Of a stretch of 64,000 bases of DNA, positions 1 through 64,000 are shown piece after piece (the stretch's first letter is position 1; every line of letters starts with the position of its first letter). The DNA lies in the NCBI RefSeq assembly GCF_038396675.1, contig NC_088931.1, positions 40,692,501 to 40,756,500 on the forward strand, read 5' to 3'. The notes below the pieces were generated by a model that was not told where the DNA came from, did no database searches, and saw only the letters and a list, made by a program, of their open reading frames with translations. The translations under genes and the position numbers were made by a program. Source of the DNA: Hydra vulgaris (taxonomy: Eukaryota; Cnidaria; Hydrozoa; Anthoathecata; Hydridae).

Positions 1-447
1 CTTGATGATATCAAAAAAAAAACATTATTCTAAATTTTATGATTTTTCACAAAACATAAGAATTTTGATCTGCAAGTGTATGGATTTCTATATATGGATA
101 ACGGGGTACAGGCCCCACTTTTTTGTAGTGGAATCTTGCAATACATTTTGCACTACCTTTCAGACTAGCTAAAGCTATGAAAATTTCTGTATTTATATAG
201 TGTCGATAAACGAGCTTTTCAAAATTAAAAAAAGGCCCAAGACACTAGGGGAGGGGGCTGGGGGCATGTGCTCCACTTTTTTGAGCAGAATCTTGAGATG
301 AATTTTTCACTATCTTCCAGACAAGCTGCAGCTCTGAAACTTTCAGCATTTGTGTAGTCCCCATGAACATGCGTTAAAATTGTTTCAGGTCAGACGACCA
401 GATAGTCCATGGGGCTGAGGCACCTGGGACTATGCCCCACTTTTTTT
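1..447 (+). repeat. Left terminal inverted repeat of the 4.7-kb transposon
   Basis: Matches the reverse complement of 4230-4679 along nearly its whole length, with scattered substitutions and small indels. Short ORFs across it are composition artefacts. Confidence 0.85.
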
Positions 448-1075
448 CTCAAAAAAAATTTTTTTTTTTTAAACTTATTTAAGATAACTTTAAAACTATT
501 GTCTTCGAATTTTTTTTTTAGATTTTCATTTTTAACAACGTTAAACATTTCTTTGATAAAATTGCTTCCCAAATTTTTGTTATTTATATTTGTTCCATTT
601 GGTTTTGATCATTCTATGTTCAATAATCTTTCTTAAAATGTTGTAAGAAACTTAATGTTTATAAGAATTTTGATTTGCATGTATAAGATTAAAAACAGTC
701 TAAAGTAATGATTTTAACAGAATTTTATTTTGTATAATTTAAAATTTGAATTAAAAAAGAATAATATATTTTTCAAATTCTAAAATGGTAACAGCAAGTT
801 GTTAACAGAAACAAAAAACATCCAGTCATTACACTTGTATAGAAGAAATTTGTTACCTATTAAAGTCATCATTAACATTTTTAACATTAACAAATTGAGT
901 ATAATTAAACTTTGTGGAAAGGAAACTTTCTTTTTGTCAAAGTAAGATAAAAGAAATCAATCACTGTTTAGTTTTGTATTACCATGGTGATTGCTTAAGT
1001 TGCTTTCATTAAATTAATTACTATTGGTTTCTCATTTTTAATTAATCTCAAATTGTTTTTAGTGTTACAGTAAGA

Positions 1076-4000
1076 ATGGATTCATGTGATTTTGGAAAAA
1101 AGTTAAATGATACTTGTCATAAACTAAGTTATTGTAGAAAGATTGATTTAAAGCAATTTGATTGCTATAGAGAAGATGCTAGAGAAGAATTTATTTGGAG
1201 ATCTAGAATAACAGATGATAAAATTTTAACAATCTACCTTCATCATGAAAAGATTTTTGATACACACTTTGAAAAGAAGCACACAAAATGTTGTAATTTA
1301 TTGGACAAGCATAAATCAAAAAGAAAAGCAATTAAAGGTAAATATTGTTAAAAGAAAAGGCACTAAAATTCGCAGAAGCATTAGGAGAGTTGGATTTTAA
1401 AGCATCTGATTGTTGGTTTCATAATTGGAAAGAAAGGTCAGTTAAATTTTGTCAAATCTTGTTCAATTTTAATATAAACAAATAACATGTATCTGTTTTT
1501 ATTTAATTTATTTAGTTTTTTAAACGTGTAATTAAAATTCAAGTATTCTGTTCCTATTTTTAGGTCAGCAATTTTATTTAAGTCGGGCAATTTTATTTAT
1601 TTTCAACCCTTTTCTTGATATCTCGAACTCTCGATATCTCGAACTTTTTTTCCGGTCCCTTTAGTGTTCGAGATATCGAGAGTCGACTGTAGTTTATAAA
1701 AGTTTGAAAAAAAGCTGATCTGGTTATGCATTATATATTGTAATAAGTACAAATAATTTTCATATTGATAGGTAATTACTAAAATAAAATTGTTCTTTTT
1801 ATTTCAGGGAGTCATGTAATAACATTAGACATGGCAAAACAATTGAGAATTAATTTTCCAAATGTTGTGCCTGGATATCAACTTTGTCAGAGCTGCTTTG
1901 ATGCTATAATCAGTAAATTTCATGAACAAGATAATTGTGAACTTTAAGAATCTATTTCATGTGGTACTTCTGAAAAGTCACGAGATGCATTAAATGTTAG
2001 TTTGGAAACAATAGGTGTATCCCCCATAAAACTTCATGGCATTCCAAAGCATCAGTGGTAATCTGTTGCTAAAAGTAAAGTTATAAAAACAATGTCAAAG
2101 TATGAAGAGCATATTTCAAAAGTATATAATGTTAGGGATGAAGAACTGAAACATAAAATTCCTCATATGAAAATTATTGACAAAAGTAAACGCGATGATC
2201 TAGACAAACTAACAGCAGAAATAAAAGAAAAGTTAATTGATTCTGACCAAAAAACTAAAATTCAGTTGTTAACATTTACACCCGAGTCTTGGTCAAGAAA
2301 TTTTGCTGCAAGATATTTCAACGTCACTATATACCAAATTAAAGAAGCGCGCAAACTAAAGAAAATAAGTGGGATTTTTTCAGTTCCAGGCACTAAGAAA
2401 GGAAAAATATTTTCAGAAATAACATTAAATAGAGTTAACAATGTATACCATGATGACGAATTTACTAGACAGATGCCTGGTAAAAAAGATTATGTAAGTA
2501 TTGGTAGAAAACAACACGTGCAAAATCGCCTTATTTTATGTAATCTTAAAGAACTTTATGCTTCTTTTAAAACTAAATATCCTCAAGAAGTTATTGGATT
2601 TTCTAAGTTTTGCAGTTTAAGACCAAAATGGTGTATAACTATTGGAGCATCAGGCACTCATTCTGTTTGTGTATGTACCCTCCATCAAAATGCAATACTC
2701 TTGACCAATGCTATATAAAATACAAAATAAAATGTACTTACAAAGATCTGATGACAAAAGTTGTTTGTGATGTAACAAGTAACGAGTGCATGGTTCATTG
2801 ATGTCTGAACTGTCCAGGTATAGTTTCTTTAAAGAAGTTTCTGGATGCACAACTAATTGACAATGACGAGGAAGTGTCATTCAATCAGGGGCAGAAAACA
2901 GACAGAACAACATTGATCAACAACAATGGCAACAACAATGGCAGACAACAACAATGGAAGAATACAAATTGATGTTATCAGAGGCAATAAATAAGTTAAC
3001 AGCTCATTCTTACATTGCAAAATGTCAAGCAAGATACCTAAAGCAACAAAAGGAAAATTTAGCAAAAGACTGTCATATTGTCTTAGGTGACTTTGCAGAA
3101 AACTTTGCTTTTGTGATTCAAGATGAAATCCAAAGTTACAATTGGTGCAAAAGTCAATGCACATTGCACCCCGTTGCCCTCTATTTATTAAACGAAAATG
3201 ACTAACTTGAAGAAAAATCGTTTTGCTTCATGTCAGAAAATAATGAGCATGACACTGGTTTTGTGTATGAAGTTCAAACACAAATAGTTAACTATTTAAA
3301 AGAATATCATCCTAAAATTTCAAAGATTCTTTATTTTTCTGATGGTTGTGCTGCACAGTATAAAAATCACAAAAACCTTTACAATATCTGTCTCCATAAA
3401 AATGATTTTGACATTGATGCAGAGTGAACATTTTTTGCTACAAGTCATGGTAAGTCACCATGTGATGGTATTGGTGGCACTGTAAAACGATTAACTACAA
3501 AAGCAAGTCTATAAAGGCCCATAAATGACCAAATAATGAATTGTAACAAAATGTTTGACTACTGTACTAACAATATTAAAGGGATTATTTTTTTCAAGAT
3601 TGAAAAAGAAAGACTGACAGAATTGCGCACAACTTTGAAAACATGTTTTGAGCTAAGTAGAACAATTCCTGGAACTAGCAGCTATCATCAATTTAAACCA
3701 GAATCTATAAATACTATTAGCTTTAAACAAACAAGTGAAGATGTTCATATGACAGGCATTTTTTCTTTTTCTGGTATTCAAAGTTCTCAAAATGATCAGC
3801 AAATTAACATTGATGCCTTGAAATTGGGTGAATTCATTATGTATAAATATGATGTGTTTGATTGGATTGATATGATCAATGAAATTGATAATATAGAGCA
3901 AGATGTTATGGTAATGTTTATGCACCCGCACAGTCCTTTTAATAAACTTTTTTGGCCATCTAGAGTAGATGAGTGTTGGATGCCAATTACCAACATAACT

Positions 4001-4087
4001 TGTATAATTGATGCACCTGTAATAAAAAATGGACGTTTTTATACTTTGATCGTCGATGCATCTAAGCTAACCTTAACATTATCTTGA
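1076..4087 (+). pseudogene. Two-exon transposase pseudogene inside the long-TIR element
   Basis: Exon 1 runs from ATG 1076 to 1337 and ends AAAG|GTAAAT; exon 2 starts at 1808 after TATTTCAG, and the join is in phase (87 codons plus one base, then GG). Exon 1 has paired cysteines (HTKCCNLLDKHK), probably zinc-binding. Exon 2 contains SLRPKWCITIGASGTHSVCVC, LGDFAEN, FSDGCAAQYKN and, in another frame, FFATSHGKSPCDGIGGTVKR, all of which recur in a transposon-encoded family of cnidarians and insects. The Asp residues of DFAEN and FSDG are plausible DDE-type catalytic positions (inference). At least six lesions break it: stops near 1946 and 2059, frame changes near 2700, 2880 and 3205, and a stop at 3427. 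The C-terminal 183 codons (3536-4087) are open. I recognise the family but cannot give a firm superfamily name. Confidence 0.8.
1351..1691 (+). mobile_element. Tigger (pogo/Tc5-like) 3' fragment nested in the transposase intron
   Basis: Bases 1351-1437 encode KALKFAEALGELDFKASDCW, which matches the CENP-B/Tc5-type helix-turn-helix of Tigger transposases. At 1612-1689 is a Tigger-like end, GATATCGAGAGTCGACTG, followed by TA (1690-1691), the target duplication typical of the Tc1/mariner group. This end folds on itself: CTCGATATCTCGAAC near 1630 pairs with GTTCGAGATATCGAG near 1666. The catalytic region is missing, so this is an internally deleted copy. It lies wholly inside the intron of the surrounding transposase gene. 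Confidence 0.7.
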
Positions 4088-4229
4088 CTTTCTTTTTTTT
4101 GTATTTTATTTTGTAAATAATGAAGTAAAACGGAACAAGTATAAAGCAATAAAAATTTTTGAATACAATATTTTCAAAGTTATCTTAAATTTAAGACATT
4201 TATGTGTTTAAAAAAAAAAAAAAAATTTT

Positions 4230-4679
4230 TTTATGAGAGTGGGGCATGGTCCCAGGTGCCCCAGCCCCATGGACCATCTGGTCGTCTGATCTGAAACAAT
4301 TTTAACGCATGTTCATCAGGACTACACAAATGCTGAAAGTTTCAGAGCTGCAGCTTGTCTGGAAGATAGTGAAAAATTCATCTAAAGATTCTGCTCAAAA
4401 TAGTGGGGCACATGCCCCCAGCCCCCTCCCCTAGTTTCTTGGGCTCTTTTTTAATTTTGCTCGTTTATCGACACTATATAAATACAGAAATTTTCACAGC
4501 TCTAGCTAGTCTGAAAAGTAGTGCAAAATGTATTGCAAGATTCCGCTACAAAAAAATGGGGCCTGTGCCCCGTTATCCATATATGGAAATCCATATACTT
4601 GCAGATCAAAATTCTTATGTTTTGTGAAAAATCATAAAATTTAGAATAATGTGTAAAAAATTTTTTTTTGATATCAAGG
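4230..4679 (-). repeat. Right terminal inverted repeat of the 4.7-kb transposon
   Basis: Inverted copy of 1-447. The outer tip ends at about 4679, just before GCCACGTGGG, which is flanking DNA. Confidence 0.85.
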
Positions 4680-4756
4680 CCACGTGGGTTTTTGAGCATC
4701 AAAATCAGGTATATAAACAATTGCCTAAATTTATTTAAATTGATAATTACAGGTAC

Positions 4757-4934
4757 TTTTTTTTTTTTTATGGTGCCCCAAGAAGTCTTGTCACAGAACA
4801 CCGCGGAAGTGCATTTAACCGGGAAGTTCACGCCTCCTTCCTTACCGTGACGCGAAAATTTGTCTATAGCTCGTTTCGAACCTGGATCTCCTGCTTATAA
4901 AGCAAGCGCTCTAACCACTGCGCCACGGCTGCAC
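4757..4934 (-). mobile_element. tRNA-derived SINE, copy 1 (type A)
   Basis: Read on -, it starts GCCGTGGCGCAGTGGTTAG (A box), then TTATAAGCAGG in the anticodon arm and GGTTCGAAACGAGC (B box), followed by an unrelated body (GTCACGGTAAGGAAGGAGGC) and CTTGGGGCACC, ending in poly(A) (poly(T) at 4757-4769 on +). It has an internal RNA polymerase III promoter but no CCA-ready acceptor stem, so it is a SINE, not a tRNA gene. Copies with the same layout occur at 26971 and 52412. Confidence 0.88.
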
Positions 4935-5531
4935 ATGCACTTAAAAATATTTTTTTATAATATTGATTATTTCATCGGATTCTTCAACCCTGAAAATAGC
5001 CATGTACAAAATTTAAGTCAAAATATCAAATATTTTTAAAGCTATGTGACTTAGAACCTTTAAACAAAGGTCATAATTCTGAGAGGACGAGGGGCCTGGC
5101 CAAGATCAGTTGAAAGTAAAATGATCATATTTCAGGATCCTCTTGGAGCTAGAAGCTAATACTTTCAAGAGTTTCTTGTTTTACTAAATACTCTCAACTG
5201 TATAAAAATCAGCAAAATCTGAGATGTATGGTCACATTTTTGAAATTTTCTGGCTCAATTGACATGGAATTACCCTATACTCTAAATACATAAAAAAGCA
5301 ATATATTATATTATTATGTGATATAAAGCTTTTTAAAAATGTAATAATATGATTGGACTGAGCAAAAAACATGTATTATTGATTTAATATATAATAAATG
5401 TTTTTTTTACATTGATACTTTATAAATGTAATATTAGTACTTATATCACAAAATCATTGTATAGAAAAATCACATAAATTTTTTAATAATAATTATTATT
5501 GGCTTATAAAAACGAATATTTAATATCCTTC
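4935..5531. other. AT-rich spacer, no gene seen
   Basis: No coding potential beyond chance ORFs on either strand. A GAGGACGAGGGGCCTGG block near 5080 is richer in G/C and may be old transposon sequence, but nothing identifiable remains. Confidence 0.5.
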
Positions 5532-5573
5532 AGTACCCCCCGCCCCCTCCCCGCTTCCCGCCCTCCCTCATCT
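5532..5573 (-). other. G-rich tract on the minus strand (G-quadruplex candidate)
   Basis: The + strand is almost purely C and T. The - strand has successive runs GGG, GGG, GGGG, GGGGG and GGGGGG separated by 1-4 bases, satisfying the usual four-run G-quadruplex pattern. It is a strong compositional outlier here. It directly abuts the 3' end of the mariner remnant at 5579-5858. Confidence 0.6.
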
Positions 5574-5578
5574 GCTAG

Positions 5579-5858
5579 TTAAAATAAATTCAGCTCAGTC
5601 AGCTTCTCAACACGTTGTCTTTTGAAAACCTTTAAATTCAAAGATTTAACAATTCTACAAACAGATGAATGTGCGCCTCCCACTACCAATTCGTCTATCG
5701 GCAACACCTGTCTGTCGAATACATTGTAATACACATTGATTTATTGATTGAATACTCCAATTTTTATTTGCAAAGAATTTACAAACGCGAATTGCACCCC
5801 AGTGCTTTTCTAGATAAATAGCATCAACTGCAACCAAATCTTGTTTGCTTTTTCGCAT
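5579..5858 (-). pseudogene. Mariner-family transposase, N-terminal remnant
   Basis: From ATG at 5858 on -, the reading is MRKSKQDLVAVDAIYLEK, then KHWGAIRVCKFFANKNWS, then RQTGVADRRIGSGRR: the paired helix-turn-helix DNA-binding part of mariner/IS630-type transposases. The frame closes at 5655. In a second frame the sequence continues HSSVCRIVKSLNLKVFKRQR and VEKLTEL, the next conserved block, before a stop at 5579. The stretch normally between them is deleted and the catalytic DDE/D domain is absent, so it cannot act. A mariner-like terminal repeat about 180 bp upstream (6037-6063) supports the identification. Confidence 0.8.
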
Positions 5859-6036
5859 GTTATTCTTAAGTGCAATAAACCATTCAAATATAACATTAAT
5901 CTTAAATACAATACCATCATTACCATAGCATAAACACCTATATGATGCAACACAGTGTGTAACACTAAAATCTAGCAAAAAGGAACAAAAAATAACATTT
6001 CTAACATTTTTGCAATTTAAAAAAACTTCTAAAAAT

Positions 6037-6063
6037 ACAGTGCCACTTTTTCTGGCACACCCT
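6037..6063 (-). repeat. Mariner terminal inverted repeat (5' end)
   Basis: On - it reads CAGGGTGTGCCAGAAAAAGT, closely resembling mariner-type ends, with TA just outside (TATATA at 6062 onward). It lies upstream of the start of the transposase remnant, as expected for one end of the same element. The opposite end was not found beyond 5579. Confidence 0.7.
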
Positions 6064-6524
6064 GTATATATACATACATATATATTAGGGCAGGTCGAAT
6101 TACAACTTTTTTTCGATTTCAGTGTTTGGCATTATGGAGATAATTTCTAAACAGTCCAAAAACACATCCTGGAAAATTTTATGAAATTAAAATAGTTTCT
6201 TCATGAGCGATTTTAGCTTTGAAGTTGGGTCCTAAGGCTTTCCGCGCAACATTTACTGCGGCATTGTATTATAAATTCACGACCCAACTAATTTATATTT
6301 ATTTTAACTATTTAATGAAAAACCTATCAAAATAAAATAAATAAAAAGCAAAAGGACTGACAGTTACTTAGAAATAAAGAAAAACAAAATAAAGTACTCT
6401 AAGTCAAAAAAAATATATTTTTTTTCTAAGTTAGATATTCATACTTTAACAAAATTCTTTTGTAAATTCTGGTCCGGATTTTATAAAAAAAACGCAAATT
6501 TAAAATGTTGAAAATTTGTTTAAT
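6064..6524. other. Probable non-coding transposon end, unassigned
   Basis: TTAGGGCAGGTCGAATTAC at 6087 looks like the tip of a DNA transposon, but no inverted partner was found near 9600, the other side of the neighbouring transposase gene. A ~35-bp stretch near 6293-6328 (TTTTAACTATTTAATGAAAA) recurs inside the hAT MITE at 6590-6620. No gene. Confidence 0.35.
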
Positions 6525-6532
6525 GGTTATAT

Positions 6533-6644
6533 CAGGGGTCTAAAACTGTAATCCTGCGGCTCTTTTTTTAAAATTATTTAATGAATATTTATTTTAACTA
6601 TTTAATGAAAAACCTCTCAACCTTAAATAGATTGCCGACGCCTG
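6533..6644 (+). mobile_element. hAT-type MITE, 112 bp, with perfect 8-bp target duplication
   Basis: The element begins CAGGGGTC and ends GACGCCTG, an imperfect terminal inverted repeat of hAT type. It is flanked on both sides by GGTTATAT (6525-6532 and 6645-6652), a perfect 8-bp duplication, the hAT signature. It has no coding capacity. The intact duplication suggests a fairly recent insertion. Confidence 0.85.
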
Positions 6645-6652
6645 GGTTATAT

Positions 6653-6921
6653 AATAGAATATTTGTAAAATAGAAAACTATCTTAATTATTTCAGATAAG
6701 TTAAATTTATCCAATAAGTTAAATTTTAATAACGATTATTAAAAACCTTTGAAATAACTGTCAAAATTTTAAATTATATAAAAGATTCCATAAAAAAAAT
6801 TGCATTCAGATCTTTTTATTTATTAAGAACCACGCGAGGTAATGACTAACTCAAAAATTATTATACATTTTTATTAAAGTTTAATTTTACATGTACAAGT
6901 AGCAATAAATTAGTTTTTAAA
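6653..6921. other. AT-rich spacer downstream of the transposase-like gene
   Basis: Nothing recognisable; probably the 3' untranslated and flanking sequence of the - strand gene that ends at 6922. Confidence 0.4.
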
Positions 6922-9584
6922 TTAACAAAAAATATCATCATATGTCTCACCGTAATAACGTTTAGACATAAAACTCTTTCTATGCTTTTTGCTTAGAATT
7001 TTTGCTAAAATATGCTTATGACGTGCTTCCTTTCCAAAAACAGTACGAGAAGCCATGGAAACAATTTGTACAGATCTCTTAACACTCTGTGAATGTGAAG
7101 GAAGACCTGGGAGGTCAACTTTTTCTCCAGATAATAACTTTCCTACTATCTCTTCATCAGTAATATCTTGAGTTGTTGCTGGTTCATCTATGTCTTCATC
7201 AAAAATGTTTATGAGCTCATACCATATATGAGCATCAATGTTAATTTCTGGAATTTTATTAATTCTGTTTATAACTTGGCCATCTTTTTTACGATTTCTA
7301 ATATCAAGTAATCTCTGCATTGCTATTGATCTTATATATATTTCCTCTGACTTTAACATTGATTACAAAATATTCTCAGGAAGTAGGCAAAAAGTATTGA
7401 ACCTTAAGTTTGCTAAGCAAATATCTTGCACCTCTTTTCCTTGGAGCTTGATTTGGTTAATCATAAAGTATATAATTGATGGAGCTTCGTGTAACTTATT
7501 GCTCTTTTGATGGAGGAACCATGTAGGAACATAGACTTGGACAATATAGGTTACCAAAATAATTAATTTAGAATCAGGAACTAGTACTCGGACATATAAA
7601 GACATCAACCGTATTGCCAATGTTAACCAACGAGAATGATTAAGGGGACCAATTTTCCAACTTGAATATTTAACACTCATATTTCCAGTGGCAATTGCAA
7701 TGCAATATTCATATAAAAGCCTCTGGTCACTACTTAAATCATCTAAAATTTCTTTTTCTAAAACAATAATTGGAGACTTAATAACACCAAAATTAACAAC
7801 TAAATTAAGCTCATTATTGATATTTGCCATTTTACCTAAAGGTCCAGCAAAATGGTTTGGTGAATTAGTTACTCCATCAATTTTTTTAAACAAAGATCTA
7901 AAGGGAAGCTCATTTTGATGAAGATTGCAGCCTATAGTCTGAAGTTTTCGTCCTAGTTTTTTCTCTAACTCCACAACCATTCCTGCTTTATGACCTGTGT
8001 TTGTGGAAGTATTGTCTGCCAAAACTGCTTTTGGAGTGTTTAAAGAATCATACTCTTCAAGAACTTCGTATAGGCACTGAGCTTGCTTTTTTCCTGTTGC
8101 TCCAACAAGAGGTAAAACTTTGTGAGTAAGATACTCCCCACTGTAAAGGTTAGGGAGAAGTTCTTTAGTCACAGTCATGTGATGTTCTTTCTCTGTTGAT
8201 CTCTTTAACACAACCTCACCATCTTCTCTTTTTATTTCTCTTATAACTAAAGTTTCATTATCAATTTTACCATCAACACCAAGGCAAACAAACTCTCTGT
8301 TATTTTCAAAGGATTTTAAGTCTGACAATACTTTAACTGACTTTTTTTGTCTGTCTATTTTGGATTTGTCTAAAACTAAACTTGATATAATTGCTGGATC
8401 ATTAAACAGTCCTGATAGATCGAGCAAAAGAGCATTTCCTAATGCAGCTCCAATCGAACTTCCTATATCGTTTCTGATCAACTCAATAGCAAACTTTGGA
8501 AACTTCCAAAGATTGTAAATTCCTGATGGACTTCTTGCAGGCTCCCATATCTAAAAGAAAAGTTATAAAGTTAATTAACAAAAAAATTTTATATAAAAAA
8601 GTGATATGTTAAAAAGAAAGTAAATTTAAAAAATGTAACAATGAACTAAATTTCGATTTATTAGTTAATTACCTCACTTGAGCTAGAAATAACAGATTCT
8701 GAATCAGATTCTGATAATACTATTTCTGGAAGTAAATTAAATGTTTCTTGTTGTAATGATTGTTCCATATTTTTATGTTCAGTTTTATGTTTCTTTAAAG
8801 ATCCTTTTCTAGACATTTCACAATCAACTGAGCCAAGTTGAAATGATCCTTTAGGACCTGACTTATCTCTCTGGTTTTTTAAAATAACCTTTCTTCTACA
8901 GGAACCTAAATATTATTTGATAATATTGAGAAATTGCATATGAATTTCATTGTATTAAACTTTATCACTCTAGTAATATACTTGTGTTCATTTTATTTAA
9001 AAAAAACTTTTATTTTATTTATCTATTATTAAAAAATAACATAGTACTTTTTTATCTGGACTACATGTGCATAAAATATGAGTATTAGGACAATTATTTT
9101 GACTACATTTGATATTTTTATCATTACAAAGTACAACTTTAAGGTCACATATGCAGGAACTGATATCAAAAAGCCTATCCAATTTTTTAGAAGTGTTTTT
9201 TTCTGTTAATACTTGGCATTTTCTTCGGTTAATTAACCTGGATATGTTTAGAAGTACTCCAACTTTTTTTTCGACACAATATGTGGACATTAATGGTAGC
9301 CGAGTGTTAACTTTTTTCCAAATCATGATTACTTTTTCAGCTATCAGTTTTAGAATTACGCTAAAGCAATAACTTGGATAAGTATTGTTAAGAAAATAAA
9401 AATCTTGAATAATCTGTCTGTTTGTGGGTGGTTCTGTATTTGGAAGAGGGTTAGGACTTCCACCAAACTTGCTTTTTGTGCAATTTCGTGTTTTACGCTT
9501 GTTTGAAAACATTATTTTTCGTCCACAAAACTTTCTTTTTCCAACACAATTATAACATTTGTTTACTTTGCGTAAGTGCGGCAA
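6922..9584 (-). pseudogene. Three-exon transposase-like gene with one in-frame stop
   Basis: Exon 1 (9584 to about 9048) has a cysteine cluster (CYNCVGKRKFCGRK), a conserved block (NRQIIQDFYFLNN), KLDRLFDISSC and a second cysteine group (CSQNNCPNTHILCTC). Exon 2 (about 8905-8673) is basic then Ser/Glu-rich. Exon 3 (8550-6922) is the long RNase H-like part: CLGVDGKID, KAVLADNTSTNTGHKAG, TIGCNLHQNELPFR and GPLNHSRWLTLAIRLM. The exon 2/3 junction is clean and in phase (GTAATT donor at 8672, TTTTAG acceptor before 8550). The exon 1/2 frame is unresolved. One TAA (7363-7365) interrupts exon 3 after LLPENIL; the frame then stays open for 145 more codons. The first codon visible is TTG, so a true ATG may lie upstream or be lost. 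The family is transposon-derived and repeated in cnidarian genomes; I cannot name the superfamily. It is the best preserved transposase in the window. Confidence 0.7.
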
Positions 9585-9756
9585 TCTTTAATTTGTATAA
9601 AAATGTAAGTGATAAAGATGGCGTTGCAAAAAAATTTTTAATTAAATATACTAATATTTAAAATCATTTTAGCTCAACTTAAACTTCATTAAAACAAAAA
9701 AAATTTTACCAAGCACATTTTTTTCACCTATTAATCAAATCTCTTGTATACAGTCG
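9585..9756. other. AT-rich spacer
   Basis: Sequence between two minus-strand transposase pseudogenes; no recognisable element end. Confidence 0.35.
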
Positions 9757-10830
9757 ATTAATGGTTGGCACGGAATGCCAACTGTTAGCCAACTATAGCC
9801 AATACTGGATCCGTCAGTTGGACCAACTAAAGCGTGTTTACTGGGTAGCTTCTTCATCGATAAAATCATTTATACAAAATAAAGAACATTCGGAGCTTAA
9901 GAAAAAGAATCGAGAAAAGCTACTAAGTTTTTCGTTATAGAAATGCTTTAATGCGTCCATAATAGATTTATTCAGGGGTTGCAGTTTGTGTTTAGTATGG
10001 GGCGGTAAAAACTGCTCCTAACAGATACAACTACACCTAAATTCTTAGTGTGGGTATGATGAAGGTCTATAATGAGTAGGACGTGATTTTATTAGCATTG
10101 GGCAAGCTGTTTCTGTGAAATGACAAAACCAAGCTGTAAATATGTCTATCTGATTCCACCCTGACAGGTGGTAGTCGAATACGAATCCTAATAAAGCAAC
10201 CATTCTGAGGCTAGACATTAGCATTCTATCTAGGAAAAATCATAAACGATTATTGATGTGTTGACTGAACGTTACAAAAGCCAGTCTCATCCACATTGAA
10301 AATGTGCGCTGTCAAAACAGTGTGAGTGTCCAATAATGTTTCCAATAGATTAAAAACATCTCATCTTCATTTTTTTGTTCATTCGTATTGAAAATGGCTT
10401 TAACTACTGCTGTATCTATAAGTTTCCTAGCACTTATTTCGCCTGCGTGACGTCTTAAAAATTGTCTCACCGATATTTATCAGCTGTTTCAGGTAAAATT
10501 GAAAATGGACAAGGAAGATTATTCTGCTTTGCAAGTTGAAATGCAATGTGCCTCGTGTCTTGTCAGGTTAACCCAAATAAGGTTTTATCCATAACAAGAA
10601 GATATTGTCTTCTCAAGAGCTTCACTCAAACAGATGTTTGTCCTTATTCGCTCCTCTTAACATCACCAATTTTTTTTCTTCTGCTCACAGTATCAAAACA
10701 AAGTTTTCGGAAAAACTGGAAATCTTTTTAATGCTGCTAGAAACCCAATATTTTTATTAATTACGATATTTACTGCTTGCTGCATACTTTCCTGGTCCTA
10801 CTAATGTTCTTTGATATTTTTCTTTGGCAT
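9757..10830 (-). pseudogene. Pogo/Tigger transposase pseudogene
   Basis: Read on -, the conserved blocks come in family order but in shifting frames: an HTH_psq-like start near 10830 (ESMQQAVNIVINKNIGF), LVMDKTLFGLTRQDTRHIAF, a CENP-B-type helix (FLRRHAGEISARK), the first catalytic block IFNVDETGFCNVQ near 10300, and the last block LPPHTKHKLQPLNKSIMDAL near 9980. Many stops and frameshifts make it clearly dead. A TA followed by CAGTCGATTAATGG near 9757 may be its 3' terminal repeat. The order HTH, DET, HK.QPL identifies a DDE_1 (pogo/Tigger/CENP-B) transposase. Confidence 0.75.
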
Positions 10831-12401
10831 TTTTCTGAAAAAAACAAACAAACGTAAAGAACAATATTAATCATAGTTCTTCAATATAAAACATTCTAAA
10901 TAAGCTCTTTTCCTGGCATTCCACATTAGGGAACTAAGTAGTTATAACTTACATGTCGTTAAATTAATAAAATGCAATTTTTAAAAGATAAATTAAGTTT
11001 ACAACTTAATAAAGTAACATTTCTGCTTACCTACCTTATTTAATAAACTTCCCAAATGCACTAAAAAAAATGCAATAAAGTTTGTTTGCATAGATATAAA
11101 AAATATTGTGACATCAAATAATACGTTATGCGATATTTTAAGGTTGTGTTTGCACATGAGATTAGGGCCTCGTGATCAAATAACTTAAAACGCAGAAGTA
11201 GATGCCTCTAATAATTTCTAAAAAACGCCTGTGTTCCACATTATGTTACTATTCGGCACCTTTACTCTATTATTAAAAAATCGGCACATTTATTACATTA
11301 TTTAAAAAAGGTTTTTCTTTTATTAATTTTTAATTTTTCTATTATTAAAATTTTTTCTTGTCGGTAAACTTTAACTAGTTGGGCTGCTTATTTTTTTAAA
11401 TTTATTTCGCTTTCTAAATGCACTTTTTTATTTTAAAAAATAAAGTGCATTATCTGTATTGAACTGGGTGTTCTGGGGTTTCATTTTTTTATATTTGTTT
11501 CTTTTTTATATTAGTTTATATTCATTTTTTTATATTAGTTTCGTTTTTTTATATTAGTATCTAAAATGCCAAAAACTAGTTAAAAAAGACAGCAAATAAA
11601 GGCAGTGAAGTGATTGCCAATGCAATTTGCAAAAAGTGCCAAAAAAAATAAATAAATAAATACAAACTTGCTAAGAGTTAATCAAAGTTCATAAAAGTTA
11701 TCACTCAATAAGAGTGATAACTTTTATTTTTTTACTATGGACAACTATCTTTATGTTTCGATATTATTTTTGCTTAATGATAATATACATATTATCGGAA
11801 ATACTACTTTGCAACTATGTATTTAAATTTTCAATATTGTTTTATTTTATTTTAAAAATATTGAGTCAACTGGGGTAAGAGTAAACAAAAATAAAAGTGA
11901 ACGGTTAAGTAATTTTGTTTCTTTTGCATTTATTGAAATTTTTGAAAGCTAAAACAAAAAATCTTAAAAAATGCGAGGCGACGTATTATAGAGAATTTTG
12001 TGCTCTATCTGAAGGTGCAAAAATTGTTTCAAAAAAGTTATTTTTGCCTTAGGAAACTTTAAAATTCTCATCCTAGGAAAAAAACAAAAAAAAACTTTTT
12101 TCAAAAAAATCAACTTCAAAACTCCTAAAACTAAAATTAAGTTTTACTAAACTAAGAAGGTTATTTTGAAGTAATTTTTATGACGATCAAGATTTTCTTT
12201 TCAAAATTGAATTTGCTAATTCCAGAAAAAAGTTATAAGCAAAAAACCTATATAAATGTTTTTCGGGGAAGAGTAACCATGCTAATTGGTCATACTTATG
12301 CATTAAAATAAGCGCAGCTAATTTAACTAATAGTTGATACTTAATTAATAAATGTAAATAAATATTATAGCTTTTGCTATCTATCTAAAAGTTCTAATTC
12401 G
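10831..12401. other. AT-rich intergenic DNA between two Tigger pseudogenes
   Basis: No gene found. TCAACTGGGGTAAGAGTAAAC near 11866 resembles a pogo-type terminal repeat and could be the left end of the + strand Tigger element that follows, but no matching right end was confirmed. Confidence 0.4.
11691..11727. repeat. Perfect 16-bp hairpin
   Basis: ATAAAAGTTATCACTC (11691-11706), loop AATAA, then its exact reverse complement (11712-11727). It has no T-run or gene context suggesting a terminator; see the finding on short-loop palindromes. Confidence 0.85.
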
Positions 12402-12451
12402 TTTTACGAATGTAAGTACGAATCTAATGATTCGTACTTACATTTGTAAAA
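12402..12451. repeat. 23-bp hairpin just before the Tigger start codon
   Basis: Arms 12402-12424 and 12429-12451 are inverted copies with one mismatch around a TAAT loop. The right arm runs into the ATG of the following pseudogene. Confidence 0.85.
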
Positions 12452-13194
12452 TGCAAACAACTTACACTGAAGAGCAATTGCAACTTGTTGCAAATCAAAG
12501 AAGGCGAAGTATCACTCAGTACTCAGTTTCAGAGGCATACAACATACCTAAGGCAACACAACTAAGGCAACAAGCGTGTGCACAACAAAGTCAAATCACA
12601 TTGTAGAGGTACAACTACCTAAGTACAGCATTTGAATTTGTTCTTGTTTTAGTCTTGCTCAGAGCTTCTTCATGTACCGAGGACAAAATAACAAGTTATT
12701 TCAATACACTTCAAAAACAATTTCTTGAAGCAAATATCAGCAATAACACTTTGTGCAATTGTGGAATTTTGACGAAATTGGATTTTCAGGCAATCAAGGT
12801 AAACAGCATATAATTTGCAGGCTTGTTGTTAAACACCCTTTAAAATTGGTTGGGAACAATAAAAAAATTATTTACTCAGTCGATAATTGTGTCAACGCTA
12901 CCGGTACCATTCTGCCACCATTCGTAGTTTACAAATCAATATCACGTCTGTACAAAGACTGGTATGTAGGATGACCGCTAAACACCATATTTACAACATT
13001 CAAGTCGTGTTGGAGAAACAATTTATTCAATGGTTCCCTAAAGTATTCATACGGCAATCAAATTAATTCCAGATAATTAGTTTGGTCTACTTAAATTGAG
13101 CAGTTTAATCAATCAATCAACTAATCAAATATTTTTTTAATTACAGGTATTTACATTTTAGTCTCGGACGGATACATCACACATGTTACTTACA

Positions 13195-15467
13195 CACTCT
13201 AAAAACCATCCATTAAAAATAGCAATGGATTGCTTTTTTCCCTAAATTAAATTAAGTAATTTGTAAGCAAAAATCACTTAATTAACGAAGTAAAATAAAC
13301 TATTTACGGATTCTTCGAAATTTCGTTAATTAAACGGAATAAATATTCAAATCCGTTGAAAAACAACTGAATTTTTTATTAAAAAGGGTTTCTATAAAAA
13401 ATTATGAAGTGCTTTCTCTGTAAATTATATTTTTAAGTCTTGTTTGTTTGATTTAGATTTGTCAATATATTATAGTTCTTTATTTATAAATGATAAAGTT
13501 TTAAAAGACGTTTTTCTTAAACCACATTTAAGTTGTAGATAAAGGTTTGTTGCAGTAAGTTTAATTTGCCATTTTTAAATAGCTTTCGACTAAATGTGAA
13601 GCTACTTAAAAAAAGTGTAATTTAAATTGTGTTTGTCCATTTGCTTTTTTTACTAAATTTTAGTAGTTAAACTTGTTTTAAATTTTCTATATTAAGCATT
13701 GAATATATGTTTAATTTTTTTTATATGATAAACTAAAGGGTTAATTGAACAATTATTTCTATAATTAAGACTATATGACTTGTATATATTCTTGTGTAAT
13801 TTTCTATTTTAAACGTGACATGAAGTAACTTACCGTATAAATTTAAATTAGTTGTAAAATTAAAAATGTTAATTAATTAATTATTTCTTTTGATGCCATC
13901 AAAAGACCCATCAATGATGGATATCATTATTTAGGTTAGTTGCAGCTATGTTTACATAGATCTAGTTTAAATTAGTTGTAAAACTATTTTTTTTTGTTAG
14001 TTGCAACTAAGTTTATATATTGCTTGTTCATATTTGTATAGAACTTGCTACTTTAGACATGATTCATTCAGGCATGAGATATCAAATTTAAATGTTTACT
14101 TGCATTTATTTTAATGGGTATATTTATTTAAACTAGTTGCAGCTAAGTTTACTTATAATTTGTTTATATGCTTTTATAATTGATTATTTTAAGCACGTGA
14201 CATGAAATATCACACTGTAAGTTTCATCAGTTGTAAAATGTTTACTTGTATTTCTTTTTTATGGGTATTTAATTAGGCTAGTTACAGCAAAGTTTATATA
14301 TGGATTGTTATAATTTGTATGATTAAGTTTGTATATGCTTTTACAATTTGCTATTTTAGACAGGTGTCATGCTATATCACACAGTAAGTTTAAATTAGTT
14401 GTAAAACTATTTTATTTTTTTTTTATCGCAATTTTTTTATGTTAGTTACAAATAAGTTTATAAAATTGCTTGTTTATATTTGTATAGAATTTGCTACTTT
14501 AGACATGTGGTATTCAGGCATGAGGTATCAAATTTAAATACTTTTAACGTTTTTATTATTATTAAATAAAATTTAATTTAATATATTGAAACGTAGAACC
14601 AATAAAATAACATAATTTTTATTAGTAATTTAGAAATAAAGAATTAGCAACAAATGTTTCTTACAGGGTTATTAGTAAAAATTTATTTCCATTTTGTATT
14701 ATGGTATATAATTTATATTCAATATTTTCTTTATTGTATTTTAAGGTTTGTTCATCTTTAAATAACCAACAACAATTTGCTGGAATTGAAATGTGCACAC
14801 ACATGAATTTACAACAGTATTAAAAATTGAAATCTAGAATAGTAACAATTGTATACATGTCTGTGTTTTTTATATAAATGTTTTTTGATCTTGAATTTAA
14901 TAACTGTATTAATAAAATATATATTAAGAAACTTTTTATAATTTTCTTTAAATTTTTTAATTTTTATTATAATTGAAAGTTTCTATATTGAATTAAATTA
15001 TTATAAATATTTAATTAGTTTTCAATTAAACAGTTAAAACGTTTTAAAGCTTTCTAAAAATCTCTCCCGATCAAGTTAGTTTGTATAAGTAGTACTGCTT
15101 GTATCAGATGTTGAATATCATAATAAAATAATCTATATACTAAAAATAAGGACTATTTTGTAATGAAATCTCAGTTCTATCTGGCTTAATTCCTTGCTAA
15201 TTTTGATAAAGGGAATAATAAATTATTCAATACAATGACGTAGTAAATTATTTATTTTACCAAAACAGCAAAAGCCGCCTAGCGTAATAATTCCTTTATT
15301 TTAACGAATTGTTTGTTACACGAACAGAATAAATCCGTAGTTTTAACGGACTAATATTGACGAACTTCAATCCGTTAAAATTTTAATCTGTTAACATAAC
15401 GGAAAATCCGTTGGTGCAATAGCGACAGATGCAGTTCGTTGTATATAACAGATTTTTTCTTAGAGTG
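13195..15467 (+). mobile_element. 2.27-kb non-autonomous CACTA-like DNA transposon
   Basis: The element starts CACTCTAAAAA and ends CTTAGAGTG, so its tips are inverted. CA lies immediately outside both ends. Removing the element and one CA restores an uninterrupted reading frame in the host Tigger gene, which fixes the borders and indicates a 2-bp target duplication. Subterminal regions hold many copies of TCCGTT and its complement AACGGA in both orientations (near 13310-13360 and 15300-15410), as in CACTA/EnSpm-type elements. No ORF of note; the middle is diverged tandem repeats. CACT tips plus a 2-bp duplication fit the CMC group (Mirage-like), by inference. Confidence 0.8.
13790..14545 (+). 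repeat. Diverged tandem repeats inside the CACTA-like element
   Basis: Five degenerate copies of a unit with TTAGTTGYAGCTAAGTTTA, then TTTGCTATTTTAGACATG and a following ATATCA block, begin near 13790, 14032, 14170, 14335 and 14480. Spacing varies from about 130 to 240 bp. Confidence 0.7.
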
Positions 15468-16500
15468 CAATGTTGTATGTATTTGCATTGACAATAACAT
15501 CAGGCTGATATGTTTACCGGCTCATTTGTCCAACATATTTCAACCGTTACACGTAGGTGTATACTGTCACGTTAAACGAGTTTGACGCAAATTACTTACA
15601 GAATTTTATGCAGCTACAAATTTCAACAACTTAACAAAAGAAAATTTTATTAAACTACAAGCAAACTTTTAAGCTCCGGCAACGCATTTACACGAACACA
15701 AATAATCGCTGGATTTCAAAACACTGGATTATTCCCACTTGATATTAACAAAATTTATCAATCAAAATTAAAATTCCTCAAACATTTTATGACCATCTTA
15801 GCCTGTTTCATTATCTTCATCCGAGCCTGCTTCATCATCCTCAATCAAGCCTGCTTCATCATCCTCAACCGAGTCTGTTTCATCATCCTTATCCCAGCCC
15901 GTATTATCATTTAACATCAGTCAGCATCGAACTCCAAAAATTATTAAACTCAAAGTTTAACAACGACACCACTGACTTCTGCTCAAACGTATCAAATATT
16001 GCAACACTTCACAGAAAGACTTAAAGGCAATTTGAACAATGTTTTACAGCGCCACCATGCTGGCACACACACACAAAAAAAAAACGACCAAAAGGCTAAA
16101 CATTCCAAGAGTTAAAGGCCAGTGTCTAAGTACATCTGAGGTGCTCGAGAAACTAAAGCAAGACAATGAGGCCAAAAAGTCAAAGTAGTTAAAGAAAAGC
16201 AAGATTCACTTCAGTGAAGTTTTAAATGAAACACAGCAAGTGCAACATTCAAAAAAACGGAGACAAGACAAATACATCAAGAGGTGCAAAAAGTGTCACA
16301 GAATTTGGGAAGAAGCATTGCCAACTCAAAACAACATGTGGTACCATTGTCAAGCTTTTAGTTTTAAGTCTTGGGTTTGTCGATTGTGTTTACTCAAAAA
16401 ATACAAAATTGGTGAAGAGTTTTTTTGCATGAAAAAATGCCGCGAACCTTCTTCTGACAATGAAACAATTCAAATTTATTTAATTAATAAACAGTTATAA

Positions 16501-17481
16501 TAAACAATCTTAATCGATTGTTATAAAAAATTAACTAGTTTACCATTCCCAATTATAAGGGGAAAAGTAAATGTTTTTTTTTCTTCATAAAAATCGATTT
16601 TTGAAAAATTTTCCAAATCTTTTTTCTCAATTTTTATATATTTTATGTAATGTAAAAAAATCTCTATAAAACAAAAAAGTATATTTATATTTTCTATAAA
16701 ATGATAATTAAAATAATAAGCTCTTTGAAAGTTTGCTCAATCCTTTAACCAGTAAAAAAATATTTGAGATGTTTTGCAATTAGTATTTTGCAATTAAAAT
16801 TTGCAAATAGTATTTTAAAGGGTTATAGATTTAATTGAAGGTGAAAAAGATAATTTGTTTAAATTCTTTTTTGTTTCAAAAGCATTAACCTAGTGTAAAA
16901 ATAATGTTACATATTTTAATTATTCTTGTTAACTTAATGGTTTATTAAAAAAATGATGTCGAAAAAAAATACATTTTAGATTTGACCCAAAATGTGTAAA
17001 ACTTGTTAGCACTTCACGTTTCTTATGACAGAACTTAAGTGCTTAAACATCGTAAGTTAAAGATATTTTTTTTTCTTTGGTTCGAATTAAAAATTTGAGA
17101 AAAAATTTGCTCTATGAAGGTGAAATTGTAATTTTAAAAGAAATATGGTGAAACCTGGTAAGATATTACGGATCAATTTTAATAGAACTATGGTGAAATC
17201 TAGTAAGAGCAACAAAAAAAGTTTCAAAATGAGTTAATTAAGCAAAACAAGTTAGCAATTTATTGTGGTATTGTAATTGTAAGATCAGATGATTGCCATC
17301 TGTTCTAATACAACGAATTAGCAACACTGGCAATGGTGTTATTAGATATGAGGTTTTGGATTATCTGTCAAAGATTTATGTATAAAAACCATGTTTACTA
17401 CTAAATGATAGCATTATTGGGCGAGAAAACTAAAGAACGAAGATTACAGATTTTTGTCAGATTGAAGAAACAATGGCCTCT
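16501..17481. other. AT-rich spacer
   Basis: No gene seen. Contains loosely repeated phrases (GGTGAAACCTGGTAAGA near 17149 and GGTGAAATCTAGTAAGA near 17190). Confidence 0.45.
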
Positions 17482-18131
17482 GTTAGAAGATTATCAAACA
17501 ACGGATATCTGTTAGAAGATTATCAAACAACGGATATCTGTTAGAAGATTATCAAACAACGGTTATCTGTGAGAAGATTATCAAACAACGGATATCTGTT
17601 AGAAGATTATCAAACAACGGATATCTGTTAGAAGATTATCAAACAACGGATATCTGTTAGAAGATTATCAAATAACGGTTATCTGTTAGAAGATTATCAA
17701 ACAACGGATATCTGTTAGAAGATTATCAAACAACGGTTATCTGTTAGAAGATTATCAAACAACGGATATCTGTTAGAAGATTATCAAACAACGGATATCT
17801 GTTAGAAGATTATCAAACAACGGTTATCTGTTAGAAGATTATCAAACAACGGATATCTGTTAGAAGATTATCAAACAACGGTTATCTGTTAGAAGATTAT
17901 CAAACAACGGATATCTGTTAGAAGATTATCAAACAACGGTTATCTGTTAGAAGATTATCAAACAACGGTTATCTGTTAGAAGATTATCAAACAACGGTTA
18001 TCTGTTAAAAGATTATCAAACAACGGTTATCTGTTAAAAGATTATCAAACAACGAATATCTGTTAGGAGATTATCAAACAACGAATATCTGTTAGGAGAT
18101 TATCAAACAACGGATATCTGTTAGGAGATTA
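17482..18131 (+). repeat. 29-bp minisatellite, 22 full units plus a partial
   Basis: The unit is GTTAGAAGATTATCAAAC followed by AACGGATATCT. Twenty-two units fit exactly from 17482 to 18119, then a 12-base partial. Two variants, with GGATAT or GGTTAT at the same place, are interspersed; the last four complete units carry other changes (AAAAG, AGGAG, CGAATAT). No spacers separate units and no frame stays open, so it is neither CRISPR nor coding. Confidence 0.95.
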
Positions 18132-18552
18132 TTAAGTAAAAATTGCAGATACAATACATATTCTAACTTCTTTCATGACCCAAGACTTCTTTCAAGATAT
18201 CATGACTAAACAAGAAAAGCTTTAAACAAAAGAAGACAGTCTTTTTTTGCTATTGTTATGATCCTTAGTTCCTGAAAAGCTCTGTTGGTTCCTGAAAAGC
18301 TCTGTTAGTGTAAATATTTCATCAAATGAACTCTTGGCTATTGAAATTTTATATATATTGAAAGATCAAATTTTCAAAATTTTATCAAACACTTATAAAC
18401 TTTGCAGTGGTCAACGATGTTGTGGAGCGTAACATAAAGTTATTGAGACTTTATTAATGCCACAAGAGATGAGGACAGCCTTTAAATATTCTTTTTTTTA
18501 CAGAAAAACCGAATTTTTTTTTATAAAACTAATAACCAAAGTAGAGTTGAAT
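18132..18552. other. AT-rich spacer
   Basis: A short tandem duplication, CCTGAAAAGCTCTGTT, occurs at 18270-18305. No gene seen. Confidence 0.4.
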
Positions 18553-18735
18553 AAATGGTAATAATAAATGTTATTAATAAATAAATGTTGTTAATAAATA
18601 AATGTTATTAATGAATAAATGTTATTAATAAATAAATGTTATTATTAAATAAATGTTAATAATAAATAAATGTCATTAATAAATAAATGTTATTAATAAA
18701 TAAATGTTATTAATAAATATTTGTTATTAATAAAC
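18553..18735 (+). repeat. 17-bp AT minisatellite
   Basis: About ten degenerate units of TAATAAATAAATGTTAT. Confidence 0.9.
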
Positions 18736-19893
18736 TTCAAGGTTATTTTGTTATATAGTTACTATAAGTTCAAAGGTAAGTTTTATAATAAAAAAATTCT
18801 CTATAACTTTTTTATTTATTTTTTACTGTTGCCATGTCTACATTACAGTTGGGGGTACAGGTGGGTTTGTTTAATTTTATACATTACTAAGAACAAAAAT
18901 CCATTACATCGCTAAAAATTCTTTAAGAAATTCAATGCATATAATGTGATCAAATGTATAACAAATAATTTTTATTTCAGTCCAAGACTGGAAACATCTC
19001 TTCTATTAATGTAGGTGGAATAGTTTAAATTATAGATTTGACTTTGATTGGAAACTTACTAAATGAATTAAAAGTTGATCCTTCATAGGATCTAACTGCG
19101 AATACCCTTTATAGGATCTAATAATGAAAAAATATGGTTTAAAAATATACTAGACTTTAAAACACAATTTAAACACCAGATAAAAAAAACAATTTGCAAA
19201 TAAAAAGAAATTTTAAACTAAATCTTTCTTGAGAATAAAAGTTTTGTTTTAAAAAGTTTGAAAAGTTTGAAAAGGTACTCAACCTTCATTTGAGCTGAAA
19301 CATTTCTTTTTGATTGAATTTTGAATTTTGATTGAAAGTTGAATATGGTTTGAATGCTCTCGATAATTCTTCGCTTTTGATAGTCATAATGACGTAGTTG
19401 TTTGTTCCTGAACTTTTTTAATTCTTATTTAAAAGAAATCTTTAAGACCTTTCCAAATAAAATAAGAAATACTTTAGTTCAACCAAATTTTTTTTTCCTT
19501 TAATCTATTAATATTTTAGGTCCGAAATCTACGGAATAAAAAAAAATTGTTTTCTAATCTAACAACTTTCTTAAAATTGAACGCTTTAAAATCAATTGAG
19601 GTTTGTAGCGTTTCAAATGCAAAAAATAAATTATTCAGGAAATTTATTTTTGTATGAGTTTTTAAAATTTAAAACATGGTTGCTTTAGGACATATCACTT
19701 TTATATATCTATGTTTGCTATATTTATATTACTCTTTCAATTTAATGGTATAAAGTAAACTAAATGCTCACAGATTTAACTCAAGAAAATAAAAAGATAA
19801 TATCTAAAATGGCGTTTTTTAAAAATATTATGAACAATTAAAAGTAGACACAGTTAACAAAGTTTGTACAAAGAAAGCTACGCAAAGAGCACG
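18736..19893. other. Upstream region of the sulfotransferase gene
   Basis: No coding exon recognised. It probably contains the promoter and 5' untranslated region, but no clear TATA box or initiator can be singled out in DNA this AT-rich. Confidence 0.4.
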
Positions 19894-20999
19894 ATGCCAT
19901 TTTGCAACTTTTATTTCGTTAGCATCTTTTTCATTTTATTTTTTACATTTATGACTTTTGTCGCATATATAAAATACAACGGAAATATAAATAAAATACT
20001 ATGGATAGAGAATAGCCAGGTAGGCTTGTCGGGTTTTTTTTTCTTTCTGACGACCAAAAATCTTTATTTAACTGTTTTTTATTTATAATTATACTTTTCA
20101 CCATATTTTAATAATTAAGCTTATTTTAAGTGTGCTTTACTGTAAATTTTTTATAGACTCTAAAGTTAAAAGAGTTTCATGTGAGCAAAAATCAAGAAAA
20201 ACGAATCAACCAATTGCAACTGTTTTGTTTGTCAAAACCAAAAATAGACTTTTTAAAATTCATAAGATCGAGAGAAAACAAAGGACATTTTTACGTGAGT
20301 CATGAAAAAAAGCTTTTATATTGCTCAGTACCAAAAATTGCCAGCACCAACTGGAAGAGAGTAGTTTTGCTGCTCGAAGGAAAAGTTAAAAGTTTAACGG
20401 AGAATGCGAAAGACACTATTCACACAATTCCTCAAACCAGACTGTTTTCATTGATTAGTAAAGGAGAGGTTAATCACGTGTTAAAAAACTACCTTAAATT
20501 TTTCATCACAAGACACCCGTTTGAAAGATTAGTATCAGCTTATCGTAATAAGTTTGCTGATAATAACACATATTTCGAACGTTTGTTTGGCGTGCCTATT
20601 CTTCGAATGCACAGAGCAAATTTAACAAACACAGAATATGAAAGTGGGAAAGGTGTCACTTTTAATGAATTTGTTCATTGGCTCATTGAAAGAAACGTGT
20701 TTGATGCTCACTGGGCGCCAGTATATTCACTATGTTCTCCTTGCATAATACCTTTCAATTTTATAGGAAAAATGGAAACCCTAGTAGAGGATTCTGAAGA
20801 GATTTTATCATTGATAGGAGCAAAAAATATACATTTTCCAGCAAATCTTACTGACGGCTACAAAATCTCATCAAAAAAACTTATGTATGACTTGTTTTCA
20901 ACAATTTCAGGAGACACAATACAAAAACTATATAAAATGTATGAAGCTGATTTTGTGGCTTTTAATTATAAAATTCCAGAAAAGTTATTCTACAACTAA
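19894..20999 (+). CDS. Carbohydrate sulfotransferase (sulfotransferase family 2, CHST8-14-like), two exons
   Basis: Exon 1 is 19894-20019 (42 codons); exon 2 is 20157-20999; the 137-nt intron begins GTAGGC and ends TTTTATAG and is phase 0. The predicted protein is 322 residues, slightly short for the family. Residues 5-25 form a hydrophobic anchor after a very short N-terminus, as in type II Golgi enzymes. The PAPS-binding motifs are present: CSVPKIASTNWKR from about residue 98 (5'-phosphosulfate loop) and TRHPFERLVSAYRNKF from about residue 160 (3'-phosphate loop). The ending YEADFVAFNYKIP resembles the usual Y..DF..FGY. N-glycosylation sequons NNT and NLT occur in the lumenal part. It should transfer sulfate from PAPS to a sugar chain in the Golgi; the acceptor (chondroitin, dermatan, HNK-1 or GalNAc-4) cannot be told. 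The first ATG after the upstream stop is used; a possible AATAAA lies near 21378. No lesions seen. Confidence 0.9.
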
Positions 21000-22626
21000 A
21001 AAGCGTTTTAAGAAAAAGAAACCTAACAAGTTTTAAATTCATTCAGAAAATTGCTTAAAACGTTTCTCTTCAGAAAACCTTTTACAAATTTTTACTCATA
21101 AAACCTTTTTGCAAATTTTAACTACCTAGTTTTAGCTTTTGCATTTTTAAATTTCAGATTTTAACTCTATTAACTTATTATTATAGTGAATTTCTTGAAA
21201 CATTAATTTTAAAACAGAACACAAATATATTTAACACATGTAAAATTATAAGATTGTGAATTTTGAAAACTGTATAAAATGTTTTCCTATACTTTTTACA
21301 AATGACTAAAAATTTATATGAAAGTTAAATACTTCTTTTAACTGAATCAGAGTCGTAGAAAAGGTAAGCTTTTATTTAATAAAAAACTTTAATTTTATGA
21401 ATTATCCAAATAATGTTTAATATTATATTTTTACTAAATCAACCAAGATTTAATTAGCCGACTTTTTGAAAAAAACGATATGAAGAAGACAAATACTTTC
21501 TTTTTGACCATTAATGTGTGAAGGTTAGGTTTTAAATTAAAAAAAAAAAAAATTCATTTAAACAAGTTTTAAATATTCCAATTAAAGTTGTTTATTATGA
21601 CTTTTATTACAGTTTTTTAATCTTTGATTTAAGTGGACATTTTATAATTAAAACTTTATAATTAATTTTTAAGCTTGTTTAGTAAAATCATATTTTTATT
21701 GATATTTGATTGACAACATTTATGAGCTGCTGTAAATTCGATTTCGTAAAATGGGGTTTGATTTAATTTTATATTTGCATTGCATTGGTAAAGTCTATAA
21801 AAATTGGACCTTTACTAATGTTCTTTATGCGCCTTTTTTCAATGCTCAAAATAGTCAGGTAACTCAAACGTTCATTGCGTCATTCAAGATCGTAAGTATA
21901 TGTTTATTAATTTAAGATTTGAGAAGCGTTGTTTATTTGATATCAAGGAGACGGGCAAAGTTAAAAAGTTACCAATGCAGTAACTAGCTTTAGAAAACTA
22001 AACACAATTTTGAGCTGCATTATGTTATCTATAAACCTTCCAAGTGTTTCATGTTTCTGGTTTTTCTAATGAAACCTTTAGGCAAACGAACAAAAAAATA
22101 TAACTTGGCTAAGAAGGTTATCAGAAATATTGTCTTTTAAAATTTAAAAAGCAACAAATTTAGAGTGATCTTTGTCTCTAAAATACTTTTGAAAATGAAT
22201 TGAGATGACAACTTGTTGCAGCAACTTGAAAAAAATTTCTCTGCAATAATTTTGATACAGCACGCAGAGATAGAAAAACTTTCTCAAAAAGAACAATAGA
22301 CAATATGATATTCATTTTGCCATGTTTTCTAGGACTTGCCCAGCCTTGTCACGTATTGCTGGTCAATTACATGTCAGATATGTGAAGGGCTTAATCAGGT
22401 TAGGATACCAATTTATAATGAATGTCTACATTCTCATCTTATTGTGCACATCCTCCAAAGTAAACATTTATTTGTTTAATAATACTAAAGAAAATTTTAA
22501 TCTTTGCACATAATTTAAATTACGTTACCGTTTGATCTGCTACTAAATATACTTCATTGACGTTGGGATCAATAGCAATTTTTGAAAAATTTCTGATGAA
22601 ACTTCCCCTCTCCATTCTTTTAAACG
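21000..22626. other. 3' region of the sulfotransferase and AT-rich spacer
   Basis: No further gene recognised. Small near-duplicates follow the stop codon (AAAACSTTT...TTTTTAC at 21060-21120). Confidence 0.4.
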
Positions 22627-22679
22627 GTCGGGGGCCCAGGTTCATTAAGCCTGCCTAACCTGCTACTGCTACGCCACTG
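22627..22679 (-). repeat. Isolated DNA-transposon tip (CAGTGGCGTAGC)
   Basis: On - it starts CAGTGGCGTAGCAGTAGCAG and includes GGGCCCCCGACC. CAGTGGCGTA is a very common tip of animal DNA transposons. No partner end was located, so this is a solitary remnant. Confidence 0.5.
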
Positions 22680-22784
22680 ATGAAACGGGTTTTTATCGGA
22701 ATCACTGAGCCCCAATAGTAACGTTTATAAATGTCCGTAATATTTAAAAAACAGCATTTAAAAAATTTGAGCAATCCATTATTA

Positions 22785-22867
22785 TGTATCCAACATTTTT
22801 ATGTATCCAACATTATTATGTATCCAACGTTATTATGTATCCAACATTATTATGTATCCAACATTAC
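22785..22867 (+). repeat. 17-bp tandem repeat, five units
   Basis: Unit ATTATGTATCCAACATT, with single-base variants. Confidence 0.9.
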
Positions 22868-22989
22868 TATGTAATTATAAATACTGTAAGTAGCGGCATT
22901 ATAACTTGTTTTAAAATACTATACCAATTGTGCGACTGATCGATAACCAGATTGTGTTAAGCGCTACATGCGAGCAGACGCGTTATATA

Positions 22990-23004
22990 TGGCTATTAGT
23001 TAAG

Positions 23005-23081
<77 letters not shown>
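22990..23081. repeat. (TA)n microsatellite, about 90 bp
   Basis: Uninterrupted alternating TA. Confidence 0.97.
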
Positions 23082-23084
<3 letters not shown>

Positions 23085-23125
23085 ACTATATACTGAAGTA
23101 TATATTACTATATAGAGTTTGTTTT

Positions 23126-23857
23126 TTAGTGTTATATATTTATTTATATATTTATTTAAGTCCAGTTTAAGTTAATATGGCAGTTACGCTAAAAGAAATA
23201 ACATAAATAGTATCCAAGACTTAAAAGAAACGCTAAATTTTCAAGAAAAAAGAATAGAGAAAGGAGTAAAATGTGCTAAAGGTACTGAGAAGAAAAATAA
23301 TAAAAACGCTATAAACACAATCTACAAAAAAATCCAGAATTTCTGTAGCCAGATCAGAAAAAAACATAACCGAAGAATTAAAGGTATTCCAGAAAACAAC
23401 AAAAAAATGGAACAAAACGGAAAAAATTCTTATCTGAAAGGTTATCAGTAAAAGATATAGAGATCGAAAGAACACTTCGTTTGGGAATAAAAACAGAAGG
23501 GCCAACTAGAACAATTGTAATGAAGCTACTTAGATTTAAAGATAAATCTAAAATCATAATCGAAGATTTTAGATTTATAAAATCTAATCCCAAACGAAAG
23601 CCTTTTTAATTTGTCATTTCTTATAACGACGAACATCTAATTGTCAAGAATTCGGTAACCTTTGCGATTTTTACTTAGCGATTTTGTTTTTGAAGGCATT
23701 TTGATGGCCTTAAAAACAGTAATGTTTATGTCGAGTGGAATAATATTTGTAATAAACAAAATGAAACGTGATATTATATTTTTATTTGCAACTGCCATAT
23801 TAACTTAAACTGGACTTAAATAAACATATAAATAAATATATAAAACTAAAAATATTT
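23126..23857 (+). mobile_element. 732-bp inverted-repeat element enclosing an L1 ORF1-like fragment
   Basis: Bases 23126-23188 and 23793-23857 are inverted copies of about 64 bp differing at only a few places; the inner part includes AAGTCCAGTTTAAGTTAATA and TGGCAGTT. The inside is a degenerate coding sequence of LINE type, not a transposase. This could be a non-autonomous DNA element that captured a LINE fragment, or two inverted copies of a repeat flanking a LINE fragment by chance. No clear target duplication was found. Confidence 0.7.
23196..23611 (+). pseudogene. L1 ORF1-like (Transposase_22) RNA-binding protein fragment
   Basis: Frame 1 gives a Lys/Glu-rich probable coiled coil (QDLKETLNFQEKRIEKGVK) and the phrase RRIKGIPENN, which matches the RNNLRI.GIPE start of the L1 ORF1 RRM. 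After a frameshift near 23420 comes LSERLSVKDIEIERTLRLG, then GPTRTIVMKLLRFKDKSKII, the RRM/C-terminal region of ORF1p. ORF1p is an RNA chaperone that coats LINE RNA. A stop follows at about 23611 and no ORF2 is attached. Both sides are bounded by the 64-bp inverted repeats. Confidence 0.72.
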
Positions 23858-23904
23858 TTGTTTGTTTGCAAAACTATACTAGTGTATTCTACTCAATGTT
23901 CTTA

Positions 23905-23986
23905 AGGAACAGAGGTTTCTCCATTAATAGGTTCATCAGAAAGCTTCTTGATGATGAACCTATTAATGGTTGATCATCAAGAAGCT
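23905..23986. repeat. Two overlapping palindromes, with a hammerhead-like core on -
   Basis: CCATTAATAGGTTCATCA (23921-23938) is repeated exactly inverted at 23952-23969. AGCTTCTTGATGAT (23942-23955) is repeated exactly inverted at 23973-23986, so the two hairpins overlap. On -, 23939-23905 reads CTGATGAACC, loop TATTAAT, GGAGAAACC, then GTT: the core order of a hammerhead ribozyme. A related sequence lies at 34146-34191. Confidence 0.55.
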
Positions 23987-25099
23987 GATGGATAAGGAAG
24001 TTGTTGAAGACAAAAATTAGATTGTAACAAGAATTAAAGTATTGGGAGACAGAAAATGATTTAGATTGAAGAAAATAATTTAAAAGAAGAATAAATCAAC
24101 GGAAGATATGAAAAATTAGTTAGCAAAATTCAAATAAAGTTTCGTAAAAAAGTTTTTATATTTTTGACCAACCAATTCTTCTGCAAGTAAAAGGTAGAGA
24201 TTTAATAAACTTGAAAGACTTTTTTTAGTTAAACATATATTATTCAAAAAATTCATTGCTTTAAGTGTAAAGAATGTATGTTGTAAATCAACAACAACTA
24301 GGACTCAATTATTTGTTGAATTTACAAATAATTCTTATAATTTTACGCTTTTTTCATTTATCCTTCTATTCCACAATACAATATTGTATTAAGGTTATCT
24401 AAAACGTTAGTATAACACTGATTAGTATGACCAAATAAAATAAAATCGATCACTCAATTTTTTATAGATAAAGTAATAAATTAAGAAATGAACTATGTTA
24501 TGAATTCGTTGCATCATATGCTGACCCTAATCCTAACACGAATTCATAATGTTCATAATGTTATGACAGCACAGAAATTTTTTTGTCGGATTTTAGAAGT
24601 CAAAAAGTTATTGTCATATTTTAAAATAGCGTTTTAAAATTCTCTTGCGAGATACGAGCAATAAAAAAACACGTCACCCGAACATCATCGAAAAAAACCC
24701 GAAATTTATGGAGACTGGCCTTAAACCATCTGAGTTTTACATATTACAGAGAAACTTGTCAATTGTTTGATAAAAGTTGGTTAAATTGGGACTGAGTTAA
24801 TAAAGAAAATTATGAAAAAATATTTTTTAAATCATATTTAGAAAAAAAAAGATTTTATAATGGTCACGTAAAGTTTTTTTTTTTCAGTTTTTTATAATAA
24901 CTCACTTACTAGAGTAAAAAAAGTAAAACAGTAATAACAGTAAAAGTCAAGTAAAACAATAATGGATGAGCTTAATACAAACTCTGCTTTAAATACAACC
25001 AAATAAACTTGATGACATTTGCGAGGTTGGCTTTAAAAATGTCTGCGATATTCTCAACTATTTCTTCTTGAAAATCTGTAATATTTCTTAATCTGTAAT
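23987..25099. other. AT-rich spacer
   Basis: No gene seen. GAATTCGTTGCATC and ACGAATTCATAATG near 24500-24550 are short inverted phrases. Confidence 0.4.
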
Positions 25100-26118
25100 A
25101 ATACTTAGTCGGTAATATGTAAAAATTTTATAATGTTTTTTGATCAACTAAAAGTTATCAAAGTTTATTCCTATATTTAAAAGTGGAGATGATTCTATTG
25201 CTTCTAACTACAACCAATTTATATTTTTCCATGTTTTTCAAAATTATTAGAACGCATAATGCACAATAGTTAATAATTGGGAACAAGCATTATCTTAAAA
25301 CATTACTGTTAGACGAAAATATAACTTGCGGGGTCCCACAAAGATAAATCTTCGGACTATTGTTACTTTTTGTTTATATAAATGATAAATACTAATTTTC
25401 CAATATACTCAACTTTGTTTTTCTCGCCAATGATACATATTTTTTCTTTAGCTGAACAAACCTCAACCTAATGTTAAATACGATTACGTAAGAAATTAAA
25501 CAAATTGTTTAAGGCTAACAATATCTCCCTAAATGTTGCAAAATTCAAATTTATTCGTTTTATAAAATTTTCTAAATCATACACTTTCCCTTCAAACTTC
25601 TTTATTGGCTGATTTATATAACTAAACTTAAAATAAATATTAAATAAAGTAAACAAAATATTAAAGTTCTTGGACATAATTCTTAATGAACATATTAGCA
25701 GAAGTAATCCCATCAAAATAATAAAAAATAAAATCCAAACCTATTAGCATTTGGTTATTAAACAAAGTATCTTTTGAACACAAATCTATTCAAAAATATT
25801 AATATTTTTATTTATTCACATATTATTTACATATTATTAGTTATTGTAACATAATCTAATTTTGTAATGACTTGCCGAGGGCCACAATTGTGGCAGTTGT
25901 TTCTTAATAGTAATATAAAACCTTTAACTTCAACTAGGGTTAAAAATTTCGGGAAATTTTTCGGAAAATATATCCGAAAAATTTTTAATGCAATAAACTT
26001 GTGTAGGGTACTTAAGGAAAAAATAGATTATTGTACATATGTCCTAACAGAAAACAAACTGTCAAAAGACTTTTTTGAAAATTTATCTATTGAACTAAAA
26101 ACAAAAAATAATTATTGA
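25100..26118 (+). pseudogene. LINE reverse transcriptase remnant (CR1/Jockey-like)
   Basis: Readable blocks in family order, in changing frames: KVIPIFKSGDDSIASNY (RT fingers) near 25165, ITCGVPQ near 25325, LLFVYINDKY near 25368, FLANDTYFF near 25424 (the catalytic FADD box altered), LSLNVAKTKF-like sequence near 25530, and a C-terminal tail RGPQLWQLFLNSNIKPLTS from about 25873. The endonuclease domain is absent and the segment between fingers and palm is deleted. The order and the RGP.LWN tail are typical of CR1/L2/Jockey non-LTR elements. Multiple stops; not functional. Confidence 0.7.
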
Positions 26119-26579
26119 GTATCTTAATAATATACAAAACATAAAAAAAAACATAAAATGTTAGGAAAAAGGCGTATTTCAAAATTGAAGAGTAGCCCCG
26201 GACACATAGTTTAACCATGATTTTACCTCTTTTTTACCCGCGTGACAAAAATATAATATATAATAATTTAGCTTTGGTTCTCAACACATTAAAAAAATCG
26301 CCTTAAAAAATTGCCTCTGATATATAAGAAATGAGAAAGAAAATTTCATCATTTACAAAACATTAGCTTTTTACTAATGAAAATTAACACTTTAAGCTTG
26401 TGTTTAACATATTTCTAACTTTTACTCCTCTTATCTAAAATGAAAATATTTACTAAAGACAAAAAATAAAATCTTTTTCAGATTTACCAACTTTATTGTG
26501 TATTTCTTTTGTGGAGTGTTTTAAAGAAGCAAAGATGTTTTATGTGTAAAGATTGCATATAAATATTTAAAAAAGATTA
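26119..26579. other. AT-rich spacer
   Basis: No gene seen between the LINE remnant and the dispersed 1-kb repeat. Confidence 0.4.
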
Positions 26580-27700
26580 ATTTTCTGGGAGTTTTCAACT
26601 CGCTAAATTTTCCGAAAAATTTCTGGAAAGTTTGGAAATTTTCAAAAAAAGATAAGTTATTTTATAATTAATGAGTAAAATTTTGAGTAAAATCTTATTT
26701 AGACAGTTGTTATTTCATGGTGAAGTATTTTGAAGCAGATTATAACATTTTTAGAAAGCCCTCTTTGAAAAACACTTTTCTCGGCATTTTGTTAAGTTTT
26801 TATCATAACTATAAGTAGCAATTGATTATTTGTTTTCAAAAATTTTTTAAACTATTTTATCCTGTTATTTGCTTAGCATATTGATGCCCATTGCCGAAGC
26901 AAGCTTTGTTTAAGGCTTAACATAATTAGCACCCCCACCCCTAAAAGGGAAAGGGCATTTTTTAATATGTGCGGCCGTGGCGCAGTGGTTAGAGAGCTTG
27001 CTTTATAAGCAAGAGATCCAGGTTCTAAACGAGCCTTGATATTTTCGCGTCACGGTAAGGAAGGAGGCGTGAACTTTCTGGTTAAATGCACGTCCGCGGT
27101 GCTCTGTGACAAGACCGTTAGGTCTTCTTGGGGCACCTAAATAACAGTATAAAAAAAAAAAAAAAATCTATTAGATTGGCCTAAAAGTTACTAAACACTG
27201 TAAATTTATATATAAAAAGACTTGATTGAATATTTACAATATTTTACAATTTTTTCTTGACTTAAAGAAATTATTGATTAATGAAAGGCAAAAAGCAGAA
27301 ATTTTTTTTGCTAAGTTTAAACTTTGATTTTTTTGCTAAATTTGAACTTATGATTTCGAGGTCATAAATTCCACTTCTATGTTTAAATAAGCGCTTTTAA
27401 GACTTGAGTCTCACTTGACACAACCTTGCTGGAGCACTTTTGACTTTAAAATGGTTTAAATGCATACCGTATTTTTGAACCAATACTGCCAAGTGTGTGC
27501 GTGTGTTTTAAAAGTATCGTACCAAGCAAGTTAATATATTATTGTTTTAATTAACATTCAAATCAAATGTGTATACTTATGTAATTTTTAGATAGATTAT
27601 AATTATCTAACACAACTAGTGCATTTGTAATATGTACCTTTTAAAGATGATGCAAAATGTAATCTTTATAAAATCTTCCAATATTTTAATATTTTTTATA
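26580..27700 (+). repeat. Dispersed ~1-kb repeat, copy A (interrupted by a SINE)
   Basis: Aligns by eye, in inverted orientation, with 34870-35905. Shared landmarks are TTTCTGGAAAGTTTGGAAAT near 26620, GAAAAACACTTTTCTCGGCA near 26767, AAGACTTGAGTCTCACTTG near 27400, ACAACCTTGCTGGAGCAC near 27421 and GTGTGTGCGTGTGTTTT near 27491. The SINE at 26971-27166 interrupts this copy only. No long ORF; probably a non-autonomous transposon. Confidence 0.75.
26971..27166 (+). mobile_element. tRNA-derived SINE, copy 2 (type A), inside the 1-kb repeat
   Basis: Full length on +: GCGGCCGTGGCGCAGTGGTT (A box), GATCCAGGTTCTAAACGAGC (B box with one change), body GTCACGGTAAGGAAGGAGGC, tail CTTCTTGGGGCACCTAAATA, then A16. 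It is absent from the other copy of the surrounding repeat (34870-35905), so it inserted afterwards. Confidence 0.9.
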
Positions 27701-27954
27701 TGCAACCACGATTTTACAAATAAAATAAGGGGAGGGGTCAATCTTTATAAAGTACCAACTGGTTTCTTAAAAATAATAAAAAAAAAGGTCCTTAAAAACT
27801 AATACTCACTCGACTGTATTTTGTCAAATACCCGATTAGCCGACTAAATTCGTCAAAAACCGACTAAAACTTGAAAGTCACCTTCTTTGTGGGGGTAGAA
27901 TATCACTTTTCCCCACACACCCTCCCCATAAAATACTCTACAAAAAAAAAAAAA
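27701..27954. other. AT-rich spacer
   Basis: Includes repeated CCGATTAGCCGACTAAAT and AACCGACTAAAAC phrases near 27833-27870. No gene. Confidence 0.4.
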
Positions 27955-28150
27955 CTTTTTTTTTTTTTGTAGTTATTTTAGGTGCTCCCAGAAGTCCTTA
28001 CGGTCTTATTACAGAGCACCGCAGGAGAGCATTTAACAGGAAATTCATGCCTCTTTCCGTACCACTGTCGCTTGTTGGGCTAGAGCTGGCGTCGAACCTT
28101 GGACCTCTGGGTTCTGAGCCAGAACTCTAACCACTGCGCCACGGCTGCTC
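27955..28150 (-). mobile_element. tRNA-derived SINE, copy 3 (type B head)
   Basis: On - it starts GAGCAGCCGTGGCGCAGTGG and ends in poly(A). The tRNA part differs from type A: the anticodon arm is TTCTGGCTCAGAA and it has CCAAGGTTCGACGCCAGC followed by TCTAGCCCAACAAGC-like sequence. The 3' body (ATTTCCTGTTAAATG...GGAGCACCTAAAAT) is the same family. Confidence 0.85.
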
Positions 28151-28698
28151 AAATTGTTAATCTAAGAAAGATTTTATTATTTGTATTTTGTGAGTATTTT
28201 ACATAGGAGTTGAGAGAAGTAAAAGCTAGAAATATGTTATACACAAGCTCAAAAAACAAGCTTACTCAGAATACACCTACTTATTGTTGTTTTACAAAAG
28301 TAATGTAAGTCAATTGTATTTCAATTACATTTTTTTTAATTGTATCTTCAATTATAAATATCTATTAACATATATGTTTGTTTATATGCTAATGGCAACA
28401 AAAACACGTCATATTTTTAAAAATCTTTTCAGTTTTACATTACTACATGTTATTAAATAGAAATAGTTACTCAGATAAATTAAGTGAATATAAATAAATT
28501 CAAATAAAACGAAAATTTAAAATCTCTTACATATCAATATGACGTTATATAAATAGTTATTCGGTAAGTAGGAGTTTAAGAATGTATTAAATTCAAAAAT
28601 AAAACGAAAGACATCATTGTAAAACTTTTGAAATTTACAAATAAATATAAATAACTACATAATAAATTGCTGTTTCAAAGTTTAGCAACGTGGTAAAT
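28151..28698. other. AT-rich spacer
   Basis: No gene seen. Confidence 0.4.
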
Positions 28699-29743
28699 TT
28701 AAATATTATTAAATTTCGCAAACTTCTGCAGTATTGACAGCACAATTTTGCTTATTGCTGAAGTCTTCTTCGTTCGCCTTGCTTTTCTCCCTTTTTCAGG
28801 ATTGATGCCGAAAAATGCACTAGAACGGTCAATAATATATGTATAAGCAGTTGACGTTTAAAAACATTCTCATCAATAAATATCATTAACATCAAATACT
28901 ATGTAAACCTTAGACAAATTAAACACATTTAATTAAACATAATATAAGCATTATATACCGTTGACAAAATTCTAATAATGATAAAGCTTCTTTTGGATAT
29001 AGTATATTGAAAATATAGAAACTCGCAAATAAACAACAAAATGACTTGATGAAATTGTTCATTCCATTAACTGCAACAATGCAATCAATTACCAGCATGA
29101 ATCGATTTGCTGTAAATAGCGAATTCCCTAAAAAAAAAATGCAAATTGACCTAACAAAAATCCATTTTAAATATATATAAATAAAAATGATCAAGCTCAT
29201 ACCTTTTTTTTTTTTAATTATTTTCAAAATCTTTAAACATATTAGAACTTGTAATTCAACATACCATAAACACATAGATGAGGAGAATTTGATCTTGGCA
29301 CCAATTCTGTTTGATCCATTGTCTCCTAAACATATTTTTTTTACTGCTAAATATCTTTTAGTAACTACATTGCATGTTATTATAAAATGAGTGAAACACA
29401 ATTAATTGCTTGAAAATATGTATTGGATATATTTTAAATTAATGATTACTATTTTTAACATACACCCACAAACATAAAGAGTGCGTCAAGTTTTTCATTA
29501 AACAAACTAATCAAAGCCATTAGAAGACCGGGAGCCACAGGTAAATTTGACAAAGTTTCATGCTTTGCTTTATCTAAATTTATTATCACCTTCTTTACTT
29601 TAAGGTCTGCTATTCCACAACTATGCAAAAATATAACTTTTCATCATATAATGCTTTCATCAAAAGTTCACCAGCATTCACTCCACCCATCAAAATATCA
29701 AAGTGATGTAGCAAACCACCAATCTAAATAGAAAAAACCAATT

Positions 29744-29827
<84 letters not shown>

Positions 29828-32800
29828 AAAACTAAATAAAATAAACTTCTACAAAAATCTAATTAAATACTATAAAATACCTCTATTTAGTAGTAATATA
29901 GATTAATACATACTGGTTAATAATATAAGTTATATTATTTTTAAATAAAATTAATTTAATTTACTGTAAATAAATTGGGGAATTTTATCAACAAATCATT
30001 CAATAACATCTTTTCATTTATTTCAGTTCGCTGCAAATAGTATTTGAGTTCTTCAGGACTGTTTGAAACACTGAGAACTGGTTCTCGGTTCAAGCAACCA
30101 TAACTATCAGTTTTTCTTTTTATAACATCTGCTAATAATTGTTCCTTTTGGGATTCCATATTTAAAACACTCATTAATGGTGGAACACGGTTTGGCCGCT
30201 GCAGATAGTCATAACGGTTTACTAGTTGTAACGTTAAACTGTCATGACCGCTACTAATCACTGTAGTACCATACTCATCTTTAAACGATTTAGGATATTT
30301 GGCAACCATAGAAGATGCAATTTCATCTAAATGTTTTTTTAATGGCTATGGGCAAACAGCAAGGACATCATTCATAATAATCCTTATAATTGCACACCGA
30401 AGTGCTGTTAAAGGTCTTTCTTCAGCTGCTAATATATCTTGTACCTCTTTAGACATTTTGGCCCAAGGTAAAACAAATGTCAAATACCAATCAGCAGCAC
30501 TTACATGTTTAATCTTCATTACTATTTAAAATATTGACACAATATTTTAAATAGAGCAATTAAATATATAAAGAACACTAACTAAATATTTTTTTAATTA
30601 CTATGTTTTATTAATAACTTTTTTTAATAACTTACTCGAAATAGTTAAGTTATTTTTCATTTCAACTGTGGGCACCATTTGTATGCTGGATTGTGTGGCC
30701 ACAATAAAATCTACAGAGTTTTGGGATTGTTCTGCATAAAATTTTATTAATATTATAAATAAAAATATATAAATGTATATGATAATAAAAATCATATTTA
30801 TTTTGAGTATCATAAATCTTTTTTACCAGAGCTTTCCTTTGCCCAAGATTCAAGGAGTTTGCGTTGTTGAATGGGTTTTAGCAAAACCAAATCATCAACC
30901 AGGTAGAGATCTGTTTCATTTTCAACACCTATTTCCCATAAATTTTTCACAACCTGGTTTAAAACGCATCCGCCAATATTTGGCAGTGTTCTTAAAATAT
31001 TACTTTTAATAACCTGCATTATCTAAAAAAATAGATCATATATAACATGTGTATATATCAAGAGTATCATAATAAAAGTCATATTATATTGTAAGTATAT
31101 TTTACAGAGTTTGATGTGGTTATTCAATTTAAAAGATTACAACTAATTAAATTTAAAAAACATATATATAGTATTCACAAAATGTAGTATTCAAAAAAAA
31201 AAAATTAAATTAAAAATATATATATAAAATATTAAAAATTTTACTTGCTTCCATTTTAAATTATACTAAGCAAAAAAACAAAATATTATTACATTATACA
31301 TATAATTATGTAGCAAAATTCTTAAAAAAGAAAGTTTTCTTAAAACGTTTTTATAATACTCTCTACTATTGTTTTTGATTGGTTCTTATGACTGGTTCTT
31401 TAAATAATATTTCTGAAAAAAACTGCTCACATTTACTGCATAAATACTATAAATAAAATAGTTTACAAATAAAATCTTTTATCATGATATTGCCAAATAA
31501 AATATATAACTTTTAAAAATTATTTATGTAAACCTGTAGTTATTCGATGAGCATGACACAGAGTGCTTTAAGGAAATAAAAGAGCGATTGCAGTGCTTGT
31601 AAGATGGTAGTGGAAGGTAGTCTATTAAAGAAGCAATCATTATACATCGAATCTCATTATTTTCTCCACAGACCTCATACATACCAAGCTCATGCACAAA
31701 TTGTGTGTTCTGCTCATTAATAAGAGCATACACAATTCCATGTGTATCAAAAAAAAGAAACAAAATTCTTGCAAAAAAAGGAAGTTCGTGATCCTTTATC
31801 CGGCAGTTGTCCACATGTAGTTATAATTGCCTCAGAAATGGTAGAACAAAAATTTTTGACATTGAATGAAAATGAATTGACCGCGTAAATTTTTGAACTT
31901 GGTATGCTTGAATTATTGTATGATTGCAACAACTGGTGTGTCTCTGTTAAGGTTTTACATACATGCTTGTAATTGTTAAAATTTCTGGCACATTTTTTAA
32001 AGTAAGAATGCTTTTGTTCAAACCTTAAAGTGAAAACTTGCATTAGAGGCCCGTAACGTAAAATTAGCTGTGGATAGTGGGACAAATAATGATGTTTTGA
32101 TAATAGTTAAGAAGAAGATAATAATTTTCTACGAGAAGACAAATAACCATTTATTAAAACCTGCAGATAAGCAATATGTTGAATGTCAATTTTAGGTGAA
32201 CATATAATCTCAACAATTTCTTTCAGTCTTAAATACAATAACCACACAGGATCTTCAAAATCTAGAATGTAAATTCCTATATAAAGGGGAAACAAATGCA
32301 AAAACACCCAGTTTTGAACTGCATGACCACTTAACTTTTCAGTACTCGAAGTTTTATTCATCTCACAAGGTTTATCAAAGGCATCTCCTTCAAAATACTT
32401 TTGCATGTTAATTCTTCTGCTGATGTTGTTAAATGAAAACCATCGCTTACTAACAAAATATTTAACAAATAGATACATATCTCGTGAAGCAACGCCTTCG
32501 AAGATATCATGAGCTAAGCATGGTGGCAAACCTGTAGACACATGAAATCCACATAAACCATTAAATGGTGAATTAAATTTTATTCCTTCAAAATTGTTAC
32601 CATTACTCTGAGCTAATTGAAGCAGGCTATTATTGTGGCTTGATTCTGTTCGATCTAGTCCACAGAATTGAGGGTTAAAATCAAACTCTGCACTTTGCTG
32701 AGGCCAAAGTACTTTAAATCTGCATCTTTACACATAAGTACCAGCTGTAGCTGCTCCGATGCATATCTTTTGTGTGATGGAATATTAGTTAATGTTAAGT

Positions 32801-33957
32801 AAACTGCAAGTATTTTATGTTTTTTTCTTCCTGATCCAATTGGGTTGACAATTTCAAAAGAATCTTGATATAGAATAAGATATAAAATTTTATCATCAGA
32901 CTTTGCAATATCTTGAATTAGGGATCCACTCAGTAAGTCTCAAAATTTTCCTCATGTTTTACCCAAAACCCAGGTTCATTGCTGCGTTTATTGTACATCA
33001 TTTTTAACAAGTCCTTTATTGGAATATGATGAACAGTTCTAAATTTTTTATTGGCATCAAAACCTAAAGTAAATTCTATTGGAGATATGTAACTCATGTG
33101 TTTATGAAAATAAGCTTTCATTTTTTTATTAGTACTTAAAGAGTACAAACTGTTTATCTTTATTTGTTCTGACTTATTTTTATTTAATATTTTCACAGAT
33201 ATTGCTGCTTTGATTCGAGATTGCAGAAGTCAGACTTTGAACAGAGAATTAAGTACTTGAATTATTAACTACCATAAGTTCATCAAAAATAGATTGAACA
33301 CAAGAAGCTGGAAATATATTTTTTACTTGCAATTTAAAAAAAAAGAGAGCTTGATCCTTCAAATATTTTTCAGAAGAAATATCATCAATACAATCATGAA
33401 ACTCTTCATTTTCATAGTGTTCTAAAGATCCACATGAAATGCTTTCTTGTTCAATGGTGTTAACATCTTTATTGTTGATTAAATTAGAAGAATTTAAGCT
33501 ATGTACAACATACAGTGGCATGATAAAACTTGAATCCCATTGCTTGTGTCGTCTTGTTATATGAGATGCAAAAGAATTTCGATTAGTGTAAGAACTTTTG
33601 CAATTCATGTAAGGACAATGAACGCGGTCAAGTGAATCAAGATGCAATTTAAGATGTAAGATAAACTGAGATAGTCCAGCACATATTTTTTTACATAGTG
33701 CAATATCACATTTAAAACTTTGGAAAATGTTATTTATTTCTGTTGTTAGTTTATTTTCGATAATACTTTTATTATGTTCTTTTCTTATATGCAATTTGAA
33801 AGTTGATTACGCTTTGAAATAATTCTGCAATTTGAATGCAACAAGGAAATTGAATATTAGCTAAATTGCGATGGCTTTGATAATGAGTCATATAACTCAG
33901 CAAAGTTTTAATTTTTTTGCCACAATGGTTGCATGCTTTTAAATCCAATTTAGACAT
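28699..33957 (-). pseudogene. Zinc-finger/SAM-domain transposase-like gene, multi-exon and decayed
   Basis: On - the parts read in order: C2H2 fingers (CNHCGKKIKTLLSYMTHYQSH near 33930, then CPYMNCKSSYTNRNSFASH near 33590); ILYQDSFEIVNPIGSGRKKH near 32850; STGLPPCLAHDIFEG near 32540; HAVQNWVFLHLFPLYIG near 32320; KHHYLSHYPQLILRYGPLMQ near 32075; TLRFEQKHSYFKKCARN; a SAM-like domain at 31019-30810 (NLWEIGVENETDLYLV...LKPIQQRKLL); a block at 30516-29956 (WYLTFVLPWAKMSKEVQ, SMVAKYPKSFKDE); and C-terminal pieces FNILYPKEALSLLEFCQRY near 29000 and FFGINPEKGRKA near 28800. Several gaps look like introns. Lesions include a frameshift near 33800, stops near 32943, 32098 and 30350, and a frameshift near 31800. 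This architecture is a transposon-derived family known from fish and cnidarians; superfamily not assigned. Confidence 0.75.
29745..29826. repeat. (TA)n microsatellite in a probable intron
   Basis: Alternating TA with one TTT interruption near 29780; it lies between two coding blocks of the surrounding pseudogene. Confidence 0.95.
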
Positions 33958-33973
33958 TATCTTTTTAATAAAG

Positions 33974-33975
<2 letters not shown>

Positions 33976-34047
<72 letters not shown>
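33976..34047. repeat. (TA)n microsatellite
   Basis: Alternating TA, with a phase break near 34000, just upstream of the zinc-finger pseudogene. Confidence 0.95.
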
Positions 34048-34054
<7 letters not shown>

Positions 34055-34145
34055 AATTATGTTAGTGTATTCTACAAACAGAGTGCTCAATGTATAAAAG
34101 AACAGAGCAATAATAAATTAGTAAAAACACTTATCTAATTTTTGA

Positions 34146-34191
34146 TTTCTTCATTACTGTGTTTCACCATCAGTAGGTTCATCAGGAAGAA
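34146..34191 (-). ncRNA. Hammerhead-ribozyme-like motif (possibly Penelope-type)
   Basis: On -, TTCTTC leads into CTGATGA, a 3-bp stem II (ACC/GGT) closed by loop TACTGAT, GAAA, a 2-bp stem III (AC/GT) with loop ACA, cleavage-site A, then ATGAAGAA, whose GAAGAA pairs perfectly with TTCTTC as stem I. Core bases CUGAUGA and GAAA are intact. Two unpaired bases (AT) between the cleavage site and stem I are not canonical. Penelope-like retroelements of invertebrates are known to carry minimal hammerheads; a weaker relative is at 23905-23939. Activity is uncertain. Confidence 0.4.
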
Positions 34192-34194
34192 TGT

Positions 34195-34199
34195 ATGTA

Positions 34200-34283
<84 letters not shown>
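34195..34283. repeat. (TA)n microsatellite
   Basis: Alternating TA, bounded by TATGTATATATG and ACATAATTATATA. Confidence 0.95.
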
Positions 34284-34287
<4 letters not shown>

Positions 34288-34719
34288 ATTATATATACAA
34301 AATGTATATACATATAATATAATAATTATTAGGATTTAAAATATTTATAGGATTAAAAGGATATAAGGTATGATATAAAACACAACTAGATAACCTAGCT
34401 ATGATCTTTAGGCTGAAGTCTTCAGCCTAAAGATACCATGGACTCCAGCTTTGTCTTAGTAAGATATAGCTGAAGTTAATGATATCTTCAGGTGTTTCAA
34501 ACACTGTTTGATATCAAACACGTTGATATCATATAAGTTATATCATAAAACCAATTGCAATAAGAAATGACATTGAAAAAAATAATATTATTTTGTAAAT
34601 TATAGGATGAATTATTTAGACATATACAAATATTTCAAATAGAAATTATTCAAAAATCAATGCTAAGACTAAATATAAAAAAAACATGGCAACCCAATAT
34701 ACTTAATTTGTCTAAAAAT
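34284..34719. other. AT-rich spacer with a perfect hairpin
   Basis: No gene. CTTTAGGCTGAAG followed by T and its exact inverse lies near 34410-34436 (13-bp arms, 1-base centre). GATATCA and TGATATC phrases recur at 34480-34540. Confidence 0.5.
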
Positions 34720-34850
34720 TTTACCGTGAAGTAGTTAAGAGCCGTGTTCGCGGCCAAAATACCGTAATAATTACGGTATTGTACCGCAAAATGCTTTCAC
34801 GGTGAAATACCGTGTTATTCACGGTATAGTACCGTGAATTTCACGGTAAA
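34720..34850. mobile_element. 131-bp palindromic MITE with CCGTGAA repeats
   Basis: Tips TTTACCGTGAA (34720-34730) and TTCACGGTAAA (34840-34850) are exact inverses. The inside repeats the same theme: ATACCGTAATAATTACGGTAT, TTTCACGGTGAAATACCGTG and ATTCACGGTATAGTACCGTG. It has no coding capacity. Densely repeated short inverted motifs suggest many protein-binding sites or a strong secondary structure. Confidence 0.65.
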
Positions 34851-34869
34851 GTTTATAAAATTATATAAC

Positions 34870-35905
34870 TACAAGTTTATTGTAAAAAACTTTTGAAAAT
34901 TTCTGGAAATTTTGAGCAAAATTTCCCAGAAAACTTCCAGAAATTAAAAAAAAATACAAAAGATAGGAAGATTTTTATGTTTAAAGATAGCATTTTAAAA
35001 CATTTTTGTAAAAGATACATGTTATAAAAGCACTTACTGTGTTAGATTATAAAAACTTATCTAAAAATAACATTCAAAAACACATTTGATCGGAATATTC
35101 AGTAAAATAACAATAAAATAATTTGCTTGGTATGATACTTATAAAAAAACACACACATAAACATGCACACAAACCGCCCACCGGGTAGTATTGGTTGAAA
35201 AATACGGTATAAGTTTTAAAAAATTTAAAGAATAGAATAATTTTTTTAATTTATTGATTTATAAAGTCAAAAGTGCCCTAGCAAGGTTGTGGCGAGTGAG
35301 ACTCAAGTCTTGAAAAGCGCTTATTTAAACTTAGCGGAGGAATTTATGACTTTGAAATCATTAGTTCTTTTTTTTTATTGCTTAGTTGTTATTTATATTG
35401 TTATATAATATAAAATATATTTATATATATTTTAAAATAATTCAAAATTAGCAAAAATTTTTGTCCGCCATTAATCATATAATTGTTTAAAATCAGGAAA
35501 AAATTTTAAAATACTGTAAATAATCAAGTCATTTTATATGCAATTTAACAGTTTTCAGTAAAATGAAGGCCAATTTAATAAAGATTAAGAAATACGACGC
35601 TGAAAGTCAATATGCTTAGTAAACAAAAGGATAAAACAATTTTAGAAAATTTAAAAAAAAAAGCATCATAGTTACAACTTAAAGTTACATTAAAAAAACT
35701 CAACAAAATACCAAAAAAAGTGTTTTTCAAAGAAAGCTTTCTAAAATAATATTCTGCTTCACAATACTTTACTATAAAAATGTCCATAACAACTGCCTAA
35801 ATAAGACATAAAAGTTTGATAATTAATTATAAATTAATCTTTTTTTGAAAATTTCCAAAACATCCAAAATTTCCGGAAATTGAAAATGAAAAATTCCGGG
35901 ATATT
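34870..35905 (-). repeat. Dispersed ~1-kb repeat, copy B (uninterrupted)
   Basis: Inverted relative to copy A at 26580-27700 and lacking its SINE. Landmarks on + include AAAACACACACATAAACATG near 35145, AAGTGCCCTAGCAAGG near 35270 and AGTGAGACTCAAGTCTTG near 35297. Both ends carry TTTCCGGAAAT- or TTTCTGGAAA-like palindromic phrases, likely its tips. Confidence 0.75.
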
Positions 35906-36364
35906 TTCATCAGTGTATTTTAATAGTCAGTTTCATATTTTATTTTTTTTCATATTTTCACATAATTCATATTTTCATAGCCTATCAGACTTTCGTCCCA
36001 ACATAAGTCCAGCTGGCCACTTAGGCATAATGGATCTCGGATTGTGATTTGGATCCGGATCTTTCTTTAACTTAAGAACAAATAAAAAAGCTATTTTACT
36101 ATATCAAATTCGTTCGATTGTAGTTGATTTAAAACAAAACAAAAAACTTTTTCTGCTGTAAACAAATCTGAGTCTCGATGGAAAATTTGAGTCTCGATGG
36201 CTTTGACTCCTAACTTTACAGGCTTTAAAGCTTTAACTAAATCATTAAGAACTAGCTGATATTGTTATTTGAGATGCACTTGGATAAGTGCCATTTTAAT
36301 ACATTTGCTTAACTTGACAAAGAGTTTAATTATCAATCAAATAATGAGTCCCAACGAGTCTTGA

Positions 36365-36611
36365 AGTATACATCATGATAAATATACAGTCTTAAAGTAT
36401 ACATCATGATAAATATACAGTCTAAAGTAGGTTTAATTTCATGTTTAAATTCTAATTTTACATGTTTCTGTAATATATTGTCATACATAATACATGTTTC
36501 TGTAATATATTGTCATACATAATACATGTTTCTGTAATATATTGTCATACATAATACATGTTTCTGTAATATATTGTTATACATAATACATGTTTCTGTA
36601 ATATATTGTCA
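36365..36611 (+). repeat. Two tandem repeats: 34 bp x 2 and 32 bp x about 4.8
   Basis: First: AAGTATACATCATGATAAAT with ATACAGTCT, two copies to about 36428. Second: ACATGTTTCTGTAATATATT with GTCATACATAAT, from about 36459. Both are inside the hAT element. Confidence 0.9.
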
Positions 36612-36689
36612 GTTTAACAGGTGATATATTTTCAAAATTTTATTATTGTGCAAAAATTTTTTAGAATTGAAAAATAATCTATTATATAC

Positions 36690-37252
36690 CCAGCATGATA
36701 TACCCAGCTCTTCATCTTGATTTTGCTCTTCACTGTTATCCTTACTGTCATCCTTACTATCTTTAATTTCATAATTATCGTTTTGGTCTAAAACTTCAGT
36801 TGGTTTCACATAAAGTACATCTCCTACTGCTAAATGGATTACATAGGCATAGCAAATGTGATGTAGTTGGTTAATTAAACGGCAAAATTTAACTATAACA
36901 GATGCACCATCTGTAGTTGTCTTAACAGTATCTTTTTTAAATTTATTATTTTTTCGAATGACAAACTCCCAACGACACGTACAAGTCCAAATTTATAAAG
37001 GCTTATATTTGTGTGCACATTAATACTTATATAACAACGCGTAAATATAACAGTTAAGCTAAACCTGAAATTGTTAGCTTTCATGTCTTTTAATTCAGCC
37101 GTTAATTGGGGCTTAATATTTTTAGCATGATCCAGTAAAATATTTTTAATGGAAATTGAATTAGAAGGTAATTTTTGTCCTTTGGCTAAAGCAAGTTCTC
37201 CTAACCTTCTTACTTTTTTCAACAGTGTTAAATGAAAGTCCATCAATTGCAA
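36690..37252 (-). pseudogene. hAT transposase fragment
   Basis: On - it reads KVRRLGELALAKGQKLPSNS, then LTAELKDMKANNFRFSLTV, RCYISINVHTNISLYKFGLV and RVVGSLSFEKII, followed after a frameshift near 36925 by KTTTDGASVIVKFCRLINQL and VIHLAVGDVLYVKPTEV, ending in an acidic Ser/Asp/Glu stretch. TTDGAS and the following H.AVCD.LY-like block mark the first catalytic part of hAT transposases. The usual DEW segment before RYISINVH is missing and the downstream catalytic Glu and dimerisation domain are absent. It lies wholly inside the TIR-bounded element. Confidence 0.8.
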
Positions 37253-37979
37253 TAAGATCTGTTAGTATATTGACAATCGTATTTTTTCTTGTACAAAATT
37301 TCTGATATTTTTTTTGGATGATCTTTAAATGCTTTTGCATAACACTTATGCAGCCTCCTTTAATTGTTACAAGGACGTTACAGGTTTTGTATCGAGTAGT
37401 TTTCTTTATTTTGCACTTAAAAAAATGCTCCTAAACAGGAGCTTCAAAGTGCAACAGTTTAAAACTATGTGAAGGCTATAACGGTATCCAACGGTAAGCA
37501 GAAAATAGTATGGCTTAAAATGGAGTCTTTTAGCTTTCAAAAAAGGCAGACCAGAGATTATATTGATATAATGAGAACATGTAAGGGAGCGCTGCTACAT
37601 AGACTGATTTAAGCAGAGTCGAAAACATCAGGAGAGGAGAAGGAGGAGGGGGGCGGGGTTTTGAGGGGGCACCAACTATCTGGTCTGTGTTTTTTCAAAA
37701 ACTTAAAACCTCATCTTGAATCATACTATCTTCTGCTTACCAGTATCCAATATCAAAATTATAAAAATTAATTTTATATAAAAAGCTGAGAACCGAATAT
37801 CTGAACCAAACAGATCCGGATCCGGTCTCAAAAAAATGGTACGGGTACCCAAATATTTGGTTTCGGATCTTGTATCCGCCTATGCCCTACTGACCACACA
37901 ACATATTTTTTGAGGAAACTTGTTTCATGGATTTATTAGACGCTGTGTGGCTACCAACCACACAGCAAAAACCCATAGA

Positions 37980-38395
37980 TGGGGGCAGAGTTGCAACTTA
38001 CACGAGATGGTATCATAGTCGGCGAAGTTAATACTATTCAGCTCAACTCAACATTAATTGAGCAAATCTGAACACGGACTTAATGATCAGGTTCTTTCTC
38101 AGTGTATCACATTGATTACGGCCGCAAAGCAGATACTGACTAGTGTGAACTGCTCGGCCATGCTACTTTATGGCGGTTTCAACTTTAGTCGTACATCTTA
38201 TGAGTCTATTGACGTTAATGGCGGCATTGGAACTGTTTCTCGCGTGAAAGACAAGTGTCAGAGTAATCTCAGATTTCAAAAGTGCTTTCATAAATATCAA
38301 TTAGCTTATTCCTAACCTACCGTAGTACTTGATTCGTCAAGCCTTCTAACACACTCGACCTGATTATAACAAATAGTCAAACCGTACTATCATCA
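37980..38395 (+). pseudogene. LINE endonuclease (EEP/APE) domain fragment
   Basis: Blocks in shifting frames: GGRVATYTRDGIIVGEVNTI near 37987, TLIEQIWT near 38052 (Trp codon now TGA), CSAMLLYGGFNFSRTSYESI at about 38152, and LDLIITNSQTVLSSSNKT near 38350. These correspond to the catalytic GDFN (here GGFN) and TLDLI..N landmarks of the AP-like endonuclease that nicks target DNA in CR1/Jockey/RTE-type LINEs. The Asp of GDFN is changed to Gly. The RT half of what may be the same LINE is at 39440-40290. Confidence 0.68.
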
Positions 38396-38419
38396 TCAAA
38401 CAAGACGCTTTTTTTTGGA

Positions 38420-38989
38420 GCGATTAAATAAGTGCGAATTACATAAGTACAAATTACATAAGTGCGAAATGGCATAAGTGTGAATGGCATTAGTGGGAAC
38501 TGGCGTAAATGTGAAGTTGCATAAATGCAAAGCAGATGCAAATACTGGCATAAGTGCGAACTTGCATATGTGCAAACTGGCATAAGTGTGCCGAATAAAT
38601 TTACAAACATTTGCATAAGTGCAAATTGGTATTAATGTGTCTGTCATATATACGAATCAGTTGCAAAAACTGGCTCAAATGTGAACTGGCTTAAATCCAA
38701 ACTGGCATAAGTGCGTTAAAAGAACTTGCAAACATTGGTGTTAGTGCAAAGCATAAATTAGCATACGTGTGAACTTGCATATGTACCTCAAAAAAATTTG
38801 CAAAAAATAGCATAAGTGCGCAAAAAAAATTGGAAAACAGTGGCATAGAGATCCGCACTTATGCCAATCTTATGCAAATTCTTTCGGCGTATTTATGCTA
38901 ATTCGCACTAAAGCCAGTTTTTCCAACTACTTTGCACTTATGCTAGTTCGCATTTATGCCAGTTCGTACTTATGCCAATGTTTGCAAAT

Positions 38990-38990
<1 letters not shown>
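38420..38990. mobile_element. Foldback element built from a CATAAGTGCGAA-type short repeat
   Basis: From 38420 to about 38840 a degenerate unit of about 20 bp with core GGCATAAGTGCGAACT recurs some fifteen times. From about 38853 to 38980 the same core appears inverted (TTCGCACTTATGCCAGT) about six times. The whole can fold into a long imperfect hairpin. It has no coding function and separates the LINE endonuclease from its RT. Confidence 0.75.
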
Positions 38991-39245
<255 letters not shown>

Positions 39246-39439
39246 AACAATCTGAGCTATTACCCGTCATCATTCAACTTGCTGAAAATGGATTTGCTGC
39301 CCACGATAAGAGGCAATATGAAGTGAATAGGGTAAGAGTACAGCTTTAGCTAATAAAATTTTTTATTAGACTGTATCCAGTATCCAGTATGAATTGCTAA
39401 ACTGGATTATCAATTTTTTAACTAATTGTTCTCAATGTG

Positions 39440-40290
39440 TCTGCATTGGTAACACGTATTTAAAAAAAAATTCTCGTAAAGAGCGGAATGCCTCAAGAGA
39501 CTGTTTTGGCACCCATCTTATTTTGAGTTTTTATAAACGATGTAACTTCACGTATTGATGGTGATTGCAGCATTAAGTTGTTTGCGGATGACAGCAAGTT
39601 ATATTAAGCAAGCAATTATGGAAACAACACACACCTCATCAATACCTCAAAAAAATTTCAGAAATGTCTAAAGTTTGGCAACTTAATATAGTAACCAAAA
39701 AATGTTTTCGGTATAGTCGTATCTTCGTATATGAAGTTTTCTAATCACTGTTCTTTCATTGCAAGCAAGGCATATTCTTGTTCCTACTTACTTTTAGAAT
39801 CATTCATCAATAACAATTTCAAGCTTTTGATCAAAGCCTATAAAGTTTATGTTCGACCGATCATAGAATTTTTTACCTCTGTGTGGAATCCCCATCTTTT
39901 AAAAGATATACGTCGGTTGAAAAAGTTTCAGAAATTCTTTACTTGAAGTGTCGGTAAAAGATGTCGTATTCCCTGTAAAGATTATTTTACAAGACTCAAT
40001 ATCTTCAATCTAAAATCCCTTGAATGCCATTGAATAAAATTTGATCTTGTAATGACGAATAAAATTACACACAACCTTGTCGATCTACCTTTTTCTGAGT
40101 TTTTTACATTGCTCCTTCTTACTATCCTACAAGATATCATGCACAAAAACTTTGTTCACGTAATAGATGTAAAAATGATACACAAAAATTCTTCTAATTC
40201 TTGAAAGAGTTAATAAGATAGAGAATTTTCTACCTGATTATATTGTTTACTCGTCCACTTTGTCTTTGTTCAAATCAAATTAAAAAAAGT
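39440..40290 (+). pseudogene. LINE reverse transcriptase C-terminal half
   Basis: Blocks: SGMPQETVLAPILF near 39485 (palm), VFINDVTSRIDGDC, KLFADDSKLY near 39577 (intact FADD catalytic box), FGNLI-like thumb start near 39680, then the open frame 39731-39946 with SYLLLESFINNNFKLLIKAY and KVYVRPIIEFFTSVWNPHLL, ending KFQKFFT. Further in, RCRIPCKDYFTRLNIFNLKS is readable. The order is that of CR1/Jockey-type LINE ORF2. Stops and the missing fingers make it inactive. Confidence 0.78.
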
Positions 40291-40453
40291 ACAATGTTCA
40301 TCACTATTGCACACTATTGTATTATATATTTGTATTTCTTATTTTTTACCTGCAAATAAATCAGAAAATAAATATATTAGGCCTAAATATGACTTTTTTA
40401 GCCTCTAAACTTATTCACTTGTAATTTTTAACTACTTTATAAGAAGCCTCAAG

Positions 40454-40678
40454 TTGTTAGATGAGCTTGGTGCCAAGCTTGAAAAGAGAGGCTACCATCT
40501 TGACAGAAGTGCTTTATGTACTCGGTTTATACCAAAACGGTACAAGTTGTTTAAAGGGAAGAGACACGTCCACACAGTTCCAGTCAAGTTGACGCGAGCC
40601 CAAAACGATCTTCATTCAAGTCATGTGGATCATCCATTTTGTAGAACAACTATAAAACTAGAAAAAGTTTGCTCTTGA
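40454..40678 (+). pseudogene. Fragment of a repeated transposon-type protein (GKRHVxTVPVKL block)
   Basis: The 75-codon reading LDELGAKLEKRGYHLDRSAL, KRYKLFKGKRHVHTVPVKLT and RAQNDLHSSHVDHPFCRTTI matches a block I recognise from repeated invertebrate proteins with a GKRHV.TVPVKL..AQN core. No start, catalytic block or remainder is present, and it ends at a TGA at 40676-40678. The full family and function are not known to me; it is probably transposon-derived. Confidence 0.45.
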
Positions 40679-41910
40679 GGCCTACAAGAACAAACAACTG
40701 AAACAAACTTGGAAATACCCGATGCGTTACTGAATGATGTTCAAACACAAAAAAATGTAATTCATGTGAAAAATTTCATTAAAAAAACTTAAATTAAGAA
40801 CGGATTTTGTTTTAAAAAATAAATGGAGGAGGAGGGCAATTTTAGGACCAGGTATAGGAAATAAGGACAACCGGTGACAAAGGGAAAAAAGAGGTCAAAA
40901 ATTTTAACAAAAAAACTAGTTCTAGAAAACAAAAATCTGCTATTATTTCTTTATCAAAAAAAAAAACAAAAAAACATTTAAGAACCTAATTCTTGAATTG
41001 TTGAAATGTAATTAATTTTTTAGTTTCTTTAATACAATTTGTTTGTTTTTTAATGAAACGTTGTTGCTAGGAAATTCTTTTAATGAAAGGTTGTTGCTAG
41101 GAAATTCTTTTTTTGTTGTTACATTTTATTTTTGTTTGTCTTTATAAAATTTAATTTAGCAATTTTATATTTTAATTTTTTTTTTTTAATAAAATGTTAT
41201 TGTGCTTTTTTATTTTAAATAGAATCAAAATATCCTAAAAACTTATTTTACAATTTTCTAAACTAGTTTATTGTTTATTTACTATAAAAATAATTTTTTT
41301 CAGAAACACTTTGTGTTTCTGAAAAAAATTTGTTTAATAATAATCCTTCTTGTTTAATTTCCTCAGTCTTTGAGGTCTTTGAATATAATTATCAGTTTAC
41401 TAAACAAGTCAAATATATGTGAAGTCTCGCATAATAAAAGCAGTTCAATAAAAATACTATTTTAACTATAAAATATTTGGTAAGTTGCAGCATTTTTTTT
41501 TTCATTTTCGTTTCACTACTGCGGAACAACTAAGTTTTATATTATATTTATCAATGTTGGTTTACGTCTCTAAAACCTATTTTATAACTCTGATATATTT
41601 AAAAAAAAAATGTTTAGGAGAATAAAAGTAATGAGAAAAAGTTATAGGAGATAAAAGTTTTTAAAACTTTTTTGCAATTAGCCCCGGTCTCCCCTACACA
41701 AATCTATCAGTCAACATGAAAGATGCAAATTTATAAAAAAAACACACACCTAAATGTGTCGCTTGTTATAATTAAAAGTAAATAAGATTGTTCTTTAAAA
41801 CATTTCAAATGATTTGCATAAACTCTTTCAAGCCTTATAACGAATACATTTCATTACTAAATTCTTTTATGCTCTTCTAGTTTTTAACATAATTTAATCA
41901 TTATTTTAGG
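40679..41910. other. AT-rich spacer with a tandem duplication and a hairpin
   Basis: No gene. TTTAATGAAAGGTTGTTGC with TAGGAAATTCT is duplicated in tandem at about 41049-41108. A perfect 18-bp hairpin AATTTTTTTCAGAAACAC, loop TTT, inverse, lies at 41292-41330. Confidence 0.6.
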
Positions 41911-42372
41911 TATAAAATTTATTATTATTACTTTTCGTTCAATGTTTAGACAAAATGTTTGATTGTTTTATACCCTTTTTAGTTTTTAACACATTTTAAT
42001 TATTAGAATTGTTTAAAAATTATTAAATTATTATTAAAAATAATTTGATTATTAGGATCAAGTCAAAACTATAATGGTAACTTTTTAAGTTAGCTATTTA
42101 CAATGGTTAATTTTTGAGCTAGCTGTTTACATAATGGTAACTTTTTAAGTTAGATGTTTACATAATGGTAACTTACCATTATTATTACAGCTAAATTAAA
42201 AAGTTACCTTTATAGTTTTGACTTAATCCTAATAATCAAACTATTTTTAATAATATTTAAATAATTTTTAAACAATTCTAATAATTAAAATGTGTTAAAA
42301 ACTAAAAAGCACATAAAACAATCAAATATTTTGTCCAAAATTTGAACGAAAGTAATAATAATAATTTTATAA
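41911..42372. mobile_element. Foldback inverted repeat, arms about 190 bp
   Basis: 41911-42106 and about 42180-42372 are inverted copies with few differences (landmarks GTTTGATTGTTTTAT, TTTTTAACACATTTTAATTA, GATTATTAGGATCAAGTC). The 75-bp centre holds units of a 31-bp minisatellite that continues outside the right arm. Confidence 0.85.
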
Positions 42373-42373
42373 G

Positions 42374-42482
42374 CTTAAAAAGTTACCATTGGTAACTTTT
42401 TAAGTTAGCTGTTTACATAATGGTAACTTTTTAAGTTAGCTGTTTACATAATGGTAACTTTTTAAGTTAGCTGTTTACGTGA
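42374..42482 (+). repeat. Perfect 31-bp palindrome followed by a 31-bp minisatellite
   Basis: CTTAAAAAGTTACCA, centre T, exact inverse (42374-42404). Then about three units of TAATGGTAACTTTTTAAGTT with AGCTGTTTACA to 42482; related units are in the foldback centre at 42075-42185. Confidence 0.88.
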
Positions 42483-42723
42483 GGAAACTTAACTTATATT
42501 TTTAAATTTTAAAAAATTAACGAAATATCAAAGTAATATATTGATAAATCAACAAAAGTTTGACAAAAATTTTTATTTTATCTAATAAATAAAAATTTTA
42601 ATTTACTAGCATATTAGGCTAATATTGACTATACCGTCATTAAATTGTGATGCAGTTGTAAGGAGATTGGCAAGAGTTATTTAAATGCAACAGCAGTATT
42701 CTTAACGTGTCATTCTTTATTTT
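42483..42723. other. 3' flank of the transporter gene
   Basis: No gene. On -, AATAAAG lies immediately after the transporter stop codon (about 42715-42720) and is a candidate polyadenylation signal. Confidence 0.45.
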
Positions 42724-44562
42724 TTAACCTTTAACAATACCGTATATGGCAAATGAAGCTCCTGCAAAACCAAAAACAAAAGAAACTATTATTAACATCC
42801 AATGAAATATTTTACTAAAAAGTGAAAGGTGTCTTCTGCGTATCTTTAGGTAAAAATATACAGGCAATATAATAGTTATAAATGTACCGCGAACATTTCC
42901 AACAAAACTAGTTACCATTTCAAAGTTAGGAACACAAACAGTGATCAAAAGTACAAACCCTGTTGTCAAAAATCTTGATATGAAAATCCAAAGTTTCCTT
43001 TTATTGGTACTTTTGTTAAAGTATGGTAATTTTGGAAGTAGAAAGTTGTCTGCCATATCAAAAACAACAAAAACAGAAGTTGGATACATTAAGTACATAC
43101 TTATAGCAATTAACGTAGGGATAGTCAGAGCAAACGCCGATCCTTCAAAATTGCTCAATACGGATCCTTGCGTTAAAATCCCAAAACTTAAGGCACCGAC
43201 ACTAGAAAATATAACCTTTATAATAGTACAAACTCCGTAAGATGCGCATGTTAATACTTTATATTTTTCTGGATGAATCATTGTTGCTTCCATAACCGGA
43301 ATTGCAAGATGGAGATTGTAAGAGTTTATTATGATTCCATACCCAATAAAAAAATGATTAATTGAAAATGTTGGGTTCATGTGTTGATATGTCCATTCTT
43401 GCCATTTTGTTACCATAAGCACAAATGCTAAAATAGTGCCAATAACAAAAAATCCTAAAGAGAAAAAACCAAACCATGCTAAAATTGACATGCGTGGAAT
43501 AAAAAAGAGGGGAAATGCAGCGCAAATCCATAAAACTGCCCAGATTCGTTTATCAAAGTGTACAACGTTTCGTAGTAAATCAACTGTTATTTGAGAACAA
43601 AAAATTAATATATAAATATCTGTCATCACATTGCTTGCAACAAAAAATTTCATTATGGTTTCTCCATGCCACGAAATACAATCGCTACCCATATCAACAT
43701 AGCTTTGGTACACTCGTTTTTTAACACCATCTTTAGAAACTTGATACTGACATTCGTTTATTAACATGCACGTGTAACACATGAGCGCACCAATTACCGC
43801 AATCATTACAAGAGCAGTAACTCCGTAGTGTGCCGTTAGAAATGGCAAAGCATACACCGATAAACTTGTAATCATACTTTGACTAGAAAAGAAAAATATA
43901 ATATTTGAAATGCGTCTGTCATCAGAAGGAATGTGAACTAATGATACAGTTTTTGATGCTCCGAAATCTTTTTGACCAATTCTCGCTACTGTTGCACTAT
44001 CAAAGCCAAGTATGCCGCTTTGTGTTAAAACATGGCTAGATTGAAAAAAAGATGCGTTTGCGTCAAATTTTGCTTTTTGGTCTCTTCTGCCGGAGAGCAG
44101 TACAGATTTTTCGTTTACTTGACTGTTCACACAAAAACTGACACTTTTTGGTTTGTAATAATCGTAAGAATTTTGAAAATTTACGCTAAAGTTATCAACA
44201 TTTTCCGAAATTTCAAATCGATTGTTCTCATCTAAATACAATTTTTATAAGAAAATAGTTTGGTGAAAAAAAAGAGTTTATAATTAAATGTATAAAAAAT
44301 AAATAAAATAAGTTGTTTTGTAAATATGAAAGTTTGTATTTAACTAAAGGTCTTTCAAGCGCATCAGTTTAATAAATAATAGTTTAGAATAATTAAAAAA
44401 TACTAAACCTCTTTAAGATACTAAATTTTCAGAATAGTATAAAGATACTAAAAAAATATGAAAAGAGAAAAAAAAAATATCTGCAAATAAAATGATAGTA
44501 GCAAAACGGCTTTTAAAAACAGTAACCGTAGATCAAAAAAACTTACTTGATTCAGCCTCCAT
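42724..44562 (-). CDS. Vesicular inhibitory amino acid transporter-like protein (SLC32 type, Aa_trans), two exons
   Basis: Exon 1 is tiny (44562-44547): ATG GAG GCT GAA TCA A, followed by a consensus donor GTAAGT. Exon 2 (44231-42724) follows TATTTAG and joins in phase 1, giving Asn6. The protein is 507 residues. A polar N-terminus of about 110 residues is followed by some ten hydrophobic segments starting at SQSMITSLSVYALPFLTAHY, the first Aa_trans helix. Further markers are WAVLWICAAFPLFFIP, FGFFSLGFFVIGTILAFVL, GYGIIINSYNLHLAIPVME and the ending GFAGASFAIYGIVKG. Length, long cytosolic N-terminus and order resemble VIAAT (SLC32A1), which loads GABA or glycine into synaptic vesicles using the proton gradient; SLC36/38 members are the alternative and substrate is unproven. 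A run of some 23 A precedes the ATG. No lesions seen. Confidence 0.88.
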
Positions 44563-46036
44563 TTTTTTTTTTTTTTTTTTTTTTGGTTAAAAAACAGTGC
44601 ACCAAGCTTTGTCAATAATTTAATGTGTTAACATTTGTTAACAATTCAAGTATAAACATTATTTACATAATAGTTGGTGACAGTTTAAATCAATTGAACT
44701 GTTAATTATAGATTATTTTTGAGCCGTTTTTGCAGATTAGTAAGAAAAAAACAACAACATATTGTTGACATTTGCTATTATAAAAACTAAGATAAAACAA
44801 ATATCTTAATTAAGTTGTTATTCATAGGGTGACGACGTTGTTAGAAATTTTTCAAACAGTGATACTCTCGTATTACACTGTTATCAGTGTATTGATATGA
44901 TTATTTGTTTCTATAACTTGATAGTTAAAGTTAGAATAAATAAATGTATTAGACATTCCTATGTATAACCGAACTACCATAGCTCCACTAGTCCAGATCA
45001 CACTTGCTCCAATAAATTGATTAATCAATACAGCTTATTTAAATATAAATTTTTAATTATTACATTACTATTTTCAATTATACAAATATTACCAATGAAA
45101 AATGCTTATCCAAAGCCGTTTTCAAAGGTTTTATAATGTATGAGTGTTTTCAATTTGTTTATAATATATCTGAATTTCTCCTCAAGTTAGTTTTTAGTTA
45201 CAAGTACCTTGTCCAATATATTTTATGAAATAATGGTCAATGATTTAATGCCAGCAACTAAAAATTAAGCTGGAACTTACTTTAAACTTAAAATTTATTA
45301 TAATTTATTTATTATTATAAAATTTATTATAATTTATTTATTATAACTATGCTTTATGTTCCGTTAAAGCAAAGAGGTATAATGAGGTATAAAAGAGGTA
45401 TAATAGACTATTATAACTTATAATATTCTATTATAACTCCTTAGTTAAAGTTAATGTACATATTTAATACAACATCCATTTCCCATTATAAATGAAGTTT
45501 TACGTTCATAAATGATTAAATTTTGTTACGTATCAAATATAATTTGAAATGATGATAAATCTTTTGTGAAAAAAAAGTAATAGATAAACAGAATATATTT
45601 TTTATAAAAGAAAGAATTGCATGTTATGCGTACCACCCTACTAAACAAAAAGAACAGCATGTTATGCGTACTACCCTACTAAACGGAAAGAACGGCATGT
45701 TATGCGCACCACCCCATTAAAAAGTAAGAACACCATTTTATGTGTATTTGGTAGTTAATCAACCCAAATACATTTTTTGTCATTTTGATGGTTGTAAATC
45801 AAAAATTTATACATGGGATTGCTCTATTAGGCAAATGAATTTATTTATTTGCTTGTATACCATTTTGTATTTATCCGTTTTTATTACATCTGTTTGTATA
45901 TATGTTTGTATACTATACACCAAAAAACCTGCTTTGTTTAGTCACTAAGATTTTCAAAGTAAAATTACAAATTGCGCCTATATCTATGAATGAAGTTTTA
46001 AAGTTTCTCAAATCAAATCTGAGATAAGAAAAGAAA
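44563..46036. other. Upstream region of the transporter; AT-rich spacer
   Basis: No further exon recognised. AAAATTTATTATAATTTATT is repeated in tandem near 45288-45350. Confidence 0.45.
45618..45731 (+). repeat. 38-bp tandem repeat, three units
   Basis: Unit GCATGTTATGCGTACCACCC with TACTAAACAAAAAGAACA; the third unit is diverged. Confidence 0.9.
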
Positions 46037-46249
46037 AACTCCACAAATATTCGTACAACAAAATATGGATTGGAATCTCTATCTTACCTAGGACCAAAAA
46101 TTTGGAAACTAATCCCGAATGATTGTAAAACATCTTTGAAGGAATTTGAATTAATAAACTTTAAATAAAAATACTTTCCCAAGCAATGCTCATGTAAATT
46201 ATGCAAGGTTTTTATTAAAGATGTCGGATACATTAATAAACTAAAGTAA
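46037..46249 (+). pseudogene. LINE ORF2 C-terminal tail
   Basis: One frame, with a single stop near 46165, reads RTTKYGLESLSYLGPKIWKL, IPNDCKTSLKEFELINFK, then KYFPKQCSCKLCKVFIKDVG and YINKLK. The YLGPKIW...P.....S..EFK and C.CKLCK landmarks form the C-terminal end of cnidarian LINE ORF2 proteins. No RT is attached, consistent with 5' truncation, which is usual for LINE insertions. No poly(A) or duplication was confirmed. Confidence 0.72.
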
Positions 46250-48055
46250 AATGAAATCTTTATATTTTTGTTAGTTTTTACCACTCTATTTGGCTTTTTT
46301 TATTGTTATTATTATTATTGTTAATGTATTTATTGGTTGTCTTACAATTTATATTTATAACGATATTTATTTTTGAAGAATAAGTGTCAGTTGATTTAAA
46401 TTAGCCAATTATAGAGCTATCAACAACAAGCTATCAACAGCTATGTAACAACCATATGTGTCAACTATAAATAAATTAAAAATAAATAAATACGTATAGA
46501 ACAAATATACATATATAAAACGCATAAATATTAACAAACAAATATATACAAACAGATACAAACTATTATTTGAAAGAAATTTAATGGTTTTTTTTTGTGT
46601 GAAAAGATATTATATAAAAAAGTAATGTTAGAAAGAAATAATTAAATATGATTATGCTAATACGCTGTTTTGACATATGGAGTATAAAAGGTGTTTGAGA
46701 TGACCCCAGCATTAATACTAGTGCTTTTTTGTGGTGCAAGCTCATTTAACTTTATGAATTTTTTAATAAAATTTAACAAATAATTATTTGTAAAAAGTAA
46801 ACGAAGCTATGTGTTTAAAAATAAAACCATAATTTTGCCATAATTAAACCATAAATAGTTAAAACCATATATTGCTGTGGCGCCACAGCAGATAAATGGT
46901 TTTAATGAGTATAAAGCCATAATTTTCAATTTTTGTCACACAAGACAATTCAAACTTTCTCTGCCATACAGGCCATAGGTTTTTCCCTTTCATTCTAGTC
47001 AAAAAATACCACTCTGTCATAGAAGTTAAAATTATCTATTTTTTATACGAGTCAAAGTACCTTTTCTGTCATGCTAGTCAAAAATATTGTTCCTTTCATA
47101 ATATGAAAATTATCTTGTTTGTTATATATTATATAAGTTGGAAATGTTTTAACTTATATAATATGTAACAATATATTAAGTTAAAACATATTTCGCATAC
47201 ATGTCAATTAAGCAAAGTTATTTTAATTTTTTGAGTCAGAAAACAATTAACCCAAATCCTTTTTTAGATTTTATTTAATTTACTATGTGAAGTATTTTTA
47301 TGTGGCATTATATAAAGATAATATTTGGAGCATAATAATATATATATTTATAGTTTACGGCGAGTAGATAAAAATAGGTTTATTATGAGTTAGATAGCTT
47401 GCAAAAATAGTTACTTCTACAGCATAGTTACTTCAACAGGGCCAACTACACGGGTTTCGAAGCATAGTTACTTCTACAGGGCCAATGACACGGGTTTTGA
47501 AGTGGAGGGGTTCAATTGTCTGTTTCTAAAAAAAGTTCTCTATATCTAGAAATTTCTAAAAAAAAAAAGTCCCTTAAGAAAAAAAGTGGGAGGCTCCTGG
47601 CCACCCCGCCTTCCTTCTCCTTTTCCGATGTGTCAACCCTATTCTAAACGCAAGTCAAAATTGGAGCAAATATACAAAAAAAAATTGCTTAAATGAAATA
47701 AATTACTAATATATTTATTTTCTCACAAAAGTAAAAATGATTACAGATGTTTTATAAAAATATCTAAAAAATTGTTGAAAATTAAAATTACGTTTTTTAT
47801 AGACTTTATATTTGTGTAAACCTTTGTCATTCATAAACAGTAAATAACTGTAATGTTTTTAAATGGTTTAAGTCACACAGTTGTAAAAATTGCAAAAAAT
47901 AACGAAAAAAAAATAACAACTACAAAACAAATGTTAACTTTGAAAAGGACATATTTTATTGGGAAATAATTTTGTAGATTCTTATTGCTTTATGTATTAT
48001 AGATTGCAATAGGAAAAAATAATTTTTTCATACACGTATATTCTGATATATTTGT
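46250..48055. other. AT-rich spacer with small repeats and a G/C palindrome
   Basis: No gene. GCTGTGGCGCCACAGC (46873-46888) is a perfect palindrome nested between TTAAAACCAT and ATGGTTTTAA. CATAGTTACTTCTACAGGGC is duplicated near 47415-47480. CTGTCAT..TAGTCAAAAAT recurs at 46990-47090. Confidence 0.5.
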
Positions 48056-48584
<529 letters not shown>

Positions 48585-48710
48585 TATTTGTAGTTATTTA
48601 GGTGCTCCAAGATGTTGTTACAATCTTATCACAGAGCACTGCGAAAATGCATTTAACAAGGAAGTTGACGCCTCCTTCCTACCAATGAGGCTTATTGGGC
48701 TAGAGCCTTA
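48585..48710 (-). mobile_element. SINE, copy 4, lacking the tRNA head
   Basis: On -: TAAGGCTCTAGCCCAATAAG, CATTGGTAGGAAGGAGGCGT, CTTGTTAAATGC and GGAGCACCTAAATAACTAC. The body matches copy 3 (type B). It stops before the A/B-box region, so it is 5' truncated. Confidence 0.8.
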
Positions 48711-51700
48711 GTATTTGATTTCTTTTAACTTTTTTTAAATTTAACAATTTATTTCTTGTAATTAACACTTTAATTGTAAAATTGTAAACGCATCTTTATA
48801 CAGGAATTTTTATAAATATTGTTTGTGTTTTTAATTCTAAATTATTTTTTTTTCTACTAATATAATAGCTTGAATACTTGTTTAAACCATCTTGTACAAA
48901 GTAATTACGTTTGATACTTAACTGTTACTTTAACTTGCTTAAGTGCCTTTTTACATATTATACATTCTACACGTCCAAAATTTAAGAGTATTTTGATCTT
49001 CAACAGCTTGTTTTTCTAAATTGAGAAAATCTAGTTTAAATTTTTAAGAGGACCTGAAGAGCACACAAAATAAACCATTAAACAAAACAAATTAATCTTA
49101 ATTTTCCTTACTTCCTACCATAGTTTAAAATCATGTCTTTAAATATATTTAATGTGCAGGTTTCTGAATTACCACACCCTGATTTTATGATTGATTAATA
49201 TAATACAAGCCTATTTTATATATAAAAAAGTGTTTTTTCTTTTTGCTCCGTTTATTTTAAAAAATAAACTTTTTATAAAATAGTACCTCTATTTTTCCTC
49301 GGAAATAGTAATCTATTTCCGAGGAAAAAACTTAATACTGAAGTATTAAGTTTTTTCTTCGGAAAGACTTACCTTATTGATTTCTAACTAGTGTTACAAA
49401 ATATTTTTTGGCAGAATAAAAAAAAAATGTATTGTAAATTTCTATTTAAGTTAAATAGCTAATGATAAAACTGCAGGAGGTACTTTCACCCCTGTTGAAA
49501 TATTATAGATCTCAAAGAAGGCGCGTAGTTCATGCTTCTAAACAAACAACTTTCTATTTCATGCATTATACAGAATCCCCTTTCGGTATACCAGATACTT
49601 TATTTGGGTATTGTTGACATTTAAAACGGACTTCAATAGCTGAATAATGATTGAAACTTAAAAGGCAAAAAAAGGATTTCTTTTTTAAATAACAATAGTT
49701 GTGTTTAGTAAACAAAGAAAACTGAGTAAATATAGAAAAGTTGTTCCTCGATTAATTTGATTATAGGTATTGTAATATTGTTATAAACGACATTCCGGTT
49801 TATAAAATGATTGCTTATTTATTCTGATTATTGGATATAGTATCAATAACTTAAGTGAAGCAATAACCATGTGACTTTTTCTTTTTTCAAAAACATAAAA
49901 ATAAAATCATAGTACATGTTTTTTAAAATCTGTGCGACAAGTAAATTGTATAGAAATATTAATTTGGTTATTTTCCTAACTTATTGTAATAAAGGCCGGT
50001 GCGACTAGGTGTTGTAGTAGGTTTACTAGCAACATGTAGGACGACATTCAAAACTTATTCCCCAAATAAAAACTTTTGGACAACCACAAACCCTAAACCA
50101 CAAACCTAAGCTTTAAAACTAACTTTCAGGTCTTCCGTGAGACAATTGATCCGATTTGGTCTATTTGCACTTTGCTTTCATACGTCATTTTTTAAAGCAA
50201 CGGTATGGGCAAAATCTTGTATCAGATTTTAACTTATCCAATTTTACTCAAATTTTCACTTTCTCTTAAAATTTAATTACCCCTTCTGCCTCACAATCAA
50301 TTTCCAAGTCACTCACTAATTGAACAGGTTGGTTCAATAACATAAACGGAGGTTGTTTAATAATATAAAGGCTTCCCAGTCGGACTTAAAGCCACGTGTA
50401 ATGTCCTTCTTTTTTTTCACTTTTTATTCAACTTGCTAGTAGCTGTTTCCATTCCTTATACATACTCATTGTTTAATACTTTTCCCAGGTTGTTCTTACA
50501 CTTTTTTCATACAGTTGAATCTCCGTATTGCACCGTTACCTTTATTATTAAATCGATATCTGCTTTAAGCAAGATTGCAGGTTTTCCTTTAATGAACACA
50601 CTTTGAGTCGTCATTTAGTTCTCGAACTGGTTACCTTTGTATTAAAGTGGTCTTATTTTGTTTATACGCTAATAATTAGCTATTCTACATTATTAAGATT
50701 AATCTTTCAAGTAAACCTCGCCACCAAGACGCTTTTAATAGATAAAACCTCTACTTCATGATTTGTATTGTAAAATAGTTTGCGAGATTTTCGTCCTCCC
50801 CAAATGTAAGTAACGCTTTTTTTGTTGCTACATATATATTTTTTTTTTGCATTATCATTAACCATTATCTGAGGTGGTCTTTTCATTGCAAAAATCTTTT
50901 TAAAATTTCCTTGTCGAAATATGTTTTTTTAAATAATTTATTTCTTTACTACATAAAGATTATACATATATATTTTATATAAAACTTTAGTACACTTACA
51001 AATATATGTACGCAGACATATATATCTTATATATAACTTCCATACACTTATAAATATATAACTTCCATACACTTATAAATATAAAGTACGCATACATTTA
51101 TAAATATAAAATAAATTTAAAATAATGACAGTAGCAAGTAGAAGACTACATTCATATCACCAAGCTGCTTTGATACGCGATTTTACCATCATTTTTCATG
51201 TGAGATAAAAAAAAATTACTATCAATATTTAAGTGCATAAATAAAAACAAACCTTTTACGTATGATCTTATAAATGTAAAGAATAGTATTATTTGTATTA
51301 TAATGTAATAACTGATTTATGGTGCCAAAATAATTTATTTAAATTGGATAAATTATTTTTAGATTATTATTAATTTAATCTTAAAAAATAGGAGAACATG
51401 CTTAGGCGTCAGTCAAATTATTACTGTCAAACGACTGCTGCTTTAAAAGTATTTAGTGATGTCATGTTTCTCATTTCCTCTTTAAAGATTAAAATTCATA
51501 GTCGTTGAATTCGAGATAAAAAGAAAAAGTTAGTTTTTTAATTGAAATCTTTAGAATTTTAAAGCCCTGAATAGAGCACTTTGTTGGATATTTGTGATCA
51601 AAGATAGAAAATTGAACTTTTTCAGAACGTTTTAGAGCATTTTGCGATTGAAACATAAATATAGAGGTTTCAATTTACAAATATAAGGAGTTCCAATTTC

Positions 51701-52305
51701 TTTGAATAATGGTTTGACGTGGGCATATCTGTTAATACTGGATAGTATTCGACACACTTGCTTTTGTTTTACGTATTTTTTTATAGCGCTGAGGAGCATG
51801 AGCTTTCCCAAACAATACTGCAATAGATAATGTAACTGTAAATGAAAGAATAATATATACTTTTTAAGCAAGTTTTTTTGATGAAGAGCTTTATTTTATG
51901 CATGATGATAATTTTTTTTTATAAACTTTAAAAAAAAAAACGAAATGGAGAATTTGTAAGCAATAAAAATACAATAAGAGTTTAAAATAAAACTTATTTA
52001 ATTGTCAGTATGAATAGGTTTAATATGTTAGGTCTAATAATAATGATATCCGTTAAACGGTTTGATAATGAAGTAATTTACTTTAGAAAACCACTCGTTC
52101 TTCCAAATGGCTATTATGTAAAATGTACACTTTATTTAAATAGAACAAATTCTGAGGAAATAGAAACAAAAAAAAATTAAGAGTTATTAAAAACAACCAA
52201 CCAACAAATTATCAAAACAAACTAAATATTTTTATTTCTATCATCAAGCAATAATGTACACAAGCATTTGTTTAAACTGTTAGTTGAAGTTCACAATCAA
52301 CCTCA

Positions 52306-52310
<5 letters not shown>
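48711..52310. other. 3.6-kb AT-rich region without a recognisable gene
   Basis: Both strands were scanned; ORFs are short and have no family resemblance. A possible Tigger-type tip, TA then CAGTTGAATCTCCG, is near 50514, with no partner end. Short duplications of ATAACTTCCATACACTTATA occur near 51037-51078. Confidence 0.45.
49292..49356. repeat. Two overlapping perfect hairpins in series
   Basis: Hairpin 1: TTTTTCCTCGGAAATAG (49292-49308), loop TAAT, exact inverse to 49329. Hairpin 2: AAAAAACTTAATACT (49325-49339), loop GA, exact inverse to 49356. They share five A residues. TTCTTCGGAAA just after is a further near-copy of the first arm. Confidence 0.9.

Positions 52311-52369
<59 letters not shown>
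52311..52369. repeat. (TA)n microsatellite
   Basis: Pure TA, on the left of a SINE. Confidence 0.97.
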
Positions 52370-52411
52370 TTTTTTTATTTTTTATTATTTTTTTTATTTA
52401 TTTAAATTTAT

Positions 52412-52589
52412 ATTTTAGGTGCCCCAAGAAGTCCTAACGGTCTTGTCACAGAGCACCGCGGAAGTGCATCTAACCAGGAAGTTCACGCCTCCTTCCTTAC
52501 CGTGACGCGAAAATTTGTCCAGAGCTCGTTTTGAACCTGTATATCCTGCTTATATAGCAAGCGCTCTAACCACTGCGCCACGGCCGCAC
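52412..52589 (-). mobile_element. tRNA-derived SINE, copy 5 (type A), between (TA)n tracts
   Basis: On -: CGGCCGTGGCGCAGTGGTTA, TATATAAGCAGGATATACAG in the anticodon arm, GGTTCAAAACGAGC (B box with one change), GTCACGGTAAGGAAGGAGGC and CTTGGGGCACCTAAAATA. It is full length. TA repeats lie on both sides, so it inserted into a TA tract or TA expanded around it. Confidence 0.9.
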
Positions 52590-53232
<643 letters not shown>

Positions 53233-53544
53233 AAAAAGAGCCCTAGCTTATCATCGGCCCAAACCATAGTTTTGTACTAAAAATTTTTTTTAATTTTTGA
53301 AAATCCCAAGGGTTCTTTCAGGGGGTATAAGGGGCAATTTTAAAGGCGTTTTGTACCGTTTTTAAAACTGCTTGTAGGAAGTCTTGACATTAAAGTTTTT
53401 GATTTTTCTTTTTTAAATTAAGTTTGTAAAGATTTATTTAATCTAAATAAAATGGGCTCTATTCTAAGAAAAAATTTAAAATTTATAAAATTTTTTTTCA
53501 AAAAAATTTCAAATCAATAGTAAAGTTTCTTTTAAATTAAATTA

Positions 53545-53718
53545 GGGGTCGTCCACAAATTACGTCACGCAATTTTTGACTATTATAGACCCCTTTTCCC
53601 CTCCCCTCCTTCCTCGTCACAACACCGTAACACTTTGTAACTATTTCCGTATGAGTCGTCACAAAACCACTAATCCCCTCCCCCCCCCTAAAACGTGGTG
53701 TAGTTTATGGAAGACCCC
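53545..53718. mobile_element. PIF/Harbinger-type MITE, 174 bp, nested in the 3.55-kb element
   Basis: Left tip GGGGTCGTCCACAAATTACG and right tip (on -) GGGGTCTTCCATAAACTACA are inverted relatives. TTA flanks both sides (53542-53544 and 53719-53721), the Harbinger target duplication. The inner sequence is pyrimidine-rich on +. Confidence 0.8.
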
Positions 53719-53799
53719 TTACAGCAATCCCAGTAAATGTATGAGTTTTTTTATTCTTTCTTGAAGAAGTGATACTAACAAAAAAATGTATATAAGAAA

Positions 53800-56346
53800 C
53801 TAGACTTTATTTGTGTTTGTACTAGCGGCTTTTTCGTAATCTATTTTATTCTTCCCTTTTCTGTTTTTCTTGTAACTATTTGTAAAGAGAAAGTTGTCCA
53901 GCCTTTTTTCCTCAAAATATGCTCTATTTATTAGGTCTTGAACGAACTTAACTGCCATCTCAGAACTGTCGTTAACAACATCATGTCCCTTGACAGTTGC
54001 TCGAAATTCTAGATAAAAATCGTTAAACTTACAAAATTCTAGTGGAGTCTTCACCCATTGAGTTTCTGCTTTTCCATGCTTAAATATGTCAAAAATTAGC
54101 CACGACTTTTCTGTTATTAATGTAGTCAAACTAGGAGGCTCGTCTTTACTGAAGTTGAGGCTATTCAATATAGCTAGATCCATTACCTGGCGCTCCAAAA
54201 GGAAACTCTTACTTGGAAATCTTTGTAAACTATACATTTTTCGGCCATATCACCACATTCCCTACATTCTTTATCTGCTACATTCTTTATCTGCTACATT
54301 CTTTATCTGCTAGGGGAAAACTACTTAAGTGGGATCTAGGTACCAAGTATGTCTGAGAATAGAGCTTGCAACAGCTTGAGAGCCAAGTAGGTTCCATTTC
54401 TCAAATCTTTTTATTTGCCAGTAAGCTTTCATATCCTAATAAATAATATTGATTAACATTTTGAATTACTTAAATCAATAATGAGCTTTCTAACTTATTA
54501 AAAAAATACTAAAAGACTGATACCTGCGTAGGTGTCAAAGAACCTAACTCTGCTTTTAGAAACCACTCTGTATATAAAAGACTAATGAATAAAGCCTTAC
54601 AAGTTATTTCTTCTTTATGTTTGTCAGTCAGGCCTTGGATTTCATTCATTAAAAGATACATTTTTAAGTATTGTAAACCTTTTCCTATAAATTTTAAATG
54701 GTGAACTAGTCCCGGTAAGTTAAGTTTAAACCTATTTGATGATAGAACTATTCATGGTATTCTTTTCTTATATTTCTGTCCTAAAAGGTTTTCGATATAG
54801 TATAAATTTGTAATAAATGTTACTTTTTATAAATTAGAATTAATAGAAATAAAATGAATAAAAATAAAAATATCACCTTTTTGAAGATCTTTAAACTGAT
54901 CACATTACGGAAAAACTGAACAGCAGATATTAGTTTTTAGTTGTATATCAATGTTCCAGGTGTGAATATTATTCTTTTCAGTTCCTAAGTTTCAGCATTT
55001 ATACAATTCCAGTTTTGTTTTATAACTTCAAATAGTTTGTTGTCTGGACCAGAAGTTCGACTGCTTAGGTAAATCTTCGGGAAATGGGCTTTGTGTTGCT
55101 CAATTACAATCAACAACAATGGACGTAGAACTTGTTGAATTAATCTCATGCAAGTACCTTGACATCTTTCTGTATTTGCTGAAGTTGCGTCAAAACAGAG
55201 ACATTTAACCTTATCTTTTAATCCAAAAAACTCCATCAATTCTACAATAGCTTGCTTTTGATTAACACCTGAACTAGAATCTATTAAAGGAATGCCAAGT
55301 ACTTCTGTTTACGCATCAATCCTTACCAAAACTGCAGTTCTATCTTTTTTAAATTGCTTTTCCTCTGTTAATTCATTAACCATTTTTCCATCAAAATATA
55401 TAGTCATTAGTAAATCTGATGGTAGAACAGTTTATTTATGTAATCTTTTATTACTTTAGCCCTGACCGATATTATGTTTTCTGCAGCTCTATAAGATAAG
55501 GGTTTGGAACAATTAAAGTTGGCTGCATAACCACCAGCCATGAAAATAACACTAGTAATCAATGCTGTTTGTTGGTGGGGTGTTTTACCTTCTCCCACTG
55601 CTGTATGAGCGGTTGACTAAAGAATATTTTTAGGAAGAAGAACAGAATTTTGAACATTAGGATGCACATTAAAATCAAAGTCAACATCTGTTTCCTCGCC
55701 TAATCCGTCGCTGGTGTAACTAGTAGAACTTTGATAATCTAAATCCCTCTTGTTTTATCTCTATCTCCAAAACATCTTTTTCTTTCACTAAGCTGGTCTT
55801 TTAGGAAAGCAATATTCATCTTTATCTTTCGCTTCTCTCATTTTATCTTTTAATATTTCTTTAAACATAACATAAGGATGTTCTCCATTCCAAAATACTT
55901 TATTCATTTGCTTCTCAAACTAATGTCTTTTTTTTATTTCAGCAGGATTCGTTCTGTGTCTTTGATCTTTTAATTTTATCCACTCCTTAACAATTTCTCA
56001 ATTATAATCTTGTAAAAATATTGTTTAGCAGCATAATTATGGAATTAACATGGATTATTCTAAATCCATCAAGTATCACTCTAAATCCACCAAGCATCCA
56101 AGGAACCATTAGTTTAGACAGTATGCAGCAGTCGGACTGATCAACTGGAAAACTAGGTATAAAAGAGAAACTTTTGGAGAAACTACTAAAAACTTTTTCT
56201 TCACACTTTGGTTTTCGTAGGAAGAAATAATATTGAATTAGTTCTTTAGCAGTTGCAAATTTTTTAGCTGAAAGTTTTTCGCTTAACTTTTAATCTAAAA
56301 ATATTTTATCTAATCTAATACTTCCAACTTTTTTTTTCGGTGGCAT
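53800..56346 (-). pseudogene. Transposase pseudogene of the 3.55-kb element
   Basis: From ATG 56346 on - it reads MPPKKKVGSIRLDKIFLD, then KLSAKKFATAKELIQYYFFL. The middle has MTIYFDGKMVNELTEEKQFK with a stop shortly after, and FGLKDKVKCLCFDATSANTE near 55225; the Asp residues of FDGK and CFDAT are likely catalytic (inference). A C-terminal part (54237-53800) reads SFLLERQVMDLAILNSLNFS, KAETQWVKTPLEFCKF and GHDVVNDSSEMAVKFVQDLI. VND..E..VK is a landmark of a transposon-encoded protein family repeated in cnidarians, insects and molluscs. Lesions: several stops between 56290 and 55960, one near 55300, and frame changes. Superfamily not assigned. Confidence 0.75.
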
Positions 56347-56789
56347 TTTATTAATTATTTAAGTATATATTAATAAAAAAGTTAATATAAAATATATTTC
56401 AAGAAAACATATTATTTTCTGATAAAACTTAAAACTTTATTTAAAAAAATATTTAAAAAATGTACAGTGTAAAAATATTTTTATTTGTTAAATATTTACA
56501 GACTTTAGGGTTTTTTCAAACAAATTTTTTAAGTCTTTAATTTTTTTGAGAGTAGAGACTATATTTTTTAGATTAAATAAGTCTTAACAAACATAAATAT
56601 TTAAAAAAATCAAAAATATTTATGGTAAGACTTCCTACAAACAGTTTTAAAAATGGTACAAAACACCCTGAAAATTGCCCCTTTTACCGCCTGAAGGGAC
56701 CCTTAGGATTTTCAAAATTTAAAAAAAAAATTTTTAGTACTTAATCAAGGTTTGGGCAGATGATAAACTAGGGCTCTTTTTTTTTTTTT

Positions 56790-58069
56790 GAGAGAGAGAG
56801 ATGACCTTATTGACTCAATTGATTGCACTGTTAATGGAAATAAGCTTGTTTTTGCAAAGATACCATTTTGTTTCAAATCAAGGCATTTTTGATTCCTTAA
56901 TCAGAACAGGTCAATCACCCAGTAAAATTTAAAGAATTTGATTTAAAATGATTTTTATCTTTACAGTAAAAATTTAAATTGTTCATTCAAAACTTATAAT
57001 AGGATTAATATTACCCCGGCAATCTGAAATTATTTAAACAAAAAATTGTATAAAACCTTTAACTGTTATGACATTCTCTTCATTTATTGATTAAAAATAA
57101 ATAAACAAAGTATTATTTTTAGGGTTTATGGTTGTTACTAAGTAATTTTAAATTGCGCCTGAACTATTTCTACAACCCTTTTATTTTATTACTGATTTAG
57201 TAAGGAAAACTTCATAGTTCCAATCGAGGAAACTTTGGACTATTCTGTTATATCACTGCAACATCATGCTTGCAGCAGTTTATAAGATAAGTTTATAATA
57301 TTATTATGCATTTTAAATCCCATCAAATTAAACGCAAAAAACCGTATAACCTATAGCAGTATAGTTTACCCAGCGCAATCAATATAGTGTGAACACAAAA
57401 TTAGATGAAAAAAATCGACGCAAAAAAACTTTAAATCAATGGTACACATGCATTTTTTAAGGAATAACTTTCAAAATGTCTCAAAACGTGGAAAATAAAA
57501 CGTTTTACTAAAAAAATGCAAAATATATCTATATCTCATTTTTTTTCAAAAATAAACGCAATTGTTCCAATTATGTCAACTCAACAACAAAACCTGAGTA
57601 TTTTTCAGCTTTATTGCGTTAAAAAGTAAAAGCATAAACTTTTTGGATTAAGTTAACATATCAATAGGTTTTTAAAATCGAAAGCTGAGAAAAATGGCAA
57701 GTGATATAAATTAAGTATTACCTGTTCGAGAGAATTTATTTTATGGTTTTATTGTACTACAAATAGAACATTTTAGTTCATCAATTGTAAACCACTGAGT
57801 TTTTCAGAATCAAGTTTAACTCGTCGCCGCTGTTTTATTTCAGTTGCAAATGTCAGACGCAAGTATGAAATGTTGTTTTTCGTTATGCTAGAAAATACCA
57901 ACAATTTCCAGAGTTATAGGACTGTTTGTGTTCTTTGCACTTTTTAAGAAACTCTAATGTTTTTTGCTTACCTCATTTCTATGTAACAGTTCAATTCAGT
58001 ATTGTTTCTGGCTTTTTATTTTCTTTTATTTGTAAAATGTTTTCTTTAGAAAAACACCCGCACAAAAGT
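56790..58069. other. AT-rich spacer
   Basis: No gene seen. Confidence 0.45.
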
Positions 58070-58178
58070 TAGTTTCTTTTATTTTTATTTTTTTAATTTT
58101 AGGTACCCCAAGAAGTTATTGCGGTCATATCAAGAGCATTTGAAAGTAAGTTCAAGCCTCTTTTTTTACCGATGATAT
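58070..58178 (-). mobile_element. SINE, copy 6, truncated and decayed
   Basis: On -, the tail AATAACTTCTTGGGGTACCT and the body AAAGAGGCTTGAACTTAC are recognisable. The tRNA head is missing and it is the most diverged copy. Confidence 0.65.
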
Positions 58179-61177
58179 AAAACTTTCCCAAACACTTTAT
58201 CGATTGCACAATCCATTCCCAGTACATGATTATTTTTCACCCTCTGACTGGGCCACCGATTTTAATGCGGAAGCCTTTGTTGTACCATCCGAACTAGGTG
58301 TTACAACATAACTAGCGTCTTTATGCGGAAGTTTTAGTTCCAAACAACATCCTTGAAATCTCCAGGATCCAGTCCGACTGGTAGGGTTGTTCCTTTAACT
58401 TGGAGAAAACCTTTCTTGTGTGATTAGAAATGCGGCTACGAAGCTTTGCTCTCAATGTTCTGAGTCAGTTTTATAAAAATTGTACGTATGTTTTTAGAGG
58501 CTCTATTTACTATAGATTTCTGCATGCTAGTTTTGTGCTTACTCCATTCTTCCATATCTTTTTGGTTTTATTTAATTTACCAGTTTTTCCTCTTTTCTCT
58601 TCACATGATTGTACCTTTTCCACAAAACTGTCAATTTACAAATTACCAAATAAAATGCGCATGCAATTACCATTATGGAATGGTTTGTGTTTGTCTCACT
58701 ATTTTCATTTGTACGATTTTTCATTTGTACGTTAACATCTCAAATCAAAAATCAGCGCTAAAACAATGGGTTTTTATTAACAAACTGAACGTGTTTCTGT
58801 TCACGTGGACGTAATTTTTTTAAATTACGTCCACGTGACTAGAAACACCGAAATCTTTATTTCAGACAAATATTTTAGATTAGAAATCAGCGTCACATTT
58901 TACAAAAACAGCTCATGATAGAAAAACTTTTAACTTGCCTACTAATATAGAAACAGTCATGTAACTTTTATCATTTTGAATACTAACAATAAAAATGTTG
59001 TTAAAATCTACTTATTATTGGTAATGATTTAAATACTTTGTCTTAGTATAAGAATTAGTCGTTCTTAGCTTATTATAGATTGCTACTAAATGGTTGTTAC
59101 TTTAGCATATACATTTTTCAAATGATGTTTTCCAATTAAATTACGGAATTTCAAATTTATTGCGCTCAAATGTTTATTAAGTAGGAACAATTAATGTGTC
59201 GAAAGCAGGTTATCCCTAAAAATCAAAAAAAAATTTTTAAGACCAATTTGACATTGCTATTAAAACTTTGTAAGTTGTAGTTGCTGTTCTGTGTCTGGAA
59301 ACAGTTTATTTGACTGATAAAAATTTCATACGCTCCTGAGAATTAACATAGTAAATATACATAACAAAACGAAATAGTTCGTTATTTCAATCGGTCAACA
59401 AAATATGTGTTATGCAGATATATGCTTGATGCAGTTTTACATCAGTATGAAACATGTTTAGGTTATTGAAAATAAAAAAGTTTAAATAAATTCCAAAAAA
59501 AAGAAAGAAAAAGCGCGCTATCATATATTTTCTTTTTTATAAAAAGACCAAATCTCTTTCCTAGTGGGCATGCGTCGTCTGGGGGACGTTCATCGGACGT
59601 CTTACGCTATAGTAAATATTGAAAGTCTTCAATTTTCGCAGCTAATATATTTTTTGTTTACAACATGAAAAAATTCTTGTATATCATATTTAGAAGTCAG
59701 ATATATAGTTGTATAATAAATAGGTTGTTAAATTCGAGTTTTAATCCGCCATAGCATGGAGAAAAGTGATGCATTACGAATCACTGGTGAGTTATTCAAA
59801 ACTTTCAGGGGTTTCAAGGAAATGGTTACCCAAAGACTGTTATCTTGACTTGTATAAGTAAAAATTATAGATGTTGTCACACAATAAAGAAAGAATTTAT
59901 TTGTACCATATTTTATCAGTACGGAATTTATAAACTTTTTGGGACAAATTTTTGAAATTGCCAAAAATAAAGCAAAAAATATATGTTAACAGTTTTTCTG
60001 TACCATTGTTTTCAACCTAAAGTTAGTTTAGCTCCACAGTGTAGGATTTACATCTTTTTTAGAATTTTTTTTAAAGCAATATTATAATGAAATGTCTGGT
60101 CAGATATATGTAAAAATCCATGACATCTATGCACACATGCCGTTATATCTGGGTACACCCAGAACTTTTTCTACGAGTTTAAACGTGATTCAAAAATATT
60201 TACTACCAGAAATTTTTCATTGCAATCCTAACTTTGACGCAATTTTAGCTTTTAAAAATGCAGACTTAATGTAATAAATGATTAAAGAATACTTACCGGA
60301 GTAACTTGAACAAAAACTGCAATCCATGTCATTTAATTGATTATACTTTGAAGTAACAAAGCTTGCATGATTCTGAAAACGATAAATAAAAAGTTCTTTA
60401 ATAATTAAAAGAAAACTTACATCCATCCAAACAGATTTCTTCGGAAATCAATATAATCAAATAATATATTCAGATTTTCCAATTGGAATGATTAATAGAT
60501 ATTTTGTGCGTTATTACTCACAGTTTCTTATTGTTAGCATTATTCTAAAAAGCATTAATGTAAGGCAACTTTATTTTGTACAACACTTTTGTTTTTTTTG
60601 CAAAGTAATGACTCTATATATAATTTAATATCTCGTTAAAAATGTTATAATTGACATTTAAAAAATAGATTATGTACTTTTTTAATTGGTTTTATTATTA
60701 AATATTTGCGCATAACTTATAAAATGTTTTCAAAATTATAACTTTTATTACGGATTTATCGTAAAAAATACAAGCTAAAAGAAATCATTTTTACCAATTA
60801 TAATTATTCTAACAATAATGTGTTAACGCGTGTGAGAAAGGCTATAAATTTTTAAATGTACTATAATAAAAATTTAAATTAAATTTTTTACGTGATTAGT
60901 TCAAAAAGATATAAGCGTATCGCTTTATTTTGTCTATAAACACACTTAATTTCATCCGAAGTTTCCTATAACTTTCTTCATCTTTAAATCAAAAAAAGTT
61001 TCAAATATGGTAAAATACAGGCCCGTCTTTAGGTCATCCTGGCCCCCCTGCAAAACACCGGTTGTGGCCTCTCCAACCCCCATCACCCCCCCCCTTCCCA
61101 CCGAAGAAAGAAATTTGATGACAGACACGACCCAACGCAACACGTTTCTCAAATAATCCTATTCCCTCTGAAACTGT
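58179..61177. other. AT-rich region without a recognisable gene
   Basis: ORFs at 58430-58814, 59728-59964 and 60092-60426 have no family resemblance and look like chance. A G/C-richer unassigned stretch lies at 58230-58420. Confidence 0.45.
58791..58848. repeat. 27-bp hairpin containing CACGTG
   Basis: GTGTTTCT, two bases, TCACGTGGACGTAATTT; loop TTT; then the inverse AAATTACGTCCACGTGA, two bases, AGAAACAC. Only the two internal bases mismatch. Confidence 0.9.
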
Positions 61178-61870
61178 TTAACAACTAATCATGAAACTTT
61201 GTTCATTTTGATTTACAATTAAAGGGATTAAATTATTATGTTCAGCAGATTGCTCATGCTCACTGATTGCCTTATGAGCAACTTTCCAGTTGCAAAATTC
61301 ACCTTTGCTCGCTAAAGAACTCCTAGTTTTCCCGAAAAAGAAGCAAGGTTTGCAATAAGCACTACCACTCCTAGCAGAATATACCAGCCAATTGCGTTCT
61401 TTTTTTTTCTCCATTTACAAGTTTTTAAAAAAGTAACTCTTTTGAGGCGCTTTGCTAAGTTCCAGCGTTGTAACGGGTTTCAGACCTTGAAAAATCAGCA
61501 GCGTTGACGTCTCTATTTTGCTGATTTGTTGCAATGGACTCAATCAGGCTATTACTTTGACGTACCCAGTCACCAGGGTCGGTTGAAAATACTTCGACGT
61601 TATAGACTATTTTTTTACTGCGCACACTAATGGAGTTCAAGGTAGTTTTCTCTTTATTAAGACCTTCATTACAAATCTACGAATCCAGAGGATTGCTGCT
61701 ACATGTGCAAGAATCCACCGCCTCTTGTGATAATGCATCAGTTTGTTTTTTGCAAAAAATTTTATCAACTTTGGCAAGGGCGCAACAACATTTAAGTGTG
61801 CAATTTATTTTAAATTTGCCTCTTTCTTTATTTTGTCACCAGACTTTCTCTTGCCAGGCTCATCCATGTT
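61178..61870 (-). pseudogene. hAT-type (TTF zinc finger) transposase, N-terminal remnant
   Basis: On - it starts near 61870 with MDEPGKRKSGDKIKKEANLK, then LPKLIKFFAKNK, a lineage-typical N-terminus of TTF-zinc-finger hAT proteins (ZMYM1/DUF4371-like). It continues with VEVFSTDPGDWVRQSNSLIE, ADFSRSETRYNAGT and, after two stops, KKERNWLVYSARSGSAYCKP with CFFFGKTRSSLASKGEFCNW and HEQSAEH. The C..CFFFG and H....H pattern is the TTF zinc-binding domain. The catalytic region after it is absent. Confidence 0.75.
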
Positions 61871-62252
61871 GTAAATTGATCACTTTAAATTTCTACTTGA
61901 TCACTTCTAACTTATTTTTTGTATTCTGAACGTTTGAATGATTTTTCACTAATATTTTCACCAATTTGGTTGAATAATTATTTGAATCACTTTTCTTTAA
62001 AAAAAAATTATCAAGAAAAGCTTATATTTATTTTAATGCTGACAGTAACCTTTTAAGCAAACATTTTTATACGCAATGCAACAAAATTTACATACTTATT
62101 GTTAAAGTTTCGTCTGGTGTAAATTATGCAGCTGACAAATTTTCTTTCTCCAACCTTTGTTGAAGAAAATTACTTGTTTTTTTTTAAATAGATTAAAGGT
62201 TTAAAAATTGAATAGTTTTTTTTTAACTAATTTAAAAAAAAGAATATTTCTT
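61871..62252. other. AT-rich spacer
   Basis: No gene seen. Confidence 0.4.
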
Positions 62253-62384
62253 GCAGGCTGGCCTTTCCAGGCTGCCCTCTCCAGGCTGGCCTCTCCAGGC
62301 TGGCCTCTCCAGACTTGCCTCTCCAGGCTGGACATGGACTGTAAGACTGTAGTTTAGTTGGACATGGACTGTAAGACTGTAAGT
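62253..62384 (+). repeat. 14-bp CCAGGCTGGCCTCT minisatellite and a 28-bp duplication
   Basis: Five to six units of CCAGGCTGGCCTCT (62253-62330), strikingly G/C-rich for this DNA, then two copies of GGACATGGACTGTAAGACTG. Confidence 0.88.
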
Positions 62385-62418
62385 TTTTCTCGCTGAAAAA
62401 TACAGCGAGAAAAACTTA
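62380..62418. repeat. Perfect 16-bp hairpin
   Basis: TAAGTTTTTCTCGCTG, loop AAAAATA, exact inverse. Confidence 0.88.
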
Positions 62419-62560
62419 CTCAAAGTAGTCACTTATGTTAAAATTTTGTTGTTATTGAGTGCACATAAAGCTGCAAAATACAGCGAAAAAAACTTTCTTG
62501 ATGCTGTCACTGATGTTAAAAATAAGTTATTGTATCCACGCAAAGTTGCAAAACTATTAT
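62396..62560 (+). repeat. Two-copy diverged tandem repeat, about 75-80 bp
   Basis: AAAATACAGCGAGAAAAACT at 62397 and AAAATACAGCGAAAAAAACT at 62475 start similar stretches ending GTTGTTATTGAGTGCAC or AGTTATTGTATCCACGC. Confidence 0.65.
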
Positions 62561-62754
62561 AAAATTACGAGAACCCCAATCTTAAACAGATCTAAAAATT
62601 CTAAAGTAAAAAATTACGGAAAATTACCAGTTTTAACGCTGGGTGAAGAGAAAGTCTTCTAAATTAGAAACAAAATGCTGAAGTAAAATAGTAAGAACCA
62701 AAAGTTTGCTAAAATAGAAAACACATAGATATTATACATCTAATTTCATGTTTT

Positions 62755-62935
62755 TAAGGACAGGGATTTCTAATTTTGAAACTTTTAGGCGTTGTGTAAA
62801 CTCTAAACTTTACGGTTGTTTCAAATGATAATATTTGGCAAAATAAATGTAGCAATTAGAGCCTGGAAACAAAAATACCCTAAAAAGTTCCCATACCCCA
62901 AATGTGAGGGCAATCAGAACTGAAATGAATTTTAC
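62755..62935 (+). repeat. Dispersed repeat, copy 1
   Basis: Shares with 63755-63935 the order TTTTAGGCGTTGTG, GTTTCAAATGATAATAT, GAGCCTGGAAACAAAAATAC and CCCCAAATGTGAGG. The two copies flank the 22-bp satellite. Confidence 0.65.
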
Positions 62936-63052
62936 TATCTCACTCTAAATTTAAGATTATGGAGAAATTTTAAATTTCATCTAATATCTTTTAGATTCCG
63001 AGATGAAGTTTTCACTCTCTAAAAAGATTATTCCATAAAATTTAAAACGCCT

Positions 63053-63509
63053 CAATGATGTTTAACTTAATGATCAATGATGTTTAACTTAATGATCAAT
63101 GATGTTTAACTTAATGATCAATGATGTTTAACTTAATGATCAATGATGTTTAACTTAATGATCAATGATGTTTAACTTAATGATCAATGATGTTTAGCTT
63201 AATGATCAATGATGTTTAACTTAATGATCAATGATGTTTAACTTAATGACCAATGATGTTTAACTTAATGATCATTGATGTTTAACTTAATGATCAATGA
63301 TGTTTAACTTAATGATCAATGATGTTTAACTTAATGATCAATGATGTTTAACTTAATGATCAATGATGTTTAGCTTAATGATCAATGATGTTTAACTTAA
63401 TGATCAATGATGTTTAACTTAATGACCAATGATGTTTAACTTAATGATCATTGATGTTTAACTTAATGATCAATGATGTTTAACTTAATGATCAATGATG
63501 TTTAACTTA
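63053..63509 (+). repeat. 22-bp satellite, about 21 units, with an 8-unit higher-order repeat
   Basis: Unit CAATGATGTTTAACTTAATGAT. Variant units (TTTAGCTT, then GACC, then TCATTG) recur in the same order about 176 bp apart, showing that a block of eight units was duplicated. Confidence 0.93.
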
Positions 63510-63754
63510 GTATAAAAGAGTAAAAAGTAAATTTATTCACTGATTGTTTAACCTTTGACAAATTTTGGGGGTATTTTGTTCCAATATTTTTTCGCAAAAC
63601 GTTATCATTTGACATATACAAAAATGTAATAAAGTTTCATATTGGCACAATACCTGAATGTGTAAAACTTGCAACACTATAAAGTCCATAGTTCGCCTTT
63701 GCATAGCGCGCCACGAACAAACGCTATTACAATGGCAACAACCGCATTTTTTGG

Positions 63755-63935
63755 TGTTACAGATTTGACACTTTCAGACGTTGCGCAATTTCTAAACTTA
63801 AGTATTTTTATGTTTGTGTCAAATGATATCGTTTTGCAAAAAAATTACTGTAATTTAGGCCAGGAAACAAACATACTGAAAATGGGGTTAAGAACCAAAT
63901 GTTTGCCCCCTCACCCCAAAGGTGAGGAAAAAGAG
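63755..63935 (+). repeat. Dispersed repeat, copy 2
   Basis: Relative of 62755-62935: TTTCAGACGTTGCGCAATTT, GTGTCAAATGATATCGTTTT, GGCCAGGAAACAAACATAC, CACCCCAAAGGTGAGG. An ORF across it (63669-63947) has no family resemblance. Confidence 0.65.
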
Positions 63936-64000
63936 TTGACGATTTGATTTTTTTTATAGTAAAATAATTTATTTCCCTCACGTTAGAGGTAAGGTTGCTA

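Follow-up and report, generated by a model that had tools for sequence, protein, structure and literature searches.

A probable non-autonomous CACTA/EnSpm-type element inserted into a Tigger-type transposase gene of Hydra vulgaris

The window analysed here, a stretch of 64,000 nucleotides from Hydra vulgaris, contains a decayed Tigger/pogo-type transposase gene whose two parts are separated by an insertion (Table 1). Direct reading of positions 13193–15469 gave CA-CACTCTAAAAACC...GATTTTTTCTTAGAGTG-CA, that is, an element of 2273 bp with inverted tips of 8 bp and CA on either outer side, as the initial annotation had described. Removing the segment together with one CA produced a single open frame (...SDGYITHVTYNVVCICIDNNIRLICLPAHL...), in which SDGYITHVTY runs into NVVCICIDNNIRLICLPAHL in the same frame, and when right-flank offsets of 0–4 were tried, offset 2 alone brought the left frame into CIDNN. 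The left Tigger half by itself had no match to the Pfam family DDE_1, the right half by itself matched with an E-value of 4.2e-6 and the joined peptide with an E-value of 2.6e-8. Residues 6–55 of the joined peptide align to DDE_1 profile positions 79–128, and there is therefore no gap across the join, in agreement with the earlier claim that excision of the segment plus one CA restores the Tigger frame. Querying the PDB with the joined peptide returned no match. For the host Tigger copy, looking for inverted ends turned up only a weak AT-rich match and, for this reason, its own borders are not given.

Table 1 Features of the Tigger locus and its insertion, in window coordinates
Feature	Position	Strand	Basis
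Tigger/pogo-type transposase gene, 5' part, interrupted, decayed	12451..13194	+	Start by eye; stops and frameshifts present
CA target duplication, left copy	13193..13194		Direct reading; CA target in 5/14 Tigger paralogs read
Non-autonomous CACTA/EnSpm-type element (probable), 2273 bp	13195..15467	+	Tips, empty sites, sister copies; no coding capacity found
Left terminal inverted repeat CACTCTAA	13195..13202	+	Direct reading and sister copies
Left subterminal array, 6 degenerate TCCGTTA/TAACGGA motifs, one mismatch each	13209..13358		Motif count
Diverged internal repeats, AGTTGCAACT-type palindromic core	13774..14540		Sequence reading; more units in 3.2-kb L026
Right subterminal array, 8 motifs, 3 exact	15292..15452		Motif count
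Right terminal inverted repeat TTAGAGTG	15460..15467	-	Direct reading and sister copies
CA target duplication, right copy	15468..15469		Direct reading; CA target in 5/14 Tigger paralogs read
Tigger/pogo-type transposase gene, 3' part	15468..16500	+	End by eye

When the genome was searched with the right Tigger flank, 43 of the scored candidates matched, a number that includes the window's own copy. We read across the insertion point in 14 of the 15 matches that reach to within 5 bases of it (the window's own aside), a set that includes the near-duplicates L040/L041 and L042/L044. The insert is absent from all 14 paralogs, which thus represent natural empty sites; the target dinucleotide is CA, as in the join, in 5 of them and CG in 8, with a small deletion in the remaining 1. 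The element sits inside an existing, older Tigger copy.

We then turned to the genome (911.5 Mb in 15 contigs), where the search for other copies that the initial annotation had suggested, run with the left 300 bp and with exact tips, uncovered a family. With the left 300 bp as query, 126 candidates were obtained, of which 40 were scored; all 40 matched, the window copy among them, with the other 39 at 86–91% identity to it, and 36 began at query base 1 and the remainder at base 2–4. Exact 18-base tips occur 52 times (left, including three from one tandem repeat) and 42 times (right) genome-wide, with 0 occurrences of the reversed controls, and a search of viral contigs with the right 20 bp of the element gave 0 matches. 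The tandem repeat, L056 (C5:4773828-4773923), carries the first 27 bases of the element three times in a 39-bp repeat, an element end turned minisatellite.

We fetched 20 copies, ranking 2–21 among the 40 scored left ends. Both ends were present in one orientation in 11 copies, 10 of which show a 2-bp duplication; the other nine (L009, L014, L016, L017, L022, L024, L025, L027 and L028) had no right end of the same orientation in the stretch, and L025 joined the duplication count later, within the exact-tip set described below. Among these 11 other full-length copies, the left tip is CACTCTAA in 10 (the exception, L010, has CATTCTAA) and the right tip is TTAGAGTG in 10 (the exception, L012, has TTAGAGTA). 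A further 18 copies were chosen because one or both of their 18-base tips were exact (both in most of them), which biases this set to intact copies; the duplication matches over 2 bp in 17 of the 18 and over 3 bp in 0. In all, with a 17.0-kb copy on C8 (TA duplication) added to these two sets, 28 of the 30 both-end copies other than the window's carry a 2-bp duplication (TA in 19, CA in 5 and TG in 4, read on mixed strands, with CA and TG being one step from two strands). Every one of these 28 duplications is a pyrimidine–purine (YR) step, compared to 24% of dinucleotides in the window, with the TA duplications at C1:65501866 and C10:20588191 being weak evidence because both copies lie inside (TA)n tracts.

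Tips, empty sites and sister copies thus back both borders and the 2-bp duplication originally proposed, and tabulating the flanking dinucleotides, a check set out at the same time, returned 2-bp YR duplications. The outcomes named in advance as counting against the proposal, namely other borders, another duplication length or a lack of relatives, were absent among the copies read, apart from two unmatched duplications, one per set (L011 and C7:13211909). At only 8 bp the tips might be suspected of belonging to a chance indel and not to a transposon; in simulations, a tip of at least 8 bp with a matching 2–10 bp duplication arose within 20 bp of a random border pair in 8 of 20,000 trials. The copies throughout the genome, the empty sites and the duplications refute this reading and leave its probability close to nil.

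The family has moved, and it includes a recent subfamily. The seven members of this subfamily that were read, copies of 3074–3239 bp, are 96.6–99.7% identical to one another over their best aligned stretch. The window copy is more distant, at 90.8–91.6% identity to the seven over the best aligned stretch, or 93.0–93.5% over ungapped columns of the multiple alignment.

Inverted CAC...GTG tips, by which CACTA/EnSpm (CMC) elements are recognised, are present in the window element, its 2-bp duplication lies within the 2–3 bp expected of such elements, and arrays of short subterminal motifs are a further trait of the CACTA/EnSpm family. Allowing at most one mismatch, we counted 14 TCCGTTA/TAACGGA motifs in two clusters of the window element: 6 lie no more than 164 bp from the left tip and 8 no more than 176 bp from the right tip, with 0 in the interval. 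None of 1,000 shuffles of the two 200-bp ends reached 14 motifs, and of the remaining 200-bp bins of the window, 303 in number, none held more than 3, with a minisatellite at 17.3–18.2 kb set aside. The initial annotation had reported repeated TCCGTTA near both ends; because the three exact motifs of the window copy all lie close to its right end, this holds at both ends for the degenerate motif alone and for the exact motif at the right end only. In L026, a recent sister copy, exact motifs occur at both ends, with 18 of 22 motifs near the ends and 4 internal, and the 300-bp tip stretches of L111–L114 contain 7–10 motifs each. Judged from sequence, both subterminal arrays probably form a transposase binding region. 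Separately, the minisatellite at 17479–18130 consists of around 22 units of 29 bp (by eye), in which TCTGTTA and AACGGAT recall the subterminal motif of the CACTA element.

No open reading frame of at least 100 amino acids was found in the window element, and its six frames matched no Pfam family at E ≤ 1, so that its class rests on its ends and relatives. The core of the internal repeats gave 5 matches in the window copy compared to 8 in L026. This core includes a perfect 14-bp palindrome, TTAGTTGCAACTAA, at window positions 13997–14010, variants of which are kept in L026.

Several long copies were considered as autonomous partners and rejected, each being an ordinary element with nested DNA. 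L024 carries LINE-like frames (by eye) and L009 an open reading frame with a THAP domain, and L025 contains a nested 6.1-kb unit with an intact 936-aa open reading frame (3031–5838, minus strand) of no named kind, which has no Pfam match. A 17.0-kb copy on C8 (L052/L053), flanked TA/TA, was likewise set aside, its nested unit having inverted ends of its own of around 84 bp. In this copy and in a 20.4-kb copy on C4 (L070, CA duplication), the latter read at its ends only, foreign DNA begins at element position ~211; the two have AGGAGCCGTT (10 bases) in common just past position 211 and then differ. The difference in target sites between the C8 and C4 copies suggests that an element already interrupted at ~211 transposed with its cargo, and we tentatively raise the possibility, which we consider somewhat less than even, that very large loaded versions of this small element move as units. 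The two copies may instead record two separate insertions at one spot.

A transposase remnant within the window itself was also considered as a partner. On the minus strand, positions 31747–33980 hold a broken remnant of a CMC-type transposase with HDIFEGV, HHYLSH and RFEQKH (by eye). Relatives of this remnant gave 150 scored matches of 298 candidates, many with long open frames, and a search for its element ends did not find them. As a partner the remnant was rejected: of 141 related places (the 150 matches minus second pieces or close neighbours of listed places), 0 came within 66 kb of any of the exact tips compared, 50 on the left (omitting two of the three in the C5 tandem) and 42 on the right. 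The N-terminal part of the remnant is weakly C2H2-like. Nearby, at 34720–34850, an inverted ACCGTGA/TCACGGT cluster (by eye) may mark where another DNA element ends.

A looser tip pattern gave 110 places in the genome, 100 of them among the matches listed, where at least 20 tips fall beyond the exact-tip set. Three of these 20 variant tips (on C11, C3 and C9) sit no more than 11 kb from one of the 141 transposase-like places and point at it, compared to the approximately 0.19 such cases that chance would give across the full 110 tips. The C11 place, L110, is a 6960-bp element (L110 positions 53–7012) with TA on either side. Its tips match at 23 of 24 bases. Of its 25 motifs, 19 are no further than 190 bp from an end, and the right subterminal block shares 86% identity with the short non-coding family across 57 bp. 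A frame at 1850–3658, interrupted by two in-frame stops, reads in order FIDAFEV, FSADNLGAHTL, CRFC, HHFMLH and MRFEAKH; assigned by eye, this decayed frame appears to carry D, D, C(2)C, H(4)H and E, the general CMC signature. The protein of L110 is related to the window remnant (E-value 2e-26), and a Pfam search with four L110 frames named no Transposase_21 (PF02992) or other such domain. Because of the two in-frame stops, and because similarity is limited to parts of the ends, we regard L110 as a relative and not as a proven donor. Of the two other places, C3 (L111) has a left end like that of L110 (96% over 140 aligned bases) and, 4.8 kb further in, a related transposase match, and the C9 tip (L112) was rejected as a transposase-linked end, being a right end of the non-coding family. 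An L110-type left end also occurs on C12 (L114), with none of the 141 transposase-like places nearby. The initial annotation had advised looking for a copy encoding a CMC transposase; the search yielded a relative with matching tips and a decayed frame, and none of the 141 transposase-like places lay between the exact tips compared of the window's own subfamily.

With the class of the window copy hanging on its ends and relatives in the absence of detected coding, its tips could have converged on those of CACTA elements from a different superfamily, such as Chapaev or a unit unrelated to CMC. The agreement of flanks over 2 bp and never over 3 bp in the exact-tip set, as well as the CMC-type signature seen by eye in L110, make this a very remote prospect. 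Chapaev elements are described, in excerpts from the literature, with target duplications of 3–4 bp, and no copy in that set has a duplication of such length.

The initial annotation had favoured a Mirage-like branch. Mirage elements are described with 2-bp duplications, and the 2-bp duplication and CACT tips seen here would suit an element of Mirage type, mobilised by a Mirage transposase. According to excerpts of the respective papers, however, these same features have also been described in animal CACTA elements, 2-bp duplications being on record for SmTRC1 and other TRC elements (PMC1636069), for Spongebob_HMa of Hydra (PMC4298943) and for ENS1_Cis and CMC-NA (PMC6004678). A 2-bp duplication with CAC...GTG tips therefore does not tell Mirage apart from animal CACTA/EnSpm, and the Mirage assignment is not supported. 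In addition, the transposase frame found within such ends falls in the large genome family with 150 scored matches, and the four CMC mentions found in excerpts of a Hydra study are EnSpm, Transib (twice) and Chapaev-3 (PMC12220107). We consider a Mirage origin improbable, to a degree only slightly short of that for convergence from a different superfamily.

Together, our results make it very likely that the segment is a non-autonomous CACTA/EnSpm (CMC) DNA transposon that entered a Tigger copy by cut-and-paste, with a relative's transposase acting in trans. In such a mechanism, a relative that has the same ends and lies elsewhere in the genome would supply a transposase that binds the subterminal TCCGTTA arrays and cuts at the CACTCTAA tips. 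The excised element would be joined to target DNA whose strands are cut 2 bp apart at a YR step (here CA), a dinucleotide that repair would then duplicate. An L110-type enzyme presumably moved the short copies in trans, with the TCCGTTA motifs as its putative binding sites, and a bigger L110-type relative in the genome may have supplied it.

The window family is an ordinary, well-bordered addition to the known animal CACTA/EnSpm group, and ordinary too given that CMC-EnSpm is named, in excerpts of that study, among the putatively active Hydra families (PMC12220107). What it offers is a cleanly bordered animal CACTA family with matching YR duplications, empty sites, a recent subfamily and a transposase-bearing relative, and with these in hand, the way in which animal CACTA enzymes find element ends and select TA, CA or TG targets becomes testable in a lab animal.

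Among known systems, plant CACTA/EnSpm (En/Spm) elements have in common with the window element their CACTA-like tips and subterminal arrays, but create 3-bp duplications and not the 2 bp seen here; Mirage shares the 2-bp duplication. The MITEs ENS1_Cis and CMC-NA resemble the window element in their CAC...GTG tips and 2-bp duplications, and CMC-NA is likewise non-autonomous, although the MITEs in excerpts of that paper are 116–422 bp long compared to 2273 bp (PMC6004678). As far as excerpts of their descriptions go, SmTRC1 and Spongebob_HMa share with the window element the 2-bp duplications, inverted tips and membership of the CACTA superfamily, but their tips start with CCC in place of CAC, and SmTRC1 encodes a Transposase_21 protein whereas no coding was found in the window element. 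Spongebob_HMa, described with multiple full-length copies, comes likewise from Hydra (PMC4298943).
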